From NCBI GenBank assembly GCA_001270045.2, contig DF970666.1, positions 384,484 through 448,483 of the forward strand: DNA of 64,000 nt, read 5' to 3'. The notes under the pieces are model-generated. The model was not told where the DNA came from. It did no database searches and saw only the letters and a program-made list of their open reading frames with translations. Shown here piece after piece: positions 1-64,000 of the stretch (positions are counted from its first letter, which is position 1; each line of letters opens with the position of its first letter). A program made the translations under genes and the position numbers. Source of the DNA: Bacteroidales bacterium 6E (GTDB taxonomy: Bacteria; Bacteroidota; Bacteroidia; Bacteroidales; Prolixibacteraceae).

Positions 1-19
1 TTTTTAGCACTGACGCTGT

Positions 20-102
20 CGTCATCCTGAGCGCAGCGAAGGACCCCGCAGTGAAGGACCCCGCAGCGAAGGACCCCGTAGTGAAGGACCTCGAAGGACC
101 TC
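20..102. repeat. 15-bp tandem repeat array, left copy
   Basis: The array opens with gtcatcctgagc and runs into four 15-bp units, gcagYgaaggacccc or a close variant, at 33-47, 48-62, 63-77 and 78-92, then a 10-bp remnant at 93-102. The same head and the same 15-bp period recur at 4618-4687 in the same orientation. The last bases of the array form the stop codon of the minus-strand M14 gene that follows. A repeat of this general look (gtcatcctgag followed by gcgaaggacc) is familiar from intergenic DNA of many environmental bacteria; its mechanism is unknown to me. Confidence 0.85.
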
Positions 103-1849
103 AAAGCTTTACCTCAGCCGCACGTTTTCCGCTCTTCTGGGAAACGTACTCCAGTTTGAGGGTGCCTTTGCCTTCCACCAGGAATTCGAATTCTTCCTTG
201 CCGAAACCGGGGACGGTGAGGAACTGCAGCTCGGGCTTGTGTTCCTTGTAGGTGACTTTGTCGTGGAGCAGGTTGGTGATGCGGCCTCCGGCAATGATCT
301 TCACGCCGCTGGCCTTCAATTGGTCCTGCGGGTGGAGTTTGCTGGCTGCAGATTGGGCCAGCATGGAGGGCATGGCCTTCTGGTTGCTCAGACGTACCCG
401 AACCCTGTGGAGGTTGCGGCCGAGCTCTTTCACGTCGAATACCTCGAGCTTGATGTCGGGGGTGTTCTCGGCGGCCAGCAGGATCACCGACGCGTTGCGG
501 TGCACCAGCTCGGTGAGCATGAAAGGCTGCGGCAGGCGGGAGGTCATCTTGGTCCAGCCCCCGATCTCGATCTCGCCATACTGCGGATGGGTATATTTTG
601 CCCAGGGACGGTACATTTCGCCCAGTCCGAGGTGGTCGTTGAACTTCATGCGCTCGCGGCTGGAGGCGTCGCGGTCGTCGACAGGCTTGGTGATGTCCTT
701 GCGGTAGGTCTCCTGCGATCCCATGAACAATTCGCCCACGAACGAGTAGGCCCCCACGATGTTATAGGCGAACTCGCCTGCGTCGCCATAGGTGGGGTAG
801 AGCTGCCACGACGGCATATAGCGGTAACCCGGAGTCATCTTCTCGGCATTCTGGCCCAGGTAGTCGTATAGCTGCACATCACGCGGAGGGAGGTTCTCGT
901 CCTTGCTGGCCGGTCCGCGGAGCCACATTCCGCCCGAGTTGTGGAACGAAAAGTACATGATGATGTTGGGTTTCTTCATCATCCATTCGGCAATGGCCTT
1001 GAGTCCGACACCCTGGAATGGATAGAAACCGGCGCCCCGCTCGACATAGCGCGGGTACCAGCGATAGCCCCAGTTGCGGTTGGGATCGATATAGCCTTCG
1101 ACATCCTCGTTCACGCGGCCGTCGCCGTCATTGTCGAGCCCCTCGTTGCCCAGGAGGGTCCATTCGCCCTGTTCGCCCGGTTTCACGCGCACCATCAGCC
1201 GGTCGTCTTCGGGATCGGTCTTGTACTGCCCGAATGGGTCGCGGATACGCATCTGGGTGATGTGTCCGTCGCCGTCGAGGTCGTCGTACAGGTCCTCGTC
1301 GGTGAGCCCGTCACGGTCGTCGTCCATGGGCACCCGGATGGTGCGGTTGGTGCTGGGCGTGTTGGCATCGGAGAAAAAGCGGGCCCGCCCGTCGACATTG
1401 ATTACCGGCACGATGTAGTGCACGTTGCGGTCGACAGTCTTGGTGATGCGGTCGTTCTCGCCGTATTTGGTCAGCAGCATGTTGGCATAATAGAGGCACA
1501 CCTCGCCCGCCTGGATCTCGTTTCCGTGGATGTTGCCGTCGATCCACACGCCGGGTTTCGACAGCTCGTCGCCGGTCTTCGGGTTGTGGATGGTCAGCAC
1601 CATGATGTCGCGCCCTTCCTCGCTCTTGCCGATCGACTCGATCGACGTGAGGGCGGGATAGGCCTTGTGGAGCGCTTCGAGGGCCTGGTTCACCTCGGGA
1701 TAGTCGTAGTAAAAGTCGAACCGAAGCGGGACGGTTACCTTGCTTTCGGCCTTGGTCTGCGCCACTGCGGGCAGGCAGAGTGATAGCAGGAGGGCCGGCA
1801 GGAGGTGCCGGAGTATGCGGATAGATTTGGTGTATGTTGTTTTTCTCAT
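101..1849 (-). CDS. Secreted M14-family zinc carboxypeptidase
   Basis: Predicted exported metallopeptidase of the carboxypeptidase A superfamily (582 aa). Residues 1-31 form a signal peptide ending near AVAQ. The zinc motif HGNE gives His108 and Glu111, and FSFHNSGG supplies the third ligand, His303. DPNRNW at 255-260 matches the substrate-binding Asn-Arg motif, and Glu373 in FVGELF is the likely catalytic base. Between the zinc motif and DPNRNW lies an acidic insert with DxDxDG-like loops (about residues 176-200 and 236-250) that may bind calcium. The start follows from the signal peptide. It lies 77 bp downstream of a related but catalytically empty paralogue on the same strand, so the two are probably co-transcribed. 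The TGA stop (101-103) is formed at the edge of a repeat array. Substrate unknown. Confidence 0.88.
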   Translation of the reverse strand: MRKTTYTKSIRILRHLLPALLLSLCLPAVAQTKAESKVTVPLRFDFYYDYPEVNQALEALHKAYPALTSIESIGKSEEGRDIMVLTIHNPKTGDELSKPGVWIDGNIHGNEIQAGEVCLYYANMLLTKYGENDRITKTVDRNVHYIVPVINVDGRARFFSDANTPSTNRTIRVPMDDDRDGLTDEDLYDDLDGDGHITQMRIRDPFGQYKTDPEDDRLMVRVKPGEQGEWTLLGNEGLDNDGDGRVNEDVEGYIDPNRNWGYRWYPRYVERGAGFYPFQGVGLKAIAEWMMKKPNIIMYFSFHNSGGMWLRGPASKDENLPPRDVQLYDYLGQNAEKMTPGYRYMPSWQLYPTYGDAGEFAYNIVGAYSFVGELFMGSQETYRKDITKPVDDRDASSRERMKFNDHLGLGEMYRPWAKYTHPQYGEIEIGGWTKMTSRLPQPFMLTELVHRNASVILLAAENTPDIKLEVFDVKELGRNLHRVRVRLSNQKAMPSMLAQSAASKLHPQDQLKASGVKIIAGGRITNLLHDKVTYKEHKPELQFLTVPGFGKEEFEFLVEGKGTLKLEYVSQKSGKRAAEVKL

Positions 1850-1926
1850 GGTCGGATGAAATCAAATTCGTTACAGATTTTCAGATTCGCTGTTTCTCAG
1901 GAGTCGGTGTTTATCCGTTGGGCGGG

Positions 1927-3750
1927 TCAGTTGCCCGACAGCGGGATGGTGACCGACTGCTTCCGTACGACGGGACTCTCGAGTTCGATGGTCACGGGGG
2001 AGTTGCGGTCGTTCTTCACCAGCCAGGTGAGCTTTTTCGACTGGTTTCCACCGATGGGGGTAACAGGCGTGCGTGCCAGTCCCTCGAGAATGGTCATGTC
2101 GCTGCCCTTCAGCACGGCCATCACCGGCGCGGGTTGCTGGTTGCGTACGCCCATTTCGGTGGGCCACGGGGTGCGCGACTGGTTGGTGACGAACCATTCG
2201 ATGCGGTAGACACCGGCGCCCAGGGAGGTGACTTTCAGCTCACCCGGGGTGATGTCGGGGACCATGGACGCCATCGAGGCAATCCAGGGAATCTGCGATT
2301 TCAGGATCGATTCGGCCTTCTCTGCGGAAGGTGTATTGGCGGCATAGGGAATAAAGCCACCGATTTCGACATCACCCAGCTGGGGATGGCGGAACGCTTT
2401 CCAGTCGGCAAACCCCTTGACCTGCCGGGTATCGAGATAGTCGAGCAGCTGCTTGTCGGCCGAAGGTTTCTTTTCGGCATCGGCACCACGTGCACCGTTG
2501 CCCGGGGCTTTCGCGGTGGTGTCTTTGGCCGCTTCGGGTTCCCAGAGGCTCAGGGCGACCGAAGGCACGCCCAGGTGGAAATAGCTCCAGAGCTCAAAAG
2601 AGCCGTTGCGGGGCTTTTCGGGGGCCATGAGGGACGATATTCCGGCCGTTTCCAGCGCCTTCTTGTATGATTTTGACCATTCGGTGTAGAGGGTGATGTC
2701 GCCCTTCTTGAAAGACTTCTCGGGGCCCAGTCCGAGCTGGCTGATGATCATGTTCTCGTCGACCATCATATCGGGGTATCGCGCCGAGAGTGCGCTGACC
2801 AGGGCTTCCATGGTATAGGTTTCGGTGGGGGAGAGCCCGGTCGACCGTGCCAGCCTTTCGGGGATGCGGATGCGTGAGGGGTCGAAGTCAGTTTTCCCCT
2901 CCTGAGGCAGGTCGGCCAGCAGGTTTGACTCGCCCAGGGTGACCGTCATGACGATCTCAGGGTGGTCGTAGATGAATTTCATGACGCCGAATGTTTCGGG
3001 CGTTGATCCCGGCCAGAGTCCCGCTTCCTTGTCCTTCATGGAGAACTCGTGCGGGAAGTTGATGCCCGGGTTGACGCCACCGGGACCGTCCTCGTTGTAT
3101 TGTCCGTCGCCGTCGTTGTCGGTGCCCTCGGTATAGAGCTTGTAGATGCCCTTTTCGCCCTTGGAGGCGTCGGCTTTCACCAGCAAGCGCGGATCCTCGT
3201 CAGACACTCGCCATTCGCCGTCGGGGGCCTTTACGCGCATCTGCGTGATGAAGCCATCACCGTTGAGGTCTTCGTTTCCGTCCTCGTCCAACTGCTCATC
3301 CATGTCGTTGTTGACAGGAAGCCCGTTTGCGGAGCTGAGCCGTTTCACGGAGGCGTGGAAGTTTTGGGCCGCATCGGGGTTCCCCATCGGGAGGATAAAC
3401 CAGCGGGCCTTGCTTGTTCCGGTGTCTCCATCAAGGATCGATTCGGCCAGGGCGATGGCTCCGGCTGTGGCCAGCGGTGTGATTCCGTCGAAGTTGGCCG
3501 CCACAAAGATGGCCGGTCCGGCAGGTTCGCCGTTGCCGATCTCGATTACCCGGAGGGCAGATCCGCCGGGCGAGGTGGCGATGGCATGCAATTTCACTTT
3601 TTGGGAATGCTTTGAGGCCAGGGCGCGGGTCCAGGCATCCACCTCCGCCGGTGTACGGTACGGGCCGGCCGCCATGACTGGCAGTCCGGAGAGCAGTTGG
3701 GTCAGTATAAACACGACAACTGCCGATTTCATCAGTCGTGCAGGATTCAT
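1927..3750 (-). CDS. Secreted M14-like pseudopeptidase
   Basis: Exported protein of 607 aa that follows the same plan as the neighbouring M14 peptidase, including the acidic DLNGDGFITQM segment (161-171) seen as LDGDGHITQM in the neighbour. The active site is gone. Where the neighbour has HGNE, this protein reads NFDGIT (86-91); where it has DPNRNW, this has NPGINF; and the third zinc histidine segment is replaced by TLGESN. It is therefore probably a non-catalytic binding or scaffold partner, which is inference. An upstream in-frame ATG at 3829-3831 would add about 27 residues before a convincing signal peptide, so I chose the ATG at 3748-3750 (the adjacent ATG at 3751-3753 is equally possible). 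The frame is open throughout, so this is divergence and not a broken gene. Confidence 0.75.
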   Translation of the reverse strand: MNPARLMKSAVVVFILTQLLSGLPVMAAGPYRTPAEVDAWTRALASKHSQKVKLHAIATSPGGSALRVIEIGNGEPAGPAIFVAANFDGITPLATAGAIALAESILDGDTGTSKARWFILPMGNPDAAQNFHASVKRLSSANGLPVNNDMDEQLDEDGNEDLNGDGFITQMRVKAPDGEWRVSDEDPRLLVKADASKGEKGIYKLYTEGTDNDGDGQYNEDGPGGVNPGINFPHEFSMKDKEAGLWPGSTPETFGVMKFIYDHPEIVMTVTLGESNLLADLPQEGKTDFDPSRIRIPERLARSTGLSPTETYTMEALVSALSARYPDMMVDENMIISQLGLGPEKSFKKGDITLYTEWSKSYKKALETAGISSLMAPEKPRNGSFELWSYFHLGVPSVALSLWEPEAAKDTTAKAPGNGARGADAEKKPSADKQLLDYLDTRQVKGFADWKAFRHPQLGDVEIGGFIPYAANTPSAEKAESILKSQIPWIASMASMVPDITPGELKVTSLGAGVYRIEWFVTNQSRTPWPTEMGVRNQQPAPVMAVLKGSDMTILEGLARTPVTPIGGNQSKKLTWLVKNDRNSPVTIELESPVVRKQSVTIPLSGN

Positions 3751-3866
3751 CATGAACGTTTGGTAATATTTTGTTAAAAAAGTGAATGTAATATTAGCAA
3801 AAAATCGAAAATATTGGTTAGGTTCAAACATTTATCCCGAACTTCACTGTATTAAATTTATGAATC

Positions 3867-4274
3867 ATGTACCAGCGTGACTATATATTGCGGATGATTG
3901 AGATGATGGCGCAGTTCATTGCCGCCATCCTGGCGATATTGCGGAAGGGCAGCATCCCCCAGGCGCGGCAGATGCTGGAGACGGCCTATTACGATTTTCT
4001 GAAGCAGGATGCGGCCTTTTTCCATGGCATCCCCGAGGACCGGCTCACCGACGAGCTGATCGGGCAGCACCACTTCACGCACGGGCACCTCGAGCTCCTC
4101 TCTGAGCTCTTCTACGCCGAAGGCGAGGTGGAGCAATCGGCCGGCAACCACGACCTCAGCCTCACCTGCTACCGGAAGGCCCTGAAGTTGCTGCAGTTCA
4201 TTGTTGAAAACAGTGATACGTTTTCACCAATAAGGGAGGAGCGGATTTTGCTGCTTCGCAGCAAAATCCAATAG
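3867..4274 (+). CDS. DUF6483-like small cytoplasmic protein
   Basis: A 135-aa helical protein without signal peptide or membrane segment. The N-terminus (MYQRDYILRMIEMMAQFIAA) resembles what I recall of the DUF6483 family, whose role is unknown. The rest reads as TPR-like helices: residues about 32-55 and about 88-120, the second including LTCYRKALKLLQFI, look like helix-turn-helix repeats. It is divergent from the pseudopeptidase gene, with 116 bp between the starts, and followed by a repeat-filled region. Family assignment is from memory of the N-terminal motif and is moderate; that it is a real gene is well supported. Confidence 0.65.
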   Translation: MYQRDYILRMIEMMAQFIAAILAILRKGSIPQARQMLETAYYDFLKQDAAFFHGIPEDRLTDELIGQHHFTHGHLELLSELFYAEGEVEQSAGNHDLSLTCYRKALKLLQFIVENSDTFSPIREERILLLRSKIQ

Positions 4275-4555
4275 ATATTATGATGTAGAGACGCCCAATT
4301 TGGGCGTCTACAATGCAGGATTAATACGATTGTAACACAAACATGATCGTCAGGCAAGTTTCCAATCCCGGACGCGCCAGCGAGCGGGAGGAAGGATTGT
4401 AGCCAACGCGAAGCGTTGGATCGTGATGCAAGCGGAATGATCAGAACCCTGTAGGGGTGACACATATGCATCCGAATAGGTATGTGTTAACATGGCAAAC
4501 CCCTACGGGGTTACAATCGTTTCACTCAGGATGACAGCGGCGGCTTATAAAAAAT

Positions 4556-4596
4556 GAACAATGTCACTGGCGGCGCAGCCGCCAGTGACATTGTTC
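4556..4596. repeat. Perfect 41-bp hairpin, 19-bp arms, GCA loop
   Basis: Arms 4556-4574 and 4578-4596 are exact reverse complements around the loop gca. The core ggcggcgcagccgcc is shared with the hairpin at 18297-18323. There is no T-run on either side, so it is not a standard intrinsic terminator. Confidence 0.9.
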
Positions 4597-4617
4597 CCCT
4601 CTTAAAGCGCAACGCTT

Positions 4618-4687
4618 GTCATCCTGAACGAAGTGAAGGACCTCGAAGTGAAGGACCTCAAGGAGAACGACCTCAACGCGAAGGACC
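4618..4687. repeat. 15-bp tandem repeat array, right copy
   Basis: Head gtcatcctga followed by units gaagtgaaggacctc at 4630-4644 and 4645-4659, a diverged unit at 4660-4674 and a partial one after it. It is in the same orientation as the array at 20-102 and ends about five bases from the stop codon of the SRAP gene. Confidence 0.85.
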
Positions 4688-4692
4688 AATCA

Positions 4693-5445
4693 TCATCCGA
4701 ACAGGCCCAATGCCGGGTACACCACGTGATCGGTGATTTCGGGGTAGTTGCGGTCGTTGCGGCTGTTGTTGGCGTTCATGGAGATGGTGTGGGCACGGAG
4801 GTGGTCGTTGTGGAGGGGCCTGATCAGGTTGGCGACGTCGGCGGGCTGGAGGCTTGGCGACACCCACAGCTTCTCGTGCTCTTTCTGCAGGATCAGGGGC
4901 ATCCGCTTCTTGGTGTTGTGGATGGTCTCCATCAGGGGGTTGGCGGGGGTGGTGATGACACTGAACGAATGCACCACCTCGCCCGTCTGGCGGTCGGTCC
5001 ACAGGTCGTATACACACCCGAACGAGAGCAGGTCACCGGTTGCCGATGTGATGTAATAGGGATATTTCCGGTTGTTGAAGGTACGCCACTCGAAGAAGCC
5101 GTCGACGCCCAGGATGCACCTGCGGGTGAGGATGTTGCCCCGGAACGAGGGCTTCTCGAAGATGGTCTCACCCACGGCATTGAGCGTCTTGGTGCTGATT
5201 TCGGCGGCATCGTGACTGTTTCTCACCCAGTTGGGGATGAGTCCCCAGCGGGCGAAAAGGATGCCCGAGCGGCTCACGATGGGCAGGGTGGGATGCTCGA
5301 ACCCGCTCACGAAATGCCACGGCTGGAGGTCGCGTGATTCATTCATGCGCGATGCGCTCTCGAAAAGGGCCGGGGGAAGAGATTCCTTGTACCGCTCGGC
5401 ATACTTCTCGAGCCGTTTGGTGAGAAATGCGATGTTGTAACACAT
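4693..5445 (-). CDS. SOS response-associated peptidase (SRAP/YedK/HMCES family)
   Basis: A 250-aa SRAP-domain protein. Members of this family cross-link covalently through Cys2 to abasic sites in single-stranded DNA and so shield them during replication. All expected residues are visible: Cys2 straight after the initiator Met, Asn89 in the segment ending ETIFEKPSF, Glu119 in GFFEW, and His176 in TIHNTKKRMPLIL. The ARWGLIPNW segment (65-73) is also typical. The start is fixed by Cys2. The upstream gene on the same strand ends one base before it, so the two are probably in one transcript. The stop lies about five bases from the 15-bp repeat array. Confidence 0.93.
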   Translation of the reverse strand: MCYNIAFLTKRLEKYAERYKESLPPALFESASRMNESRDLQPWHFVSGFEHPTLPIVSRSGILFARWGLIPNWVRNSHDAAEISTKTLNAVGETIFEKPSFRGNILTRRCILGVDGFFEWRTFNNRKYPYYITSATGDLLSFGCVYDLWTDRQTGEVVHSFSVITTPANPLMETIHNTKKRMPLILQKEHEKLWVSPSLQPADVANLIRPLHNDHLRAHTISMNANNSRNDRNYPEITDHVVYPALGLFG

Positions 5446-5446
5446 G

Positions 5447-6166
5447 TCAGTATTCTTTCTTCGGTTCTTTCCGGTCCCATTGCCGGTACATCTCTTCCAT
5501 TTCGCGCTGGTGCCGTTCCATCAGCTCATCCCACTCCTTGCGGTGTTCGGGATCGAAAAAGCGGTCGAAATCGGCCGGGTCACGCCGTTTCAGGAAGTCG
5601 GAGAACGGGTCGCGCTCCCCAAAGGATTCTTCAAATTGTCGGATGAACTCATCGAAACTTCTCTGGTCGGGCATGATGAATCCGGGAGGCAGCATAAAGC
5701 TGGAGTCGGGACCGATGAACCAGGTGGAGTCCATCTGGAACGAGAAGTTCCGCGTAAAGGTGGTGTCCATCTTAAATGTGAAATTCCGCATCATGGAGGT
5801 GTCGGGGAACCCGAACAGGAAGGGCGACACCGAATCGCTTCCAAAGAAATGCTGGGGAAACCAGTCAAACCCGGGCATATCCGAAGATAGGCTGTCGTTA
5901 CCGAATAGTCTCTCGAATAGTTGCTCCAAGGGTGACGACTCGGAAAACATGTCTTCGAATCCCTCGAAGTTGAACGAATCGAAGGAGGGATCGGAATAAA
6001 AGCGATAGGTCCGGGTAGAATCATACCGGATCAGGTTACCTTCATCGTCATACTCTTTGTTGATAATGACCTCTTCCTCAGGTTGTTGGGAAGGTTCGTT
6101 TTTTGTCTGGGCGATGGCGGCTGTTGCGGCAAACAGGAGTGCCATCAGAAGTGATAACTTGTTCAT
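5447..6166 (-). CDS. Small secreted acidic protein of unknown function
   Basis: I do not recognise this 239-aa protein. From the ATG at 6164-6166 it has a clear signal peptide (MNKLSLLMALLFAATAAIAQ); an upstream in-frame ATG would put 24 unrelated residues before it. The mature part is rich in Asp, Glu, Phe and Ser, with a repeated pattern of short F-D/E-x-F segments, and ends in a charged helix with several RxxE motifs and KEPKKEY. A YDDEGNLIRYDSTRTYRF stretch just after the signal resembles secreted Bacteroidota proteins of unknown role. It is one base upstream of the SRAP gene, and the pair looks co-transcribed. Confidence 0.7.
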   Translation of the reverse strand: MNKLSLLMALLFAATAAIAQTKNEPSQQPEEEVIINKEYDDEGNLIRYDSTRTYRFYSDPSFDSFNFEGFEDMFSESSPLEQLFERLFGNDSLSSDMPGFDWFPQHFFGSDSVSPFLFGFPDTSMMRNFTFKMDTTFTRNFSFQMDSTWFIGPDSSFMLPPGFIMPDQRSFDEFIRQFEESFGERDPFSDFLKRRDPADFDRFFDPEHRKEWDELMERHQREMEEMYRQWDRKEPKKEY

Positions 6167-6332
6167 GGCTTTCGTTTTACACAAAATTAAGCTGCTTAAC
6201 CGTAAAATTATGGTAAAAAATCCAAAAAAGTGTAACATCAGGCATTGATCTTTACAATTTTCGACCGGATAAAAACAATATTCAGTGCCGATTGTCTATA
6301 TGGGATGAAGTTCTTCGTATTTTTAAGTCAAA

Positions 6333-6365
6333 TTTGTCTTTTATAAGGCAAGAGCATTAATTTTG
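6333..6365 (+). promoter_or_regulatory. Bacteroidota-type promoter of fabI
   Basis: TTTG at 6333-6336 and TAATTTTG at 6358-6365, separated by 21 bp, match the TTTG / TAnnTTTG consensus exactly. Transcription would begin near 6372, about 23 nt before the fabI ATG. Confidence 0.8.
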
Positions 6366-6394
6366 CACATCAATTCAAAACAATATTATTGACT

Positions 6395-7267
6395 ATGTCA
6401 CATCAACTGTTAAAAGGTAAAAGGGGGATCATCTTCGGCGCCCTGAATACCGAATCCATTGCATGGAAAGTTGCCGAAAGGGCACACGAAGAGGGAGCCA
6501 CCTTCACCCTGACCAACACTGCCGTAGCGCTCCGCATGGGTGATACCGCAAAACTGGCCGAGAAATTCAACACCATCGCCATCGAGGCTGATGCCACCAA
6601 CGTACAGGATCTGGAGAACCTGGTGGTGAAGTCGATGGATCACCTGGGCGGGAAGATCGACTTCGTCCTGCACTCGATCGGCATGTCGCCGAACGTGCGG
6701 AAGGGTCGCCATTACAGTGACCTCGACTATAACATGCTGGAAAAGACGCTCGACATTTCGGCGGTGTCGTTCCACAAGGTATTGCAGGTGGCCCGCAAAC
6801 TCGACGCCATCAACGAGTGGGGTTCGGTGGTCGCCCTGAGCTACGTGGCCGCGCAACGTACTTTTTACGGTTACAACGATATGGCCGACGCCAAGGCGCT
6901 GCTCGAGTCGATTGCCCGCAGTTTCGGGTATATCTACGGACGGGAACGCCGCGTCAGGATCAACACGATTTCACAGTCGCCGACCATCACCACCGCGGGC
7001 AGCGGCGTGAAGGGCTTCGACAGGCTGCTCGACTTTGCCGACCGGATGTCGCCACTGGGCAACGCCTCCGGTGACGAGTGCGCCGACTACTGCATCACGC
7101 TGTTCTCGGACCTCACCAAAAAGGTGACCATGCAGAACCTCTTCCACGATGGCGGGTTCTCGAGCATGGGCATGAGCCTGAAGGCGCTGACACAGTACGA
7201 GAAAGGTCTGGGATGCGATTGCGAGTGTGGGGATGCGCATGATCCAGAGGATCATCGCTACGATTAG
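6395..7267 (+). CDS. fabI: Enoyl-[acyl-carrier-protein] reductase (NADH)
   Basis: Catalyses the last reduction of each fatty-acid elongation cycle (trans-2-enoyl-ACP to acyl-ACP) in the cytoplasm. The 290-aa product has the divergent FabI nucleotide fold: GALNTESIAWKVAE (15-28) for NADH, Tyr150 in ALSY, and the catalytic pair Tyr160 and Lys167 in YNDMADAKA. The C-terminus carries a short Cys/Asp/His-rich tail (CDCECGDAHDPEDHRYD) beyond the usual FabI end, with no obvious function. I chose the ATG at 6395 over an in-frame TTG six bases upstream. It has a near-ideal own promoter and is followed by three hairpins that separate it from the convergent bat operon. Confidence 0.95.
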   Translation: MSHQLLKGKRGIIFGALNTESIAWKVAERAHEEGATFTLTNTAVALRMGDTAKLAEKFNTIAIEADATNVQDLENLVVKSMDHLGGKIDFVLHSIGMSPNVRKGRHYSDLDYNMLEKTLDISAVSFHKVLQVARKLDAINEWGSVVALSYVAAQRTFYGYNDMADAKALLESIARSFGYIYGRERRVRINTISQSPTITTAGSGVKGFDRLLDFADRMSPLGNASGDECADYCITLFSDLTKKVTMQNLFHDGGFSSMGMSLKALTQYEKGLGCDCECGDAHDPEDHRYD

Positions 7268-7270
7268 GCA

Positions 7271-7393
7271 TATTCAGTGAATGCAAGGCATTCACTGAAT
7301 AGCCTTTAATGGAAAGAGGGAGGATTGCCAACGGCAATCCTCCCTCTTTCGTTAAGCGGCATCAGAGCGCGCTTGCAAGCGCGCTCTGATGCC
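7271..7393. repeat. Three consecutive perfect palindromes between fabI and batE
   Basis: Three hairpins of unrelated sequence follow each other: 7271-7301 (14-bp arms, loop aag), 7312-7350 (18-bp arms, loop aac, core ttgccaacggcaa) and 7358-7393 (36-bp even palindrome with core cttgcaag). They fill the gap between convergent genes and may together end both transcripts, although none has a long T-run. Confidence 0.88.
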
Positions 7394-7398
7394 TGCGT

Positions 7399-8145
7399 TT
7401 AGATGCGCACCAGGGTGCTGTCGGGGAGCCAGCCCTTGTTACCGTCGGGGATGCGGATCTCTTTCCAGGTGGAAAGGGAGTCGGTGATCTCGACCTTGAG
7501 CCCTTCGTGGATCAGGAAGAGGTCGGTGCCGGTGGAGGCGGGGGAGCTCTTCACGGTGACGCGCGGGGCGAAGACGATGGCCTGTGTCCGCTGGTTCAAG
7601 ACTTTCTTCTGCTGTGAGGCAAACGAGAAGGTGAGGATCGCCCCGGCAAAGGTGGCCACCGAGAACCAGAAGGTGATGCGCTTGACCATGCTGAATTGCG
7701 AAAAGAAGAAGATGGCCAGCAGCACCAGCGCCACAAAGAAAAGCACGATGCTGACGGTGGCCCAGCGATCGGCCGAGGCCTGGTTGACGATCCCGTTCCA
7801 CCAGCGGACGAAAAAGGCCTGTGGCAGGGGCTCGATGTTGTCGACAATGTTCTGCCGGGCGATCCGGATGTTGAAGTCGATGTCCTCGTTGCCGGGTGCC
7901 AGCAGTTTGGCCCGTTCGTAGTTGAGCAGCGCCTTCGGCATGTCGCCGGTCTTGAAATAAGCGTTCCCCAGATTGTAATAAACCTGTGCCGATTCCTTCC
8001 CGGAGGCCAACACCTGCTCGTAGAGCTGGATGGCCTGCTCGAATTCCTGGTTCATGTAATGTTGTCCGGCCTGTGCGATGACCTCCTCGTTGGCATGACC
8101 CGCAAGGGCCAGCAGGAGCAGCAGCAGTGTGAAATATCTTTTCAT
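7399..8145 (-). CDS. batE: BatE, TPR and SH3-like aerotolerance protein
   Basis: Last gene of the bat operon. The 248-aa protein has a signal peptide (1-18), two TPR-like repeats (about 22-85, with YYNLGNAYFKTGDMPKALLNYERAK), two membrane segments (about 131-152 and 158-178, with FFVALVLLAIFFFSQF in the first) and a C-terminal bacterial SH3-like domain (about 188-248) ending in GWLPDSTLVRI. In the Bacteroides aerotolerance locus BatE is thought to act in the envelope with BatA-D; the exact activity is unknown. It starts five bases after batD ends. Confidence 0.88.
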   Translation of the reverse strand: MKRYFTLLLLLLALAGHANEEVIAQAGQHYMNQEFEQAIQLYEQVLASGKESAQVYYNLGNAYFKTGDMPKALLNYERAKLLAPGNEDIDFNIRIARQNIVDNIEPLPQAFFVRWWNGIVNQASADRWATVSIVLFFVALVLLAIFFFSQFSMVKRITFWFSVATFAGAILTFSFASQQKKVLNQRTQAIVFAPRVTVKSSPASTGTDLFLIHEGLKVEITDSLSTWKEIRIPDGNKGWLPDSTLVRI

Positions 8146-8150
8146 GTGGG

Positions 8151-9980
8151 TTACCTTTTAATTTGTTTTTCCATGCGGCCGATGATCTTTTCGGCGCGGT
8201 CGTACAGTTCGTGCATGGCCTGGTTGCCCTTGGCGGGTGCAAACCGTGCGAATTCACACTGGTCGGCCACCTCGAGGAAGTCGCGGATGAGTTGCTCGTC
8301 AACACTGCTGCGCTGCAGTCCCTCGAGGGCGGTTTCCCGTTTCAGGTTGGCCAGTGGGATGCCGAGCTTGTCGCTGAGGTATCCCCAGAAGGCCTTGAGG
8401 AGCGATTCATGGAAGGCGCCTTCGTCGTTCTTCTTCAGGTTGGCGGCGGCCACTTTCAGGTGTTTGCGAGCGACGCGGTTGGCCTTCTTGTTGCGCATAA
8501 GGGCGAGATTGGCATTCTCCTGAAGCTTCTTCCGGTAGATGAAGTAGAAGGCCGCAAATGCCAGTATGCCAAGTAAGTATAATCCGTAGAAGGGGAGGCT
8601 TCCGAAGAAGGATTGACCCATGGTTTTCAGTGGTATGGGGTTCTGCCAGATAAAGCGGATGTCTTGTCCGATGAGCTGGACATCCTGCTGGCGCACCGAG
8701 CGGATACCCCCGGTGGCCCGGGTGTCGCCGGTTCCCTGGGTCACCTGCAATTTGAATTCGGAGGTGTTCCGGGTTTCGTATTGTCCGGTGCCTGGATTGA
8801 AGAAGGTGAACGCGATGGGCGGGATGGTATATTCGCCGGCGGTACGTGGCTGGAACAGGTACTCGAGGGTACGGCTGCCGGTCATGCCCCCGTCGCTGAC
8901 CCGCACATTGTCAGTCGACTGCGGATCGTACAGGTCGAAGTCGGCCGGCAGTTCAAGCTTGGGTGTCTGGATAAGCCGGAGGTTTCCGGTTCCCGATATG
9001 TTGACTTTCAGGGTGATGGCGTCGTTGGTGGTGGCTTCCGTATTGCTGATGTCGGAGGTGACGCTGAAATTGCCCACGCCTCCGTAGAAGCTGGCCGGGG
9101 CGGGGGGCAGGTCACGCACGCTGACGGTGACGGCATCGGCGGTGAGTTTGGCCCTGACGGTCTGCACGCCACTGAAGAAATCGTCGAAGAAGCTTCTCTG
9201 GCGTACCCGTTGCTGTACGAGGGTGGTCATGCTGAACGGCCGTATGGTGATGGTGCCGGTCTGCTGCGGGAAGAGAACGGTCTTTTTCAGTACGCCCACC
9301 TGGTAGATGCGGTCGTTGAACACCTCGCGGTTAAACGTGATCTGCTGCGGGATGTCGATGTCCTGGGTATAGAACCCTTCATAGGTGGGTAGATTTACCT
9401 CCTCAAAACCCGCCAGGGGGAGGTTGGGGTTGGCGTATAGTTTCACCGTGGCAATGATCTGTTCGCCCTTGTAGGCGCTTCTCTTGCTTAATTCGAGGCG
9501 TATGAAGAGGTCGGTTTTGCTGATGGATCCCGAAGATGCGGAACCGTCAGGCTGCGCTGCGCCCGGGGTGGCTGCCTGTCCCTGGCTTTGGCTGGGCTGG
9601 CCGGTCACCACCTGGATGGTGAGCGGGTTCGACTGGATCACCCTGCCGTCGACGGTGATGGAGCCGGGACGGATGTTATAGGTGCCTTGTTCCTTTGCCC
9701 GCAGGATGTAGGTGAAGGAGAAGGTCTGGCTTTGGGTGGTCTTCCCGTTGATCATCTGTATGCTGGTCGCCTGCGAGGTGCTGGGCCCCATCAGGACGTC
9801 GAACATGCTGAGGTCGGGGAGTTGCAGGTTTTCACCCCGCTGGTTCACCGTGAAGGTGAGCCTGAACTGGTCGCCGACCGACACCGCATTGGGTGCCGAC
9901 ATCTCCAGCGTGGCGTCCTGCGCCGTCACAAGGAAGGCTGGCAGGAGAAATCCCATGATGATGAATATTTTTCGTAGCAT
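8151..9980 (-). CDS. batD: BatD, oxygen-tolerance membrane protein
   Basis: A 609-aa exported protein with signal peptide 1-20, several immunoglobulin-like beta domains in the periplasm (typical openings such as VGDQFRLTFTVN and AYKGEQIIATVKLYAN), one membrane anchor near 465-485 (FYGLYLLGILAFAAFYFIY) and a cytoplasmic helical tail of about 120 residues. This is the standard BatD architecture and length. The tail contains a DUF4381-like LGIPLANLKRETALEGL segment. The gene is co-transcribed with batC upstream (36 bp apart) and batE downstream (5 bp). Confidence 0.9.
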   Translation of the reverse strand: MLRKIFIIMGFLLPAFLVTAQDATLEMSAPNAVSVGDQFRLTFTVNQRGENLQLPDLSMFDVLMGPSTSQATSIQMINGKTTQSQTFSFTYILRAKEQGTYNIRPGSITVDGRVIQSNPLTIQVVTGQPSQSQGQAATPGAAQPDGSASSGSISKTDLFIRLELSKRSAYKGEQIIATVKLYANPNLPLAGFEEVNLPTYEGFYTQDIDIPQQITFNREVFNDRIYQVGVLKKTVLFPQQTGTITIRPFSMTTLVQQRVRQRSFFDDFFSGVQTVRAKLTADAVTVSVRDLPPAPASFYGGVGNFSVTSDISNTEATTNDAITLKVNISGTGNLRLIQTPKLELPADFDLYDPQSTDNVRVSDGGMTGSRTLEYLFQPRTAGEYTIPPIAFTFFNPGTGQYETRNTSEFKLQVTQGTGDTRATGGIRSVRQQDVQLIGQDIRFIWQNPIPLKTMGQSFFGSLPFYGLYLLGILAFAAFYFIYRKKLQENANLALMRNKKANRVARKHLKVAAANLKKNDEGAFHESLLKAFWGYLSDKLGIPLANLKRETALEGLQRSSVDEQLIRDFLEVADQCEFARFAPAKGNQAMHELYDRAEKIIGRMEKQIKR

Positions 9981-10016
9981 TTTCAGTGCTTTAAATTCTT
10001 GTTTATCGCTTCAAAG

Positions 10017-10751
10017 TTACCAGTCTTTTTCAGTCCTCACCGTTTTGGCCTGCTGTGCCTGTTGTTTTTTTACCTTATCCTGGATATTCTTCTCGGCATT
10101 CTGGAGGGCCTGGAGCAGCTGTTCGGCATTTTGCCTGCTAATTTTGGACTGCGGCTGCTGTTGTTGTTGCTGCTGCTGGTCCTGATTTTGGTTTTGGTTC
10201 TGGTTTTGCTGCTGCTGTTGTTGCTGGTCCTGCTGATTCTGCTGCTGGTCCTGGTTCTGCTGTTGCTGGTCCTGGTTTTCCTGCTGGTTCTTCAGGTTCT
10301 GGGCATAGGCCAGGTTGTATTTGGTGTCGAGGTCGGAAGGGTTGTTGCGCAGCGCTTCCTTGTATGCCTCGATGGATTCGTCGATTTTCTGCGAGAAGAG
10401 GAGGCTGTTGCCCAGGTTGTGCAGGGCACGCGCCTTCTTCACGGGGTCGCCCTCCTGTTCGGCAATCCGTTTGTATGACTCAATGGCCTCGGGGAACTGC
10501 ATCTGCTTGTACTGGGCATTCGACAGGTTGAAGTTCCAGAGCGGGTCGTCGGGACGCTTCTCGAGCGCCCTGCGGTACTCGGTTTCGGCCCGGCTGAAAC
10601 TGGCCGTGTCGAGGCGGGTGGTATCCTTCACGCCCTCGAGGTAATATTTGTTTCCCTGCCGGATAAACCTGCGCTCGTTCTGTGCCTGGGTTGAGGCAAA
10701 GAGGGTGACAAGCAGGGCAAGGAGTCCTATTTTCTTCCACATGGCTTTCAT
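10017..10751 (-). CDS. batC: BatC, TPR protein with long Gln/Asn tract
   Basis: A 244-aa exported or membrane-anchored protein with signal sequence 1-23, TPR-like repeats about 48-150 (LWNFNLSNAQYKQMQFPEAI; HNLGNSLLFSQKIDESIEAY) and, unusually prominent, a tract at about 151-201 made almost only of Gln, Asn and Asp, followed by a basic helix (about 205-244). The tract is coded by CAG, CAA and AAC repeats at about 10149-10290 and is expected to vary in length. Start at 10751; an ATG three codons later is also possible. Six bases downstream of batB. Confidence 0.88.
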   Translation of the reverse strand: MKAMWKKIGLLALLVTLFASTQAQNERRFIRQGNKYYLEGVKDTTRLDTASFSRAETEYRRALEKRPDDPLWNFNLSNAQYKQMQFPEAIESYKRIAEQEGDPVKKARALHNLGNSLLFSQKIDESIEAYKEALRNNPSDLDTKYNLAYAQNLKNQQENQDQQQQNQDQQQNQQDQQQQQQQNQNQNQNQDQQQQQQQQPQSKISRQNAEQLLQALQNAEKNIQDKVKKQQAQQAKTVRTEKDW

Positions 10752-10756
10752 GATCG

Positions 10757-11797
10757 TTAACTAAACAGTTTAATGCGTTTCAGGTACTTGTTTTTGCGCT
10801 CCATGATGAGGAATTCGAGCAGCAGGAGGATGAGTCCGGCCGCAAAGAAATACTGGAACTGGTCTTCATATTCGGCAAACACCCGGGATTCCATTTCGGT
10901 TTTGTCCATTTCGTTGATTTCGTCGAGCAGGTCGTCGAGTCCGACGTTGGCGGTGCTGGCCCTGAGGTAGATGCCGTTTCCGGCGGCGCTGATCTTCTCG
11001 AGCATCACCTCGTCAAGTCTGGTGATCACGACCTTCCCTTCACGGTCGCGCCGGTAGTCGGTCTGTCCCCCTGCGTTGACCGGGATCGGGGCACCCTGCG
11101 GCAATCCCATCCCGATGGTATGGACGATGATTCCCTTTTCGGCGGCTGCAGTGGCGGCCCCTATGGCATCGTCCTCATGGTTTTCGCCGTCGGTGATGAT
11201 GATGATGGCCTTGCTGCTCTCCTCGTTCTGGGTAAACGACCGGGAGGCCAGCTCGATGGCGGCCCCGATGGCGGTTCCCTGGACCGGCACGATGCTGGTG
11301 TTGATGGTCGACAGGAAAAGCTGGGCCGAAGTGTAATCGGTGGTGATGGGCAGCTGTGTGTAGGCGTCGCCCGCGAACACGATCAGCCCGATCTTGTCGT
11401 CCTTGAGCCTGCTGATGAGCCTGTCGATGGCCCTTTTGGCACGTTCGAGGCGGTTGGGCTGTATGTCTTCGGCCATCATGGAGTTGGATACGTCGAGGGC
11501 AATGATGATCTCGACGCCTTCACGTTTGACCGTCTTGAGCTTGGACCCGAACTGCGGACGGGCGGCTCCGAGGATGAAGGCCGCGAGTGCCAGCATGAGG
11601 ATGATGAATTTCAGGGTTGGCCTGAATCCAGAGGCGTTGGGCATCAGGTAGGCCATGATCTCGCGGTCGCCGAACCTGCGCAGGGCGCGGGCACGGAGGA
11701 TGCGGGAAAAGATGAAAAAGACCGTCAGGACCGGTATCAGCCAGAAGGCCCAGAAGTATTCGGGATGTGCGAATCTGAACATTTCCATTGCTTCCAT
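10757..11797 (-). CDS. batB: BatB, membrane-anchored VWA protein
   Basis: A 346-aa von Willebrand A protein with two N-terminal membrane segments (about 11-30 and 60-80), a VWA domain with MIDAS motif DVSNS in the segment IIIALDVSNSMMAED and a conserved TDGEN further on, and a C-terminal membrane segment (FFAAGLILLLLEFLI). The VWA domain faces the periplasm in the usual model. Its start lies three bases from the end of batA; ATGs at codons 4 and 6 are alternatives. Confidence 0.92.
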   Translation of the reverse strand: MEAMEMFRFAHPEYFWAFWLIPVLTVFFIFSRILRARALRRFGDREIMAYLMPNASGFRPTLKFIILMLALAAFILGAARPQFGSKLKTVKREGVEIIIALDVSNSMMAEDIQPNRLERAKRAIDRLISRLKDDKIGLIVFAGDAYTQLPITTDYTSAQLFLSTINTSIVPVQGTAIGAAIELASRSFTQNEESSKAIIIITDGENHEDDAIGAATAAAEKGIIVHTIGMGLPQGAPIPVNAGGQTDYRRDREGKVVITRLDEVMLEKISAAGNGIYLRASTANVGLDDLLDEINEMDKTEMESRVFAEYEDQFQYFFAAGLILLLLEFLIMERKNKYLKRIKLFS

Positions 11798-11800
11798 TTT

Positions 11801-12796
11801 TTAGGGAAGGTTTCTGAATATCGTGGTTCTCAGCGCCAGCGACGCGATGAGCAGGATCAGCCCGGCCAGCGCGAAGGGCATGAATTCCTCGGCGCGACGG
11901 CTGAACTCCTTGACCTCGATTTTTGATTTCTCGAGCTGGTCGATTTCCTGATAGATCTCGGCCAGGCGGGTATTTCCGGTAGCCCTGAAATAGCGTCCGT
12001 CGGTGATCTGGGCGATCTGCTGCAGCATCTCCTCGTCGATTTTCACCTCGACATCCTGGATCTGGGTGCCGAAGGGAGTCTGGACAGGGTAGGGGGCGGT
12101 GCCGATGGAGCCTACGCCGACGGTGTAGACACGGATGCCGAAGGTCTTGGCGATCTCGGCGGCCGTGAGGGGAGCCACTTCTCCACGGTTGTTCTCGCCG
12201 TCGGTGAGGAGGATGACCACCCTGCTGATGGCGTCACTCTCCTTCAGCCTCGATACAGCCGTTGCCAGTCCGTTTCCGATGGCGGTTCCGTCCTCGATCA
12301 GTCCGGTCTTGATACCCCCGAACAGGTTGAGCAACACGCCCCGGTCGGTGGTCAGCGGGCATTGGGTGAAGGCCTCTCCCGCAAAGACAACCAGTCCCAT
12401 GCGATCGTGTTCCCTGCCCGCGATAAACTCCTGTGCCACCTTCTTGGCGGCTTCGAGTCGGTTGGGCTGGAAATCCATGGCCAGCATGCTCGTTGACACG
12501 TCGAGCGACACGATGATGTCGATCCCCTCGGTGGTGACGTTCTCCCAGTTGGTCGACGACTGCGGACGGGCAAGTACGGTGATGAACAGCGCCATGGCCC
12601 CCAGTTGCAGCACGAACGGCAGGTGGCGCAGGATATGCCTCGATGTGACCGGCGCACCTGACAGGGCGCTGGTTGTCGATATCCGGATGCTGGCCGAGTT
12701 CTTTTTGTACCTCAGGATGTACCAGAGCGCCATGGGGATCAGCGCCAGCATCAGGTAGAACATTTCAGGGTTCTTGTATGTATAGTCTCCAAACAT
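11801..12796 (-). CDS. batA: BatA, membrane-anchored VWA protein
   Basis: A 331-aa paralogue of BatB with the same plan: membrane segments near 14-30 and 58-78, a VWA domain with MIDAS DVSTS in IIVSLDVSTSMLAMD, LTDGENNRGE, and a last membrane segment close to the C-terminus (FALAGLILLIASLAL). BatA and BatB are expected to associate. It starts seven bases after the preceding DUF4381-like gene ends, inside the bat operon. Confidence 0.92.
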   Translation of the reverse strand: MFGDYTYKNPEMFYLMLALIPMALWYILRYKKNSASIRISTTSALSGAPVTSRHILRHLPFVLQLGAMALFITVLARPQSSTNWENVTTEGIDIIVSLDVSTSMLAMDFQPNRLEAAKKVAQEFIAGREHDRMGLVVFAGEAFTQCPLTTDRGVLLNLFGGIKTGLIEDGTAIGNGLATAVSRLKESDAISRVVILLTDGENNRGEVAPLTAAEIAKTFGIRVYTVGVGSIGTAPYPVQTPFGTQIQDVEVKIDEEMLQQIAQITDGRYFRATGNTRLAEIYQEIDQLEKSKIEVKEFSRRAEEFMPFALAGLILLIASLALRTTIFRNLP

Positions 12797-12803
12797 GTTT
12801 CAG

Positions 12804-13808
12804 CTATTTTAAGGGTACTTCCACACCATCTTCATCGTTGCCCTTTTCGGGTTTCTTCACCTCGGGGATGTCGGCCGGCCTGGTCTCGTTGACAAAAAAG
12901 TACGAGTTCACCAGGGTGAGGTTATGGTCGTCGGGCAGCGGAAGGTATTTGGCAAATTTCACCAGGTCGGCCAGCGTGAGCACCTGCCTGAGATTCTCGA
13001 GCGTTTTCACACCCGGTTTGTCCTTCTGCCTGCCAAACGAGGCCAGGATCTCGTCGGTGGTCTGTTCCATGGCCGGGATCGTGTACCGTTCCTCGATGTA
13101 GATCCTCAGCACGTCGGTCACCTGGCTGTAATATTCCTTGATCTTGTCTTTCTGCCACAGCTTCTCGTCCTTGATCCGGTCGAGGTTGCGCAGGGCCACG
13201 ATGTGTGCCGGCTCCTTCGGTTTCGGCGGCATGGTGAAGAGCGGCAGGTTGCGTTTGCGGCGGCTCAGGTAATAGAAGATAAAGAAGATAATGGCGGCGA
13301 CCAGGATGACCCCCATGATCCAGGGGGTGACTTCCTTGAGCGTCAGCGGGGCATCGTACGGCATCTTGATGTCGGTAGGCCCCTTGGAGGTGTCGATTTC
13401 CATGGTATAGACGCGCAGCGACAGCTCGTTGGTGGCGATGGAGTCGATGCGGTCGCCCATGTCGATGCGGAACCAGAAGGGCGGGATGCGGTGCTCGCCC
13501 GAGTCGAAGCTGGTCACCAGCAGGTTGCGGGTCAGCTTCACGACGTTGTTCTCGATCAGGGTATCGATGGGAGAGCTTTTGAGCACCTCGATATATTCGG
13601 ACAGGTTTTCGGCCGTTTCGGGGAATTGCAAGGCTATATCGGCCGGTTTCTGCACCTCGAGGGTGACATTCACCTGGTCGCCGATCAGGATCTGCGTGGA
13701 GTCGAGGCGTGCCGACACCCTGATTTCCTGGGCCTGTGACAGGTTGGGGAAAAGAATGGAACCGACACCCAAGGTCAATATCAGTAATGCATTGTGGAAC
13801 TTTTTCAC
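12804..13808 (-). CDS. BatD-like/DUF4381-like membrane protein of the bat operon
   Basis: A 334-aa protein found at the fixed position between DUF58 and batA in Bacteroidota bat loci. Signal peptide 1-26; a periplasmic beta domain (27-155) whose opening SARLDSTQILIGDQVNVTLEVQ resembles the BatD repeat; a membrane helix about 169-190 (MGVILVAAIIFFIFYYL); and a cytoplasmic helical domain with WQKDKIKEYYSQVTDVLRIY like DUF4381. It therefore resembles a one-domain BatD. Its first four bases overlap the end of the DUF58 gene (ATGA type), which indicates translational coupling. Confidence 0.8.
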   Translation of the reverse strand: MKKFHNALLILTLGVGSILFPNLSQAQEIRVSARLDSTQILIGDQVNVTLEVQKPADIALQFPETAENLSEYIEVLKSSPIDTLIENNVVKLTRNLLVTSFDSGEHRIPPFWFRIDMGDRIDSIATNELSLRVYTMEIDTSKGPTDIKMPYDAPLTLKEVTPWIMGVILVAAIIFFIFYYLSRRKRNLPLFTMPPKPKEPAHIVALRNLDRIKDEKLWQKDKIKEYYSQVTDVLRIYIEERYTIPAMEQTTDEILASFGRQKDKPGVKTLENLRQVLTLADLVKFAKYLPLPDDHNLTLVNSYFFVNETRPADIPEVKKPEKGNDEDGVEVPLK

Positions 13809-14686
13809 CGGCGTGCCTCCCTCTTTTTAAACAGGTTGATCAATGATTTCACGTAGTCTTCACGGGTGTTGACGAGGGTGCTGTCGACGCCGCAGCGGGT
13901 AAAGATGGTTCGGAGGCGTTCCGACTGGTTCATCCAGTATTTGCGGTACATGTCGCGGGTCCGGCGGTCGCTGGTGTTGACCCAGGTATAGTGCCCGGTT
14001 TCGGCATCCTTCAGCTTGACCATCCCGATGGGCGGGAGTTCCTGTTCGCGGTCGTCGAAGATCCGGATGGCCACCACGTCGTGCTTGCTGTTGGCCACCG
14101 ACATCGCCTTCTCGAGGTCGGCGTGGTTGTCGATGAAGTCGGAAATGACAAACGCCGTGCACTTCTTCTTGATGGCGTTGGTGAGGTAGCGCAGGGCCTC
14201 GGGGATGTTGGTCCCGGGATTTTCGGGTTGGAAGTCGATCATCTCGCGGATGATGCGCAGGATGTGGGACTTGCCCTTTTTGGGCGGGATGAACTTCTCG
14301 ATGGTGTCGGAAAAGAAGATGACCCCGATCTTGTCGTTGTTCTGGATGGCCGAGAAGGCCAGCACGGCGGCGATCTCGGTGATCACGTTCTTCTTGATCT
14401 TCGACGTGGACCCGAATTCGCGTGAGCCGCTGACGTCGACCAGCAGCATGACGGTGAGTTCCCTTTCTTCCTCGAACACCTTGATATAGGGGTGGTTGTA
14501 GCGGGCGGTGACGTTCCAGTCGATGTTCCGGATATCGTCGCCGAACTGGTATTCGCGCACCTCGGCAAAGGCCATCCCACGCCCCTTGAAGGCGCTGTGG
14601 TATTCGCCCGCGAATATGTTCCTCGACAATCCGCGGGTTTTGATTTCAATCTGGCGTACCCGTTTTAATATATCGGTTGTTTCCAT
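13805..14686 (-). CDS. DUF58 (VWA-like) protein of the bat locus
   Basis: A 293-aa cytoplasmic protein of the DUF58 family, the usual partner of MoxR ATPases. The signature GRGMAFAEVREYQFGDDIRNIDWNVTAR region (about 35-62) is present, followed by a VWA-type metal site LLVDVSGS. It probably carries substrate to, or is remodelled by, the MoxR ATPase encoded upstream. An intergenic repeat element of about 110 bp separates it from moxR, unlike the tight packing of the rest of the operon. Confidence 0.9.
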   Translation of the reverse strand: METTDILKRVRQIEIKTRGLSRNIFAGEYHSAFKGRGMAFAEVREYQFGDDIRNIDWNVTARYNHPYIKVFEEERELTVMLLVDVSGSREFGSTSKIKKNVITEIAAVLAFSAIQNNDKIGVIFFSDTIEKFIPPKKGKSHILRIIREMIDFQPENPGTNIPEALRYLTNAIKKKCTAFVISDFIDNHADLEKAMSVANSKHDVVAIRIFDDREQELPPIGMVKLKDAETGHYTWVNTSDRRTRDMYRKYWMNQSERLRTIFTRCGVDSTLVNTREDYVKSLINLFKKREARR

Positions 14687-14726
14687 TGATGGATTTGTTC
14701 ATTTTTTTGGAACCGCATTCCAATTT

Positions 14727-14833
14727 CGTAGGGGCGAATTGAATTCGCCCTATTTCGTTTGCGCGTCTGGCATATTTTACAGAGATGCGCTCCGCGCATC
14801 TCTGTAAAAGGGCGTATTCAATACGCCCCTACG
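14727..14833. repeat. Composite palindromic element between moxR and DUF58
   Basis: Outer inverted ends cgtaggggcg (14727-14736) and cgcccctacg (14824-14833). Each end holds its own small hairpin: gggcgaatt-g-aattcgccc on the left and gggcgtatt-c-aatacgccc on the right. A perfect hairpin in the middle (14775-14809, 16-bp arms, loop tcc on +, gga on -) completes the element. The right end contains the TAG stop of moxR (14829-14831). Confidence 0.85.
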
Positions 14834-15824
14834 GGACCTCTACCGTGTTCAGGATATCGGTGATGATTTCCTCGGTGGTGATGTTGTTGGCTTCGGCTTC
14901 GTAACTCAGGCCGATGCGGTGGCGCATCACGTCGGGGCACACGGCGCGGACATCCTCGGGGATCACGTAACCGCGGCGCTTGATGAATGCGTACGCCTTG
15001 GCGGCCTGGGCCAGGCTGATGCTTGCCCTGGGCGACGATCCGTAACTGATCATGTCTTTGTATTTGGCCAGCTTGTGCTCTTCAGGCTCGCGGGTCGAGA
15101 AGACGATGTCGACAATGTATTTCTGGATTTTCTCGTCCATGTACACGTCCTTCACCACGTTTCGGGCCCTGACGATATCGCCCGGCTTCAGGATCTTCGT
15201 GGTTTCGGGGAACGCCTTCAGCAGGTTCTGCTGGATAATCATCTTTTCCTCCTCCTTCTTCGGGTAGTTGATGATCACCTTCAGCATGAAACGGTCGACC
15301 TGCGCTTCGGGCAGCGGGTAGGTACCTTCCTGTTCGATCGGGTTCTGGGTGGCCATCACCAGGAAAGGCTCATCCAGAAGGAAAGTCTGGTCACCGATGG
15401 TGATCTGCCGTTCCTGCATTGCCTCGAGGAGTGCCGACTGCACCTTGGCGGGGGCGCGGTTGATTTCGTCGGCCAGGATGAAGTTGGCGAAAATGGGGCC
15501 TTTCTTTACCGAGAATTCCTCTCGCTTCTGGCTGTAGATCATGGTACCCAGAAGGTCGGCCGGCAACAGGTCGGGCGTGAACTGGATGCGGGCAAACTTG
15601 GCGTCGATGGTGTTAGCCAGTGATTTGATGGCCAGCGTCTTTGCCAGTCCGGGTACCCCCTCCAGCAATATATGGCCATTGGACAGCAGTCCGATCAGCA
15701 GACTCTCCACCAGGTGTTTCTGGCCTACAATCACCTTGTTCATTTCGATGCTGATGAGATCCACGAAGGAACTCTCCTGCTGGATGCGCTCGTTGAGCTC
15801 TCTGATATCTATGGCTTGATTCAT
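14829..15824 (-). CDS. moxR: MoxR-family AAA+ ATPase
   Basis: First gene of the bat operon. MoxR ATPases act as chaperones that activate or insert VWA-domain proteins. The 331-aa product has Walker A GVPGLAKT (56-63), Walker B FILADE (115-120), the following INRAP segment, and sensor residues in MATQNP, at the normal length for the family. The last codon and stop (CCG TAG) fall inside an intergenic repeat element, so the C-terminus may have been redefined by its insertion. No clear consensus promoter is visible upstream. Confidence 0.93.
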   Translation of the reverse strand: MNQAIDIRELNERIQQESSFVDLISIEMNKVIVGQKHLVESLLIGLLSNGHILLEGVPGLAKTLAIKSLANTIDAKFARIQFTPDLLPADLLGTMIYSQKREEFSVKKGPIFANFILADEINRAPAKVQSALLEAMQERQITIGDQTFLLDEPFLVMATQNPIEQEGTYPLPEAQVDRFMLKVIINYPKKEEEKMIIQQNLLKAFPETTKILKPGDIVRARNVVKDVYMDEKIQKYIVDIVFSTREPEEHKLAKYKDMISYGSSPRASISLAQAAKAYAFIKRRGYVIPEDVRAVCPDVMRHRIGLSYEAEANNITTEEIITDILNTVEVP

Positions 15825-15945
15825 AAGAACGAGAATTACATATATTATGGTTAATTTTTACAAAGCCACGAAAATAATGGTTGGCCGGCACAATCCGGTT
15901 TTATTTTTGTTAAAAAAGATAAATCTCAATAGTGTTAGAATTACA

Positions 15946-15983
15946 GAGACGCGATTCATCGCGTATAAGATTCATCGCGTCTC
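15946..15983. repeat. Inverted and direct repeat upstream of moxR
   Basis: gagacgcgat (15946-15955) and atcgcgtctc (15974-15983) are perfect inverted arms; gattcatcgcgt occurs twice directly inside. Lies between the moxR start and the hsp20 stop, so it could affect either the moxR promoter or the end of hsp20. Confidence 0.7.
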
Positions 15984-16079
15984 CAAAATATCCCAACTTA
16001 ATGATGGTTGCCGATGCGAAAAATGCACCGGCAGAACCCATCACACCATTGTAATTATCATCCAATACCATTTGGCCCA

Positions 16080-16523
16080 TTATGAAATCGCGATTTCACG
16101 GGCCGGTTTGGGTTTCACCGCTTCTCGTTTCGGAAGGTGGATGCAGAGCAGTCCGTCGTTATATTTGGCGGATATTTTTTCGCCTTCCACCATGTTTTCG
16201 GGGATGGTGAAGCTGCGCTGGAACGACTGGTAGCTGAATTCACGGCGGGTGAAGCGTCCCTTTTCCTCTTCCTTCTTTTCTTCCTTCCTTTCGGAAGAGA
16301 TGGTAAGAACATTGTTTTCAAGATTGATTTTGAAATCTTTCTTGCTCATTCCGGGGGCGGCCACCTCGATTTCGAAAGCATCGTCGGTTTCCTTCACGTT
16401 GACTGCCGGAAGGGTGGTGTCGGTGCTTGAAAAGTTGTTGCTACCCCAATCCATCAGTTCTTTTGAGAGGAAATTGTCCCAAAAGGATGGAAAAAACGTG
16501 TTTGATCTTCTTGCGAGTGTCAT
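16080..16523 (-). CDS. Small heat shock protein (Hsp20/alpha-crystallin)
   Basis: A 147-aa ATP-independent holdase. The alpha-crystallin domain spans about 37-133, with VNVKETDDAFEIEVAAPG at its start and the typical GLLCIHLPK near the end; the C-terminal IxI motif (IAI) is present for oligomer contacts. A sequence aaggagg (complement of 16532-16538) sits about 9 bases before the ATG. This is a classical Shine-Dalgarno, uncommon for Bacteroidota messages, and suggests efficient initiation under stress. No heat-shock operator such as CIRCE is visible. Confidence 0.94.
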   Translation of the reverse strand: MTLARRSNTFFPSFWDNFLSKELMDWGSNNFSSTDTTLPAVNVKETDDAFEIEVAAPGMSKKDFKINLENNVLTISSERKEEKKEEEKGRFTRREFSYQSFQRSFTIPENMVEGEKISAKYNDGLLCIHLPKREAVKPKPAREIAIS

Positions 16524-17086
16524 GGCTTAATCCTCCTTTTTTTAGTTTGACAATAAGTTTTCTGTTTTAAATAACGCCGGAAATGGAATTTTATATCGTT
16601 CATTTCCGGAAGTATCGGATCAAAATGGATACCAAACCATCATCTATGATGGAGGTAGATGAATGTAAAAACATGAAAAACAATATATTATGTAAAAACT
16701 TGCATGGATTGCATCCTAATGAAAATTTCCGGAAAATGTCAAACTGACCTGAAAAAATGTTATCATTTTGACAATTTTTCAGTTGGGATGCCCTTGTCGG
16801 GCATCGGTTTTTGCCCACGAATGGCACGAATTTACACCAATGGCCTGCGGAAAAGGATATTCACCACAGATTTCTCAGATTGCATAGATTCATCCTTCTC
16901 AGCGGATTCCACAGATAAATACATTGTCGGCCGTAGGCCGGCGATGGCCCATCATGGGATTTTGGGCTGGTTGCCGACGGCAATCAGCCCAAAATCAGGA
17001 TAGAGCGTTTTCCATATGGGCAGCCATATGGAAAACATCAAAATATTGAGTAAATTTACTCACTACATTGAGTAAATTCGTTGACC
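16524..17086. repeat. Non-coding region with hairpins and degenerate repeats
   Basis: No gene seen. After the hsp20 leader there is an imperfect hairpin around ccggaaatg/catttccgg (16580-16610). Then comes a stretch with cacgaatggcacgaattt and ccacagatttctcagatt wording familiar from intergenic repeats of environmental bacteria (16815-16915). It is followed by hairpins at 16928-16940 (loop gta), 16958-16996 (18-bp arms, one mismatch, loop gac, core ttgccgacggcaa) and 17007-17036 (13-bp arms, loop gcag), then an operator-like site. Confidence 0.7.
17047..17078 (+). promoter_or_regulatory. Operator-like repeat before a DUF4143 ATPase gene
   Basis: tgagtaaatttactca (17047-17062) is a perfect 16-bp palindrome, and its left half tgagtaaatt recurs at 17069-17078, exactly 22 bp (two helical turns) further on. 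It ends 9 bp before the ATG at 17087, a position suited to a repressor, possibly autoregulatory. Confidence 0.5.
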
Positions 17087-18271
17087 ATGTATGAACGTCC
17101 TTATTTAAAGCAGGTTAGAGCGCGTATTGACGAGCCAAGGAAGTTTATTCAGGTGATTCTTGGTCCACGCCAGGTGGGAAAAACCACCATGGTGCAACAG
17201 CTTCTGGCCAGGATATCGATACCCTATACCTACGAATCGGCCGATGCCATTTCGGCAACCAATTCGGCATGGCTGGTCCAGGTATGGGAATCGGCCAGAT
17301 TGAAGATGAAGGTTTTGGGTGCGTCGGAATATCTGCTGGTCATCGATGAGATCCAAAAGATCGACAACTGGAGCGAGGTGGTCAAACAGCAGTGGGACCA
17401 GGATACCCGGGAGAAGGCAAACATCAAGGTGATCGTTTTGGGATCATCACGTCTTCTTATCCAGAAAGGGTTGACCGAGTCGTTGGCCGGACGTTTCGAG
17501 ACTTTCCCGCTGGGGCATTGGTCGTTTGACGAAATGGAGGCCGCTTTTGGCTGGTCGGTCGAACAGTATGTCTATTTTGGCGGTTACCCCGGATCGGCAT
17601 CATTGGTCGGGGATGAAGACCGCTGGAAAAGCTACATCAAGGATTTACTGATCGAAACCAGTATCTCAAAAGATATCCTGATGCTTACGCGGGTGGATAA
17701 GCCCGCTTTGCTGAAACGACTGTTTGAGCTCGGCTGCCTTTATTCGGGACAAATCCTTTCTTATACCAAAATTACCGGACAGTTGCAGGATGCAGGCAAT
17801 ACCACCACACTTGCGAATTACCTGAAACTTTTGTCGGATGGGGGTTTGCTGGGTGGATTGGAAAAATATGCCGGCAGTGTGATCCGGCAACGGTCATCGA
17901 GCCCGAAGTTTCAGGTATATAACAATGCATTGCTCACCTCGCAGGATCATGAATCGTGGCCGGATATATTGGCAAATCCCAAACATTGGGGACGACTTGT
18001 GGAATCATCGGTGGGTGCCCATTTGCTTAACCATGCGGTTTCGGAAAGATACAACTTGTATTATTGGCGCGAGGGCAACCATGAAGTGGATTTCGTGCTT
18101 GAAAAAGGGGATAATGTCATCGGGTTGGAAGTCAAAAGCGGTGTCAGTCCAGGTAACGTCGGCATGGAAGTGTTTCACCGGAAATTTCATCCCGGCAAAA
18201 TGTTGTTGGTTGGTACAGGGGGAATTCCCTACGCGGAATTTTTAAAGATCAATCCTCGTGACATGTTTTAA
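17087..18271 (+). CDS. DUF4143-family AAA ATPase
   Basis: A 394-aa protein with an N-terminal P-loop ATPase (Walker A GPRQVGKTT at 26-34; Walker B LLVIDEIQ about 83-90) followed by the DUF4143 domain. Near the C-terminus EVDFVLEKGDNVIGLEVKSG fits a PD-(D/E)xK-type nuclease core (Asp in EVDF, then E-V-K). Such proteins are common, patchily distributed and of unknown role; toxin, defence or mobile-element links have been suggested. The gene is bordered by an operator-like palindrome and hairpins upstream, and by a GCA-loop hairpin downstream. A second, different family member is encoded at 29071-30294. Confidence 0.88.
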   Translation: MYERPYLKQVRARIDEPRKFIQVILGPRQVGKTTMVQQLLARISIPYTYESADAISATNSAWLVQVWESARLKMKVLGASEYLLVIDEIQKIDNWSEVVKQQWDQDTREKANIKVIVLGSSRLLIQKGLTESLAGRFETFPLGHWSFDEMEAAFGWSVEQYVYFGGYPGSASLVGDEDRWKSYIKDLLIETSISKDILMLTRVDKPALLKRLFELGCLYSGQILSYTKITGQLQDAGNTTTLANYLKLLSDGGLLGGLEKYAGSVIRQRSSSPKFQVYNNALLTSQDHESWPDILANPKHWGRLVESSVGAHLLNHAVSERYNLYYWREGNHEVDFVLEKGDNVIGLEVKSGVSPGNVGMEVFHRKFHPGKMLLVGTGGIPYAEFLKINPRDMF

Positions 18272-18296
18272 CCACGGATATAGCAGGAAAGAGCAT

Positions 18297-18323
18297 TTTC
18301 AAGGCGGCGCAGCCGCCTTGAAA
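18297..18323. repeat. Perfect hairpin, 12-bp arms, GCA loop
   Basis: tttcaaggcggc and its exact reverse complement around gca. It shares the 15-bp core ggcggcgcagccgcc with the hairpin at 4556-4596. Located between the DUF4143 gene and truA. Confidence 0.88.
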
Positions 18324-18363
18324 GCCGCCTAATTCTTATCTTCGTGGGATCATAAATTGATTT

Positions 18364-19095
18364 ATGCCAAGGTATTTCACAGAGCTGAGTTTTAAGGGGA
18401 CCCGCTACCATGGGTGGCAGGTGCAGCCCAATGCGCTGTCGGTGCAGGAGGTGCTCGAGACGACCTTCAGCACCTTTATGCGGCAGAAGATCGAGGTCAC
18501 CGGTGCCGGACGGACCGATACCGGCGTGCATGCCTCTTTCTATGTGGCCCATTTCGATGCCGACAGCCTGCCTTTTGCGCCTGCCGACCTGGTGGAGAAG
18601 CTCAACCGGTTCCTTCCGAATGACATAGCACTGAAGAGCATTCGCGAGGTGGACGAAAACCTGCATGCCCGGTTCAGCGCCACCCGTCGGACTTACCAAT
18701 ACTTCATTTCCAGGGTCAAGGACCCATTTACGCTTGATACCAGTTATCAATACCTGTGGCCGCTCGACGTGGAGGCCATGAACCGGGCGGCGGAAGTTTT
18801 GCTGCAATGGGAGGATTTCACCAGTTTCAGCAAGCTGCACACCGACGTGAAGACCAACAACTGCCGCGTGACGGAGGCTTTCTGGAAGGAGGAGGGCACA
18901 CAACTGGTGTTTACCATATCGGCCGACCGCTTCCTGCGGAACATGGTAAGGGCCATCGTGGGCACCCTTCTGGAGGTGGGACGCGGAAAGCTGACCCGCG
19001 ACGGGTTGATCGCCATCCTTGAAAAGAAGGACCGAAGCGAGGCAGGAACCTCAGTCCTGCCACAAGGGTTGTTCCTAACCGACATACAATATTAG
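18364..19095 (+). CDS. truA: tRNA pseudouridine(38-40) synthase
   Basis: Isomerises uridines 38-40 in the anticodon stem-loop of tRNAs. The 243-aa protein has the catalytic Asp52 in GAGRTDTGVHA, the FKGTRYHGWQ opening, RRTYQYFI in the middle and FLRNMVRAIVGTLLEVGRGK near the end, all typical of TruA. The length is normal. Stand-alone gene; the next gene downstream has its own regulatory-looking leader. Confidence 0.96.
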   Translation: MPRYFTELSFKGTRYHGWQVQPNALSVQEVLETTFSTFMRQKIEVTGAGRTDTGVHASFYVAHFDADSLPFAPADLVEKLNRFLPNDIALKSIREVDENLHARFSATRRTYQYFISRVKDPFTLDTSYQYLWPLDVEAMNRAAEVLLQWEDFTSFSKLHTDVKTNNCRVTEAFWKEEGTQLVFTISADRFLRNMVRAIVGTLLEVGRGKLTRDGLIAILEKKDRSEAGTSVLPQGLFLTDIQY

Positions 19096-19170
19096 GTAAA
19101 CTGATTTAAGGAAATATTACGGACCTGTTTATATTCGATTATTGAGTGTTATATCATTCTTAATAAATCC

Positions 19171-19186
19171 TGTAATATGTATTACA
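19171..19186 (+). promoter_or_regulatory. Crp/Fnr-type operator candidate
   Basis: TGTAATATGTATTACA has the form TGTAA-N6-TTACA, the arrangement bound by several Crp/Fnr-superfamily regulators. It lies 68 bp before the ATG of the flavoprotein gene, whose redox function would suit such control. A further small inverted repeat (atttagg / cctaaat, 19217-19239) sits between it and the start. Confidence 0.5.
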
Positions 19187-19253
19187 TAATGGGATGAGAT
19201 GATGTGTTCGGGCTACATTTAGGGTTTTTAATCCTAAATAATCAAAAACCAAC

Positions 19254-20639
19254 ATGGATAATTCTGAATTTGAGAAGGAAGAGCCGGACCTAAAAATGGG
19301 TATGACCGGCATGGACAGGCGCAGTTTCATTTCGCTGGCGATGACTGCCGGAGTGGGCGCCACAGTGGGGGCTTGCGGGGTTGCATCGGCCGGCAGCAAC
19401 GCCAAAGGGAAAATTGTCATCGTGGGCGGGGGAGCGGCCGGACTGACCATGGCTGCCCTGTTGATGCGCCGGTTGGATGATGCCGACATCACGCTTATCG
19501 ATCCGGCCGACCGCCAGTATTACCAGCCGGGATTTACGCTGGTTGCATCGGGTGTGTATGAACAGGACGAGGTATGGCGGTCGCAGGAGAGTTGTATCCC
19601 CGATGGCGTGAAATGGATCAAAAACGAGGTGAAACTGGTCGATCCCGAAAACAAGACAATCTCGCTCGCAAACGGAGAGTCAGTCAACTATGATTTTCTG
19701 GTGCTGACTCCCGGGTTACAGATCAACTGGGGCCTGGTGGAAGGTGTTTCGAAGGAGACGCTTGGGGCCGGGAATGCCCATTCCATCTATGACTTCGAGG
19801 GTGCCCAGGGGACATGGAAAGCGCTGCAGGAGTTTGCGGTAACAGGCGGCAGGGGCATTTTTACGGATACCTATACCAAACACAAGTGCGGAGGCGCCCC
19901 CAAGAAGATTTGCCTGCTTACCGAGGATTACACCCGAAAGCAAGAGTCGCGCGACAAGGTGACACTCGATTATTACACCGCCGCTTCCGAACTGTATGAC
20001 ATTCCCTATTTTACGCCCAGGCTGGAGGAAATCTATTCGGAGCGGAATATCCCGATATTTAAGAAAGTGAGGCTGAAAGGCATCGATACCTCTGCCAAAA
20101 AGGCATACTTCGAGAAGCACGAGGCCATGGGAGAGGAGAAGCTGGTGACGTCTTTTGAGGAGAGCTATGATTTCATGCACTTCACGCCACCCATGTCGGC
20201 CCCCGATTTTGTTCGGGAGTCGGGACTCAGTTGGTCGGAAGGGAAGCTGGCGGCGGAAGGATGGGTGATGACCGATCCCGAAACGCTGGTCCACCAGAGG
20301 TACAGGAACATCGTTTGTCTGGGCGACTGTGCCGGGATTCCCACCAGCAAGACCTCGGCTGCCGTGAGGAAGCAGGTGCCTGTAGCCGCCGCAAACCTGG
20401 CGTCGCTGATGGAAGGCAATGAGCCTGTGGCGAAGTACAACGGTTACGCTGCCTGTCCGATTATCACGGAATATGGCAAGGTGCTGATGTGCGAATTTGA
20501 CTACAACAAGGAACCGCAAATCACCTTCCCCTTCACCATGCTCGACATGTCGAGGGAGCAGTCGGCAGCCTGGATGCTCAAGGTCCATGTGCTGAAACCG
20601 ATGTATTTCTACGGAATGATCAACGGGTATATGCTATAA
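19254..20639 (+). CDS. Exported sulfide:quinone-oxidoreductase-like flavoprotein
   Basis: A 461-aa FAD protein of the pyridine nucleotide-disulfide fold, closest in layout to sulfide:quinone oxidoreductases, which oxidise sulfide and reduce the quinone pool. FAD motif VIVGGGAAGLTMAALL (55-70); Cys212 in KHKCGGAPKKI matches the conserved redox cysteine; NIVCLGDCAGIPTSKT (352-366) holds further cysteines and the usual FAD-binding GD. Unusually, an N-terminal Tat-like signal (DRRSFISLAMTAGVG, 21-35) with a lipobox-like VGAC (Cys41) precedes the fold, suggesting a pre-folded, exported lipoprotein. The first 20 residues before RR may not be translated (ATGs at codons 15, 17, 20). Sulfide as substrate is inference. 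Confidence 0.72.
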   Translation: MDNSEFEKEEPDLKMGMTGMDRRSFISLAMTAGVGATVGACGVASAGSNAKGKIVIVGGGAAGLTMAALLMRRLDDADITLIDPADRQYYQPGFTLVASGVYEQDEVWRSQESCIPDGVKWIKNEVKLVDPENKTISLANGESVNYDFLVLTPGLQINWGLVEGVSKETLGAGNAHSIYDFEGAQGTWKALQEFAVTGGRGIFTDTYTKHKCGGAPKKICLLTEDYTRKQESRDKVTLDYYTAASELYDIPYFTPRLEEIYSERNIPIFKKVRLKGIDTSAKKAYFEKHEAMGEEKLVTSFEESYDFMHFTPPMSAPDFVRESGLSWSEGKLAAEGWVMTDPETLVHQRYRNIVCLGDCAGIPTSKTSAAVRKQVPVAAANLASLMEGNEPVAKYNGYAACPIITEYGKVLMCEFDYNKEPQITFPFTMLDMSREQSAAWMLKVHVLKPMYFYGMINGYML

Positions 20640-20664
20640 ACAGGCAACCGTCTGCTGTTATATG

Positions 20665-20692
20665 AAAAAAGCCGGCGTCAGCCGGCTTTTTT
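20665..20692. terminator. Bidirectional intrinsic terminator
   Basis: aaaaaagccggc, loop gtca, gccggctttttt: a GC stem with A-run before and T-run after, serving both the flavoprotein gene and the convergent purL. Confidence 0.92.
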
Positions 20693-20697
20693 GTGTC

Positions 20698-23600
20698 TTA
20701 TAATTGTTTCCAGATCCATTCCCTGGCGTTCACGAACGCTTTCATCCATGGGGTGATCTCGTCGTCGCGGCGGTCGCGGGGATACCAGGCCCATTGGTAT
20801 GGCCTGAACGCCCTTTCGAGGTGGGGCATCATGGCCAGGTGGCGCCCGTCGGCAGAGCAGATGGCGGCCGTATCGTAATCCGATCCGTTGGGATTGGCCG
20901 GGTATTGGCTCCGGCTGTACTTCATCGGGATGTGGTATGCTTTCTCGTCGCCCGGCAAGATGAACTTTCCTTCGCCGTGGGCCACCCATACTCCCAGTTT
21001 CATGCCTTCGAGGTTTTTCAGCATGACCGATTTGTTGGGAAGGATATCGACGTTGAGGAAGGCCGATTCAAACTTGTGCGAATCGTTGTGTTCCATCCTG
21101 GGTGCCTTGGCCCTGCCCGGCTTGATGAGCCCTAGTTCGACCATCAGCTGGCATCCGTTGCAGACACCGAGGCTGAGGGTGTCGGGACGGGCATAGAAGT
21201 TTTCGAGGGCTTCGCGGGCCTTGTCGTTGTAACGGAAGGCACCCGCCCAGCCCTTGGCGGAACCGAGGACATCGGAATTGGAGAATCCGCCCACAAACAC
21301 GATCAGGTTGATCTCTTCGAGATTTTCGCGTCCCGAGATCAGGTCGGTCATGTGGACATCCTTCACGTCGAAGCCGGCGAGGTAAAGCATGTAAGCCATT
21401 TCGCGGTCGCCGTTGACGCCTTTTTCGCGGATGATGGCAGCCCTGATACCCGAAGAAACCCTTCGTTTCATGTCGATGCCCAGGTCGGCGGCCACGCAGC
21501 TGAAATTTTTGAAGTCGTAGGATAACTCGTTCCGCTTGTAATTGAAGAAGCGTTCGAGGGCCTTGCCTTCACCGCTCTGTTTACGGTCGAGCAGGTATGA
21601 CGACTTGAACCAGGTGTCGCGCAGTTCGTTGATGTCGAGCGCCAGGTAATCTTCGTGGTTTTTCAGCACAAAGCTTCTTGCCGCGGCCGGTTTACCGATG
21701 GTGGCAAAGCGTGCGCCGGCAGCGGTAAGGATGGCTTCTGCCTTTGCGGCATCGTTGACCTGGATGACCACGGCCGGGTTTTCGCTGAAGAGCAACCTGA
21801 CGGTATCTTTCTCGCCGATGGCCGACAGGTCGAGGTCGAGCCCGGAGTGGTTATCGGCAAAGCAGAGCTCAAGCAGGGTGGTGAGCAATCCACCGGAGCC
21901 TATGTCGTGTCCGGCGGTGATGACCCCCTCATTGATGAGCTGTTGTATGGCATTGAATGTATTGACAAAACGTGCGGCATCCTTTACGTCGGGCGACTTG
22001 GCGCCGATGCGGCCCAGGGTTTGCGCGAAGGCACTTCCGCCCAGTTCGTGACGGGTAAATGAGAAGTCGACCCACAGGAGCGGTTTGGACGGGTCGTTTT
22101 CGAGTACCGGCTCGACCACCTTACGGACATCAGACACCTCGCCCGAGGCAGAGATGATGACCGTTCCGGGGGCATACACCACATCGTTGGGGTACTTTTG
22201 GGTCATCGACATCGAGTCTTTGCCGGTCGGGATATTGACCCCGATGGCGCAGGCAAAGTCGCTGGCCGCCTTGACACCGTTATAGATGCGGGCATTCTCG
22301 CCCGGATTTTTGGCCGGCCACATCCAGTTGGCACTGAGGCTTATGCTTCGGATACCGTCGGTGAGCGGGGCCCAGACGATGTTTGTGAGGGATTCGGCGA
22401 TGGACAGCACCGATCCGGCAGCCGGGTCGATCATGGCCGCAACGGGTGCATGTCCCACCGAGGTTGCCAGTCCGGCCTTCCCCTGGTAGTCGAGCGTGAT
22501 CACCCCAACGTTGTTGAGCGGCAGATGGAGCGGTCCGGCCCCCTGCTGCTTGGCGATCCTTCCGGTAACGCTGCGGTCGACCTTATTGGTAAGCCAGTCC
22601 TTGCAGGCCACCGACTCGAGTTGCAACACGTTACGGATGTATGTCTGCATATTTTCGGGAGCATATTCCAGGTCCCTGAAATTCACTTCAACGGTTTTGT
22701 CCTCGAGGACCGTTCTCGGCGGTTTTCCGAACATATAGCCCAGTTGCCAGTCGATCGGCTTCTCGCCGGTTTTGGAGTTTTCGAAGGTAAATTGCATGTC
22801 GCCGGTTGCTTCGCCGATGACATACATGGGGGCACGTTCCCGTTCGGCAATCCGCTGGAGCAGTCCGATGTCTTTCGGGTGCATGACCAGTCCCATGCGC
22901 TCCTGCGACTCGTTTCCGATGACCTCCTTCTGCGAGAGGGTAGGGTCGCCCACGGGCAGCAGGGAAGTGTCGATTTTGCCACCGGTGCTTTCGACCAGCT
23001 CGGAGAGACAGTTGAGGTGTCCGCCGGCGCCGTGGTCGTGGATGGAGATGACCGGGTTGTGGTCGCTCTCCGAGAGGGCGCGGATGGAGTTGAATACACG
23101 CTTCTGCATCTCGGGGTTGGCGCGCTGCACGGCATTCAGCTCGATGGCATTCTCGAATTCGCCGGTAGCCACCGAGGAAACAGCGCCACCCCCCATGCCG
23201 ATGCGGTAGTTATCGCCACCCAGCAGGACGATCTGGTCGCCCTTGACAGGCTCATCCTTCATGCTGTCGCGGCGGTTACCGAAACCGATACCCCCGGCGA
23301 GCATGATGACCTTGTCGTATCCGTATTTTTTGTAATTCTCGAAGTGTTCGAAAGTGAGCACCGATCCCGTGATGAGCGGTTGCCCGAATTTGTTTCCGAA
23401 GTCGCTGGCCCCGTTGGACGCCTTGATCAGGATCTCTTCGGGGGTCTGGTAAAGCCAGGGGCGAGGTTCGGTGTTGTGTTCCCAGGGACGGTCGTTGTCG
23501 GTACGCGGATAGGCCGTCATATAGACCGCCGTTCCGGCGATGGGAATGCTGCCCTTGCCTCCGGCGATGCGGTCGCGTATTTCGCCCCCAGTGCCTGTGG

Positions 23601-24384
23601 AGGCCCCGTTAAACGGCTCCACGGTGGTGGGGAAGTTGTGCGTTTCGGCCTTCAGGGAGAGTACTGTCTCAATCTCTTTAACCTGGAACCAGTCGGGCTT
23701 GTCCTGGGTTGCAGGGGCAAACTGCTCGACGGTCGGTCCGGCCACAAACGAGCAGTTGTCGCGGTATGCCGACACGATTTTATTGGGATTCTCCTTTGAA
23801 GTCCTTTTGATCAGCTGAAAGAGGGAAGATTCCTGTTCGACGCCGTCGATGATGAACGTCCCGTTGAAGATTTTGTGTCGGCAGTGTTCGGAGTTCACCT
23901 GCGAGAAGCCGAAGACCTCGCTGTCGGTGAGTTTCCGGCCGATGGCTATGGAAACAGAGTGGAGGTAGTCGATCTCGTCCTCGGTGAGCGCCAGGCCCTC
24001 GCTCTCGTTAAAAGCGGCGATATCGGTGATTTCGATGACCGGTTCGGGGTCGTGGTAGATGTGGAAGATCTCCTGGTCGAGTCCATGGTACAACTTCTGG
24101 AGCATGTGGTCGAACGTGGCATCGGGCCCTGAGGCAGGGAAAAACTCCTCCATCCGGAAGATGCCCCGGATGCCCATGTTTTGCGTGATTTCAACCGCGT
24201 TGGTACTCCAGGGGGTGATCATTTCCTTGCGGGGACCCGCGAACCATCCGTCGATGGACGGATTTTCGACCGGAACGGCACCTCCGAGCAGCCACACCAG
24301 TTTTTCGATGGTCGCGGCATCGGGAGCCTGGGAGGATTGTACTGCGATGACAGAGTTGCCGGGCGTTCTGAAAAAGAGTATCAT
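20698..24384 (-). CDS. purL: Phosphoribosylformylglycinamidine synthase (fused large form)
   Basis: Step four of purine synthesis: FGAR + Gln + ATP to FGAM. The 1228-aa length shows the single-chain form with N-terminal PurS-like part, two AIR-synthase-type ATP domains (SEHCRHKIFNG, and SLKAETHNFPTTVEPFNGASTGTGGEIRD region) and a C-terminal glutaminase domain with nucleophile Cys in GVCNGCQL and FVGGFSNSDVLGSAKGW nearby. In Bacteroidota the fused form is standard. A long open frame exists antisense but is compositional. Convergent with the flavoprotein gene through a shared terminator. Confidence 0.96.
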   Translation of the reverse strand: MILFFRTPGNSVIAVQSSQAPDAATIEKLVWLLGGAVPVENPSIDGWFAGPRKEMITPWSTNAVEITQNMGIRGIFRMEEFFPASGPDATFDHMLQKLYHGLDQEIFHIYHDPEPVIEITDIAAFNESEGLALTEDEIDYLHSVSIAIGRKLTDSEVFGFSQVNSEHCRHKIFNGTFIIDGVEQESSLFQLIKRTSKENPNKIVSAYRDNCSFVAGPTVEQFAPATQDKPDWFQVKEIETVLSLKAETHNFPTTVEPFNGASTGTGGEIRDRIAGGKGSIPIAGTAVYMTAYPRTDNDRPWEHNTEPRPWLYQTPEEILIKASNGASDFGNKFGQPLITGSVLTFEHFENYKKYGYDKVIMLAGGIGFGNRRDSMKDEPVKGDQIVLLGGDNYRIGMGGGAVSSVATGEFENAIELNAVQRANPEMQKRVFNSIRALSESDHNPVISIHDHGAGGHLNCLSELVESTGGKIDTSLLPVGDPTLSQKEVIGNESQERMGLVMHPKDIGLLQRIAERERAPMYVIGEATGDMQFTFENSKTGEKPIDWQLGYMFGKPPRTVLEDKTVEVNFRDLEYAPENMQTYIRNVLQLESVACKDWLTNKVDRSVTGRIAKQQGAGPLHLPLNNVGVITLDYQGKAGLATSVGHAPVAAMIDPAAGSVLSIAESLTNIVWAPLTDGIRSISLSANWMWPAKNPGENARIYNGVKAASDFACAIGVNIPTGKDSMSMTQKYPNDVVYAPGTVIISASGEVSDVRKVVEPVLENDPSKPLLWVDFSFTRHELGGSAFAQTLGRIGAKSPDVKDAARFVNTFNAIQQLINEGVITAGHDIGSGGLLTTLLELCFADNHSGLDLDLSAIGEKDTVRLLFSENPAVVIQVNDAAKAEAILTAAGARFATIGKPAAARSFVLKNHEDYLALDINELRDTWFKSSYLLDRKQSGEGKALERFFNYKRNELSYDFKNFSCVAADLGIDMKRRVSSGIRAAIIREKGVNGDREMAYMLYLAGFDVKDVHMTDLISGRENLEEINLIVFVGGFSNSDVLGSAKGWAGAFRYNDKAREALENFYARPDTLSLGVCNGCQLMVELGLIKPGRAKAPRMEHNDSHKFESAFLNVDILPNKSVMLKNLEGMKLGVWVAHGEGKFILPGDEKAYHIPMKYSRSQYPANPNGSDYDTAAICSADGRHLAMMPHLERAFRPYQWAWYPRDRRDDEITPWMKAFVNAREWIWKQL

Positions 24385-24425
24385 GGACAGGAATTTAAAT
24401 TGAACGTTCTTGAAATTTCCGGTGG

Positions 24426-24433
24426 CAAAGATA
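24426..24433 (-). promoter_or_regulatory. -7 box of purL promoter
   Basis: Read on the minus strand, TATCTTTG fits TAnnTTTG exactly and lies about 40 bases before the purL ATG. A TTTC 18 bases further upstream may serve as a weak -33. No purine riboswitch is recognisable in the short leader. Confidence 0.55.
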
Positions 24434-24496
24434 GGAATTGAGCCTTGATCTGAAACAGAATTCCATATAAATATAAGGTGTGAATGGTTGCCCGGA

Positions 24497-25198
24497 TTAT
24501 TGTCCCAAAATAAAAATCACCGGTTTCTTTTCGAGTTCGGGCTTTTGGCGTGCCCATTGGGCGATGGTTTTGGTGGCGATCATCTGTTCGGGCGCGGTGA
24601 TGTCGGCCGCGATGCAGAGGCGCGTATCGGGCATGCACGACTTCAGGATGTCGTTGAGCATATGCTGGTTCCGGTAAGGCGTTTCCATGAAGATCTGCGC
24701 TTGGTTTTGGCCCAGGGCCAGCTTTTCGAGCTGTTGGATGCGGCGCTGGCGTTCGGCTGGTTTCACCGGCAGGTATCCCGAAAAGGCAAAGCTTTGTCCG
24801 TTCATGCCCGACGCCATCAGGGCCAGCAGGATGGATGACGGTCCCACGAGGGGGATCACCGTGATTCCCTTGTCGTGGGCCATACGCACGATGTCGGCTC
24901 CCGGGTCGGCCACCCCCGGACAACCCGCCTCGGAGATGATGCCCACGTCGTTACCCTCGATCAGCGCCTTCAGGTAGCCGGCCTTCTGGAGGGGAGTGGT
25001 GTGCTTGTTCAGTTCCATGAAAGTGAGGCCGTCGATGTCGATGTCGGGCACCACTTTCCTCAGAAACCTTCGGGCGTTGCGGATATCCTCGACGATAAAG
25101 AATTTGATCCCGGCCATCCGTTCGGCATTGAACCCCGGAAGTACCTGCTGCCAGGGCGAATCGCTCAACAGGTTCGGAATAAGGTATAGTTGCGCCAT
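24497..25198 (-). CDS. RsmI-family SAM-dependent methyltransferase
   Basis: A 233-aa tetrapyrrole-methylase-fold protein of the RsmI branch, which 2'-O-methylates C1402 of 16S rRNA. Key segment: ISEAGCPGVADPGADIVRMA, then VIPLVGPSSILLALMASG and FSGYLPVKPAERQ. This is a short form lacking the usual N-terminal start (LYLVATPIGN), reading LYLIPNLLSDSPW instead. Bacteroidota often encode such a short paralogue besides full RsmI, so the rRNA target is uncertain. The ATG at 25196-25198 was chosen; a much longer upstream open frame runs antisense to the MBL gene and is spurious. Divergent from the MBL hydrolase gene, 55 bp apart. Confidence 0.85.
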   Translation of the reverse strand: MAQLYLIPNLLSDSPWQQVLPGFNAERMAGIKFFIVEDIRNARRFLRKVVPDIDIDGLTFMELNKHTTPLQKAGYLKALIEGNDVGIISEAGCPGVADPGADIVRMAHDKGITVIPLVGPSSILLALMASGMNGQSFAFSGYLPVKPAERQRRIQQLEKLALGQNQAQIFMETPYRNQHMLNDILKSCMPDTRLCIAADITAPEQMIATKTIAQWARQKPELEKKPVIFILGQ

Positions 25199-25253
25199 AA
25201 CTGAAATTTGGGTAAAAGTAATTATTTCCGACGATTTTGTAATTTTACGGTCC
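25199..25253. promoter_or_regulatory. Divergent promoter region of two genes
   Basis: A 55-bp AT-rich gap between divergent starts. TAATTTTA (+ strand) and TACTTTTA (- strand) each match seven of eight positions... of TAnnTTTG with the last base changed. Assigned by position and weak similarity only. Confidence 0.35.
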
Positions 25254-26045
25254 ATGAGCGAAACCATGCCATCCAAACCATCTATGCGGATTACCATCAC
25301 CGGTACCGGCACCTCCCAGGGCGTACCCCTGATCGGCTGCCACTGTGATGTATGTTCATCGGCCGATCCCCGTGACCGGCGACTGCGGAGTTCGGCCCTT
25401 GTGTCGATAAACGGCACGAACATCGTGATCGATGCCGGTCCCGATTTCAGGCAGCAGATGCTGGCGAACCGTGTCGACCACCTGAGGGCCATCCTGCTGA
25501 CACATGAACACGTCGACCATATCTTCGGGCTCGATGACATACGGTCGTATAACTGGCTCCAGAAGCGCCCTACCGACATCTATGCCGAAAGCAGGGTGGA
25601 AGAGGCTATCCGGCGCATCTTTTATTATGTTTTTGCACGAGACCGTTATCCCGGAATTCCGCAGATGGAGCTGCACGAGATTGACGAGACCCCCTTTCTG
25701 GTGGATGACATCCGGATCATCCCCATCAGGGGATACCACCATAAGCTGCCGGTGCTGGGATACCGGATCGGTGACTTTAGTTATATCACCGACGTGAACT
25801 ATGTTCCGGAAGAGGAAAAGATGAAGATGAAGGGTTCCAAAGTGCTGGTGGTAAATGCCTTAAGGCACGAACGCCACCTATCGCATTTCAGCCTGTCGGA
25901 AGCCCTCTCCCTCGCCGGGGACGTAGATGCCGACCAGACCTACCTGACGCATATCAGTCATACGCTGGGACTGCATACCATTATAGATAAGGAGTTGCCC
26001 AAGGGGGTTTCGCTGGCATATGATGGTCTTACAATAAATCTTTAA
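25254..26045 (+). CDS. PhnP-like metallo-beta-lactamase-fold hydrolase
   Basis: A 263-aa metal-dependent hydrolase. The core motif HxHxDH is seen as LTHEHVDHIFGLDD. The N-terminus has GTGTSQGVPLIGCHCDVC: GTGxSxGxP plus a cysteine pair that binds a structural zinc in PhnP-type phosphodiesterases. Later histidines occur in GYHHKLPVLGYR and in the final LTHISHTLG. PhnP cleaves cyclic ribose phosphates in phosphonate use, but Bacteroidota homologues occur without phn genes, as here, so the substrate is open. Start at ATG 25254; upstream in-frame codons lie over the divergent methyltransferase gene. Confidence 0.87.
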   Translation: MSETMPSKPSMRITITGTGTSQGVPLIGCHCDVCSSADPRDRRLRSSALVSINGTNIVIDAGPDFRQQMLANRVDHLRAILLTHEHVDHIFGLDDIRSYNWLQKRPTDIYAESRVEEAIRRIFYYVFARDRYPGIPQMELHEIDETPFLVDDIRIIPIRGYHHKLPVLGYRIGDFSYITDVNYVPEEEKMKMKGSKVLVVNALRHERHLSHFSLSEALSLAGDVDADQTYLTHISHTLGLHTIIDKELPKGVSLAYDGLTINL

Positions 26046-26048
26046 TCA

Positions 26049-26112
26049 GGTTTTCAGATGTGGCGAAGCCACATCTGAAAACCCGTGATAAAAGGGTCAG
26101 CGCAGCTGACCC
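26049..26112. repeat. Two hairpins with GAA and GCA loops
   Basis: 26049-26083: 16-bp perfect arms (ggttttcagatgtggc) around gaa. 26094-26112: 8-bp perfect arms (gggtcagc) around gca. They lie between the MBL gene and the broken DUF202 gene. Confidence 0.88.
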
Positions 26113-26130
26113 CTACAGTCATTTAAAAAA

Positions 26131-26463
26131 ATGTTTATGCCGTATAAAAATTATTTACCAAGATTGAGGCTCTTTAGCCACACCTTTGAAAACCGTGAAC
26201 AGATCATCCTGAGGGATTACCTGGCCCTGGAGCGCACGCGCCTCGCCAATGAGCGGACGCTGCTGTCGTACATCCGTACGTCCTAATATATGTTGCTGGG
26301 CGGGATAGCCTTCCTGCAGATGACCGAATTCAGGGAAATCCAGTGGCTGGGGTATGTGTCACTGGGAATCAGTGGTGTTTCCCTGGTGGTTGGAATCACA
26401 AGGTATCTGGTCATTAATGTCAGGTTGAAAAGGTATTACGAGGAGGCGCGCGATAAAGGATGA
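26131..26463 (+). pseudogene. DUF202 membrane protein gene split by an in-frame TAA
   Basis: One 110-codon frame from ATG 26131 to TGA 26461-26463 is interrupted only by TAA at 26284-26286. Upstream it reads LALERTRLANERTLLSYIRT then S; downstream YMLLGGIAFLQM and a second hydrophobic stretch (SLGISGVSLVVGITRYLVI). This is the DUF202 pattern (ANERTLLxxIRTS followed by membrane helices). The stop sits exactly where the first helix should begin, so neither half would be functional alone. Since the frame and sense are kept on both sides, the change is recent, or a sequencing error. An ATG at 26290 could restart a 57-residue product. The gene's own TGA lies in the flanking 27-bp repeat. Confidence 0.8.
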
Positions 26464-26577
26464 CATCCTTTTAAATTTTAGAGGATGTCATCCTTTTGAG
26501 TGAAACCAAGGATGTCATCCTTTTGAGTGAAACCAAGGATGTCATCCTTTTGAGTGAAACCAAGGATGTCATCCTTT
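26456..26577. repeat. 27-bp tandem repeat with built-in palindrome
   Basis: Perfect units at 26483-26509, 26510-26536 and 26537-26563, then a half unit at 26564-26577. Each holds aaggatg-t-catcctt, an odd-centre palindrome; a related copy aaaggatgacatccttt begins at 26456-26458. The outer copies encode the final codons (AAA GGA TGA, Lys-Gly-stop) of both the DUF202 pseudogene on + and the MFS gene on -. Confidence 0.92.
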
Positions 26578-27741
26578 GGCTTTAGGCCGCACCCAGCGCC
26601 ATACGGAGAATAGGGCCATCAGGAAGTAGGCGGTACCGGCAGAGATGAGGGCCCAGGTGAGGCTGACATGGTCGGTGACCCAGCCGAGGATAGGGCCGGT
26701 GACTGCAAAAATGATGCGGATGAGAAAGTTGCGGACAGATAGTAGCGTGGCCCTGACAGTAGATTCGGTGTATTCGTTGACATAGTTCTTGAGAATGACC
26801 GTAGCCGCCCCACGGGCCAGGTAGAAGAAAAACAGGAAGGCAAAACCCCAAACGGCAGGGAAGAGTCCCGACAACCAGAAGCCCAGGGTCAGGCTGACGA
26901 TGATCAGGATGGAGCCGGTCTTCCGGCTGAAACGGTCTTCGACCTTATAGGCATAGGCCGAGGAGACCGCCACCGACAGGTTCAGCAGGGCCCACATGAT
27001 CCCGAACCACTTGACCGGCAAATGTATGGCCTGGAACCAGGGCTGCACGAACCATGCAAACGTGAGCGTGGCGGTTCCGGTTACCGCCGAAAAGAGGATG
27101 GCCACCATGAGGTCCTTGTTTGCCGTCAGGTTTTTCCGGGCCTCGTGAAGGAACTGCAAGGGCGTCAGCCGGATATGTTCGCGGTGCAGTTGGGGCTCCA
27201 CCAGTTGCCAGGCGGCCGGAATGGCCACCGCGGCGATCAGGAACTGGAAATAGAATGGCGTCCGCAGGGTAATGGCCGCCAGCAGTCCGCCTGCCACACC
27301 GGCAAAAGCTTCGGCAAAATTGCCCGCCGAGGTGATCCTGCCCTCGATCCGCACATACCGTTTCTCCCGTTTGTTTTCGTACAAAGTATCGTAAAGCATG
27401 GCCGAATCGGCACCTGAAACAAAGCTGTACCCGACACCCAGGATGATTTCGGCCACCATAAACCACAGGAAGGAGTGGGATAGCGAATAGACCGCAAATC
27501 CCAATGTGCCCAGGATGCTGCCAAGTAACAGTGTCTTGCGGCGTCCCCACACATCGGCCATCCAGCCGGAAGGGATTTCCATGGCCACGATGCCGATTGA
27601 GTAAACCGCCTTCAGCAGGAAAATTTCCTGCATACCAAGGCCGTTGTCGTTGTAAAAAAGCACCACCACGGGCATCACCAGGTTGAACCATTTGGAGATC
27701 CGGATGATGTAGAGAAGCGGTATGTTACGAAGTGATGGCAT
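26569..27741 (-). CDS. MFS transporter
   Basis: A 390-aa major facilitator with about twelve hydrophobic segments and the motif-A-like loop GWMADVWGRRKTLLLGS between helices 2 and 3. No family-specific substrate motif is seen; overall it resembles efflux-type MFS proteins. The last two codons and the stop are provided by the 27-bp tandem repeat. A minus-strand -7 box TACTTTTG (complement of 27759-27766) matches the consensus about 20 bases before the ATG. Stand-alone gene, convergent with the DUF202 pseudogene. Confidence 0.88.
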   Translation of the reverse strand: MPSLRNIPLLYIIRISKWFNLVMPVVVLFYNDNGLGMQEIFLLKAVYSIGIVAMEIPSGWMADVWGRRKTLLLGSILGTLGFAVYSLSHSFLWFMVAEIILGVGYSFVSGADSAMLYDTLYENKREKRYVRIEGRITSAGNFAEAFAGVAGGLLAAITLRTPFYFQFLIAAVAIPAAWQLVEPQLHREHIRLTPLQFLHEARKNLTANKDLMVAILFSAVTGTATLTFAWFVQPWFQAIHLPVKWFGIMWALLNLSVAVSSAYAYKVEDRFSRKTGSILIIVSLTLGFWLSGLFPAVWGFAFLFFFYLARGAATVILKNYVNEYTESTVRATLLSVRNFLIRIIFAVTGPILGWVTDHVSLTWALISAGTAYFLMALFSVWRWVRPKAKG

Positions 27742-27873
27742 ACGGGTTCGTCAGGGTGCAAAAGTAAGAAAGCCTTGCCAATATCCATATATCGTTTTAT
27801 GGATAGATATTATTTCACTTTGGCGGTGAATGGCGTGAAAAGTCAAAATAATTTTAAAAAAAGAAACAAAATA

Positions 27874-27904
27874 TGATCATTTTGATCAAATAGGTTTATT
27901 TTTG
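27874..27904 (+). promoter_or_regulatory. asnA promoter with TGATCA inverted pair
   Basis: TATTTTTG at 27897-27904 matches TAnnTTTG. In place of a clear -33 box there are two TGATCA palindromes (27874-27879 and 27883-27888) three bases apart, which suggests control by a bound regulator. The implied start site near 27911 lies downstream of an in-frame TTG at 27902, which rules that codon out as the start. Confidence 0.5.
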
Positions 27905-27928
27905 GCAACAATTCTAAAGAAAAAAGAT

Positions 27929-28963
27929 ATGCAGCTATATTTTCCCAAGGATTACCGTTCGATCCTGGATGTAACGCAGACCGAGCAGGCGATCAAGCTT
28001 GTCAAGGATTTTTTTCAGATCAACCTGGCCTCGGAGCTGCGGTTGCGGAGGGTTACCGCACCTTTGTTCGTCAGGCAGGGGACCGGGATCAACGATGACC
28101 TGAACGGGGTGGAGCGTCCGGTAAGTTTCCCGATCAAGGAGATGAACGACCAGCGAGCCGAGATTGTGCAGTCACTTGCCAAGTGGAAGCGCATGGCGCT
28201 GGCCGACCTGGGGATTCAGGTGGGATACGGCATTTACACCGACATGAACGCTATCAGGGCTGACGAAGAGCTGACCAACATCCACTCGCTGTATGTCGAC
28301 CAGTGGGACTGGGAGCGGGTGATCCGCAAGGAAGACCGTCATGTGCATTTCCTGAAGGACATTGTCACGCAAATCTATTCGGCGGTTGTCAGGACCGAGA
28401 ACCTCGTCAATGACTATTATCCGTCGATCACGCCAATATTACCCGAGAAGATCACTTTTATCCATGCCGAGGACCTGGCTGCCGAATATCCTAAGCTCTC
28501 GTCGAAAGAGCGTGAGAACGCCATCGCAAAGAAGCACGGAGCCGTATTTATCATCGGCATCGGGTCGGTGATGCCCAACGGCGAGGTACACGACGGCCGC
28601 GCACCTGACTATGACGACTGGATTACGCCGTCGAGGCCCGGTTACAAAGGGCTGAACGGGGACATTATCCTGTGGAACCCGGTGTTGCAAAGGTCATTCG
28701 AGATATCCTCGATGGGCATCAGGGTCGACAAGGGTTCGCTGATGGAACAACTGAAAACCCGTGGTCAGGAGGAGCGTGCCCAACTGATGTGGCACCAGCT
28801 TTTGCTGAACGACCAGCTGCCGCAGACGATCGGCGGCGGGATCGGGCAGTCGAGGCTCTGCATGTTTTTCCTGCGCAAGGCCCACATCGGGGAGATCCAG
28901 TCGAGCATCTGGCCCGGGAAGATGGTGACAGAGTGCAAGGCACACGGCATCCACCTGCTTTAA
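27929..28963 (+). CDS. asnA: Aspartate-ammonia ligase (asparagine synthetase A)
   Basis: Makes asparagine from aspartate, ammonia and ATP. The 344-aa product has the class II aminoacyl-tRNA-synthetase-like fold: NDDLNGVERPVSFPIK, AEIVQSLAKWKRMAL, GIYTDMNAIRADEE, SLYVDQWDWE and the C-terminal GGGIGQSRLCMFFLRKAHIGE (ATP site). Length fits AsnA (about 330-345). ATG 27929 is preferred because the promoter -7 box overlaps the upstream TTG alternative. A strong hairpin follows. Confidence 0.96.
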   Translation: MQLYFPKDYRSILDVTQTEQAIKLVKDFFQINLASELRLRRVTAPLFVRQGTGINDDLNGVERPVSFPIKEMNDQRAEIVQSLAKWKRMALADLGIQVGYGIYTDMNAIRADEELTNIHSLYVDQWDWERVIRKEDRHVHFLKDIVTQIYSAVVRTENLVNDYYPSITPILPEKITFIHAEDLAAEYPKLSSKERENAIAKKHGAVFIIGIGSVMPNGEVHDGRAPDYDDWITPSRPGYKGLNGDIILWNPVLQRSFEISSMGIRVDKGSLMEQLKTRGQEERAQLMWHQLLLNDQLPQTIGGGIGQSRLCMFFLRKAHIGEIQSSIWPGKMVTECKAHGIHLL

Positions 28964-28966
28964 TAT

Positions 28967-29008
28967 TATCGGATATTTTTGCCGGTGCGCCGGTAAAAAT
29001 ATCCGATA
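28967..29008 (+). terminator. Hairpin terminator after asnA
   Basis: 19-bp arms with one mismatch (28967-28985 and 28990-29008) around tgcg, followed by a T-run. A partial second copy of the right arm (ccggtaagaatatcc) lies at 29022-29036, before the DUF4143 gene. Confidence 0.75.
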
Positions 29009-29070
29009 TTTTTCCCCATATACCGGTAAGAATATCCAAAAATTCATAAATTTGAAGAAAAATACTGGAT

Positions 29071-30294
29071 ATGATCCGGCGCAAGTTGTTTTATAAATTA
29101 CAGGAACACCTGGCCAAAAAGGAGTACAGCATCATTACCGGGGCCCGGCAAACCGGAAAAACGACCTTGCTGAAACAATTGGCCGAACATTGCCGGCAAG
29201 CAGGCGACCCCACCGTTTTCCTGAACCTTGAAAACCGGGGTATTTTGGCTGATCTGGACGAAAATCCCCTGAATCTCCTGAAATACGTGCCTGAATCGGA
29301 CAAAAGGGTGATTGTATTCATCGATGAGATTCAATACCTGGGTGATCCGTCACATTTTCTGAAACTGATATTCGATGACCACCATCCGGAAGTAAAGATT
29401 GTGGCTACCGGAAGCAGTGCCTTTTACATGGATGACCGGTTCAGGGATTCGCTTGCCGGCAGGAAAAGGGTATTCCAGCTGTTTACCTGTTCTTTCAGGG
29501 AATACCTTCTGCTGGGAGGCAAGCCAGATCTGCTGGGAGAACTTGACCGGATTATTTCGGTGGAGGGATCAAAATCGACACAGATAGATTACCTGAGGAT
29601 TGAATGGGAAAACTACATGTTGTACGGGGGGTATCCATCGGTGATCACCGAGCCCGACAAACAGGAGAAAGTCAACCGTTTGAAGGAAATCCGCGATTCA
29701 TACATCAAACGTGACATCCAGGAGTCGGGGGTAGCCAATGAGGGTGCCTTTTACCAGCTTTTCAGGATACTGGCATCGCAGACCGGCAGTCTGGTCAATG
29801 TGAATGAGCTCTCGTCGACTTTGCGTATCAAGCATGAAACGGTCAGCAACTATATCCATGTTTTGAGGAAGTGCTTCCATATCTCCCTGGTGAGCCCGTT
29901 TTACAGCAACTTGCGGAAGGAGCTGGTGAAGATGCCAAAGGTATTTGTGCTTGACAATGGCATGCGGAACTGTCTGCTAAATAACTTCAACCCCCTTTCA
30001 CAGCGTGTTGACAGGGGAGAGATCTGGGAAAACCAGGTTTGCCGTTTGCTGATTGACAGGCATGGTATCGAGGAGGTCAGGTTCTGGCGTACATCGGCAG
30101 GAAACGAGGTTGATTTTGTCGTGCCTGACATTGCGGATCCGGTAGCTTATGAGGCCAAGGTCGACCAACATCTGGTCAACAGGAAAAAGTATAAGATTTT
30201 CGAGGAGAATTATCCGGATATTAAAATGGGCTTCTTGTGGTTATATCCTTTTGATGAGGATTTCTTCAGACGGATCCCCCTGTCGGACAGCTGA
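29071..30294 (+). CDS. DUF4143-family AAA ATPase (second member)
   Basis: A 407-aa protein with Walker A GARQTGKTT (24-32), Walker B VIVFIDEIQ (about 75-83), DUF4143 domain, a winged-helix-like stretch in the middle (NVNELSSTLRIKHETVSNYIHVL) and a C-terminal NEVDFVVPD...YEAKV segment compatible with a PD-(D/E)xK core. It differs clearly from the 17087-18271 copy (different spacing and C-terminus), so it is not a recent duplicate. Function unknown. Convergent with the polymerase gene; between them only a weak hairpin. Confidence 0.87.
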   Translation: MIRRKLFYKLQEHLAKKEYSIITGARQTGKTTLLKQLAEHCRQAGDPTVFLNLENRGILADLDENPLNLLKYVPESDKRVIVFIDEIQYLGDPSHFLKLIFDDHHPEVKIVATGSSAFYMDDRFRDSLAGRKRVFQLFTCSFREYLLLGGKPDLLGELDRIISVEGSKSTQIDYLRIEWENYMLYGGYPSVITEPDKQEKVNRLKEIRDSYIKRDIQESGVANEGAFYQLFRILASQTGSLVNVNELSSTLRIKHETVSNYIHVLRKCFHISLVSPFYSNLRKELVKMPKVFVLDNGMRNCLLNNFNPLSQRVDRGEIWENQVCRLLIDRHGIEEVRFWRTSAGNEVDFVVPDIADPVAYEAKVDQHLVNRKKYKIFEENYPDIKMGFLWLYPFDEDFFRRIPLSDS

Positions 30295-30364
30295 CGGTTG
30301 CAGTCGCCGGATATTCCTGTTTTAATGTGTTTTTATTGGACTGCCGCTGGCAATCCTATAAAAA

Positions 30365-31510
30365 CTATACCATGGCGGAGGCGCTGTGGATTGCGTGTTT
30401 CCCGAACCTTTTGCGGATGGTGTCGAGGCTCTGGTAGAGCCGGATCATTTCGGGGGAATCCTCGAAGAGGTTCATCTGGTAGGTACCGCTGACGAGGTTG
30501 CTCAGCCTGACCCCTATGAGCCGGATGAGCATCCTCCGGTTATAAAGCTGGTGAAACAGGCTTTTGGACACCTCCTTCAGCACATGGTCGAAAGAGGTAT
30601 AGGGGATCCTTTTCTGCAGGGTATGCGTGTCGAAGTTGGAGTAGCGGATTTTCACGGTGATGCAGGAGGTCATTTTCTCTTTCTGTCGCAGCTCAAATGC
30701 GAGTCCTTCGGTCATCCGCAGCAGGATCCGTTCCAGTTCGTCCACGTCGGTGGTATCCTGTTCAAACGTGCGTTCGGCACTCATCGATTTCTGTTCGCTC
30801 CAGGGTTGTACGGGGGTAGGGTCGATGCCGTTGGCCTTCTTCCAGATGGTGATCCCGTTTTGTCCGAGCACACGTTCGACCATGTCGACGGGGATCTGGC
30901 TCAGTGTACGGATGGTGATGATGCCCATTGACCTTAGCAGCCGGTAGGTTTGCGGACCGATCATGGGGATCCGGCTGATCGACAGCGGGTCGAGGAAAGG
31001 TTGCACCACCGGGGCGGGGACATTGCGCATACCGTTGGGTTTGGCCTCGCCCGTGGCAATCTTCGATACGGTTTTATTGATTGAGAGTCCGAGCGATATT
31101 GGCAATCCCGTCTCCCTGATGATCCGTTCGCGCAGTTCGCGGCTCCAGAGCTGGCACCCGAAGAAGCGGTCGAGGCCGGTGATATCAATGTAATGCTCGT
31201 CGATCGAGGCCTTTTCGTACACGGGGGCGGCCTCGGCAATGATATCGGTGACCATGTTGGAGTACTTGCTGTACTGCTCCATGTCGCCCCGTATGAACAC
31301 CGCCTCGCCGCAAAGCTGGCGGGCCATCTTGACCGGCATGGCCGAATGGACGCCAAACGTGCGTGCCTCGTAGCTGCAGCTTGCCACCACGCCCCGGTCG
31401 CCCAGTCCGCCGATGATCACCGGTTTACCCACCAGTCGTGAATTGTTCAGCCGCTCTACCGATACAAAATAGGTGTCCAGATCGAGATGGACGATGTTGC
31501 GTTCTGCCAT
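30365..31510 (-). CDS. dinB: Y-family DNA polymerase (DinB/Pol IV type)
   Basis: Translesion polymerase of 381 aa. Catalytic acidic residues: Asp10 in HLDLDTYFVSVE with the steric-gate Phe15, and Asp104-Glu105 in SIDEHYID. Two HhH-like stretches (ISRIPMIGPQTYRLLRSMGI) and a little-finger domain follow. No C-terminal beta-clamp peptide of the QLxLF type is obvious at the extreme end, though MNLFEDS about 35 residues before it could serve. Divergent from an S24 regulator, which suggests damage-inducible control. Confidence 0.9.
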   Translation of the reverse strand: MAERNIVHLDLDTYFVSVERLNNSRLVGKPVIIGGLGDRGVVASCSYEARTFGVHSAMPVKMARQLCGEAVFIRGDMEQYSKYSNMVTDIIAEAAPVYEKASIDEHYIDITGLDRFFGCQLWSRELRERIIRETGLPISLGLSINKTVSKIATGEAKPNGMRNVPAPVVQPFLDPLSISRIPMIGPQTYRLLRSMGIITIRTLSQIPVDMVERVLGQNGITIWKKANGIDPTPVQPWSEQKSMSAERTFEQDTTDVDELERILLRMTEGLAFELRQKEKMTSCITVKIRYSNFDTHTLQKRIPYTSFDHVLKEVSKSLFHQLYNRRMLIRLIGVRLSNLVSGTYQMNLFEDSPEMIRLYQSLDTIRKRFGKHAIHSASAMV

Positions 31511-31634
31511 GGCTTTGTTTTGTTATAAAACCTGAATAAAAAATTTGGTTTATTTTTCAATGTATTCTAAAAAGCCCTATATTTGATTAATAAATGATCA
31601 TGACTTCTGACGTTAATATAATCAAATTTTAGAT
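31511..31634. promoter_or_regulatory. Divergent control region of dinB and the S24 regulator
   Basis: A 124-bp AT-rich gap. On + a perfect -7 box TATATTTG occurs at 31578-31585. An imperfect inverted repeat, gaataaaaaatttggtttatttttc region (31533-31558), is the best operator candidate and would lie near both promoters. No classical LexA box is seen. Confidence 0.5.
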
Positions 31635-32435
31635 ATGGTATTCGCATCGAACATTAAATTTTTGCGGAAGCGCAGGAACCGGACCCAGGACGAGGTGGCC
31701 GAAGACCTGGGGATGAAGCGCTCGACGCTCAGCGGCTATGAGAATGAGGTGGCCATGCCCGGCATTCCCGCCCTGATTGAGTTTTCGAAGTATTATAATA
31801 TGTCGATCGACACACTGGTAAAGGTTGACCTCACCTCCCTCACCGGCCATCAGCTGTATATGCTCGAGCACGGGGAGGACGTATTCCTGAGGGGTGGAAA
31901 GCTGCGCGTGCTGGCCACCACGGTCGACACGCACAACGTGGAGAACATAGAGCTGGTCCCCGAAAAGGCCAAGGCCGGCTACACCCGGGGCTTCTTCGAT
32001 CCCGAATACATCAGTGAGCTGCCCCGTTACCAGTTGCCCTTTCTTCCTTCCGACCGCAAATACCGGACGTTCCAGGTGAGCGGCGACTCCATGCTTCCGA
32101 TTCCCGACGGCGCCTGGGTCACCGGTGAGTTTGTGCAGGACTGGCTGTCGATTTCCGACGGCGATCCCTGCATTGTGCTCACCCTCGACGAGGGGATTGT
32201 TTTCAAGCTGGTAGAAAACCAGATCCGCGAAAAGGGGTCGCTCAGGCTGATATCCCTCAACACCATTTATGAACCGTACGATGTGAACGTGTCGGAGGTG
32301 CGTGAAATATGGCGTTTTGTGAACTATACAAGCAATGAGATGCCCTCGGGGACCCTCACCCAGGAGATCATTGGGAAGACGCTCCTCCACATCAGGAGCG
32401 ACCTGAAGGAAATCAAGGGGAAAATTTCGAAGTAG
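31635..32435 (+). CDS. XRE-family regulator with S24 (LexA/UmuD-like) peptidase domain
   Basis: A 266-aa repressor-like protein. HTH domain 5-60 (TQDEVAEDLGMKRSTLSGYENE). The C-terminal half has the S24 self-cleavage layout: a possible Ala114-Gly115 scissile bond in KAKAGY, nucleophile Ser152 in GDSMLP, and general base Lys191 in IVFKLV, with a Ser-Lys spacing of 39, close to LexA and UmuD (37). It may therefore be an SOS-type switch that cleaves itself when RecA is activated. The polymerase gene is divergent, the natural target. Self-cleavage is inferred from residues. Confidence 0.87.
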   Translation: MVFASNIKFLRKRRNRTQDEVAEDLGMKRSTLSGYENEVAMPGIPALIEFSKYYNMSIDTLVKVDLTSLTGHQLYMLEHGEDVFLRGGKLRVLATTVDTHNVENIELVPEKAKAGYTRGFFDPEYISELPRYQLPFLPSDRKYRTFQVSGDSMLPIPDGAWVTGEFVQDWLSISDGDPCIVLTLDEGIVFKLVENQIREKGSLRLISLNTIYEPYDVNVSEVREIWRFVNYTSNEMPSGTLTQEIIGKTLLHIRSDLKEIKGKISK

Positions 32436-32547
32436 CGGTGATGGTAACCCTTGTCCTGCAGTCGTTTACGGAACTAAATAAAATTTTTCGCCAGCCTGAT
32501 CAGCGATTTCTCCTTTTTTTATATTAGCGCCGGTTTTTATAAGATAT

Positions 32548-33150
32548 ATGCTACAGAAGATCAGGCAGGTTGAGAAGGTATTCAGGGAGATTGATGCCGA
32601 CGTAAAGCGCATCAAATCAGTGACGGGTACAGGGTGTCCGTCGGGTTGCATTTCATGCTGCCTGAAGCCCAATCTGGAAGCCAGCGTGCTGGAGTTTTTG
32701 CCTCTGGCATACCATCTGGTCTCGACCGGGCAGGACGAGGAGGTTGTCGAGAAGATCGAGAACGGCCAGACCATCTGTGTTTCCCTGAATACAATGCGCG
32801 TCGATGACAAACAGCCGGGTTGCGGATTCTATTCCCACCGGGGTGCCATATGCCGCCTGTTTGGTTCGGCACCGTTGCGCGACCCGAAAACCGGCAAGCT
32901 GGGCCTGTATGCCTGCAAGATCCTGAAAGAGAATTACGCCGCCGAATGGGGCGATATCAGCGCGAAGATTTCGGCCATGCCGAAGCAGCCGGTGGTATCG
33001 GACTACTATTACCGGCTCATGGCCATTGATCCCCACCTGGCCAACGATTACAATCCCATCAACCTGAGTATCCTCAAGGCCATCCACAAGGTATCCCTGT
33101 CGGTGCGAAACCGTCCGCAGCCCAATGCACCCTTCGGAAAGGCGGTTTAG
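32548..33150 (+). CDS. YkgJ-like cysteine-cluster protein
   Basis: A 200-aa protein with the cysteine pattern of the YkgJ/CxxCxxCC family (thought to bind zinc or iron): Cys30, Cys34, Cys37 and Cys38 in GTGCPSGCISCC, then Cys92, Cys102 (GAICRLFG) and Cys123. No signal peptide. Function is unknown for most members. The start ATG 32548 gives a normal length. It stands alone between the S24 regulator and the M48 protease. Confidence 0.8.
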   Translation: MLQKIRQVEKVFREIDADVKRIKSVTGTGCPSGCISCCLKPNLEASVLEFLPLAYHLVSTGQDEEVVEKIENGQTICVSLNTMRVDDKQPGCGFYSHRGAICRLFGSAPLRDPKTGKLGLYACKILKENYAAEWGDISAKISAMPKQPVVSDYYYRLMAIDPHLANDYNPINLSILKAIHKVSLSVRNRPQPNAPFGKAV

Positions 33151-33212
33151 TGATTTTCCCTGAATTTTTGGATATCACGGCTTTCTTAAAAGTCCGTGTT
33201 CCTGTTATTTGT

Positions 33213-33220
33213 TAAATTTG
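33213..33220 (+). promoter_or_regulatory. -7 box of the M48 protease gene
   Basis: TAAATTTG matches the consensus, 20 bases before the ATG at 33240. No clear -33 element is visible. Confidence 0.5.
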
Positions 33221-33239
33221 CTGGTCAAAATCTTAATTC

Positions 33240-34481
33240 ATGTACAGCATACTCTTCATCGTCATCCTGGTCATTATCGTGGCCGATTTCCTCATCGACC
33301 GCTATGTCGACTTTCTCAATACAACCCGCTGGTCGGACCGACTTCCCGATGAGGTCAAAGGGATCTACGACGAGAAGAAATATGCGCAACAGCAGGCCTA
33401 CCAGCGAGAGAACCACCGGTTCGGACTGTTGACCTCGACCTTCAATTTTGTGTTGGTCCTTGGAATGTTGTTGTTGTTTGGCTTTGCATGGCTCAATTCG
33501 GTTGTCCTGGGCTGGACTGCCAGTCCGGTCTGGGCGGCACTCCTGTTTTTCGGGATCCTGATGATGGCTGCCGAAGTGGTCAACCTTCCCTTTGCATGGT
33601 ATGATACCTTCGTGATTGAGGAGAAATACGGTTTTAACCAGTCATCTGTCAGGACCTTTGTTTTTGACAAGCTCAAGGGCTGGGCTCTTACCATGGTGCT
33701 GGGAGGTGCCCTGATGGCCCTGATCGTGTGGTTATACGGTAAGGCAGGATCATGGTTCTGGGTGGTGGCATGGGCCGTGCTTTCAGGCTTTTCGGTCTTC
33801 ATGGCCATGTTTTACAGCAGTCTGATCGTGCCGCTGTTCAACAAGCAGACCCCCCTGGGTGAAGGCGAGTTGCGTACCGCCATTGAGGAATTTTCGGGAA
33901 AGGTAGGTTTTAAGATCGACAATATTTTCGTGATCGACGGCTCAAGGAGGTCGTCGAAGGCCAATGCTTATTTTACGGGGTTGGGGTCGAAAAAACGGAT
34001 CGTGTTGTATGACACCCTGATTGAGGAGATGACCACGGAGGAATTGGTGGCCGTTCTGGCGCATGAGATCGGGCATTACAGGAAGCGCCATGTGGTGCAG
34101 GGCCTGTTCCTGGGGATTGCACAAACCGGACTTCTTCTGTTCCTGTTCTCTGTGGTGATGAAAAGTCCGGCCATCAGCCAGGCACTCGGGGTGGAACAAC
34201 CCAATTTCCACATCGGCATGATTGCCTTTTCCATATTGTACAGTCCGCTTTCCATGGTGACCGGACTGGCCATGAACCGGTTGTCGAGGAAGAATGAATT
34301 CGAGGCCGATGCCTTTGCCGCTGAGAATTATAGTCCGACTCCCCTGATCACCGCCCTGAAGAAGCTTTCTGTCAAGAACCTGAGCAACCTGACACCCCAT
34401 CCGGTGTATGTAACTTTCAACTATTCGCACCCACCGCTGTTACAAAGGCTTGAACATCTCCATAAATTTGAAAATCGATGA
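33240..34481 (+). CDS. M48 family membrane metalloprotease (Ste24-like)
   Basis: A 413-aa integral membrane zinc protease of the CaaX-protease 1/Ste24 family. Several hydrophobic helices (about 2-20, 64-88, 98-118, 148-166, 170-192, 285-305, 325-345). The zinc motif HEIGH is at 275-279 and the third ligand lies in EFEAD (353-357). The N-terminal domain with WSDRLPDEVKGIYDEKKYA is Ste24-specific. Bacterial members are linked to membrane-protein quality control; the substrate here is unknown. The stop overlaps the start of cinA by four bases (ATGA). Confidence 0.93.
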   Translation: MYSILFIVILVIIVADFLIDRYVDFLNTTRWSDRLPDEVKGIYDEKKYAQQQAYQRENHRFGLLTSTFNFVLVLGMLLLFGFAWLNSVVLGWTASPVWAALLFFGILMMAAEVVNLPFAWYDTFVIEEKYGFNQSSVRTFVFDKLKGWALTMVLGGALMALIVWLYGKAGSWFWVVAWAVLSGFSVFMAMFYSSLIVPLFNKQTPLGEGELRTAIEEFSGKVGFKIDNIFVIDGSRRSSKANAYFTGLGSKKRIVLYDTLIEEMTTEELVAVLAHEIGHYRKRHVVQGLFLGIAQTGLLLFLFSVVMKSPAISQALGVEQPNFHIGMIAFSILYSPLSMVTGLAMNRLSRKNEFEADAFAAENYSPTPLITALKKLSVKNLSNLTPHPVYVTFNYSHPPLLQRLEHLHKFENR

Positions 34482-35725
34482 AAGCTGAAATTATTACGAT
34501 CGGCGATGAAATACTGATTGGCCAGATCGTTGACACAAATTCGGCATGGATGGCCGAGCAGCTCAACCTGGCCGGTGTCGAGGTTTACCAGATCACATCG
34601 GTACACGACCGGCGCGAGCATATCCTTACCGCCCTTAAGGAAGCCGGTGAGCGTGCCGACCTGGTGCTGGTCACGGGCGGACTGGGACCTACGAAGGACG
34701 ATATCACCAAAACCTGTTTGTGTGAGTTCTTTGATACCCGACTGGTGTTCCATGAGCCCACGCTGAACCATATCACCGAGAAATACAAGAACCGGGGGGT
34801 CGACATGAACAAGCTGAACCGCGGACAGGCCATGTTGCCTGAAAGCTGCACCGTGCTGTTCAATGCCGAGGGATCGGCACCCGGTATGTGGTTTGAGCGT
34901 GACGGCACCATTTACGTCTCGATGCCTGGGGTTCCATTTGAAATGAAATGGATCATGACCCATGAAGTGTTGCCCCGTCTGGTTGGTCATGGTATGCTGG
35001 ATGTCATCATCCATAAGACCGTTCTCACACAGGGAGTGCCTGAGTCAATGCTCGCCATCCGGATCGAGGATTGGGAGAATGCCCTTCCTCCATACATCAA
35101 GCTGGCTTACCTGCCAGGTCCCATGGCTGTGCGGCTTCGACTGACCGCCACCGGCAGCGATGCCGCAGTATTGCAGGCAGAAATTGACCGGCAGGTGGAG
35201 ATGCTGAAGAAACTGCTGCCCAACGATATTTACGGATACGGCCAGGAGACGATGGCCGAGGTGACAGGAAAACTGCTGATGGAGAAAAATGCCCGACTGG
35301 CCGTTGCCGAAAGTTGCACTGGCGGACATATTTCGCATATGCTGACGCTGGTGCCGGGCGCATCACGCTGGTACACGGGAGGAATAACCGCATATGACAA
35401 TAACGTCAAAACCAGTGTTCTGGGAGTACTTCCTGAGACGTTGGAGCAATATGGGGCCGTGAGTGAACAGACCGCCATTGAGATGGCGCAGGGCGTCAGG
35501 CGGTTACTGAATGCCGATTTTGCCGTGGCAACCACGGGAATAGCGGGTCCTGATGGCGGCACCGAAGACAAGCCCGTGGGCACTGTATGGATAGCCGTTG
35601 CAAGCCGGACAAAATTTATTGCACAAAAATACGTTTTTGGAAGTAACAGGGAGAGAAACATCCTGCGCTCATCGCAGACAGCCCTGCAAATGCTTCGTAA
35701 ACTGTTGGTTGCAGGGGAAAAATAA
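34478..35725 (+). CDS. cinA: CinA-family protein (NMN deamidase)
   Basis: A 415-aa two-domain protein. The N-terminal MoCF-like domain (ITIGDEILIGQIVDTNSAWMA at the start; VTGGLGPTKDD) hydrolyses ADP-ribose in some homologues. The C-terminal PncC domain (about 255-415; LAVAESCTGGHISHML; TTGIAGPDGGTEDKPVGTVW) deamidates NMN and so recycles NAD. The full two-domain length is typical. Translationally coupled to the M48 protease gene, a pairing I cannot explain functionally. Confidence 0.95.
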   Translation: MKAEIITIGDEILIGQIVDTNSAWMAEQLNLAGVEVYQITSVHDRREHILTALKEAGERADLVLVTGGLGPTKDDITKTCLCEFFDTRLVFHEPTLNHITEKYKNRGVDMNKLNRGQAMLPESCTVLFNAEGSAPGMWFERDGTIYVSMPGVPFEMKWIMTHEVLPRLVGHGMLDVIIHKTVLTQGVPESMLAIRIEDWENALPPYIKLAYLPGPMAVRLRLTATGSDAAVLQAEIDRQVEMLKKLLPNDIYGYGQETMAEVTGKLLMEKNARLAVAESCTGGHISHMLTLVPGASRWYTGGITAYDNNVKTSVLGVLPETLEQYGAVSEQTAIEMAQGVRRLLNADFAVATTGIAGPDGGTEDKPVGTVWIAVASRTKFIAQKYVFGSNRERNILRSSQTALQMLRKLLVAGEK

Positions 35726-35792
35726 TGTCCGGAGTGTTGAAAAAAGGGTGTGAAATTGCACCTGTCGGTACGTTTTTTGAAAGGGTAAATCT

Positions 35793-38312
35793 ATGAAAAA
35801 GGGAATAATTATCGGAGGAATCATATTTGTGGTCGTTTTGGCCATACTGGTTGCCATACCTTTTGTTTTCAGGGATACGATCCTTGAGAAGACCAGGGCT
35901 TCCATCAGCAAAAATCTTAATGCCGAGGTAAATTTCGGAGACTTCCAGCTATCGCTGATCAAGAATTTTCCCAAGGCCAGTGTCCATGTCAAAGACCTTA
36001 CCATTACCGGGAAAGGAGCATTTGCGGGCGACACCCTGTTGTGGGTTGGATCGGCCGCCACCTCCTTTGGATTGTTCGACATCTTTACGCCGGATGACCT
36101 GACCGTGAACGAGATCATCCTCGACCAGGCCCGGCTTAACCTGCTGGTCAACGCCAATGAAGAAGCCAATTGGGACATCATGCCCGAAACCACGGTTTCA
36201 GAACCGTCACAGGGTTCCGGAGAAAGCGATGCTTTCGGTTTGCAGCTCAGTCATATCGGGATCAGGAATTCGGTCGTTACCTATACCGACGTGAATTTGC
36301 CTCTACAGATGGACCTTACCGGTATCGACATGGTGATCAGCGGAGAGATGTACGGTTCGGACACCCAACTAAGGGCAGAGGGTACCTCGAGCGTTTTCAA
36401 CCTAACATACGATAGCATCCGTTATATTTCAAAGACAGCCCTTGGATTGAAATCCCTTCTTGACATCAATTTCGATGAATGGAAATTTGTTTTTTCAGAG
36501 GGGGAATTGCTCGTCAACCAATTGCCTGTAGATGTCAGCGGCATGTTTTCAATGCCCACCGATACCATACATTTCGACCTCGATTTTGTATCCAAGGCTT
36601 CGACCCTGGGCGAGATCATGGCATTGATTCCGCCCGATTATGAGCAGTATACCAAAGATCTTCAGGCAACTGGTGATGCCTCACTTAAGGGGTACTTCAA
36701 GGGATTTTATTTTGGGGAAACCTATCCCGAACTGAAGCTGGACCTGGTGCTCAATAATGGGAATGCAAGGTATGCCGGCATGCCCGAAGACATAAAGAAT
36801 ATAACACTGAACCTGGGCATCAGCAAGTTACAGGGTGATTTCAACCAAACCGTGGTTTCCATTTCAAATGCCCGCTTTGAAGTACGGAACAATCTCATGG
36901 AACTTAACTTGCGTTTGTCGAACCTGTTGGAAGACCTCCGCTTTGACGGCCAGATGCAAGGTAAGCTGAACTTCACCCACCTAAAGGATGCCTTGCCGAT
37001 TGACAGTCTGGATATCCAGGGACTGGTTGACCTGGATTTGGGCATGCGGGGCAACCTGTCGGCCATCGAAGCCCGCAAGTATGACCAGATTCAAACAGCC
37101 GGAAGGATTCTGCTGAGTGACTTTGTCTATAACAGCAAGGACATGACACTACCGGTCATCGTAAGCTCTGGCAGAATGGACTTTGCTCCCGAACGGATTG
37201 ACCTGGCCGGTATGGACATGAAGATCGGCAACAGCGACTTTGCCTTTTCCGGATCAGTTGCGGATTATTATCCTTATCTTTTTTCGGCGGGTACCCTGCG
37301 GGGGAATGTCCAGTTAAAAAGCAACCTTCTCAACCTGAATGAACTCATGAAAATTCAGTCCGAGAAGGTCGTCACCACTACCTTGACTCCTCCATCAGAT
37401 GGTCAGGGAACTGATGGACCGGCATCCGCTGCGGCTATAACGGCCTTTCAGGTGCCCGATCACCTGAACCTGGCCATCCAGGCCGATGTCAAACGGGCCT
37501 TGTATGACAATCTTGATATTAAGGATGTAACGGGAACCCTTCTTGTAAACAACGGCAGGCTTGATTTGCGAGGCGTCAATATGCATATGCTGGACGGCGA
37601 AATGAATCTGGCGGGCTATTATGCCAATTCGGCCGATAGCCGTCCATTGGTGGACATGAAAGTGGACATCCTGAATTTTGATATACCGACAGCTTACCGG
37701 TCGTTGGCATTGATCAGAAAATACCTGCCCATTGCAGCCCAGAGCAAGGGGAGGTTCAGCACATCCCTTAGTCTGAATGGTCAGCTGAATGAACAGATGG
37801 GACTGATGATGCCGAGCATCAATGGCGGTGGATTGCTGAAGTCAATGAATGTACAGGTGGTTAACTCACCGGTATTCAACAAGATCAAGAGTGTACTGAA
37901 CGAGGAAAAGCTCAGGGATATGCGTATCGACGACTTTACCGCCCAATTTTCGATCGAGAACGGTAACCTGGTACTCAAGCCATTTGCCACCAAAGTTGCC
38001 GGACAGCAGGCCGTTTTTGCCGGAAGACTGAATGTTGAGAACCTGATAGAAATGCAGATTGGCTTTCAGATCCAGAGGGATGCATTGAGCAAGAACATCG
38101 AGAATACGCTGGGAATCTTGCCAGGGCAGCAGAACATTCAGCTGATACCCGTAGGCATTGAGATTAAGGGACCGGTGAATGACCCGGAAGTGAAGGTTGA
38201 CCTTTCTGATGCCAAAGCCATGGTAGCCAAGGAAGTAAAGAACGCCACCAAGGAGGAATTGCAGAAGACCATCAATAAGTTAGGTGACGGATTGAAGAAA
38301 TTGCTGAAATAA
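35793..38312 (+). CDS. AsmA-like envelope protein
   Basis: An 839-aa protein with one N-terminal membrane helix (4-26) followed by a long beta-rich periplasmic part, as in the AsmA/YhdP superfamily; larger members are thought to bridge inner and outer membranes for lipid movement. Typical features: SISKNLNAEVNFGDFQLSLI, repeated GxxxL-D-L strands, and an AsmA-like C-terminal domain (about 570-800; MRIDDFTAQFSIENGNLVL). The end is a short Lys-rich helix. The last 19 bases of the gene are duplicated 80 bp downstream. Transcribed alone or after cinA (67 bp gap). Confidence 0.85.
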   Translation: MKKGIIIGGIIFVVVLAILVAIPFVFRDTILEKTRASISKNLNAEVNFGDFQLSLIKNFPKASVHVKDLTITGKGAFAGDTLLWVGSAATSFGLFDIFTPDDLTVNEIILDQARLNLLVNANEEANWDIMPETTVSEPSQGSGESDAFGLQLSHIGIRNSVVTYTDVNLPLQMDLTGIDMVISGEMYGSDTQLRAEGTSSVFNLTYDSIRYISKTALGLKSLLDINFDEWKFVFSEGELLVNQLPVDVSGMFSMPTDTIHFDLDFVSKASTLGEIMALIPPDYEQYTKDLQATGDASLKGYFKGFYFGETYPELKLDLVLNNGNARYAGMPEDIKNITLNLGISKLQGDFNQTVVSISNARFEVRNNLMELNLRLSNLLEDLRFDGQMQGKLNFTHLKDALPIDSLDIQGLVDLDLGMRGNLSAIEARKYDQIQTAGRILLSDFVYNSKDMTLPVIVSSGRMDFAPERIDLAGMDMKIGNSDFAFSGSVADYYPYLFSAGTLRGNVQLKSNLLNLNELMKIQSEKVVTTTLTPPSDGQGTDGPASAAAITAFQVPDHLNLAIQADVKRALYDNLDIKDVTGTLLVNNGRLDLRGVNMHMLDGEMNLAGYYANSADSRPLVDMKVDILNFDIPTAYRSLALIRKYLPIAAQSKGRFSTSLSLNGQLNEQMGLMMPSINGGGLLKSMNVQVVNSPVFNKIKSVLNEEKLRDMRIDDFTAQFSIENGNLVLKPFATKVAGQQAVFAGRLNVENLIEMQIGFQIQRDALSKNIENTLGILPGQQNIQLIPVGIEIKGPVNDPEVKVDLSDAKAMVAKEVKNATKEELQKTINKLGDGLKKLLK

Positions 38313-38393
38313 AGTAGATTAACAGCATTATAAATGCAAGGCAACTAACCCCGCATTTCAAATACGGGGTAAGAAAGAAATTGCTGAAATAAA
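38295..38393. repeat. 19-bp direct repeat flanking a hairpin at the asmA 3' end
   Basis: aagaaattgctgaaataaa occurs at 38295-38313 (including the asmA stop) and again at 38375-38393, with an 80-bp period. Between them is a hairpin ccccgcattt-c-aaatacgggg (9 of 10 pairs). This could be a target duplication around a small insert or a tandem duplication remnant. Confidence 0.85.
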
Positions 38394-38422
38394 TCAAATA
38401 AAAACCAAAGGAATTATTACTT

Positions 38423-39265
38423 ATGAGAAAACTTTCAATTGCGCTAACGGTAGTCATGATGGCTACCAGTCTGTTGGCGCGTTCGCAGAGGCCAGATCCA
38501 CAACCCGCACCTGAGACATTGGAGAAATTCAAGGTAGGCATGGCCGGATACACCTTTGTCAGGTTTGACCTTCAAATGACCCTTGAGACCTTGAAGGCAT
38601 GTGATGTCAAATATCTTTGCATCAAGGATTTTCATTTACCATTCAAGAGCACCGATGCAGAAATTGCCGCCTTTCATGCCAAATGTGCCGAGTATGGCGT
38701 GACAGGATATGCCGTGGGGCCTATTTACATGAAGACCAAAGAGGAGGTTGACAATGCCTTTGAATACGCCAAAAGGGTAGGGGTAAAACTGATTGTGGGT
38801 GTACCCAATGTCGAGTTGTTGCCCTATGTTGACCAAAAGGTAAAAGAATATGACTTCCATTACGCCATCCATTTGCATGGTCCAGATATTGAGTTGTTCC
38901 CTGATGCGGATGACGTATGGAACCACGTGAAAGACCTGGATCCGAGAATAGGCATGTGCCTCGACATTGGACATGATACCCGGAACGGCAAAGATCCCGT
39001 AGCCGACCTGAAAAAATACCATAGCCGGGTATTCGATGTCCACATCAAGGACGTGACCGGAACCACAAAGGAAGGCTATTCGGTTGAGATCGGCCGTGGG
39101 ATCATTGACTTTCCTGCGTTTGTAAAAATGCTTCGCAAGGTTGGCTACACGGGCGTCTGCAGTCTTGAGCACGAAAGGAACATGGATAATCCCTTCCTGG
39201 GCGTTGCTGAGTCGATAGGTTATTTCCGCGGAGTAATTGCCAGTACACAGAAAGGAAAAAAATAA
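38423..39265 (+). CDS. Exported sugar isomerase/epimerase-like TIM-barrel protein
   Basis: A 280-aa xylose-isomerase-like TIM barrel (AP-endonuclease-2 superfamily) with signal peptide 1-22. Metal-site segments: MCLDIGHDTRNG (Asp, His), VFDVHIKDVTG and SLEHERN near the end, the usual Glu/Asp/His set. Members isomerise or epimerise sugars, and some are lyases acting on 3-keto-glycosides. First gene of the set 38423-43259 (TIM barrel, DUF1080, Gfo/Idh, DUF6807), whose members all carry export signals, so the reaction is probably periplasmic. Confidence 0.85.
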   Translation: MRKLSIALTVVMMATSLLARSQRPDPQPAPETLEKFKVGMAGYTFVRFDLQMTLETLKACDVKYLCIKDFHLPFKSTDAEIAAFHAKCAEYGVTGYAVGPIYMKTKEEVDNAFEYAKRVGVKLIVGVPNVELLPYVDQKVKEYDFHYAIHLHGPDIELFPDADDVWNHVKDLDPRIGMCLDIGHDTRNGKDPVADLKKYHSRVFDVHIKDVTGTTKEGYSVEIGRGIIDFPAFVKMLRKVGYTGVCSLEHERNMDNPFLGVAESIGYFRGVIASTQKGKK

Positions 39266-39308
39266 AAACGGGATTGAATACCGCAGGTATCAATCCCTGG
39301 AACATATC

Positions 39309-39344
39309 ACATTTGGGGCTTGCCATAAGGCAGGCCCTAAATGT
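39309..39344 (+). terminator. Hairpin between TIM-barrel and DUF1080 genes
   Basis: 16-bp arms with two mismatches (acatttggggcttgcc and its partner) around ataa, in a 205-bp gap. It could attenuate read-through from the upstream gene. The DUF1080 gene has its own -7 box downstream. Confidence 0.5.
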
Positions 39345-39409
39345 TTAAAAAAGCCAGGTTCCATAAGCATAAAAAGCCTCTTTCAGGGAATCCACTTTAA
39401 AAAAAACAG

Positions 39410-39417
39410 TAAATTTG
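39410..39417 (+). promoter_or_regulatory. -7 box before the DUF1080 gene
   Basis: TAAATTTG fits the consensus exactly and lies 54 bases before the ATG; the -33 region is unclear. It suggests an internal promoter in the sugar gene set. Confidence 0.45.
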
Positions 39418-39470
39418 AAGCTCTCCGTTATCGCACACGGAAAAACTTTACGCATAATAATTTTCAATTC

Positions 39471-40811
39471 ATGAAGAGATTGTTTTTGATTATTCTGGCA
39501 GCCGCAACATCCCTGGTTGCCAATTCACAGGAATCCGGATGGATCAACCTGTTCAACGGCAGGAACCTGGATGGTTGGAAACAGCTGAACGGCAAGGCCA
39601 GGTTCGAGGTAGTTGACGGTGAAATCGTGGGTACTTCGGTTTATGGAACCCCAAATTCATTTCTGGCAACTGAAGTCGATTATGGCGATTTTGTGCTGGA
39701 GCTGGAACTCAGGTTGGATTCGGAGATGAATTCGGGCATCCAGATCCGCAGCCAGAGCCTTCCGGAATACAACAATGGCCGGGTGCATGGCTATCAGGTG
39801 GAAGTGGATCCATCGGCCAGGGCATGGTCAGGCGGTATCTATGATGAAGCCCGTCGCGGATGGCTCTATCCTCTGGAAGTCAATCCTGCAGGACAGTCAG
39901 CCTTTCGCAGGAACGAATGGAACCATTACAAGATTGAATGCATAGGCTCTTCGATCCGCACATGGATCAATGGGATTCCTACAGCATGGGTATACGACGA
40001 CATGACTCCCAAAGGTTTTATTGCCTTGCAGGTGCATTCGGTCAACAGCAAAGAGCAGGAAGGCTGGAAGATCCGATGGAAGAACATCAGGATCAGGACA
40101 ACCAACCTTCAGCCAGCTCCTTTTGAAGATATTTATGTAGTCAACCTATTGAAGAACCAGCTGTCAGATGCCGAGAAAAGGCAGGGATTTCGCCTGTTGT
40201 ATGACGGTAAGACCTCTTCGGGTTGGAAAAAGGCCGGCGGGACCGAATTTCCTGCCAAAGGATGGGAATTCAGAAATGGGGAACTGGTTGTTCTTCCTTC
40301 ATCCGTTACAGGAAGCGAAAGAGGAGGGGATATTGTCACCACCGAAAAGTTCAAGGCATTTGAATTGCGTTTCGATTTCAACATGTCGGAAGGTGCCAAC
40401 AGCGGCGTGAAATACTTTACAGGCAATAACGGTCCATCGATAGGATGTGAATATCAGATCCTCGACGATGCCCGTCATCCGGATGCCACTCAGGGCGCTG
40501 CCGGCAACCGTAAGCTGGCATCCCTGTACGACCTGATTCCGTCAGAAACCGAAGGCAGGTTTGTCAACGCGCCCGGACAATGGAACCGCGGGGCCATCGT
40601 GGTATACCCCGACAACAGGGTAGAACACTGGCTGAACGGCCGTAAAGTGGTGGAATATGTCAGGGGAAACAACATTTTCAGGGCTCTGGTTGCCCGTAGC
40701 AAGTTTGCCGTAAACGAAGGATTTGGCATGGCTGAGGCGGCACCCATACTGCTTCAGGACCACAACGATGAAGTACGATATCGAAACATAAAGATCCGGA
40801 TTATCCAATAA
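39471..40811 (+). CDS. Exported protein with two DUF1080 domains (3-keto-glycoside hydrolase family)
   Basis: A 446-aa protein: signal peptide 1-20, then two concanavalin-like DUF1080 domains (about 22-215, opening WINLFNGRNLDGWKQLNGKA, and about 228-446, opening RLLYDGKTSSGWKKAG). DUF1080 enzymes are now tied to 3-keto-disaccharide/3-keto-glycoside hydrolysis, in partnership with Gfo/Idh oxidoreductases. A double-domain form is longer than the usual single domain of about 200-250 residues. ATG 39471 was chosen because a signal peptide follows directly; a longer upstream reading frame overlaps the previous gene and has no such signal. The Gfo/Idh gene begins 20 bp downstream. Confidence 0.87.
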   Translation: MKRLFLIILAAATSLVANSQESGWINLFNGRNLDGWKQLNGKARFEVVDGEIVGTSVYGTPNSFLATEVDYGDFVLELELRLDSEMNSGIQIRSQSLPEYNNGRVHGYQVEVDPSARAWSGGIYDEARRGWLYPLEVNPAGQSAFRRNEWNHYKIECIGSSIRTWINGIPTAWVYDDMTPKGFIALQVHSVNSKEQEGWKIRWKNIRIRTTNLQPAPFEDIYVVNLLKNQLSDAEKRQGFRLLYDGKTSSGWKKAGGTEFPAKGWEFRNGELVVLPSSVTGSERGGDIVTTEKFKAFELRFDFNMSEGANSGVKYFTGNNGPSIGCEYQILDDARHPDATQGAAGNRKLASLYDLIPSETEGRFVNAPGQWNRGAIVVYPDNRVEHWLNGRKVVEYVRGNNIFRALVARSKFAVNEGFGMAEAAPILLQDHNDEVRYRNIKIRIIQ

Positions 40812-40830
40812 ACCTGAAAAATCAAATAAT

Positions 40831-42171
40831 ATGAGCAACAGAAGAGAATTCTTAAAGAAGGTGTCAGCAGGTGCTGCAGCGGTATCAATTACAGGCGTGA
40901 CCAGTGGCATGACGGCCAAAAGCTATGCCCGGATCATTGGAGCCAACGACCGGCTTTTCGTGGCCATTGCCGGGCTTGGACGCCGTCTGGGGGCTTATAC
41001 CGAACCTATTGCCTTGAAATCGAGCAATGTAGAACTGGTATACCTTTGTGACGTCATGAAAAGCCAGCGGGATAATGCCGCAAAAGTATTTTCGAAGCTG
41101 ATTGACTATACACCAAAGCTGGAAAACGATATCCGCAAGGTCATCGCCGACCCGAAAGTGGATGTCCTGATTAATGCCACACCTGACCACTGGCATGCAC
41201 CGGGCACATGGATGGCCATCAAGACTGGCAAGCATGTATATGTAGAGAAGCCTTGCGGACACAACCTGAACGAAGATGTCATGCTGGTGAAGTTTCAGGA
41301 AAAATATAACAAGGTAGTCCAGATGGGTAACCAACAGCGATCAGCCCCTGAATCAATCGAAATTATCGGGGAGATTCACCGGGGAACCATAGGGGAGGTT
41401 TACAAGGCTGTTGCCTTCTACACAAATAACCGCGGTGAAGTGCCTGTTCCGGTTCAGGCTCCCGTTCCCGACGGGCTCGATTGGGACCTTTTTCAGGGAC
41501 CTGCACCCCGAAAACCATACACACATGACACCTGGAACTACAATTGGCATTGGTATGGCTGGGATTACGGTACAGCTGAATCGGGCAACAATGCAACCCA
41601 TGAGCTTGATATAGCCCGCTGGGCACTTCAGGTCACACGTCCGGAAAGAGTGGAAGTTGAAGGAGCCAAACGTCATTTCGTGAATGATGGCTGGACCATG
41701 TACGATACCATGGATGCCACTTTCCATTTTCCGGGTGGAAAAGTGATCAAATGGGATGGAAAATCTAGGAATAACTATAAAACTTATGGATCTGACCGGG
41801 GAACCATTATATATGGAACCGAAGGAACCGTGTATGTTGACCGGGGTGGATACAAACTGTATGACAGGGCAGGCAAGCTGATCCGTGAAAGGCGCAGTGG
41901 CGGACAGGAAGCCGGCAATGCCCTCGGTGGAGGTGGCGATATGTCGACCCTCCATGTGGTGAACTTCTTCGAAGCCATCCGTGGCAAGGAAACAGCCCGG
42001 TCACCTATCAGTGAAGGGGCACTCAGCAATCACCTGATCAACTACATCAACGTGGCATACCGGATTGGTAAACCGTTTGATGTTTGCACCAAGACTGGCC
42101 AGATGTTTGACAGGGATGCCATGAAACTTTGGGGTCGCGAGTATGAACCCGGTTGGGAACCTGTTCTGTAA
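40831..42171 (+). CDS. Tat-exported Gfo/Idh/MocA oxidoreductase
   Basis: A 446-aa NAD(P)-dependent sugar oxidoreductase. The N-terminus (NRREFLKKVSAGAAAVSITG) is Tat-like, as in glucose-fructose oxidoreductase, which is exported with bound cofactor. Rossmann fold near 35-150 with IAGLGRRLGAY, and the family signature EKPCGHN in HVYVEKPCGHNLNEDV. The C-terminal beta-sheet domain has NNATHELDIARWAL. It lies directly after the DUF1080 gene. Proposed role: oxidise a glycoside at C3 for its neighbour to cleave; the substrate is not identifiable. Confidence 0.88.
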   Translation: MSNRREFLKKVSAGAAAVSITGVTSGMTAKSYARIIGANDRLFVAIAGLGRRLGAYTEPIALKSSNVELVYLCDVMKSQRDNAAKVFSKLIDYTPKLENDIRKVIADPKVDVLINATPDHWHAPGTWMAIKTGKHVYVEKPCGHNLNEDVMLVKFQEKYNKVVQMGNQQRSAPESIEIIGEIHRGTIGEVYKAVAFYTNNRGEVPVPVQAPVPDGLDWDLFQGPAPRKPYTHDTWNYNWHWYGWDYGTAESGNNATHELDIARWALQVTRPERVEVEGAKRHFVNDGWTMYDTMDATFHFPGGKVIKWDGKSRNNYKTYGSDRGTIIYGTEGTVYVDRGGYKLYDRAGKLIRERRSGGQEAGNALGGGGDMSTLHVVNFFEAIRGKETARSPISEGALSNHLINYINVAYRIGKPFDVCTKTGQMFDRDAMKLWGREYEPGWEPVL

Positions 42172-42229
42172 AACAGGAATGGACAAAAAATATATTCCGG
42201 GAATGAAGGATTTCTGAAGGTTCAATAAT

Positions 42230-42262
42230 ATTAAATGGGGGTGTCTGACAGGCATCCCCATT
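42230..42262 (+). terminator. Intrinsic terminator after the Gfo/Idh gene
   Basis: aaatgggggtg and catccccattttttt form a short stem with a T7 run; position fits the end of the DUF1080-Gfo/Idh transcript. Confidence 0.75.
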
Positions 42263-42347
42263 TTTTTGGTGAGGTGACAAACAATGTTGGGCAATCATTT
42301 CCTGATACGGGAAAAACTCCTATTTTCAGGAACTCAAAACTAAACAA

Positions 42348-43259
42348 ATGAAACGAATATTGATGTTCTCCCTCCTGTTGATTCCTTTTTATCTGATTGC
42401 CCAGATTGAAATGGAGCCATCATCGGAAGGTATCCTTTTTAGGGAATCAGGCAGGGACGTAATGTTTTATCAGATCAAACCTAAATCGATCAATGGCAAG
42501 TACGAACGAAGCCATTACTTTCATCCGCTTTGGGGATTGGACGGACAGGTGATTACCGAAGATTTTCCGCAAGACCATCCTCACCACCGGGGAATATTCT
42601 GGGCCTGGCACCAGGTGTTGTTAAAAGGGAAGCCTGTCGGTGACCTTTGGGATCTGGAAGGAATCAAACAGGAAGTTCGGGAGGTGGAATTTATTTCAAG
42701 TCCGGATGGGGCAGGTGAGTTTCGGAGTGAGGTTGTCTGGATTTCAGGGAAGATGGGTCATACCCTAAATGACCGGGAATTGGTCAGGGAGGAGACCAAG
42801 GTCATCATCCACAAAAGAAAGGTTGGCTACCGGCAGATTGATTTTGAAATTTCGCTTTACGCCCTGCAGCCGGATGTGGCAATTGGCGGTTCAGACGATG
42901 AAAAAGGTTATGGAGGCTTCAGTGTCAGGGCCCAACTACAAGGAGAAGTCAGTTTTCAGGGAAAACAGGGGTCAGTCCTACCTGAAAATACCGCGGTGAA
43001 ATCGCCCGGCTGGATCAATCTGACAAGTCAGGTTCCCCCCGCCATGAGGCGATTTGGACTGGCCATCATCGATCATAAGAATAACCCCGGTTATCCCCAA
43101 GAATGGATATTGCGTAGCTCGGCAAGCATGCAGAATGCGGCATTTCCAGGCAGGAATCCGGTTGTACTGGATATTGACAAGCCTCTTGTACTCAGATATA
43201 CGTTATTGGTGCACAATGGCCATATGAAAGGTCGGCAGATCGGACGGATCAAAAAATAA
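42348..43259 (+). CDS. Exported DUF6807 (PmoA-like) protein
   Basis: A 303-aa protein with signal peptide 1-18. DUF6807 members were once labelled methane-oxygenase PmoA; that name is misleading, as this is a soluble beta-rich fold. Recognisable: FPQDHPHHRGIFWAWHQV (histidine-rich, possibly metal-binding) and MQNAAFPGRN. Such proteins regularly occur beside Gfo/Idh and DUF1080 genes in Bacteroidota and Planctomycetota, and a role in sugar-derivative catabolism is likely. Terminator-like hairpin at its end, convergent with the next gene. Confidence 0.82.
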   Translation: MKRILMFSLLLIPFYLIAQIEMEPSSEGILFRESGRDVMFYQIKPKSINGKYERSHYFHPLWGLDGQVITEDFPQDHPHHRGIFWAWHQVLLKGKPVGDLWDLEGIKQEVREVEFISSPDGAGEFRSEVVWISGKMGHTLNDRELVREETKVIIHKRKVGYRQIDFEISLYALQPDVAIGGSDDEKGYGGFSVRAQLQGEVSFQGKQGSVLPENTAVKSPGWINLTSQVPPAMRRFGLAIIDHKNNPGYPQEWILRSSASMQNAAFPGRNPVVLDIDKPLVLRYTLLVHNGHMKGRQIGRIKK

Positions 43260-43282
43260 CCGGAAGCCGTGGCTCCCGGTTT
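43258..43282. terminator. Hairpin between convergent genes
   Basis: aaccggaagcc and ggctcccggtt around gt (one mismatch). It lies between the DUF6807 gene and the convergent kinase-like gene. T-run weak. Confidence 0.5.
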
Positions 43283-43328
43283 GAGACATTATGGAAAGGT
43301 TTTTTGGTTGATTAAAAGCAGAGACAGA

Positions 43329-44045
43329 TCAATCATCGAAAGGAGTAATGATCTTTTTGGTCTTCAGTATGTTTACAATGGCATCCACTATTTGGTCGTC
43401 CGACAGGCTGGCATAGTTAAAGATCACGTCAAAGTCGGTATTCACGTAAGTACGTCCGATCACGGCTTCTGTAAAACGTTTTCGCCGGTCATCCGCTTCG
43501 TTTACGTATCTTGCCGCTTCCTCATGGCTCATGTTTTTGATTTGGGCAACCCGGTTGATTCTCCATTCGAGAGGTGCTTCAAGACGTATGCTTAACTTAT
43601 TGGGCAAGTCATTGAGGATGGTGGTGGCACCCCTCCCGAGAATGATATATCTACCCTGGATGGCCAGTTTGACAATGACATCCTTCAATATGGCAATGGC
43701 TTTTTCATCGAGTTCCGATTTGAATGATTCGCTGGAAAAAGCCTGGGCAATCATCTCTAGTTTTTCAAGCATTTCAGAATCATCGATTTTACGGGCGGCC
43801 ATTTCATTCTGCACCTCCTTGATGGCATGCCTGAATGAATCCTTGTCGGTCCATTGCCACTCGGCATCCGTTTTGGTCTCCGACATATAGCTGTAACCAG
43901 TCAGGATTTTTGAAAGCTTGATGGCGATCCGTTTTGCGGAACAGCCGGTCATGCGGGATATGGTGACCACCGGACCCGCAAAATCGCCAACCTCCAGGTT
44001 GGATGCCGCGACATATTTCAGATAGTTGTTCAGGAATTCTTTCAT
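43329..44045 (-). CDS. Cytidylate-kinase-like protein
   Basis: A 238-aa cytosolic protein of the cytidylate-kinase-like family (distinct from Cmk). N-terminal P-loop-type segment GPVVTISRMTGCSAKRIAIKL, which departs from the canonical GxxGxGKS; YIILGRGATTILND and RLEAPLEWRINRV are family hallmarks with an Arg-rich lid. Members are found widely in Bacteroidota, substrate unknown. ATG at 44043-44045 was chosen; the upstream frame is AT-rich leader. An inverted repeat gttgtataa-N18-ttatacaac (44119-44154) lies in the leader. Confidence 0.82.
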   Translation of the reverse strand: MKEFLNNYLKYVAASNLEVGDFAGPVVTISRMTGCSAKRIAIKLSKILTGYSYMSETKTDAEWQWTDKDSFRHAIKEVQNEMAARKIDDSEMLEKLEMIAQAFSSESFKSELDEKAIAILKDVIVKLAIQGRYIILGRGATTILNDLPNKLSIRLEAPLEWRINRVAQIKNMSHEEAARYVNEADDRRKRFTEAVIGRTYVNTDFDVIFNYASLSDDQIVDAIVNILKTKKIITPFDD

Positions 44046-44118
44046 GATAAGGAAATTTTCATAGGTTGTTCGCGTATGACGAAGGTACGACCTATTCATG
44101 GGAAACAAAATGAAACAT

Positions 44119-44154
44119 GTTGTATAATAGCTGTTTTGACAGATGTTATACAAC
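44119..44154 (-). promoter_or_regulatory. Operator-like inverted repeat
   Basis: gttgtataa and ttatacaac, perfect 9-bp arms separated by 18 bp, upstream of the cytidylate-kinase-like gene. A dimer spanning two turns could bind here. Confidence 0.4.
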
Positions 44155-44228
44155 TATATTCTACAGCATTCTTAAAGACAAAGTGCTGTGAGAGCTGGAG
44201 AAATGGAAAGAGTTGTTGGGCATCGGGA

Positions 44229-44355
44229 ATAAAAAAACGGGTTATCAGCGGTGGTGATAACCCGTTCGGTCACAGTTTCGTTTAGTAAGACCAGTCTTGT
44301 TGGTTTACAGAGAAAAGGTAGTTTTAGAACTGGTATGTTAAATTTCTGTTTTAGT
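44229..44355 (-). ncRNA. Candidate small RNA, about 125 nt
   Basis: On the minus strand a promoter TTTG (complement of 44391-44394), 21 bp, TATCTTCG (complement of 44362-44369; one deviation from TAnnTTTG) points to a start near 44355. The transcript would end at a textbook terminator: 12-bp perfect arms (44236-44247 and 44255-44266) followed by a U-run (complement of 44231-44237). Between them accagt and actggt can pair. No convincing reading frame. Not a family I recognise. Confidence 0.5.
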
Positions 44356-44543
44356 TGAAGACGAAGATAGTATAAATTTGTTTTGAACCGCAAAAACTCT
44401 TAAAAAAATATTAATTTTTGTTAAATGATTTGTGAACGTGATTGTGTAAATTAATGATTTACAGATAGTATTAAATGTGCAAGATGTTTTAGAATATACC
44501 TAAAAGATGTTTGAATGGCGAAATTATAAGAGGATTAGTGGAG

Positions 44544-44663
44544 ATGGTTAATTTGAAGGTCCAAATATTAAATTTCCTGTTTTTTGCAGTATCAATGATT
44601 ATATGCGGGACAATTGGGTGGCAAAAATTCCATAAAATTGAAGAAAATTTGAGATTATGCTAG
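44544..44663 (+). CDS. Possible 39-aa membrane micropeptide
   Basis: ATG 44544 opens a 39-codon frame with one hydrophobic stretch (ILNFLFFAVSMIICG) and a charged tail, ending at TAG 44661-44663, seven bases past the start of the dehydrogenase ATG (44657). The overlap could couple translation. Ribosome-binding evidence is poor, and AT-rich DNA yields such frames by chance. Confidence 0.25.
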   Translation: MVNLKVQILNFLFFAVSMIICGTIGWQKFHKIEENLRLC

Positions 44664-45694
44664 CAGTTAAGCTTACCGGCATTGAACAGATGGAACTGGT
44701 TGATATTGAAAAGCCTGCCCACCTTGCACCTGATGAAGTCCTTATCCGGATCAAGTATATCGGGGTATGCGGATCGGATGTACATTATTACAATGAGGGG
44801 AAAATAGGGTCGCAGGTAGTGGAATATCCCTTTATGGTCGGACATGAATGTTCGGGTAAGATAGCGGCTCTAGGATCAAATGTCCGGAACCTTGAAATTG
44901 GTGACCTGGTCGTGGTGGATCCCAGTGTGCATTGCGGCCATTGTGAGCAATGCATGTCAGGTCGGCCGCACACATGCATGAACAATAAATTTTTGGGTTG
45001 TCCGGGACAACTGGAAGGTTGTCTTACCGAATATATCGTTATGCCGGCTGCCTCATGCTTCCAGGTCAACGATAAGATGGATGCAGAGGAGGCTGCTCTT
45101 TTAGAGCCTTTTACCATCGGGGTTTACGCCGTAAAACTGGCGGGGAATCCTGCTCCGGATACAAAGGTGGCCATATTTGGTGCCGGACCGATCGGACTCA
45201 GTATATTGATGAAGCTGAAGGCTGACCAGCATTTGCAAACCGGTATGGTTGAGCCTTTGGGCTACAGGCTGGAAAAGGCGGGTGAAATTGGTGCTTCATG
45301 GATGGTTGATCCGGTGTCGGAAGATGTAAAGACGGCAGTGGAGGAGGCAGCAGGTGGACTGATGGATGTGGTGTTTGACGCCAGCGGTGAGCAGGAAGCC
45401 ATTGACCATGCCCTGGAAATCCTCAAACCCGGAGGGAAATTGGTATTGGTGGGAATCCCACCTTCGGCCCAGTATGTTTTCAATATGGACCTGATGCGGA
45501 GAAAAGAGATTACCGTGATCAATGTCCGTCGTCAGAATGGGTGTACAGAAGAAGCCATTAAATTGGTCGCTTCACGCAAAGTTAACCTGAAACAAATGGT
45601 TACCCATTATTTTCAGCTGCGCAAGGCTGCGGTAGCCTTCGATATGGTTGCGGGATACAGGGATGACGTGATCAAGGCGATGATATTTGTATAA
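44657..45694 (+). CDS. Zinc-dependent alcohol/polyol dehydrogenase (sorbitol/L-iditol type)
   Basis: A 345-aa medium-chain dehydrogenase. Catalytic zinc: Cys in YIGVCGSDVHYY and GHECSG; structural zinc: four cysteines in CGHCEQCMSGRPHTC. Rossmann motif AIFGAGPIGLSIL. It resembles sorbitol/L-iditol and related polyol dehydrogenases (NAD-dependent oxidation of secondary sugar alcohols). It lies between the keto-sugar set and the symporter, and could feed keto-sugar products into central metabolism; lactaldehyde reductases are a different family. Strong bidirectional terminator follows. Confidence 0.9.
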   Translation: MLAVKLTGIEQMELVDIEKPAHLAPDEVLIRIKYIGVCGSDVHYYNEGKIGSQVVEYPFMVGHECSGKIAALGSNVRNLEIGDLVVVDPSVHCGHCEQCMSGRPHTCMNNKFLGCPGQLEGCLTEYIVMPAASCFQVNDKMDAEEAALLEPFTIGVYAVKLAGNPAPDTKVAIFGAGPIGLSILMKLKADQHLQTGMVEPLGYRLEKAGEIGASWMVDPVSEDVKTAVEEAAGGLMDVVFDASGEQEAIDHALEILKPGGKLVLVGIPPSAQYVFNMDLMRRKEITVINVRRQNGCTEEAIKLVASRKVNLKQMVTHYFQLRKAAVAFDMVAGYRDDVIKAMIFV

Positions 45695-45706
45695 TACTTA
45701 CAAGAC

Positions 45707-45751
45707 GAAACAAGCAAGGCCGGAAATACTAATTCCGGCCTTGCTTGTTTC
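45707..45751. terminator. Strong bidirectional terminator
   Basis: Perfect 19-bp arms (gaaacaagcaaggccggaa and its complement) around atactaa, between the convergent dehydrogenase and symporter genes. Confidence 0.92.
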
Positions 45752-45767
45752 ATTGTTTTTATAAAGA

Positions 45768-46991
45768 TCAGGCCACATTCGTTTCCTCGCCTTCTGACCG
45801 GGCTATTGTCACTGCACCGCAGCTGTCGCTCCAGACGTTAACCGTCGTGCGCATCATGTCGAGTATCAGGTCGACAGCTATAATCAGTCCGACGCCTTCC
45901 AGGGGCAGATCAACTGCTGTAAGCACCACCGTGATCATGACCAGTCCGGCCATCGGGATGCCGGCAGCACCGATGGAGGCTAACAGAGCCGTAAACACGA
46001 CAATCATTTGTTCGGTGAAGGATAAGTCGATTCCATATGCCTGCGCAATAAACATGGCTGCCACGCACTCATAAAGAGCGGTTCCATCCATGTTGATGGT
46101 TGCCCCCAGGGGTAAAGTGAAACTCGAAATTTTATTGGAAACGCCGCTTTTATGCTCCACCGCTTCCATGGTCAGGGGCAGGGTGGCACTGGATGAAACC
46201 GTGGAAAAGGCAGTCAGCAGGGGTGTAGCCATATTCCTGATATGCTTAATCGGTTTGACACGGGCGACCAGCCTGAGAATCAGGGGAAGCGTGATTACCG
46301 CATGAATTGTCAGGCCTATGATGACTGTCAGCATATAGATGGCCATACTTCCCGCCAGGTTAGCCAGCTTGTCCGAATTCCTGGCCACTTCTCCGGAGAC
46401 GATTCCCAGGATACCCAGTGGCGTAAATCGGATGATGAACATGGTTAGCCTCATCATCACCTCGAAAAGCCCTTCAAAAAAATTGGTAAGAGGCTGCTTG
46501 TAGCTATCGGCAACCTGTGTGATGAAAAAGCCAAAAAGGATCGCAAAGAAAATGATGGGAAGTATGTCGCCTTTGGCCATGGAGTCAATCAGGTTTTCGG
46601 GAATCATCCGGATAAGAATATCGTTGATTTTACCTGATTCGGTCGACAAACTGGTTACACTCTCCTGGAATCCCATCTCGATGCCTACACCCGGCTTAAT
46701 GATATTGACAAGGATTAATCCGGTCAGAATGGCCAGTAAACTTGTACTGATGTAATAAGTTATCGTTTTCAATCCGATACGGCCGAGGCTTTTTCCGCTG
46801 CCGATACTGGTCACGCCACTCACAATCGAGGCAAAGATCAGGGGTATGATGACCATTTTCAAACCCCGAAGGAACATCTTGCCCATCCAGTCGAGGTATT
46901 CCACAGCCCCAGGGAAATAATAACCAATGATGACTGCAATAACCAGGGCTATCAATATCTGCCAGTGCAACTTAATCTTCAGAAGACTCAT
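45768..46991 (-). CDS. Dicarboxylate/amino acid:cation symporter (DAACS)
   Basis: A 407-aa transporter with about eight helices plus re-entrant loops, as in GltP/DctA. Marker segments: serine-rich FSTVSSSATLPLTMEAVE (hairpin 1), LPLGATINMDGTALYE (NMDGT, sodium and substrate site) and VLTAVDLPLEGVGLIIAVDLILDMMRTTVNVWSD (D..RT..N). These give glutamate, aspartate or C4-dicarboxylate uptake with Na+ or H+; the final preference is not decidable. Divergent from fucI, 166 bp apart. Confidence 0.93.
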   Translation of the reverse strand: MSLLKIKLHWQILIALVIAVIIGYYFPGAVEYLDWMGKMFLRGLKMVIIPLIFASIVSGVTSIGSGKSLGRIGLKTITYYISTSLLAILTGLILVNIIKPGVGIEMGFQESVTSLSTESGKINDILIRMIPENLIDSMAKGDILPIIFFAILFGFFITQVADSYKQPLTNFFEGLFEVMMRLTMFIIRFTPLGILGIVSGEVARNSDKLANLAGSMAIYMLTVIIGLTIHAVITLPLILRLVARVKPIKHIRNMATPLLTAFSTVSSSATLPLTMEAVEHKSGVSNKISSFTLPLGATINMDGTALYECVAAMFIAQAYGIDLSFTEQMIVVFTALLASIGAAGIPMAGLVMITVVLTAVDLPLEGVGLIIAVDLILDMMRTTVNVWSDSCGAVTIARSEGEETNVA

Positions 46992-47157
46992 ACAATTTGA
47001 TTTAGGTCCCTAAAAATAGTTAAAAATGACCAAATGCATGGATTCACATATTTTTATTCCATAAATTGCAGCACAGTACAGCACAGTATGATGAGTCAAA
47101 AGAAGTCATCTTTCCAAGCTATATGACTGAGTAAATTATGATCCTAAAAAATAAACT
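46992..47157. promoter_or_regulatory. Divergent control region before fucI
   Basis: A 166-bp AT-rich gap. A perfect tandem direct repeat, cagcacagta twice (47069-47088), is the outstanding element and a candidate operator for fucI, perhaps for the GntR regulator encoded downstream. No clean consensus promoter is seen. Confidence 0.4.
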
Positions 47158-48936
47158 ATGAACAGACTGATAGGAAGATTACCTAAAGTGGGAATCCGTC
47201 CGGTAATTGACGGACGTGAGCACGGCGTGCGTGAATCGCTGGAAGCCCAAACTATGGAACTGGCCAAAGCGGCGGCGAGGCTGATTACGGAAAACCTGCG
47301 AATGCCAAATGGCGAACCTGTGGAATGCGTGATTGCCGATACGACCATCGGCGGTGTGGCTGAAGCAGCCATGTGTGCCGACAAATTTGAGCGCGAAGGG
47401 GTTGGGGTTTCCCTGACTGTGACCTCGTGCTGGTGTTATGGTACCGAGGTAATGGACACCCATCCATCGATGCCAAAGGCAGTATGGGGTTTCAATGGGA
47501 CAGAAAGACCCGGTGCCGTATATCTGGCTGCGGCGCTTGCCGGTTATGCACAGAAGGGACTGCCGGCATTCGGTATTTATGGCCGGGATGTTCAGGATGC
47601 CGGTGACCTGAACATTCCGGAAGACGTGCGCGAAAAGATCCTGAGATTTGTGCGTGCCGCCCTGGCCGTGGCCACCATGAAAGGAAAGAGTTACCTCTCG
47701 ATCGGGTATGCCTCGATGGGGATTGCCGGTTCGATGGTCAATCCCGATTTTTTTCAGGATTATCTGGGAATGCGCACCGAATTTGTTGACTCTACCGAGG
47801 TACTGCGTCGAATTGACCAGGAGATATATGACAAAGAAGAGTATGCCAAAGCCATGGCTTGGACTAAAGCCCATTGCATCGAAGGTGAAGACTTCAACAA
47901 GCCCGGTGTGCAGGCTGATCGCAATCGTAAGGACTGGGAATGGGAAATTGTGGTGAAGATGACCCTCATCATCCGTGATATGATGATTGGGAACCCGCGG
48001 TTGAAAGAGGCTGGCTTTGGTGAGGAATCACTGGGCCGCAACGCGATAGCGGCCGGGTTCCAGGGTCAGCGGCAGTGGACTGACTACTATCCCAACGGAG
48101 ACTTTTCGGAGGCACTGTTGTGCTCGTCGTTTGATTGGAACGGTATCCGCGAAGCCTTTATCCTAGCCACCGAAAATGACAGCCTCAATGCCGTGCCGAT
48201 GTTGTTTGGTCACCTGTTGTCCGGAACGTCACAGATCTTTAGTGATGTTAGGACCTACTGGAGCCCGGAAGCCGTAAAGCGTGTGACCGGCCAGGAACTG
48301 TCAGGGATGGCAAAGGATGGCATCATCCACCTGATCAACTCGGGAGCCACCACGCTTGACGCCACGGCCCAGCAACGCGACAAGGATGGTAACCCTGTCA
48401 TGAAACCCTATTGGGAGATTACTGAGGATGAAGTAAAGAGGTGCCTTGAAAACACGCATTTCTGCCCGGCCAACCGTGAATATTTCAGGGGAGGCGGATT
48501 TTCAAGCCAGTTTAAGACGGCAGGCGAGATGCCTGTTACCATGTCGAGGATCAACCTGGTGAAGGGTGTAGGTCCGGTTCTTCAGCTTGCCGAAGGGCAC
48601 ACGGTTGTATTGAATGATAAGGTACATAACGTGCTGGATCGACGTACCGATCCCACCTGGCCAACCACCTGGTTCGTGCCCCGGACAAACGGAAGCGGTG
48701 CATTCAAGGATGTATACGCTGTAATGGCCAACTGGGGGGCCAACCATGGAGCCATCAGTTACGGTCATATCGGTGCCGACCTGATCACCCTGGCCTCGAT
48801 GTTGCGCATACCTGTGAGTATGCATAATGTTTGTGAAGACAAAATCTTCAGGCCAGCCAGCTGGAACGCGTTTGGCAGCAATAAGGAAGGTGCTGATTAC
48901 AGGGCTTGTGCCGCATACGGTCCGGTATACCGCTAA
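47158..48936 (+). CDS. fucI: L-fucose isomerase
   Basis: Converts L-fucose to L-fuculose (Mn2+-dependent). At 592 aa it is collinear with E. coli FucI: Glu339 in ATENDSLN, Asp363 in FSDVRTYWS and His530 in NWGANHGA correspond to Glu337, Asp361 and His528, all shifted by two. NEAR end [18 protein letters not shown] is also typical. FucI-family enzymes may also act on D-arabinose. A GntR-type regulator follows 104 bp downstream, the arrangement known for fuc genes in Bacteroides. The FGGY kinase is 10 kb further; aldolase and permease are not in the window. Confidence 0.95.
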
Positions 48937-49040
48937 TTATGACTTGATGATCCGGGCCTCCATATGCAGCCCGGATCATTTCTTCAATCTCTGGATCTCG
49001 ATTAATTTACTCTTAAAAGGAATTCCTAAATCATTCAGAC

Positions 49041-50039
49041 ATGGCAATGAAGATCTTGGTCATAAACCAGAAGGAAGGACAAACCAAAATCCAGTCTTTG
49101 CTGGAGGCCATCAGGGATGCCATTGCCACTGGTCGCCTACGATCTGGTGATATACTTCCGTCGGTAAATGAAATGAGCAGGATGAGTGGCTTTTCCCGGG
49201 ATACGGTAGTGAAGGCCTATCAAATACTGAAACAACAATCGGTGATCCTGTCTACTCCTGCCAAAGGATTTTATGTGTCGGGAAAATCATTCAGGGTCTT
49301 CATGTTGCTTGATGACTTTAGCGCATTTAAGGAGCAACTCTATCGCTCGTTCAGGGATCACCTTCCACAAGAGTATTCTGTCGACCTGCTCTTTCACCAT
49401 TATAATTCCACGGTCTTCGAACAACTTGTCCAAAGTGCGGTCGGTCGGTACAGTATGTATGTCATCATGAATATCAGCACCAAACAGATGCATCCCGTAC
49501 TCACCAAAATCGATCCGAACAAACTTTTGATACTTGATATGGGATGTTCCAGGGAAACCAGGTACAATTACATTCTGCAGAATTTTGATACATCCGTCAT
49601 CAGTTGTCTCGAATCGGAAAATGAACGGCTGAAAAAGTACAATCAGCTGAACTATATTTACTCATCAGAGAGAACACCCCATCCTCCGGAAACCACAGGA
49701 GCGTTAAAAACATTCTGCCGTAATAACGGGATGTCATTCAAGGTAATGCCAGATTTAATGACGACCAAAATGGTTCCGGGACAGCTATTCTTCGTGATTA
49801 CCGAAAATGATTTAGTCCATGTCTTGAAAGGTTGCCGCGAAAACGGATTAAGCCTTGGAACCGATATCGGGATAATAGCCTATAATGATACGCCAATGAA
49901 AGAGATTGCCGGTAACGGAATCACGGTCATCTCAACCGATTTTGCCGAGATGGGAAGAAAGGCGGCGTTTTTTGTGACCGATAAGGCTCCCATCAGAGAG
50001 TATCTTCCTACTTTTATGAAGGTAAGAGATTCCTTGTAA
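49041..50039 (+). CDS. GntR-family regulator with sugar-binding C-terminal domain
   Basis: A 332-aa repressor or activator: winged helix (about 12-78; LRSGDILPSVNEMSRMSGFS, RDTVVKAYQILKQQ) followed by a LacI/periplasmic-binding-protein-like effector domain (85-332; GTDIGIIAYNDTPMKEIAGN). This architecture is that of the fucose regulator of Bacteroides, and the position after fucI agrees. An effector such as L-fucose or a phosphate derivative is likely but unproven. Target site unknown; the direct repeat before fucI is one candidate. Confidence 0.87.
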   Translation: MAMKILVINQKEGQTKIQSLLEAIRDAIATGRLRSGDILPSVNEMSRMSGFSRDTVVKAYQILKQQSVILSTPAKGFYVSGKSFRVFMLLDDFSAFKEQLYRSFRDHLPQEYSVDLLFHHYNSTVFEQLVQSAVGRYSMYVIMNISTKQMHPVLTKIDPNKLLILDMGCSRETRYNYILQNFDTSVISCLESENERLKKYNQLNYIYSSERTPHPPETTGALKTFCRNNGMSFKVMPDLMTTKMVPGQLFFVITENDLVHVLKGCRENGLSLGTDIGIIAYNDTPMKEIAGNGITVISTDFAEMGRKAAFFVTDKAPIREYLPTFMKVRDSL

Positions 50040-50150
50040 TTTAGGCCTTGTCGCCTGCATCAGGTCGTTTTTGGGATACGATGGTGACTGCATCGCAAAT
50101 TATTGTAATTTGGAGGGTCACAAACCAGTTGAACCATTAAATCGAAACAA

Positions 50151-51653
50151 ATGAAAACTACATGGATGATGAGCATGATTTTGCTGCTGATTTCTGCCGG
50201 TATCGCCCGGTCACAAGAATCCAATCCACTTATTTTTGATGGCAAGGGTCAGGATATCGGTAACCCGGCCCTGAAAGGAAAACATGTATACAATCACGAA
50301 CATCAGTGTTTTATGCTGACGGGAGGGGGGTATAACATCTGGAATGATAGGGATGAGTTCTATTTTGTGTCAAGGCCGGTATCGGGTGATTATATTTTCT
50401 CGACCAATATTGAGTTGATTGGACAGGGAACCGATCCGCACAGGAAGGCAGGTCTGATGTACCGTGCCTCCCTGGAAGAAGATGCCCCATACGTTGACGT
50501 GGCCGTGCATGGCGACGGACTTACATCCATACAATACCGGCTTGAAAAAGGAGGAGAGACCCGCGAGGTTGCCACCGACGTAAAAATGCCACAGTTTGTC
50601 CAACTTGAGAAGTCGGGAATCCGTTATGTCCTGCGAGTTTCCAAGGACCAGGGACCACTGTCGGAAGTGGCATCGATTGAGGCAGATCTGGGCAAAGAGA
50701 TTTTGGCAGGTTTGTTTGTTTGCTCGCACAATGAAGGTGTTACCGAGCAGGCACGCTTTTACAACGTACGCCTTGACATCCCCGCCGAGGCTGTGGGTGG
50801 AGATCAGGCACCAGCCTCTCCTTCAAGGATGGAGATTCTTGATATTGAAACCGGGATGCGGGAAATTGTTTATACTTCCGAAAAGCACTTCGAAGCCCCC
50901 AACTGGTCGCGAAACGGGAAATTCCTGGTCTTTAACCAGGAGGGTAAGCTGTATCGTTTTGACCTGAAATCACGGAAAGTGAAAGTTATCGATACAGGAT
51001 TCGCGGATTCGAACAATAACGATCATGGGATTTCATTTGATGGCAAGACTTTGGCTATCAGTCATCATATGCAGGAAAACAACACTCGTCATTCAATTAT
51101 TTTTACCGTCCCCGTGAAAGGGGGTACGCCGAAAAGGGTAACTTCACTCGGGCCTTCCTATTGGCATGGCTGGTCGCCCGATGATCAGTGGCTGACCTAT
51201 TGTGCCGAAAGGAACCGCAATTATGATGTGTATAAGATCCCGGTCACGGGTGGAGAAGAGATCCGACTGACTGAAGCTTCGGGACTTGACGATGGGCCGG
51301 AATATTCGCCATGTGGGAAATACATCTATTTCAATTCGGTCAGAAGCGGTGCCATGAAGATCTGGAGAATGAAGCCGGATGGTGCCGATCAGGAGCAGGT
51401 GACATTTGATGAATTCAACGACTGGTTTGCGCATCCTTCTCCCGACGGAAAATGGATCATCTTTGTGTCGTACTGGCCTGAGGTTGAAGCTGGCTCACAT
51501 CCACGAAACAAGAGAGTTATGCTCAGACTGATGAACCTGGAGACCAAGGAGACCAAATCAGTGGCTTTCCTGTATGGTGGACAAGGAACCATCAATGTCC
51601 CATCATGGAGTCCGGATTCAAGGAAAGTGGCCTTTGTGTCCTATACTTATTAG
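50151..51653 (+). CDS. Exported TolB-like beta-propeller protein
   Basis: A 500-aa exported protein: signal peptide 1-21, a concanavalin-like DUF1349-type domain (about 23-210; GPGDDIWNDRDEFYFVSRPV-like sandwich with RKAGLMYRASL), then about six PD40/WD40-like TolB blades (225-500), e.g. NWSRNGKFLVFNQEGKLYRF and HPSPDGKWIIFVSYWPE. Proteins of this kind appear next to polysaccharide-use genes in Bacteroidota and may bind glycans; no catalytic motif is seen. Terminator follows. Confidence 0.82.
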   Translation: MKTTWMMSMILLLISAGIARSQESNPLIFDGKGQDIGNPALKGKHVYNHEHQCFMLTGGGYNIWNDRDEFYFVSRPVSGDYIFSTNIELIGQGTDPHRKAGLMYRASLEEDAPYVDVAVHGDGLTSIQYRLEKGGETREVATDVKMPQFVQLEKSGIRYVLRVSKDQGPLSEVASIEADLGKEILAGLFVCSHNEGVTEQARFYNVRLDIPAEAVGGDQAPASPSRMEILDIETGMREIVYTSEKHFEAPNWSRNGKFLVFNQEGKLYRFDLKSRKVKVIDTGFADSNNNDHGISFDGKTLAISHHMQENNTRHSIIFTVPVKGGTPKRVTSLGPSYWHGWSPDDQWLTYCAERNRNYDVYKIPVTGGEEIRLTEASGLDDGPEYSPCGKYIYFNSVRSGAMKIWRMKPDGADQEQVTFDEFNDWFAHPSPDGKWIIFVSYWPEVEAGSHPRNKRVMLRLMNLETKETKSVAFLYGGQGTINVPSWSPDSRKVAFVSYTY

Positions 51654-51705
51654 GATTCAGTGAAATAGATGCTGTCGGCTTGTTTTAAAGCCAGGTAGGC
51701 AAAAA

Positions 51706-51745
51706 AATACCCCTGAAGTGGATTTTATTTCCATTCAGGGGTATT
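51706..51745. terminator. Bidirectional terminator between tolB-like gene and typA
   Basis: aatacccctgaa and ttcaggggtatt are perfect 12-bp arms, with an inner tgga/tcca pair; flanked by A-run on one side and T-rich sequence on the other. Confidence 0.88.
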
Positions 51746-51762
51746 GTATTATATAAAATTAA

Positions 51763-53571
51763 TTACGATTCTTTACGCGACGCCCTCTTTCTGTCGTTTT
51801 CGTCGAGAAGGATTTTACGCAGACGCATTGATTTCGGCGTGATTTCGATATACTCGTCGGGAGCGATGTACTCCATGGCTTCCTCGAGCGAGAAGCGGAT
51901 GGGAGGACTCAATGCCACTTTATCATCCGAGCCGGAAGCCCTCATATTGGTCAGTTTCTTTGTGATGGCAACATTCACCGTAAGGTCATCCATACGGGTG
52001 TTTTCTCCGATCACCTGGCCTGCATATACATCTTCACCGGGGAAGATAAAAAACTTACCCCTGTCCTGAAGCTTGTTGATGGAATAGGCGATTGCAGTCC
52101 CGGTTTCAAGTGCGATCAGGGCACCATTTCTTTTCACCGACAAATCACCTTTCCATGGTTCATACCCCTTGAATCGGTGGGCCATGACAGCTTCTCCTTC
52201 CGTAGCGGTGAGCATCTGGTTACGCAGTCCGATAATTCCGCGTGCAGGGATAAAGAATTCGAGATGGGCACGGTCACCTTTTATTTCAATATTGGCAATT
52301 TCGGCTTTGCGGGATGTTGACAGTTCAATTACCTTTCCTGCAAAGATTTCGGGTACCTGAACCGTCATGCTTTCAACAGGTTCATGTTTGACACCGTCGA
52401 TTTCCTTGATCAGCACTTTGGGCTGCCCCACCTGGAGCTCATACCCCTCGCGTCTCATGGTTTCAATCAGGATGGAAAGGTGAAGGATACCGCGTCCGTA
52501 TACCAGGAAAGTGTCGGCAGATGCCGTATCCTCAACACGAAGTGCAAGGTTCTTTTCCGTTTCCTTGTAAAGCCTTTCACGAAGTTGCCGGGAAGTGACA
52601 AAGTTTCCTTCCCTTCCAAAGAAGGGCGAGTTGTTGGCGGCAAAGACCATGCTCATGGTAGGTTCGTCTACCTGGATAGGGGCCAGTCCCTCCGGTTCAA
52701 GCAAGTCGGCGACGGTATCCCCGATTTCAAAGTCCTCGAGTCCGAAAACTGCACATATTTCACCGCAGCGAACAGGATTTTTGGTTTTTTCCTTACCCAA
52801 ACCTTCGAAAAGATATACTTCCTTGATGGTGTTTTTTACGGTAGTGCCATCACGTTTGACTAACATGACCTGGCTCCCGGGAATGAGTGTTCCACGACTG
52901 ACCCTCCCTACGGCAATCCTTCCCATGTAGGAAGAGTAATCGAGAGAAGTAATACGCATCTGCAGGGTTCCTTCCACCACCTTGGAGGCCGGGATATGTT
53001 CGATGATGGTATCAAGAAGGTAGCTTACATCCTCCGTGGGAGTTTTCCAGTCAGGACCCATCCAGCCCACTTTCGACGATCCGTAAACAGTAGGAAAATC
53101 AAGCTGGTCTTCGGTGGCATCCAAACTGAACATGAGATCGAAAACCTTTTCATGGGTTTCTTCCGGATTGCAATTGGGTTTATCGACTTTATTGATGACC
53201 ACGACAGGTTTTAATCCGAGTTCAAGTGCCTTCTGGAGCACGAAACGGGTCTGTGGCATAGGCCCTTCAAATGCGTCGACGATTAATAGCACACCGTCGG
53301 CCATATTCAATACTCGTTCAACCTCACCACCGAAATCGGAGTGGCCTGGAGTATCGATAACATTGATTTTTACATCTTTATATTGAACTGATACGTTCTT
53401 TGCAAGAATGGTGATTCCTCGTTCCCTTTCCAGGTCGTTGTTGTCGAGGATCAAATCCTGGACTTCCTGGTTATCGCGGAAAAGTTTTACCTGGTGAAGG
53501 ATCCTGTCGACCAGCGTGGTTTTACCGTGGTCGACGTGGGCAATGACTGCTACATTTCTGATTTCTTTCAT
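51763..53571 (-). CDS. typA: Translational GTPase TypA/BipA
   Basis: A 602-aa ribosome-associated GTPase needed under stress and in large-subunit assembly. G1 AHVDHGKTTLVD, G2 RERGITILAKN, G3 DTPGHSDFGGE, G4 VINKVDKP, then EF-G-like domains and the BipA-specific C-terminus (MRASGSDDKVALSPP). A -7 box TATTTTTG (complement of 53592-53599) precedes the start by about 20 bases. Single-copy, conserved; the length is normal. Confidence 0.97.
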   Translation of the reverse strand: MKEIRNVAVIAHVDHGKTTLVDRILHQVKLFRDNQEVQDLILDNNDLERERGITILAKNVSVQYKDVKINVIDTPGHSDFGGEVERVLNMADGVLLIVDAFEGPMPQTRFVLQKALELGLKPVVVINKVDKPNCNPEETHEKVFDLMFSLDATEDQLDFPTVYGSSKVGWMGPDWKTPTEDVSYLLDTIIEHIPASKVVEGTLQMRITSLDYSSYMGRIAVGRVSRGTLIPGSQVMLVKRDGTTVKNTIKEVYLFEGLGKEKTKNPVRCGEICAVFGLEDFEIGDTVADLLEPEGLAPIQVDEPTMSMVFAANNSPFFGREGNFVTSRQLRERLYKETEKNLALRVEDTASADTFLVYGRGILHLSILIETMRREGYELQVGQPKVLIKEIDGVKHEPVESMTVQVPEIFAGKVIELSTSRKAEIANIEIKGDRAHLEFFIPARGIIGLRNQMLTATEGEAVMAHRFKGYEPWKGDLSVKRNGALIALETGTAIAYSINKLQDRGKFFIFPGEDVYAGQVIGENTRMDDLTVNVAITKKLTNMRASGSDDKVALSPPIRFSLEEAMEYIAPDEYIEITPKSMRLRKILLDENDRKRASRKES

Positions 53572-53822
53572 TTATTGTTTTTATTGGGCCGCAAAAATAA
53601 AAAACGATTTTTTTGTCTGATTGTTTTTTTGCCATTCATTTACATCTCAACCAATGTTTTAACAAACGGAACCTTTCTTTGGTTGCTGAATACAGATGTC
53701 ACAGTGCATGATTGTATTCATCACGCCACATTTTTTCTTATTTTTAAACACAAAACCAGAGTGTACCTATAGTATGGAATAGTTTTCATGCTGTAAGTGC
53801 AGTTTTTCAATATCTGAACACA

Positions 53823-55094
53823 ATGAGAAACACCACATTCCTGATCATAATCCTTTTATTTGCGATGGGTGCCGAAGCCCAGTATCAGGCCAATTACGAT
53901 GAATCAAAAGTGCCTTCGTATAATCTGCCTGACCCTTTGGTCATGCCAGGTGGACGTCAAGTGAAGAATGTTAAGAAATGGGAGAGGAAAATGCGTCCTG
54001 CAACCCTTCATCTGTTTGAAGACCAGGTTTATGGTAAAATTCCGGGAGATTTAAAAATGACCTCCTTCCGAATAGTGGAGGAAGGAAAAAATACACCTTA
54101 CAAGAATGCCATCCGCAAGCAGGTTGAATTACTGCTTGAGAAAGATGGCAAAGAACTGAGGGCTCTGATGTTGATGTATCTTCCGGAAACAGATCAGAAG
54201 GTGCCGGTGTTTTTGGGACTTAACTTTTATGGAAACCATACCGTGACTGAGGATGTGAATGTTCTTATTACGGAATCATGGGTGCGCAATGAGTCATCGT
54301 TTGGTATCGTGAATAATCAGTCGAATGAAAAGGGTAGGGGTGTACGTACCAATCGTTGGGCCATTCAGGAGATCATTGATAACGGGTATGGTTTGGCAAC
54401 CATTTATTATGGTGATTTTGATCCGGATCGTGATGATTTTTCGGATGGCGTTCATCCTTTTTTGTACCATTACGGACAGGATAAACCTCGCCCTAATGAA
54501 TGGGGTGCATTGGGTGCATGGGCCTGGGGACTGAGCCGTGCACTGGATTACCTGGAAACAGACCCGGATGTTGATGCTTCCAAAGTTGCCGTGATGGGAC
54601 ATTCCAGAATTGGTAAGGCAGCCCTATGGGCCGGTGCAACCGATGTGCGATTTGCAGTGGTCATTTCCAATAATTCGGGATGTGGAGGGACCGCTTTGTC
54701 CAGACGTCGTTTCGGGGAAACCGTCCAAATCATTAATGCCGCATTTCCACACTGGTTCTGTGACAACTTCACAGCATACAACAATAACGAGGATAACCTG
54801 CCTATTGACCAGCACCAATTGGTTGCGCTAATCGCTCCGCGTCCGGTGTATATTGCCAGTGCGGAGGAAGACCAGTGGGCAGATCCCAGAGGAGAATATC
54901 TCTCAGGCTACCATGCTTCCAAGGTTTATGAACTTTATGGCAAAAAAGGTTTACCATCGCCTGAAATGCCGGCGATACACCAGCCGGTCATGAATCAAGT
55001 AGGTTACCATATCAGGGCGGGAGAGCATGATGTGACCCTATATGATTGGCAACAATACATTCGGTTTGCCAATCTTCACTTTCTCAATCGGTAA
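53823..55094 (+). CDS. CE15-family carbohydrate esterase (glucuronoyl esterase-like)
   Basis: A 423-aa secreted alpha/beta hydrolase. Signal peptide 1-20. Nucleophile Ser261 in GHSRIGKAALWAG, which matches the CE15 GxSRxGK motif; oxyanion Arg262; the C-terminal GYHIRAGEHDVTLYDW supplies His402, and FSNNSGCGGTALSRRRFGE-type segment (ISNNSGCGGTALSRRR, 281-296) is also family-specific. Glucuronoyl esterases cut lignin-glucuronoxylan esters. Bacterial CE15 members may have other ester substrates. Stand-alone gene with its own promoter region. Confidence 0.87.
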   Translation: MRNTTFLIIILLFAMGAEAQYQANYDESKVPSYNLPDPLVMPGGRQVKNVKKWERKMRPATLHLFEDQVYGKIPGDLKMTSFRIVEEGKNTPYKNAIRKQVELLLEKDGKELRALMLMYLPETDQKVPVFLGLNFYGNHTVTEDVNVLITESWVRNESSFGIVNNQSNEKGRGVRTNRWAIQEIIDNGYGLATIYYGDFDPDRDDFSDGVHPFLYHYGQDKPRPNEWGALGAWAWGLSRALDYLETDPDVDASKVAVMGHSRIGKAALWAGATDVRFAVVISNNSGCGGTALSRRRFGETVQIINAAFPHWFCDNFTAYNNNEDNLPIDQHQLVALIAPRPVYIASAEEDQWADPRGEYLSGYHASKVYELYGKKGLPSPEMPAIHQPVMNQVGYHIRAGEHDVTLYDWQQYIRFANLHFLNR

Positions 55095-55180
55095 AAACTC
55101 TAAATCGAGCAGGAAAAACCGACAATTCAGGACGGGATAAATTTCCATCCCTGTAACTGAGGGTGACGGTTCGATATGTA

Positions 55181-56158
55181 TTATTTATCCACAGGAATGG
55201 TTATGCTTCCAAGGTTGGTGACCTGATAATCGGCAAGATCAAATTTCTTTCCGGCTTTCTGATTGATTTCGGTCACTTTCAGGATACTTCGTTCACCTGT
55301 CTTTTTATCGGTCGATTCAGCCTCCATGAGTTGCCCTCCATGAGTGCCGGGCGCCCAGGCGGCCGTTTTTAGGATGGTACCATATAGATCCCTGCTTTTG
55401 AACGATAAGTCATTTGTAATCCAATAGCTTCCTTTTGTCTGTTCTTCCGGATTATCATATTCATATTCGTCGCATGAATATCCCTCGATGTTTTTTGTTC
55501 TTCCCGTTTTCTTGAAATAGGGATTTAGTGCCACATTTTCAACCGCCTCTTCTTCCTCCTTGGTGAGTTCCTGGAGTGTTGTTTCATCTCCAATCATTGC
55601 TCCGAGACCATAAACCAGCCCGGTCTTTTTCCCATCTTCCTCATTCAGCATGATGGAGGCCTTGTTTTTCATGTCAAAGATGAAAATTCCTGTTCCTTTA
55701 TTTCCAATATCTTCAGATAAAACTTCATAAGCAAAATTGGTGGCTCCCGGATCGACATAAGTGACAAAGTCTCCCTCGCTGGTGGTTTTCCCGTTACCGT
55801 CGATAGTCTGTAGGTGCATACGAATCATGGTTGAAAATGCGTAATTACTTTCAACGGGAACAGGTTCGCCGGAAACCCCTATCCCTTTCATGATTTTTTG
55901 CATTCGTTGTGTGTTCTTTTCGTCGCGACTTTCCTGGGATGAGGATTTGTTTTCACTCTTGTCGATTTCATCAAGGGTTTCATCAATTTTTTGGTCAATC
56001 TTTTCGTCCACTTTTTCTTCGACCTTTTTCGAAGCCCTTTCCTCAATCTTGTTTTTTGCTTTTTGGGCCGCCCTTTCAAGCAGGCTTTGGGCTTTTGAAG
56101 TACTTGAAGTTCCTATAAGAACAGTAATTACAAGAATGAAAAGTCTTAATGATTTCAT
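55181..56158 (-). CDS. Exported DUF4412 protein with coiled coil
   Basis: A 325-aa exported protein: signal peptide 1-23, a long charged helix predicted as a coiled coil (about 26-95; repeated KxxEKxD pattern), and a beta-rich DUF4412 domain (about 105-320) with GYSCDEYEYDNPEEQ and YWITNDLSF. DUF4412 proteins are widespread in Bacteroidota and of unknown function. I see no catalytic motif. Stop near 55181, with 86 bp to the end of the convergent CE15 gene. Confidence 0.82.
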   Translation of the reverse strand: MKSLRLFILVITVLIGTSSTSKAQSLLERAAQKAKNKIEERASKKVEEKVDEKIDQKIDETLDEIDKSENKSSSQESRDEKNTQRMQKIMKGIGVSGEPVPVESNYAFSTMIRMHLQTIDGNGKTTSEGDFVTYVDPGATNFAYEVLSEDIGNKGTGIFIFDMKNKASIMLNEEDGKKTGLVYGLGAMIGDETTLQELTKEEEEAVENVALNPYFKKTGRTKNIEGYSCDEYEYDNPEEQTKGSYWITNDLSFKSRDLYGTILKTAAWAPGTHGGQLMEAESTDKKTGERSILKVTEINQKAGKKFDLADYQVTNLGSITIPVDK

Positions 56159-56308
56159 GATTTGCGTATTTAAAGTATTTGAAAACTATTGATCATACAA
56201 TTTAAGACAAATAAGTATAACATGCCAAAAAAGCTTCCATGATTTTATGTTTGAAAATCACGGTTTGATATCCAATTGCAGGATATTTGATGGAATAGCT
56301 GCAAAAAA

Positions 56309-56336
56309 AAAACCAGGTATGCGAACATACCCGGTT
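56309..56336. terminator. Hairpin terminator
   Basis: accaggtatg-cgaa-catacccggt hairpin next to an A-run (T-run on the minus strand). Located between the TIM-barrel gene and the DUF4412 leader; it would end the minus-strand TIM-barrel/Gfo-Idh transcript. Confidence 0.75.
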
Positions 56337-56373
56337 CTTTGTGACAAATCACTTTGTCAGAATTCTACTTTCT

Positions 56374-57315
56374 CTACTTCACAAAGGGAGCGTTGTTCAG
56401 GTAATCAAAACATTGTTTGACACCTTCGAATTGCGTAACCCCTTCCCTTATGTTTTCCAATTCTACGTAGAATTCATCCAGGCCATTTTTATAGGCATGG
56501 TTGAATATGTTTTCAAAGTTCATCATTCCTGATTTTCCAAGGATCGAACGGTCTTTGATATGGAGGATCGGGAACCTTCCGGCATATTTTTCAAAGTATT
56601 CGAGGGGGTCATTTGCGCCCATCACCGTCCAGTAAACATCCATTTCGAAGAAAACGAGTGACGGATCGGTGCCATTCAGCATCAGGTCGTATATGACATC
56701 ACCCACAGGCATCCATGGATTGGCACGTTTGCCTTTGTCTTCTTCCTTGACTACTCTCTGGAATTCTCCAGAGTGGTTGTGGTATCCCCAGCGAATGTTG
56801 GCAGCCTTGGCGATTTCACCTGCTTTGTTAAAGACTTCACAAATGATGGCGACATCGTCATGGTTTTCGATGGCGGGCATACTTGGTTGAACAAGTGATG
56901 TAGTTCCGAATTTCACATGGTCTTCTACCGCGATTTTCCAGAAATCGGCAATTTCGCCCATGTTTTCTTTAGTATATTTCCTGACAGGGGGATTTACATG
57001 AGATCCGGTAATCTTGATTCCTGCATCATCTGCCATTTTTCTGTATTCGGCAACTCCAATATTACCCATTTTCCTTTCACGATATCCGGCCAGTTCAATG
57101 GTGCTGTATCCGATATCGGCGATTTTCTTTAATCCGTTAGGGACGTCTTCAGTAAGCTCGCGTCCCAATGAATAGATCTGCAAACCGATTTTTTTCTTCG
57201 GGGCTGATAATGGAGAAACACTGCCTGCGGCTCTTGTGGTGGCAAAACTACCGCCAACCATACTGCCTACGGTCAGTAATCCAAGTTTCTTTAAAAATTC
57301 TCTTTTGGTTTCCAT
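56374..57315 (-). CDS. Tat-exported sugar isomerase/epimerase-like TIM barrel
   Basis: A 313-aa xylose-isomerase-like TIM barrel with Tat-type signal (TKREFLKKLGLLTVGSMVGG). Metal-site segments: IRWGYHNHSGEF, VFFEMDVYWTVMGAND and PILHIKDRS, giving the His/Asp/Glu set of this superfamily. A Gfo/Idh gene lies 19 bp upstream, forming a second TIM-barrel/Gfo-Idh pair in the window. ATG at 57313-57315 is used; an earlier ATG adds only MKNFI. Exact reaction unknown. Confidence 0.85.
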   Translation of the reverse strand: METKREFLKKLGLLTVGSMVGGSFATTRAAGSVSPLSAPKKKIGLQIYSLGRELTEDVPNGLKKIADIGYSTIELAGYRERKMGNIGVAEYRKMADDAGIKITGSHVNPPVRKYTKENMGEIADFWKIAVEDHVKFGTTSLVQPSMPAIENHDDVAIICEVFNKAGEIAKAANIRWGYHNHSGEFQRVVKEEDKGKRANPWMPVGDVIYDLMLNGTDPSLVFFEMDVYWTVMGANDPLEYFEKYAGRFPILHIKDRSILGKSGMMNFENIFNHAYKNGLDEFYVELENIREGVTQFEGVKQCFDYLNNAPFVK

Positions 57316-57334
57316 AATGAAATTTTTCAATGGT

Positions 57335-58744
57335 TTATCCTAATTTATAAGGTCTTCTGTATTCGTAATGGTATAGACGATGCGAAGCTGCCTCTTTGTC
57401 GTCACCAAAACTCAGCGTAGCCGGATTCCATTTGACGGGACGTCCCAGTTCTGTGGCGATATTGCCCAGACAGCAAAGCGTATTGGTACTGCAACCCACT
57501 TCAACAGGGGCGACAGGATCTTTGCGTGACCTGACGGCATCGATAAAGTCCTGCATGTGGGGAGCACTGATTTCAAAGCTTCCACCGCCTCTTTGTGCAC
57601 TGCGCTGCATCTCTTCAAACATTCTTCTTCTTTCTTCGGGCGTCATCTGTCGTGGACGACGACCAGCTAGATTTTCGGGAACGAGAGATGTGTCAGAGCA
57701 ACCCAGATAACCGCGAGCCACCTCAATCCATCCTTTTGTGCCGATGAATTTGATACCTTGGGCATTCGGCATATCATCAAGATAAGGCTGTTCGGTCATG
57801 ACAATTCCGTTCAGGTATTTAAACGTCAGGTAGTCCTGTCCGTTGTATCCTTTGGGTATGATTTCGGAAGGCCCTGATCCGTCCATTCCGATGGCTGCCT
57901 GGGCAATGTCAAACATATGGGCTCCCCAGTCTGCTGTATAACCATTTCCTGTTTCGCGGTACCAACGCCATGCACCCCAGAGTTTTTCACGTTCCTCGGG
58001 TTCAATGGAAATCGGAGGACAGAGGTCGGGATGATAATGGATATTTTTGTCGTTCAGCGGTCCCATCCAAAGGTTCCAGTTAAGATTTGCCGGTACGAGC
58101 ATTTCAGGAAGGTCGAGTGGTTTTGGCGGATCTCCAACCTTGGCATATATTTTTTCGATATGGCCGATTGCACCTGATTGTACAAGTTCGATTGCCTTGA
58201 TGAATTCTTTGCTTGAGCGCTGCTGACTGCCTACCTGGACGACCTTGCCGTTGTTACGGGTCGCTTTAACCATGCATAATCCTTCCTTGATGGTGAAGGC
58301 CAGAGGTTTTTGCACATAGACATCCTTCCCTGACTGAATGGCGTGGATGGTCATCAGTGCATGCCAATGGTCTGGAGTCGCGATCTCGATGGCATCAATA
58401 TCCTTGCGTTCCAATAATTGCTCGTATTGTTCGTACATGTCGCAACGTCCGGGAACACCCGACTTTTCCTGCCAGGCTTCGACCCGTTTTTTGAAACGAA
58501 GCTGCTTGATGGAATCAACATCGCAACATCCGGCAACTTGAACACCGGGAACACTGGCAAAACCGGCAAAGTCGGACAAGGATTGCTGTCCGAGGCCGAT
58601 AAATCCCAGAACTACCCTGTCGCTTGGGGCAATGCGTGTTCCGTTGATGGTCCAGCTGGGCAAAATGGTAAGGCCTGTAAGTCCCAGAGCCGATAAACCG
58701 AGAAATTTCCTTCGGTTTAATGAGTTGGTTTTAGGTTCGTTCAT
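57335..58744 (-). CDS. Tat-exported Gfo/Idh/MocA oxidoreductase
   Basis: A 469-aa sugar oxidoreductase with Tat-like signal (NRRKFLGLSALGLTGLTILP). Rossmann motif FIGLGQQSL; the family EKP motif reads VQKPLAF, Gln replacing the usual Glu, which may alter catalysis or be class-specific. Aromatic-rich RWYRETGNGYTADWGAHMFDIAQ follows. It is co-transcribed with the TIM-barrel gene downstream. Together they may oxidise and isomerise a glycoside-derived sugar in the periplasm. Promoter lies in the 205-bp gap towards the divergent kinase gene. Confidence 0.87.
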   Translation of the reverse strand: MNEPKTNSLNRRKFLGLSALGLTGLTILPSWTINGTRIAPSDRVVLGFIGLGQQSLSDFAGFASVPGVQVAGCCDVDSIKQLRFKKRVEAWQEKSGVPGRCDMYEQYEQLLERKDIDAIEIATPDHWHALMTIHAIQSGKDVYVQKPLAFTIKEGLCMVKATRNNGKVVQVGSQQRSSKEFIKAIELVQSGAIGHIEKIYAKVGDPPKPLDLPEMLVPANLNWNLWMGPLNDKNIHYHPDLCPPISIEPEEREKLWGAWRWYRETGNGYTADWGAHMFDIAQAAIGMDGSGPSEIIPKGYNGQDYLTFKYLNGIVMTEQPYLDDMPNAQGIKFIGTKGWIEVARGYLGCSDTSLVPENLAGRRPRQMTPEERRRMFEEMQRSAQRGGGSFEISAPHMQDFIDAVRSRKDPVAPVEVGCSTNTLCCLGNIATELGRPVKWNPATLSFGDDKEAASHRLYHYEYRRPYKLG

Positions 58745-58949
58745 AGATAAATGAATTTAGTTCAGTAAAATTAAATAATGTATTTGATACAATTATGCTC
58801 TATTGGTTTAAAATAAAAATTATTATTCGTGATATGTTTTCGGCAAATTGGAATGATTTGCCATATTTGAAATGTTCTTAAATCAGGTTTGTACAGGATG
58901 CGAATCGCTGATGAATTGGTAATTTTAGCATTCAAAATCTTAAAACCAT

Positions 58950-60434
58950 ATGAAAAAGACTCATTTTCTGGCGTTTGATATTGGTGCTTCCAGTGGCAGG
59001 GCCATTCTTGGAACATTAGAGGGACACAGGCTTGAATTAAAAGAAATACATCGTTTCAGGAATCAGATGATGTTACTGCATGGACATTATCACTGGAATA
59101 TCTATTCCCTTTTCAGCGAATTGAAAACCGGCCTGGCGCTTTGTATTCGTCAGGAAAGGATTCAACCTGACTCCATTGGAATTGACACCTGGGGCGTTGA
59201 TTTTGGATTAGTGACCCGTGACGGATTCCTGGCTGGTTTGCCTTTCGCCTATCGTGATCACCGGACTGACCACGCAATGGAACAGTTTTTTGAAAAGATG
59301 GATGCAGAGATGACTTATAAACTCTCAGGTATACAGTTTATGCAGTTCAATACGCTTTTTCAGCTTTTTGTATCCTCCCGGGACAAGCTTTCTTCTCTTG
59401 AAATGGCAGAAAGCATGCTGTTTACCCCGGATCTGTTGAACTGGATGTTTACCGGAATCAGGAAGAATGAATATACCATAGCCAGTACCTCTGCCCTTTT
59501 GAAACCAGGAAAGGCAGAATGGGTACCTGAGCTATTCAGTGCGGCTGGTACCACTTTGGATCTCACCGGGGAAATTGTGTCTCCCGGAACGATTCTGGGA
59601 CCGATCCTGAAAGAGGTCTGCAATGAAACCGGCAGTATCCAGATCCCTTGTGTGGCTGTTGCATCGCACGATACGGCTTCAGCTGTGGCTTCTGTTCCGG
59701 CTTCTGGCAATCATTGGGCATATATCAGTTCAGGTACCTGGTCATTGATGGGTGTCGAATCAACCTTCCCGGTGGTGACGGAAAAGGCCAGACTTCTCAA
59801 TTTTACCAATGAAGGTGGAGTGGATGGTACCACAAGATTATTGAAAAACATCATGGGCATGTGGCTGATCCAGGAGTGTAAGCGTATATGGGACCATGAG
59901 AAACCAATCGAATGGGCTGAAATAATGGAGATGGGCAAGAGAAGCGAACCTTTTGCCTTTCTGATCGATCCTGATCATCCAGGATTCCTCAATCCACCTG
60001 ATATGCAGGAGGCCATTCGGGAGTATTGCCGTAGAACAGGGCAATTGGTTCCAGTCAGCAAAGGCCAGATCGCAAGGTGCATTTATGATAGTCTTGCCCT
60101 GAAGTATAAATTTACGATTGGACAGCTGGAAGACCTTACCGACCAGAAGATTGAGAGAATTCATATCATTGGGGGTGGCGCCAACAACTCTTTCCTGTGC
60201 CAGCTGACAGCCGATGCCACCGGTCTTCCGGTCACGGCCGGGCCTATGGAAGCCACGGCAATCGGCAATATCCTGATGCAGGCCAGGGCTCTTGGTTTGG
60301 TTAACTCACTGGATGAAATGCGTGCAATCGTGACGGCTTCATTTGAGCCTTTTGAGTATGAACCTCAATTTCATACCGGTTGGGAGGAGGCTTACCAAAA
60401 GTGGAAGGAAATTATTGAAAGCTATCAAGATTAG
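58950..60434 (+). CDS. FGGY carbohydrate kinase (rhamnulokinase/fuculokinase type)
   Basis: A 494-aa sugar kinase. N-terminus FDIGASSGRAILG holds the first phosphate-binding motif; ISSGTWSLMGVE and IIGGGANNSFLCQLTADATG are the ATP-side signatures. Sequence features agree best with RhaB-like kinases, which in Bacteroidota also phosphorylate L-fuculose. With fucI in the same window fuculokinase is plausible; but no rhamnose isomerase is present to support the alternative. It has its own promoter region and lies divergent from the Gfo/Idh gene. Confidence 0.88.
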   Translation: MKKTHFLAFDIGASSGRAILGTLEGHRLELKEIHRFRNQMMLLHGHYHWNIYSLFSELKTGLALCIRQERIQPDSIGIDTWGVDFGLVTRDGFLAGLPFAYRDHRTDHAMEQFFEKMDAEMTYKLSGIQFMQFNTLFQLFVSSRDKLSSLEMAESMLFTPDLLNWMFTGIRKNEYTIASTSALLKPGKAEWVPELFSAAGTTLDLTGEIVSPGTILGPILKEVCNETGSIQIPCVAVASHDTASAVASVPASGNHWAYISSGTWSLMGVESTFPVVTEKARLLNFTNEGGVDGTTRLLKNIMGMWLIQECKRIWDHEKPIEWAEIMEMGKRSEPFAFLIDPDHPGFLNPPDMQEAIREYCRRTGQLVPVSKGQIARCIYDSLALKYKFTIGQLEDLTDQKIERIHIIGGGANNSFLCQLTADATGLPVTAGPMEATAIGNILMQARALGLVNSLDEMRAIVTASFEPFEYEPQFHTGWEEAYQKWKEIIESYQD

Positions 60435-60605
60435 GGTTCGATTTGTGAACAGTGTGTCATTACAAGAGAATTTTGAGTGTTTGCCTACTCTAAGGTAGTG
60501 TGATTTTTCCGATTTTCAGGTGATTATAATTATAACCTTTGTCTCCTTATCCCTATAATGGGTCGGGGAAATTGGTTAATTTCGGTGAATCTTACAACTT
60601 TGATT

Positions 60606-61880
60606 ATGGACCCTGTTATTGTTTTGCTTACCTTATCGTTGATTTTGATCCTCGTTTTAGGTATTCTCATAGTTATTCATAACCGCAGTATTTTCACCAG
60701 GACCAAAGAGATGAACGCAAAACTCGATGACCTGGCAATCTCATTTCCCCGCCTCGAAAAATACCTGTCTGATGATCAGCGCCAAAATCGGGAAGAAACC
60801 ACCCGGCAAGCCCGTGAGAACAGGGAGGAGCTGGGAAATTCGCTGCGTGATTTCCGAAAGGAGATGACTGAAAACCTAAATCATCTGACAGAACAAAACC
60901 GGTCGGTCATTGAAAGACTGATTAGCTCGATGGATGAAAAGCAGGAGAAGATGGTTGGTGTTACCGAAAAGCGATTGGAAGAGATCAGGGTAACTGTCGA
61001 TGAAAAGTTACAGAAAACCTTGAATGAGCGTCTTGGGCAGTCATTTGAGCTGGTTGGCCGACAGCTTGAGAACGTCCAGAAAGGACTGGGTGAAATGCAG
61101 GTTCTTGCCCAGGATGTCGGTGGTTTGAAACGAGTTCTCAGCAATGTCAAACTTCGCGGTGGCATCGGTGAAGTGCAGCTCGCCATGCTCCTGGAGCAGA
61201 TTCTTGCACCAGAGCAGTATGCCGCTAACGTCAAGACCCGTCCGGGAAGCAATGAACTGGTTGAGTTTGCCATCAGGCTTCCTGGAAGGGATGATGCCAA
61301 TGGGGTTGTGTGGCTTCCCATCGATGCAAAGTTTCCGCGGGATGTCTATGAACAGCTCCAGGATGCATGGGATGGAAGTGATCCACAGGCCATTGAATTG
61401 GCTCAGCGAAACCTTGAGAATGCAATTCGAAAGATGGCAAAGGATATTCGCGATAAATATATTGAACCTCCTTATACCACTGATTTTGGAATTATGTTCC
61501 TGCCGTTCGAAGGCATCTACGCCGAGGTGGTTCGCAAGGCAAGCCTTCTTGAGGATTTGCAGCGAACCTATGGAATCGTGGTTACCGGTCCGTCCACCCT
61601 GGCTGCCATCCTGAACAGTCTGCAAATGGGATTCAAAACCCTTGCCATCCAGAAACGTTCCAGCGAGGTTTGGAAAGTGCTGGGGGTTGTGAAAAAGGAG
61701 TTCGAATCGTTTGCGGGTATGTTGTCGAAAGCGCAGAATAACATCCAGGTCGGACTGAACCAGCTGGATGACGTGATGGGAAAAAGAACACGTGCCATCC
61801 AGCGAAAACTGAGGCAAGTGGAAACTTCAACTGATACAGACCCGCAATGGATGCTCGACGAAGCTGAAGACGATGAATAA
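60606..61880 (+). CDS. rmuC: DNA recombination protein RmuC
   Basis: A 424-aa RmuC-family protein. N-terminal membrane helix (5-24; LLTLSLILILVLGILIVI), a long coiled coil (about 35-165), and the RmuC nuclease-like domain (about 180-400), PD-(D/E)xK-related, with VEFAIRLPGRD and PIDAKFPRDVYEQL. RmuC limits inversions between short repeats, of possible interest in a repeat-rich genome. ATG 60606 places the helix at the very start; a longer frame from 60558 lacks support. Confidence 0.92.
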   Translation: MDPVIVLLTLSLILILVLGILIVIHNRSIFTRTKEMNAKLDDLAISFPRLEKYLSDDQRQNREETTRQARENREELGNSLRDFRKEMTENLNHLTEQNRSVIERLISSMDEKQEKMVGVTEKRLEEIRVTVDEKLQKTLNERLGQSFELVGRQLENVQKGLGEMQVLAQDVGGLKRVLSNVKLRGGIGEVQLAMLLEQILAPEQYAANVKTRPGSNELVEFAIRLPGRDDANGVVWLPIDAKFPRDVYEQLQDAWDGSDPQAIELAQRNLENAIRKMAKDIRDKYIEPPYTTDFGIMFLPFEGIYAEVVRKASLLEDLQRTYGIVVTGPSTLAAILNSLQMGFKTLAIQKRSSEVWKVLGVVKKEFESFAGMLSKAQNNIQVGLNQLDDVMGKRTRAIQRKLRQVETSTDTDPQWMLDEAEDDE

Positions 61881-61940
61881 AAAGGAGGCTATCTGGTTTT
61901 TGTTGCCTATTTTTATAACCTCATTCCAAGATCATTCCGC

Positions 61941-63158
61941 ATGAGATTTCGATATGCAATACTCCTGTTGATTGCCAATTTGATGGTTACTTCCTGCAGC
62001 CGCAAGCCTCAATACAAGCGATTTACGTATTGGGACTTCGAGCAGATGCATGAAGCCCGTAAATCCCTGAAGCGCAGCCTGTATCTTTTCAATACGCCAT
62101 ACAATGCGTTGATTGACAGTGCCGACCAGGCAATGGGTGAAGGGCCTTTCTCGGTTACTAACCGTTCAGTTTTGCCCGAAGGAGCCAATGCCCATGACTA
62201 TTTAAGTTTCGGTGCCCATTGGTGGCCCGATCCTTCAACATCCAATGGATTGCCCTATGTGCGACATGAACCGGAAGTGAATCCGGATGCCGGAATCAAT
62301 ACACGGAGTCTTCAACATATGAGCCAGCACGTCCAGGAACTCAGTCTGGCCTGGTTTTTTTCGCGTGAGAAACAGTATGCGGATAAGGCTGGAGAGATAG
62401 TCCGGAGCTGGTTCCTCGACAGCCTGACCCGCATGAATCCAAATCTGGATCATGCCGGTTCCATACCGGGGCGTACACCAGGCAGGGGTTCTGCAGTTAC
62501 TGAAGGCATAGCCCTCGTGACAATGCTCGACGGGATTGTGGTTGCCGAAACCTCGGGGGGACTTCGTGGTTCGGAAGAGAGGCACATCAGGGAATGGTTC
62601 CAGTCTATGTTTCAATGGTTACTCGATAGTCCCATGGCGGTTGAAGCAGGTACCCTGACCGGAAGGCATGCGCTGGGACGTGAGTTGCAGTTGCTTGCGA
62701 TCGCCCACTTTCTGAAAGATGATGAATTTGTGCAGCAAAGGATTCCATCTGTCACCCTGCCTCTTATCCGAAAAATGGTCGGAGAGGAGGGCCGTATATC
62801 GGCTGATCTTCGGGGTAATGGTTCTTTTGCTGAAAGGGTTGAATGCCTCGAATATCTCTTCAAAATTGGTGAAATTGGCCGAAGAACCGAAACCGATGTG
62901 GATGGTTATATGCAATCGGATAGTGGTCTGGTTCGAAGGGTACTCGATCAAATGATCCTTGAATATCAGGCGTTGCAGACCTCAGACGGTGAAAATACTG
63001 ACAATGATAAAGCTTTTGGTAAGCTGGGCGTTTTGATACACTTCGCTGCCTGGCAGTTCAAGGAACCTTCTTACGGCGAATTGTGGGACAATGCCTTCTC
63101 AAAGAAATATGGTCATTACCCCGACTTGCTGGTATTGCCGGGGCATGAAAATCTGTGA
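61941..63158 (+). CDS. Alginate-lyase-family lipoprotein
   Basis: A 405-aa lipoprotein (lipobox VTSC, Cys19) with the (alpha/alpha) toroid of the alginate lyase family (PL5/PL38-like). Marker segments: FGAHWWPDPSTSNGLPYV, the MNPNLDHAGSIPGRTPGRG run and RADLRGNGSF-like ISADLRGNGSFAERVE. Enzymes of this group cut uronic-acid polysaccharides by beta-elimination; candidate catalytic residues are His/Tyr in the MNPNLDHA and later HALGREL segments. Substrate is not certain (alginate, glucuronan or related). The CE15 esterase in the same region suits uronate-containing glycans. Confidence 0.78.
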   Translation: MRFRYAILLLIANLMVTSCSRKPQYKRFTYWDFEQMHEARKSLKRSLYLFNTPYNALIDSADQAMGEGPFSVTNRSVLPEGANAHDYLSFGAHWWPDPSTSNGLPYVRHEPEVNPDAGINTRSLQHMSQHVQELSLAWFFSREKQYADKAGEIVRSWFLDSLTRMNPNLDHAGSIPGRTPGRGSAVTEGIALVTMLDGIVVAETSGGLRGSEERHIREWFQSMFQWLLDSPMAVEAGTLTGRHALGRELQLLAIAHFLKDDEFVQQRIPSVTLPLIRKMVGEEGRISADLRGNGSFAERVECLEYLFKIGEIGRRTETDVDGYMQSDSGLVRRVLDQMILEYQALQTSDGENTDNDKAFGKLGVLIHFAAWQFKEPSYGELWDNAFSKKYGHYPDLLVLPGHENL

Positions 63159-63208
63159 GTTTTGTTTCGCTGGTTAAAAAAGACTCCTGATAGGCAGAAT
63201 CTATAAGG

Positions 63209-64000
63209 CTATTTTTCGGATGCTATTTTCATGGCAATCCGTATCCCGTCGGCAGCACTGCTGATGATCCCTCCCGCATATCCACTGCCTTCCCCGGCAA
63301 TATAGAGATTGTCGAATCCTTCACATTTTCCCGCTTCATCCCTGATGGACTGGATGGGAGAGGAGGTTTTGCTTTCCAGTCCGAGCAGTATTCCTGATCT
63401 GTATCCTTGCAGTTTCCGGTCAAATTCCTGTAATCCTTCTGTCAATGCTTCCGTTACGGCTTTTGGGATCATATCCCAGATGGGAGCGGGTATCAAACCC
63501 AGGGGATAACTGGTTTCAGGAGTCCTTTTGGCTTCTTTTCTATTCAGAAACCCCTCAATGGTACTGAAAGGTGCCTGATAGGAGTTGCTGTATTGGAAAA
63601 AGCTCTCCTCGAGCGTATTGAGCCACTCCAGTGCGTTCAAAGGAGTGGTGTTGCCACCTGTCAGCTGGTCGGGATGAACGCCGGCGACGACCGCTGCATT
63701 GGCAAACTGTCCATCTCGCTTGTACATGCTCATCCCATTGACGATATTGTTGGAGGCATACGCGGTGGCAGGGACGACCATTCCTCCCGGACACATGCAG
63801 AAGCTGAAAACAGGAAGCCTCCCGTCGCGGTTGCTAGTAAGCCGGTATTCGGCTGCCTTGACTCCCGGAAGTGAAGCACGGCCCCATTGTCCGCGATTAA
63901 TTACCTCCTGTGGATGTTCAGCCCTGAATCCAAGTGCGAAATTCTTGGTGCGGAAGGGAACTCCGCGGTTGATGAGCATTTTGTATGTTTCGTGTGCCGA
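63209..64000 (-). CDS. COG2509-type FAD-dependent dehydrogenase, 5' end beyond window
   Basis: The reading frame continues to the window edge without a start; about 263 C-terminal residues are visible. Characteristic segments of the uncharacterised FAD-dependent dehydrogenase family: GRLPVFSFCMCPGGMVVPATA, NGMSMYKRDGQFANAAVV, and the FAD-binding end NLYIAGEGSGYAGGIISSAADGIRIAMKIA. Full-length members are about 520-560 residues, so roughly half is missing. Function unknown. Confidence 0.88.
   Translation of the reverse strand, partial: SAHETYKMLINRGVPFRTKNFALGFRAEHPQEVINRGQWGRASLPGVKAAEYRLTSNRDGRLPVFSFCMCPGGMVVPATAYASNNIVNGMSMYKRDGQFANAAVVAGVHPDQLTGGNTTPLNALEWLNTLEESFFQYSNSYQAPFSTIEGFLNRKEAKRTPETSYPLGLIPAPIWDMIPKAVTEALTEGLQEFDRKLQGYRSGILLGLESKTSSPIQSIRDEAGKCEGFDNLYIAGEGSGYAGGIISSAADGIRIAMKIASEK

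Follow-up and report, generated by a model that had tools for sequence, protein, structure and literature searches.

Dispersed hairpin-forming repeats supply the last codons and stop of neighboring genes in Bacteroidales bacterium 6E

The window analyzed here, a stretch of 64,000 nt from Bacteroidales bacterium 6E (Prolixibacteraceae), contains two convergent reading frames whose ends fall within one array of short palindromic repeats (Table 1). The plus-strand frame matches DUF202 (PF02656, E 5e-14 with its internal stop read as X) and sits between a metallo-beta-lactamase-fold (MBL) gene and an MFS transporter gene. The MBL-fold and MFS genes are also convergent neighbors in Draconibacterium, Maribellus and other Prolixibacteraceae, and no DUF202 homologue was found in the stretches fetched from those relatives. 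The DUF202 frame is interrupted by a TAA at 26284-26286 (codon 52) and is therefore a probable pseudogene, so that use of its end is doubtful. This TAA, which falls in the conserved RTS-L position of a frame whose remainder is intact, is either a recent nonsense change or a sequencing error. Two convergent genes ending in AAA GGA TGA had originally been predicted, and both frames do end in this way (GAT AAA GGA TGA for DUF202, GCC AAA GGA TGA for MFS), but they represent one intact gene and one that is probably dead. Two more perfect hairpins, GGTTTTCAGATGTGGC-GAA-GCCACATCTGAAAACC and GGGTCAGC-GC-AGCTGACCC, lie at 26049-26113, directly 3' of the MBL gene and upstream of the DUF202 frame; the first long arm occurs a single time in the 390 kb read.

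Table 1. Features at the convergent locus, in window coordinates.
Feature	Position	Strand	Evidence or remark
MBL-fold gene, PF12706	25284..26045	+	Conserved convergent neighbor of MFS gene in relatives
DUF202 (PF02656) frame, in-frame TAA, probable pseudogene	26131..26463	+	Ends AAA GGA TGA in leftmost repeat copy
AAA GGA TGA, last codons of interrupted DUF202 frame, in leftmost repeat copy	26455..26463	+	
Whole repeat array, five AGGATGWCATCCT cores	26455..26577	.	Direct read and tandem repeat call
25-bp-spaced inverted pair, long hairpin	26455..26496	.	Arms 21 nt, 90% complementary
Tandem 27-bp units AGGATGTCATCCTTTTGAGTGAAACCA	26482..26577	+	3.6 copies, 100% identical (Tandem Repeats Finder: period 27, 100% matches)
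AAA GGA TGA, last MFS codons, from rightmost repeat copy	26569..26577	-	
MFS transporter gene, PF07690, intact, 390 aa	26569..27741	-	PF07690 E 2.6e-27

The core AGGATGWCATCCT is present in five exact copies, at 26457, 26482, 26509, 26536 and 26563, and chance would give 1.65 matches in the whole 64,000-nt window even with two mismatches allowed. The repeat placed at 26456-26577 by the original prediction is thus a real array, with its true start at 26455. The leftmost copy is located 25 bp from the second, outside the 27-bp tandem series, and is inverted, with GAC on the plus strand versus GTC in the other four copies. Because of this inversion, copies one and two make up a hairpin pair, with arms at 26455-26475 and 26476-26496, and three perfect 27-bp units come after it. 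Two loci elsewhere in the genome (L066 and L075) belong to the same subfamily as this 25-bp-spaced inverted pair. Earlier description of the array as a tandem 27-bp palindromic repeat was correct as to the tandem 27-bp period, but only a core of 13-17 bp is palindromic, the 27-bp unit itself not being a palindrome, and the leftmost copy is both non-tandem and inverted. Nor can a single unit provide a stop in both directions, as had been suggested: the core is of odd length with A or T at its center, so TGA is found on just one strand of each core, and this, read directly from the letters, is the plus strand in the leftmost copy and the minus strand in the other four. It is the inversion of the outer copies, and not any two-way action of the units, that presents the same AAAGGATGA to genes arriving from opposite sides. 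The recent expansion proposed on the basis of perfect identity fits the 27-bp units, all of which are identical.

The array belongs to a family dispersed through the genome (G000, 4.44 Mb), which contains 186 core sites at ≤1 mismatch versus 1 for a reversed control, and 67 inverted pairs of the form GATGACATC-N4-30-GATGTCATC versus 0 for a control pattern. Among congeners, five such pairs were detected in G004 and none in five others, and other genomes of the family (Prolixibacteraceae) had 0-3; when the specific inner core was included, the pattern was found in this genome only, among 295 genomes of the order. Phages gave no match, and the 48-bp core pattern was not found in viral contigs. 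Rfam returned only spurious sub-threshold matches, mostly to microRNA families, caused by the hairpin.

Structure and position were evaluated in 56 clusters, picked from listed sites in 390 kb of sequence that comprised 29 stretches and the window. Start-to-start spacings of the cores were mostly 35-36, 25 or 18 bp. Cores of the 35-bp spacing form a 48-bp element with ends AGGATGAC.. and ..GTCATCCT (end sequence AGGATGACATC), and in 34 distinct elements of this length the 16 terminal positions of the arms pair, leaving the asymmetric inner core CCG-N10-CAACG unpaired. Changes in the arms are themselves paired and keep complementarity (A-T to C-G at position 6 and C-G to T-A at position 11, with numbering starting at 0). 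Tandem expansion from core to core was also seen at other loci, with units of 35 bp in L076 and 18 bp in L086. At 5024-8523 of L081, an AbiEii-like gene (PF08843) is surrounded by long arrays in which a GCC/GGC variant of the element recurs in units of ~110-160 bp. Separately, 15-bp tandem repeats, CGCAGCGAAGGACCC and AAGTGAAGGACCTCA, occur in the window at 32-90 and 4631-4687, and are apparently another short repeat family of the genome.

The elements are concentrated behind genes. Using a simple heuristic gene caller, with the MBL gene call in the window corrected by hand, we found that 25 of 41 intergenic clusters start no more than 50 bp from a stop codon that faces them, compared with a mean of 15.0 and a maximum of 22 in 5000 random placements within the same gaps. 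No convincing insertion inside a gene was seen; five elements that appeared to be internal were attributed to weak ORFs or to ORF calls that were too long and extended 5' of the probable start codon. On either strand the array was also predicted to fold far better than its shuffled counterparts (z about -7.7), and a 3' RNA-stabilizing or terminating role of the predicted hairpin is possible.

These properties raise the question of whether the elements are selected bidirectional terminators or 3' RNA-stabilizing hairpins and not selfish repeats, since this would account for strong hairpins on both strands, placement behind stop codons, and paired changes that keep the arms complementary. We consider it improbable, because no terminator-like site (GC-rich stem followed by a T run) was found in the window region, and because the family is missing from five congeners, so that relatives of these genes manage without it. 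Moreover, a terminator needs no sequence similarity between unrelated loci, and tandem expansion and arrays as large as those in L081 would not be expected. That the array is a cluster of operators, with its palindromic cores bound by a regulator protein, is very improbable: clustering of short palindromic cores and recurrence of the spacings 18, 25, 27 and 35 bp would suit such sites, but they are mostly at 3' ends and not at promoters, and the sequence shared by the loci extends beyond the 13-bp palindrome, taking in the 16-bp arms together with parts of the 48-bp element core.

As read from the sequence, the repeat gives the MFS gene and the DUF202 frame their last 2-3 residues and stop, with no real truncation of either. 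The MFS protein ends in ..WVRPKAKG, and its nearest orthologues that lack the repeat end in ..WLRTK (75% identity) or ..WLKKVKR (65% identity); the repeat makes it three residues longer than its closest orthologue. The DUF202 frame ends in ..RYYEEARDKG, and its homologues in ..NYYINNTEPNE (G010) and ..AYYSRQKEEAQQD (G006). It is most unlikely that the genes already ended there and the repeat merely adjoins them, for, while the C-terminal tails of MFS orthologues vary anyway (383-392 aa), the AAA GGA TGA codons fall within the repeat sequence itself and relatives have other end residues here and at two more loci. Repeat-free species with the same end codons at the same alignment position would have argued against repeat-supplied ends; none was found among the MFS and DUF202 homologues examined, all of which end otherwise, and this part of the idea therefore survives.

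If the repeat supplies gene ends at this locus, other genes in the genome might also be expected to end within it, and this was confirmed. The stop codon comes from the element in the gene for RsmE, which ends in ..ALVCAGKG (orthologues end in ..ALVNQD and ..ALVNE), in an AbiEii-like gene (..AKG), and in an unnamed ORF (..TG). A CDF transporter gene, ending in ..GS, uses the AG of the element for its TAG. In the gene for an RND pump the element is read in another frame, giving the end ..KKDVIL; the repeat-free orthologue in G001 is 92% identical and ends in ..EKRKPGIED, and the DNA alignment of the two is lost about where the element starts. Comparison of the RND, MFS and RsmE loci with those of congeners, where only the coding part aligns, revealed no empty site with both flanks kept. 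Intergenic sequence is too diverged between these species, and insertion is therefore deduced from the ends of orthologues and was not seen directly. The proposal that insertion of the repeat replaced the original gene ends is borne out in that the last codons come from the repeat and orthologues end differently, but replacement, judged from these alignments, would affect only 2-6 residues in a tail that is poorly conserved, with no truncation.

The family resembles REP and BIME sequences in being short, high-copy and palindromic, often arranged as inverted pairs and in clusters, mainly intergenic and mostly downstream of genes (PMC3733652, PMC2817692). Adjacent ORFs are also reported to take their stop codons from REP termini (PMC3733652, PMC2817692). 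In contrast to these sequences, the stop supplied here is mostly TGA, the 48-bp inverted pair itself looks like the unit, and neither a GTAG/CGTC tetranucleotide at the element end (GTAG is present only within the core of some copies) nor linkage to a RAYT gene was detected in the genome. The single PF01797 gene lies in another repeat family, and a RAYT (Y1) enzyme was accordingly rejected as the mover. Without the end tag, and with the Y1 gene in another repeat family, the elements do not belong to the tagged REP superfamilies. Around the Y1/RAYT gene (L031 1-2400; G000 C10 around 36178) there is more than 1 kb of the other palindromic repeat, CCCCGTAGGGGTGACA / AACCCCGTAGGGGTGACACGATTGT. G004, the other carrier of the present repeat, gave no PF01797 match in a genome that is only 66% complete.

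Bacterial MITEs (NEMIS/Correia, RUP, ERIC) are similar in being non-coding, bounded by terminal inverted repeats, adjacent to genes and sometimes fused in frame (PMC2229807), and the fusion of small mobile repeats to reading frames has been reviewed (PMC2229807). However, MITEs measure 70-300 bp (PMC3733652) and the element here is shorter, at 48 bp; target-site duplication was not detected, there being no clear excess of matching 2-8 bp flanks; and no partner transposon was found in a genome-wide search that covered the Y1 family. Rickettsia palindromic elements (RPEs) likewise give codons to genes (PMC2229807), but they are inserted in frame inside genes, whereas only last codons are provided here. 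The element works like a REP or a MITE, and we file it as a member of neither.

The findings are best explained, and we consider this likely, if the array arose by local tandem expansion from a REP/MITE-type family of non-coding, hairpin-forming repeats that is dispersed in the genome and recently multiplied in this Prolixibacteraceae lineage. A typical element, of ~48 bp with two 16-bp inverted arms and an asymmetric core between them, tends to lie directly behind genes, where losing the original 3' end may be tolerated. One that landed on a stop codon or immediately ahead of it would cause the gene to read into the outer arm, where AAAGGATGA gives Lys-Gly-stop in one of the three frames and other frames run to a later stop within the element, as in the RND pump. 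Identical cores probably allowed slippage or unequal crossing-over, and with it amplification of the 27-bp units; the core-to-core tandem units in L076 and L086 are consistent with this route. If transcribed, the array would form a strong 3' hairpin that may protect or end transcripts.

Takeover of the last codons and stop of neighboring genes by REP-type repeats has already been published, and what is new is the lineage-specific family only, which adds one more case and no new principle. The locus offers a clean local example of such a takeover, with repeat-free orthologues for comparison. An unlikely possibility is that this recently spread family, which has 16-bp arms and lacks a REP tag, a RAYT and target duplications, is moved by an enzyme favoring sites directly behind stop codons; if so, the 3' ends of genes would be rewritten repeatedly.
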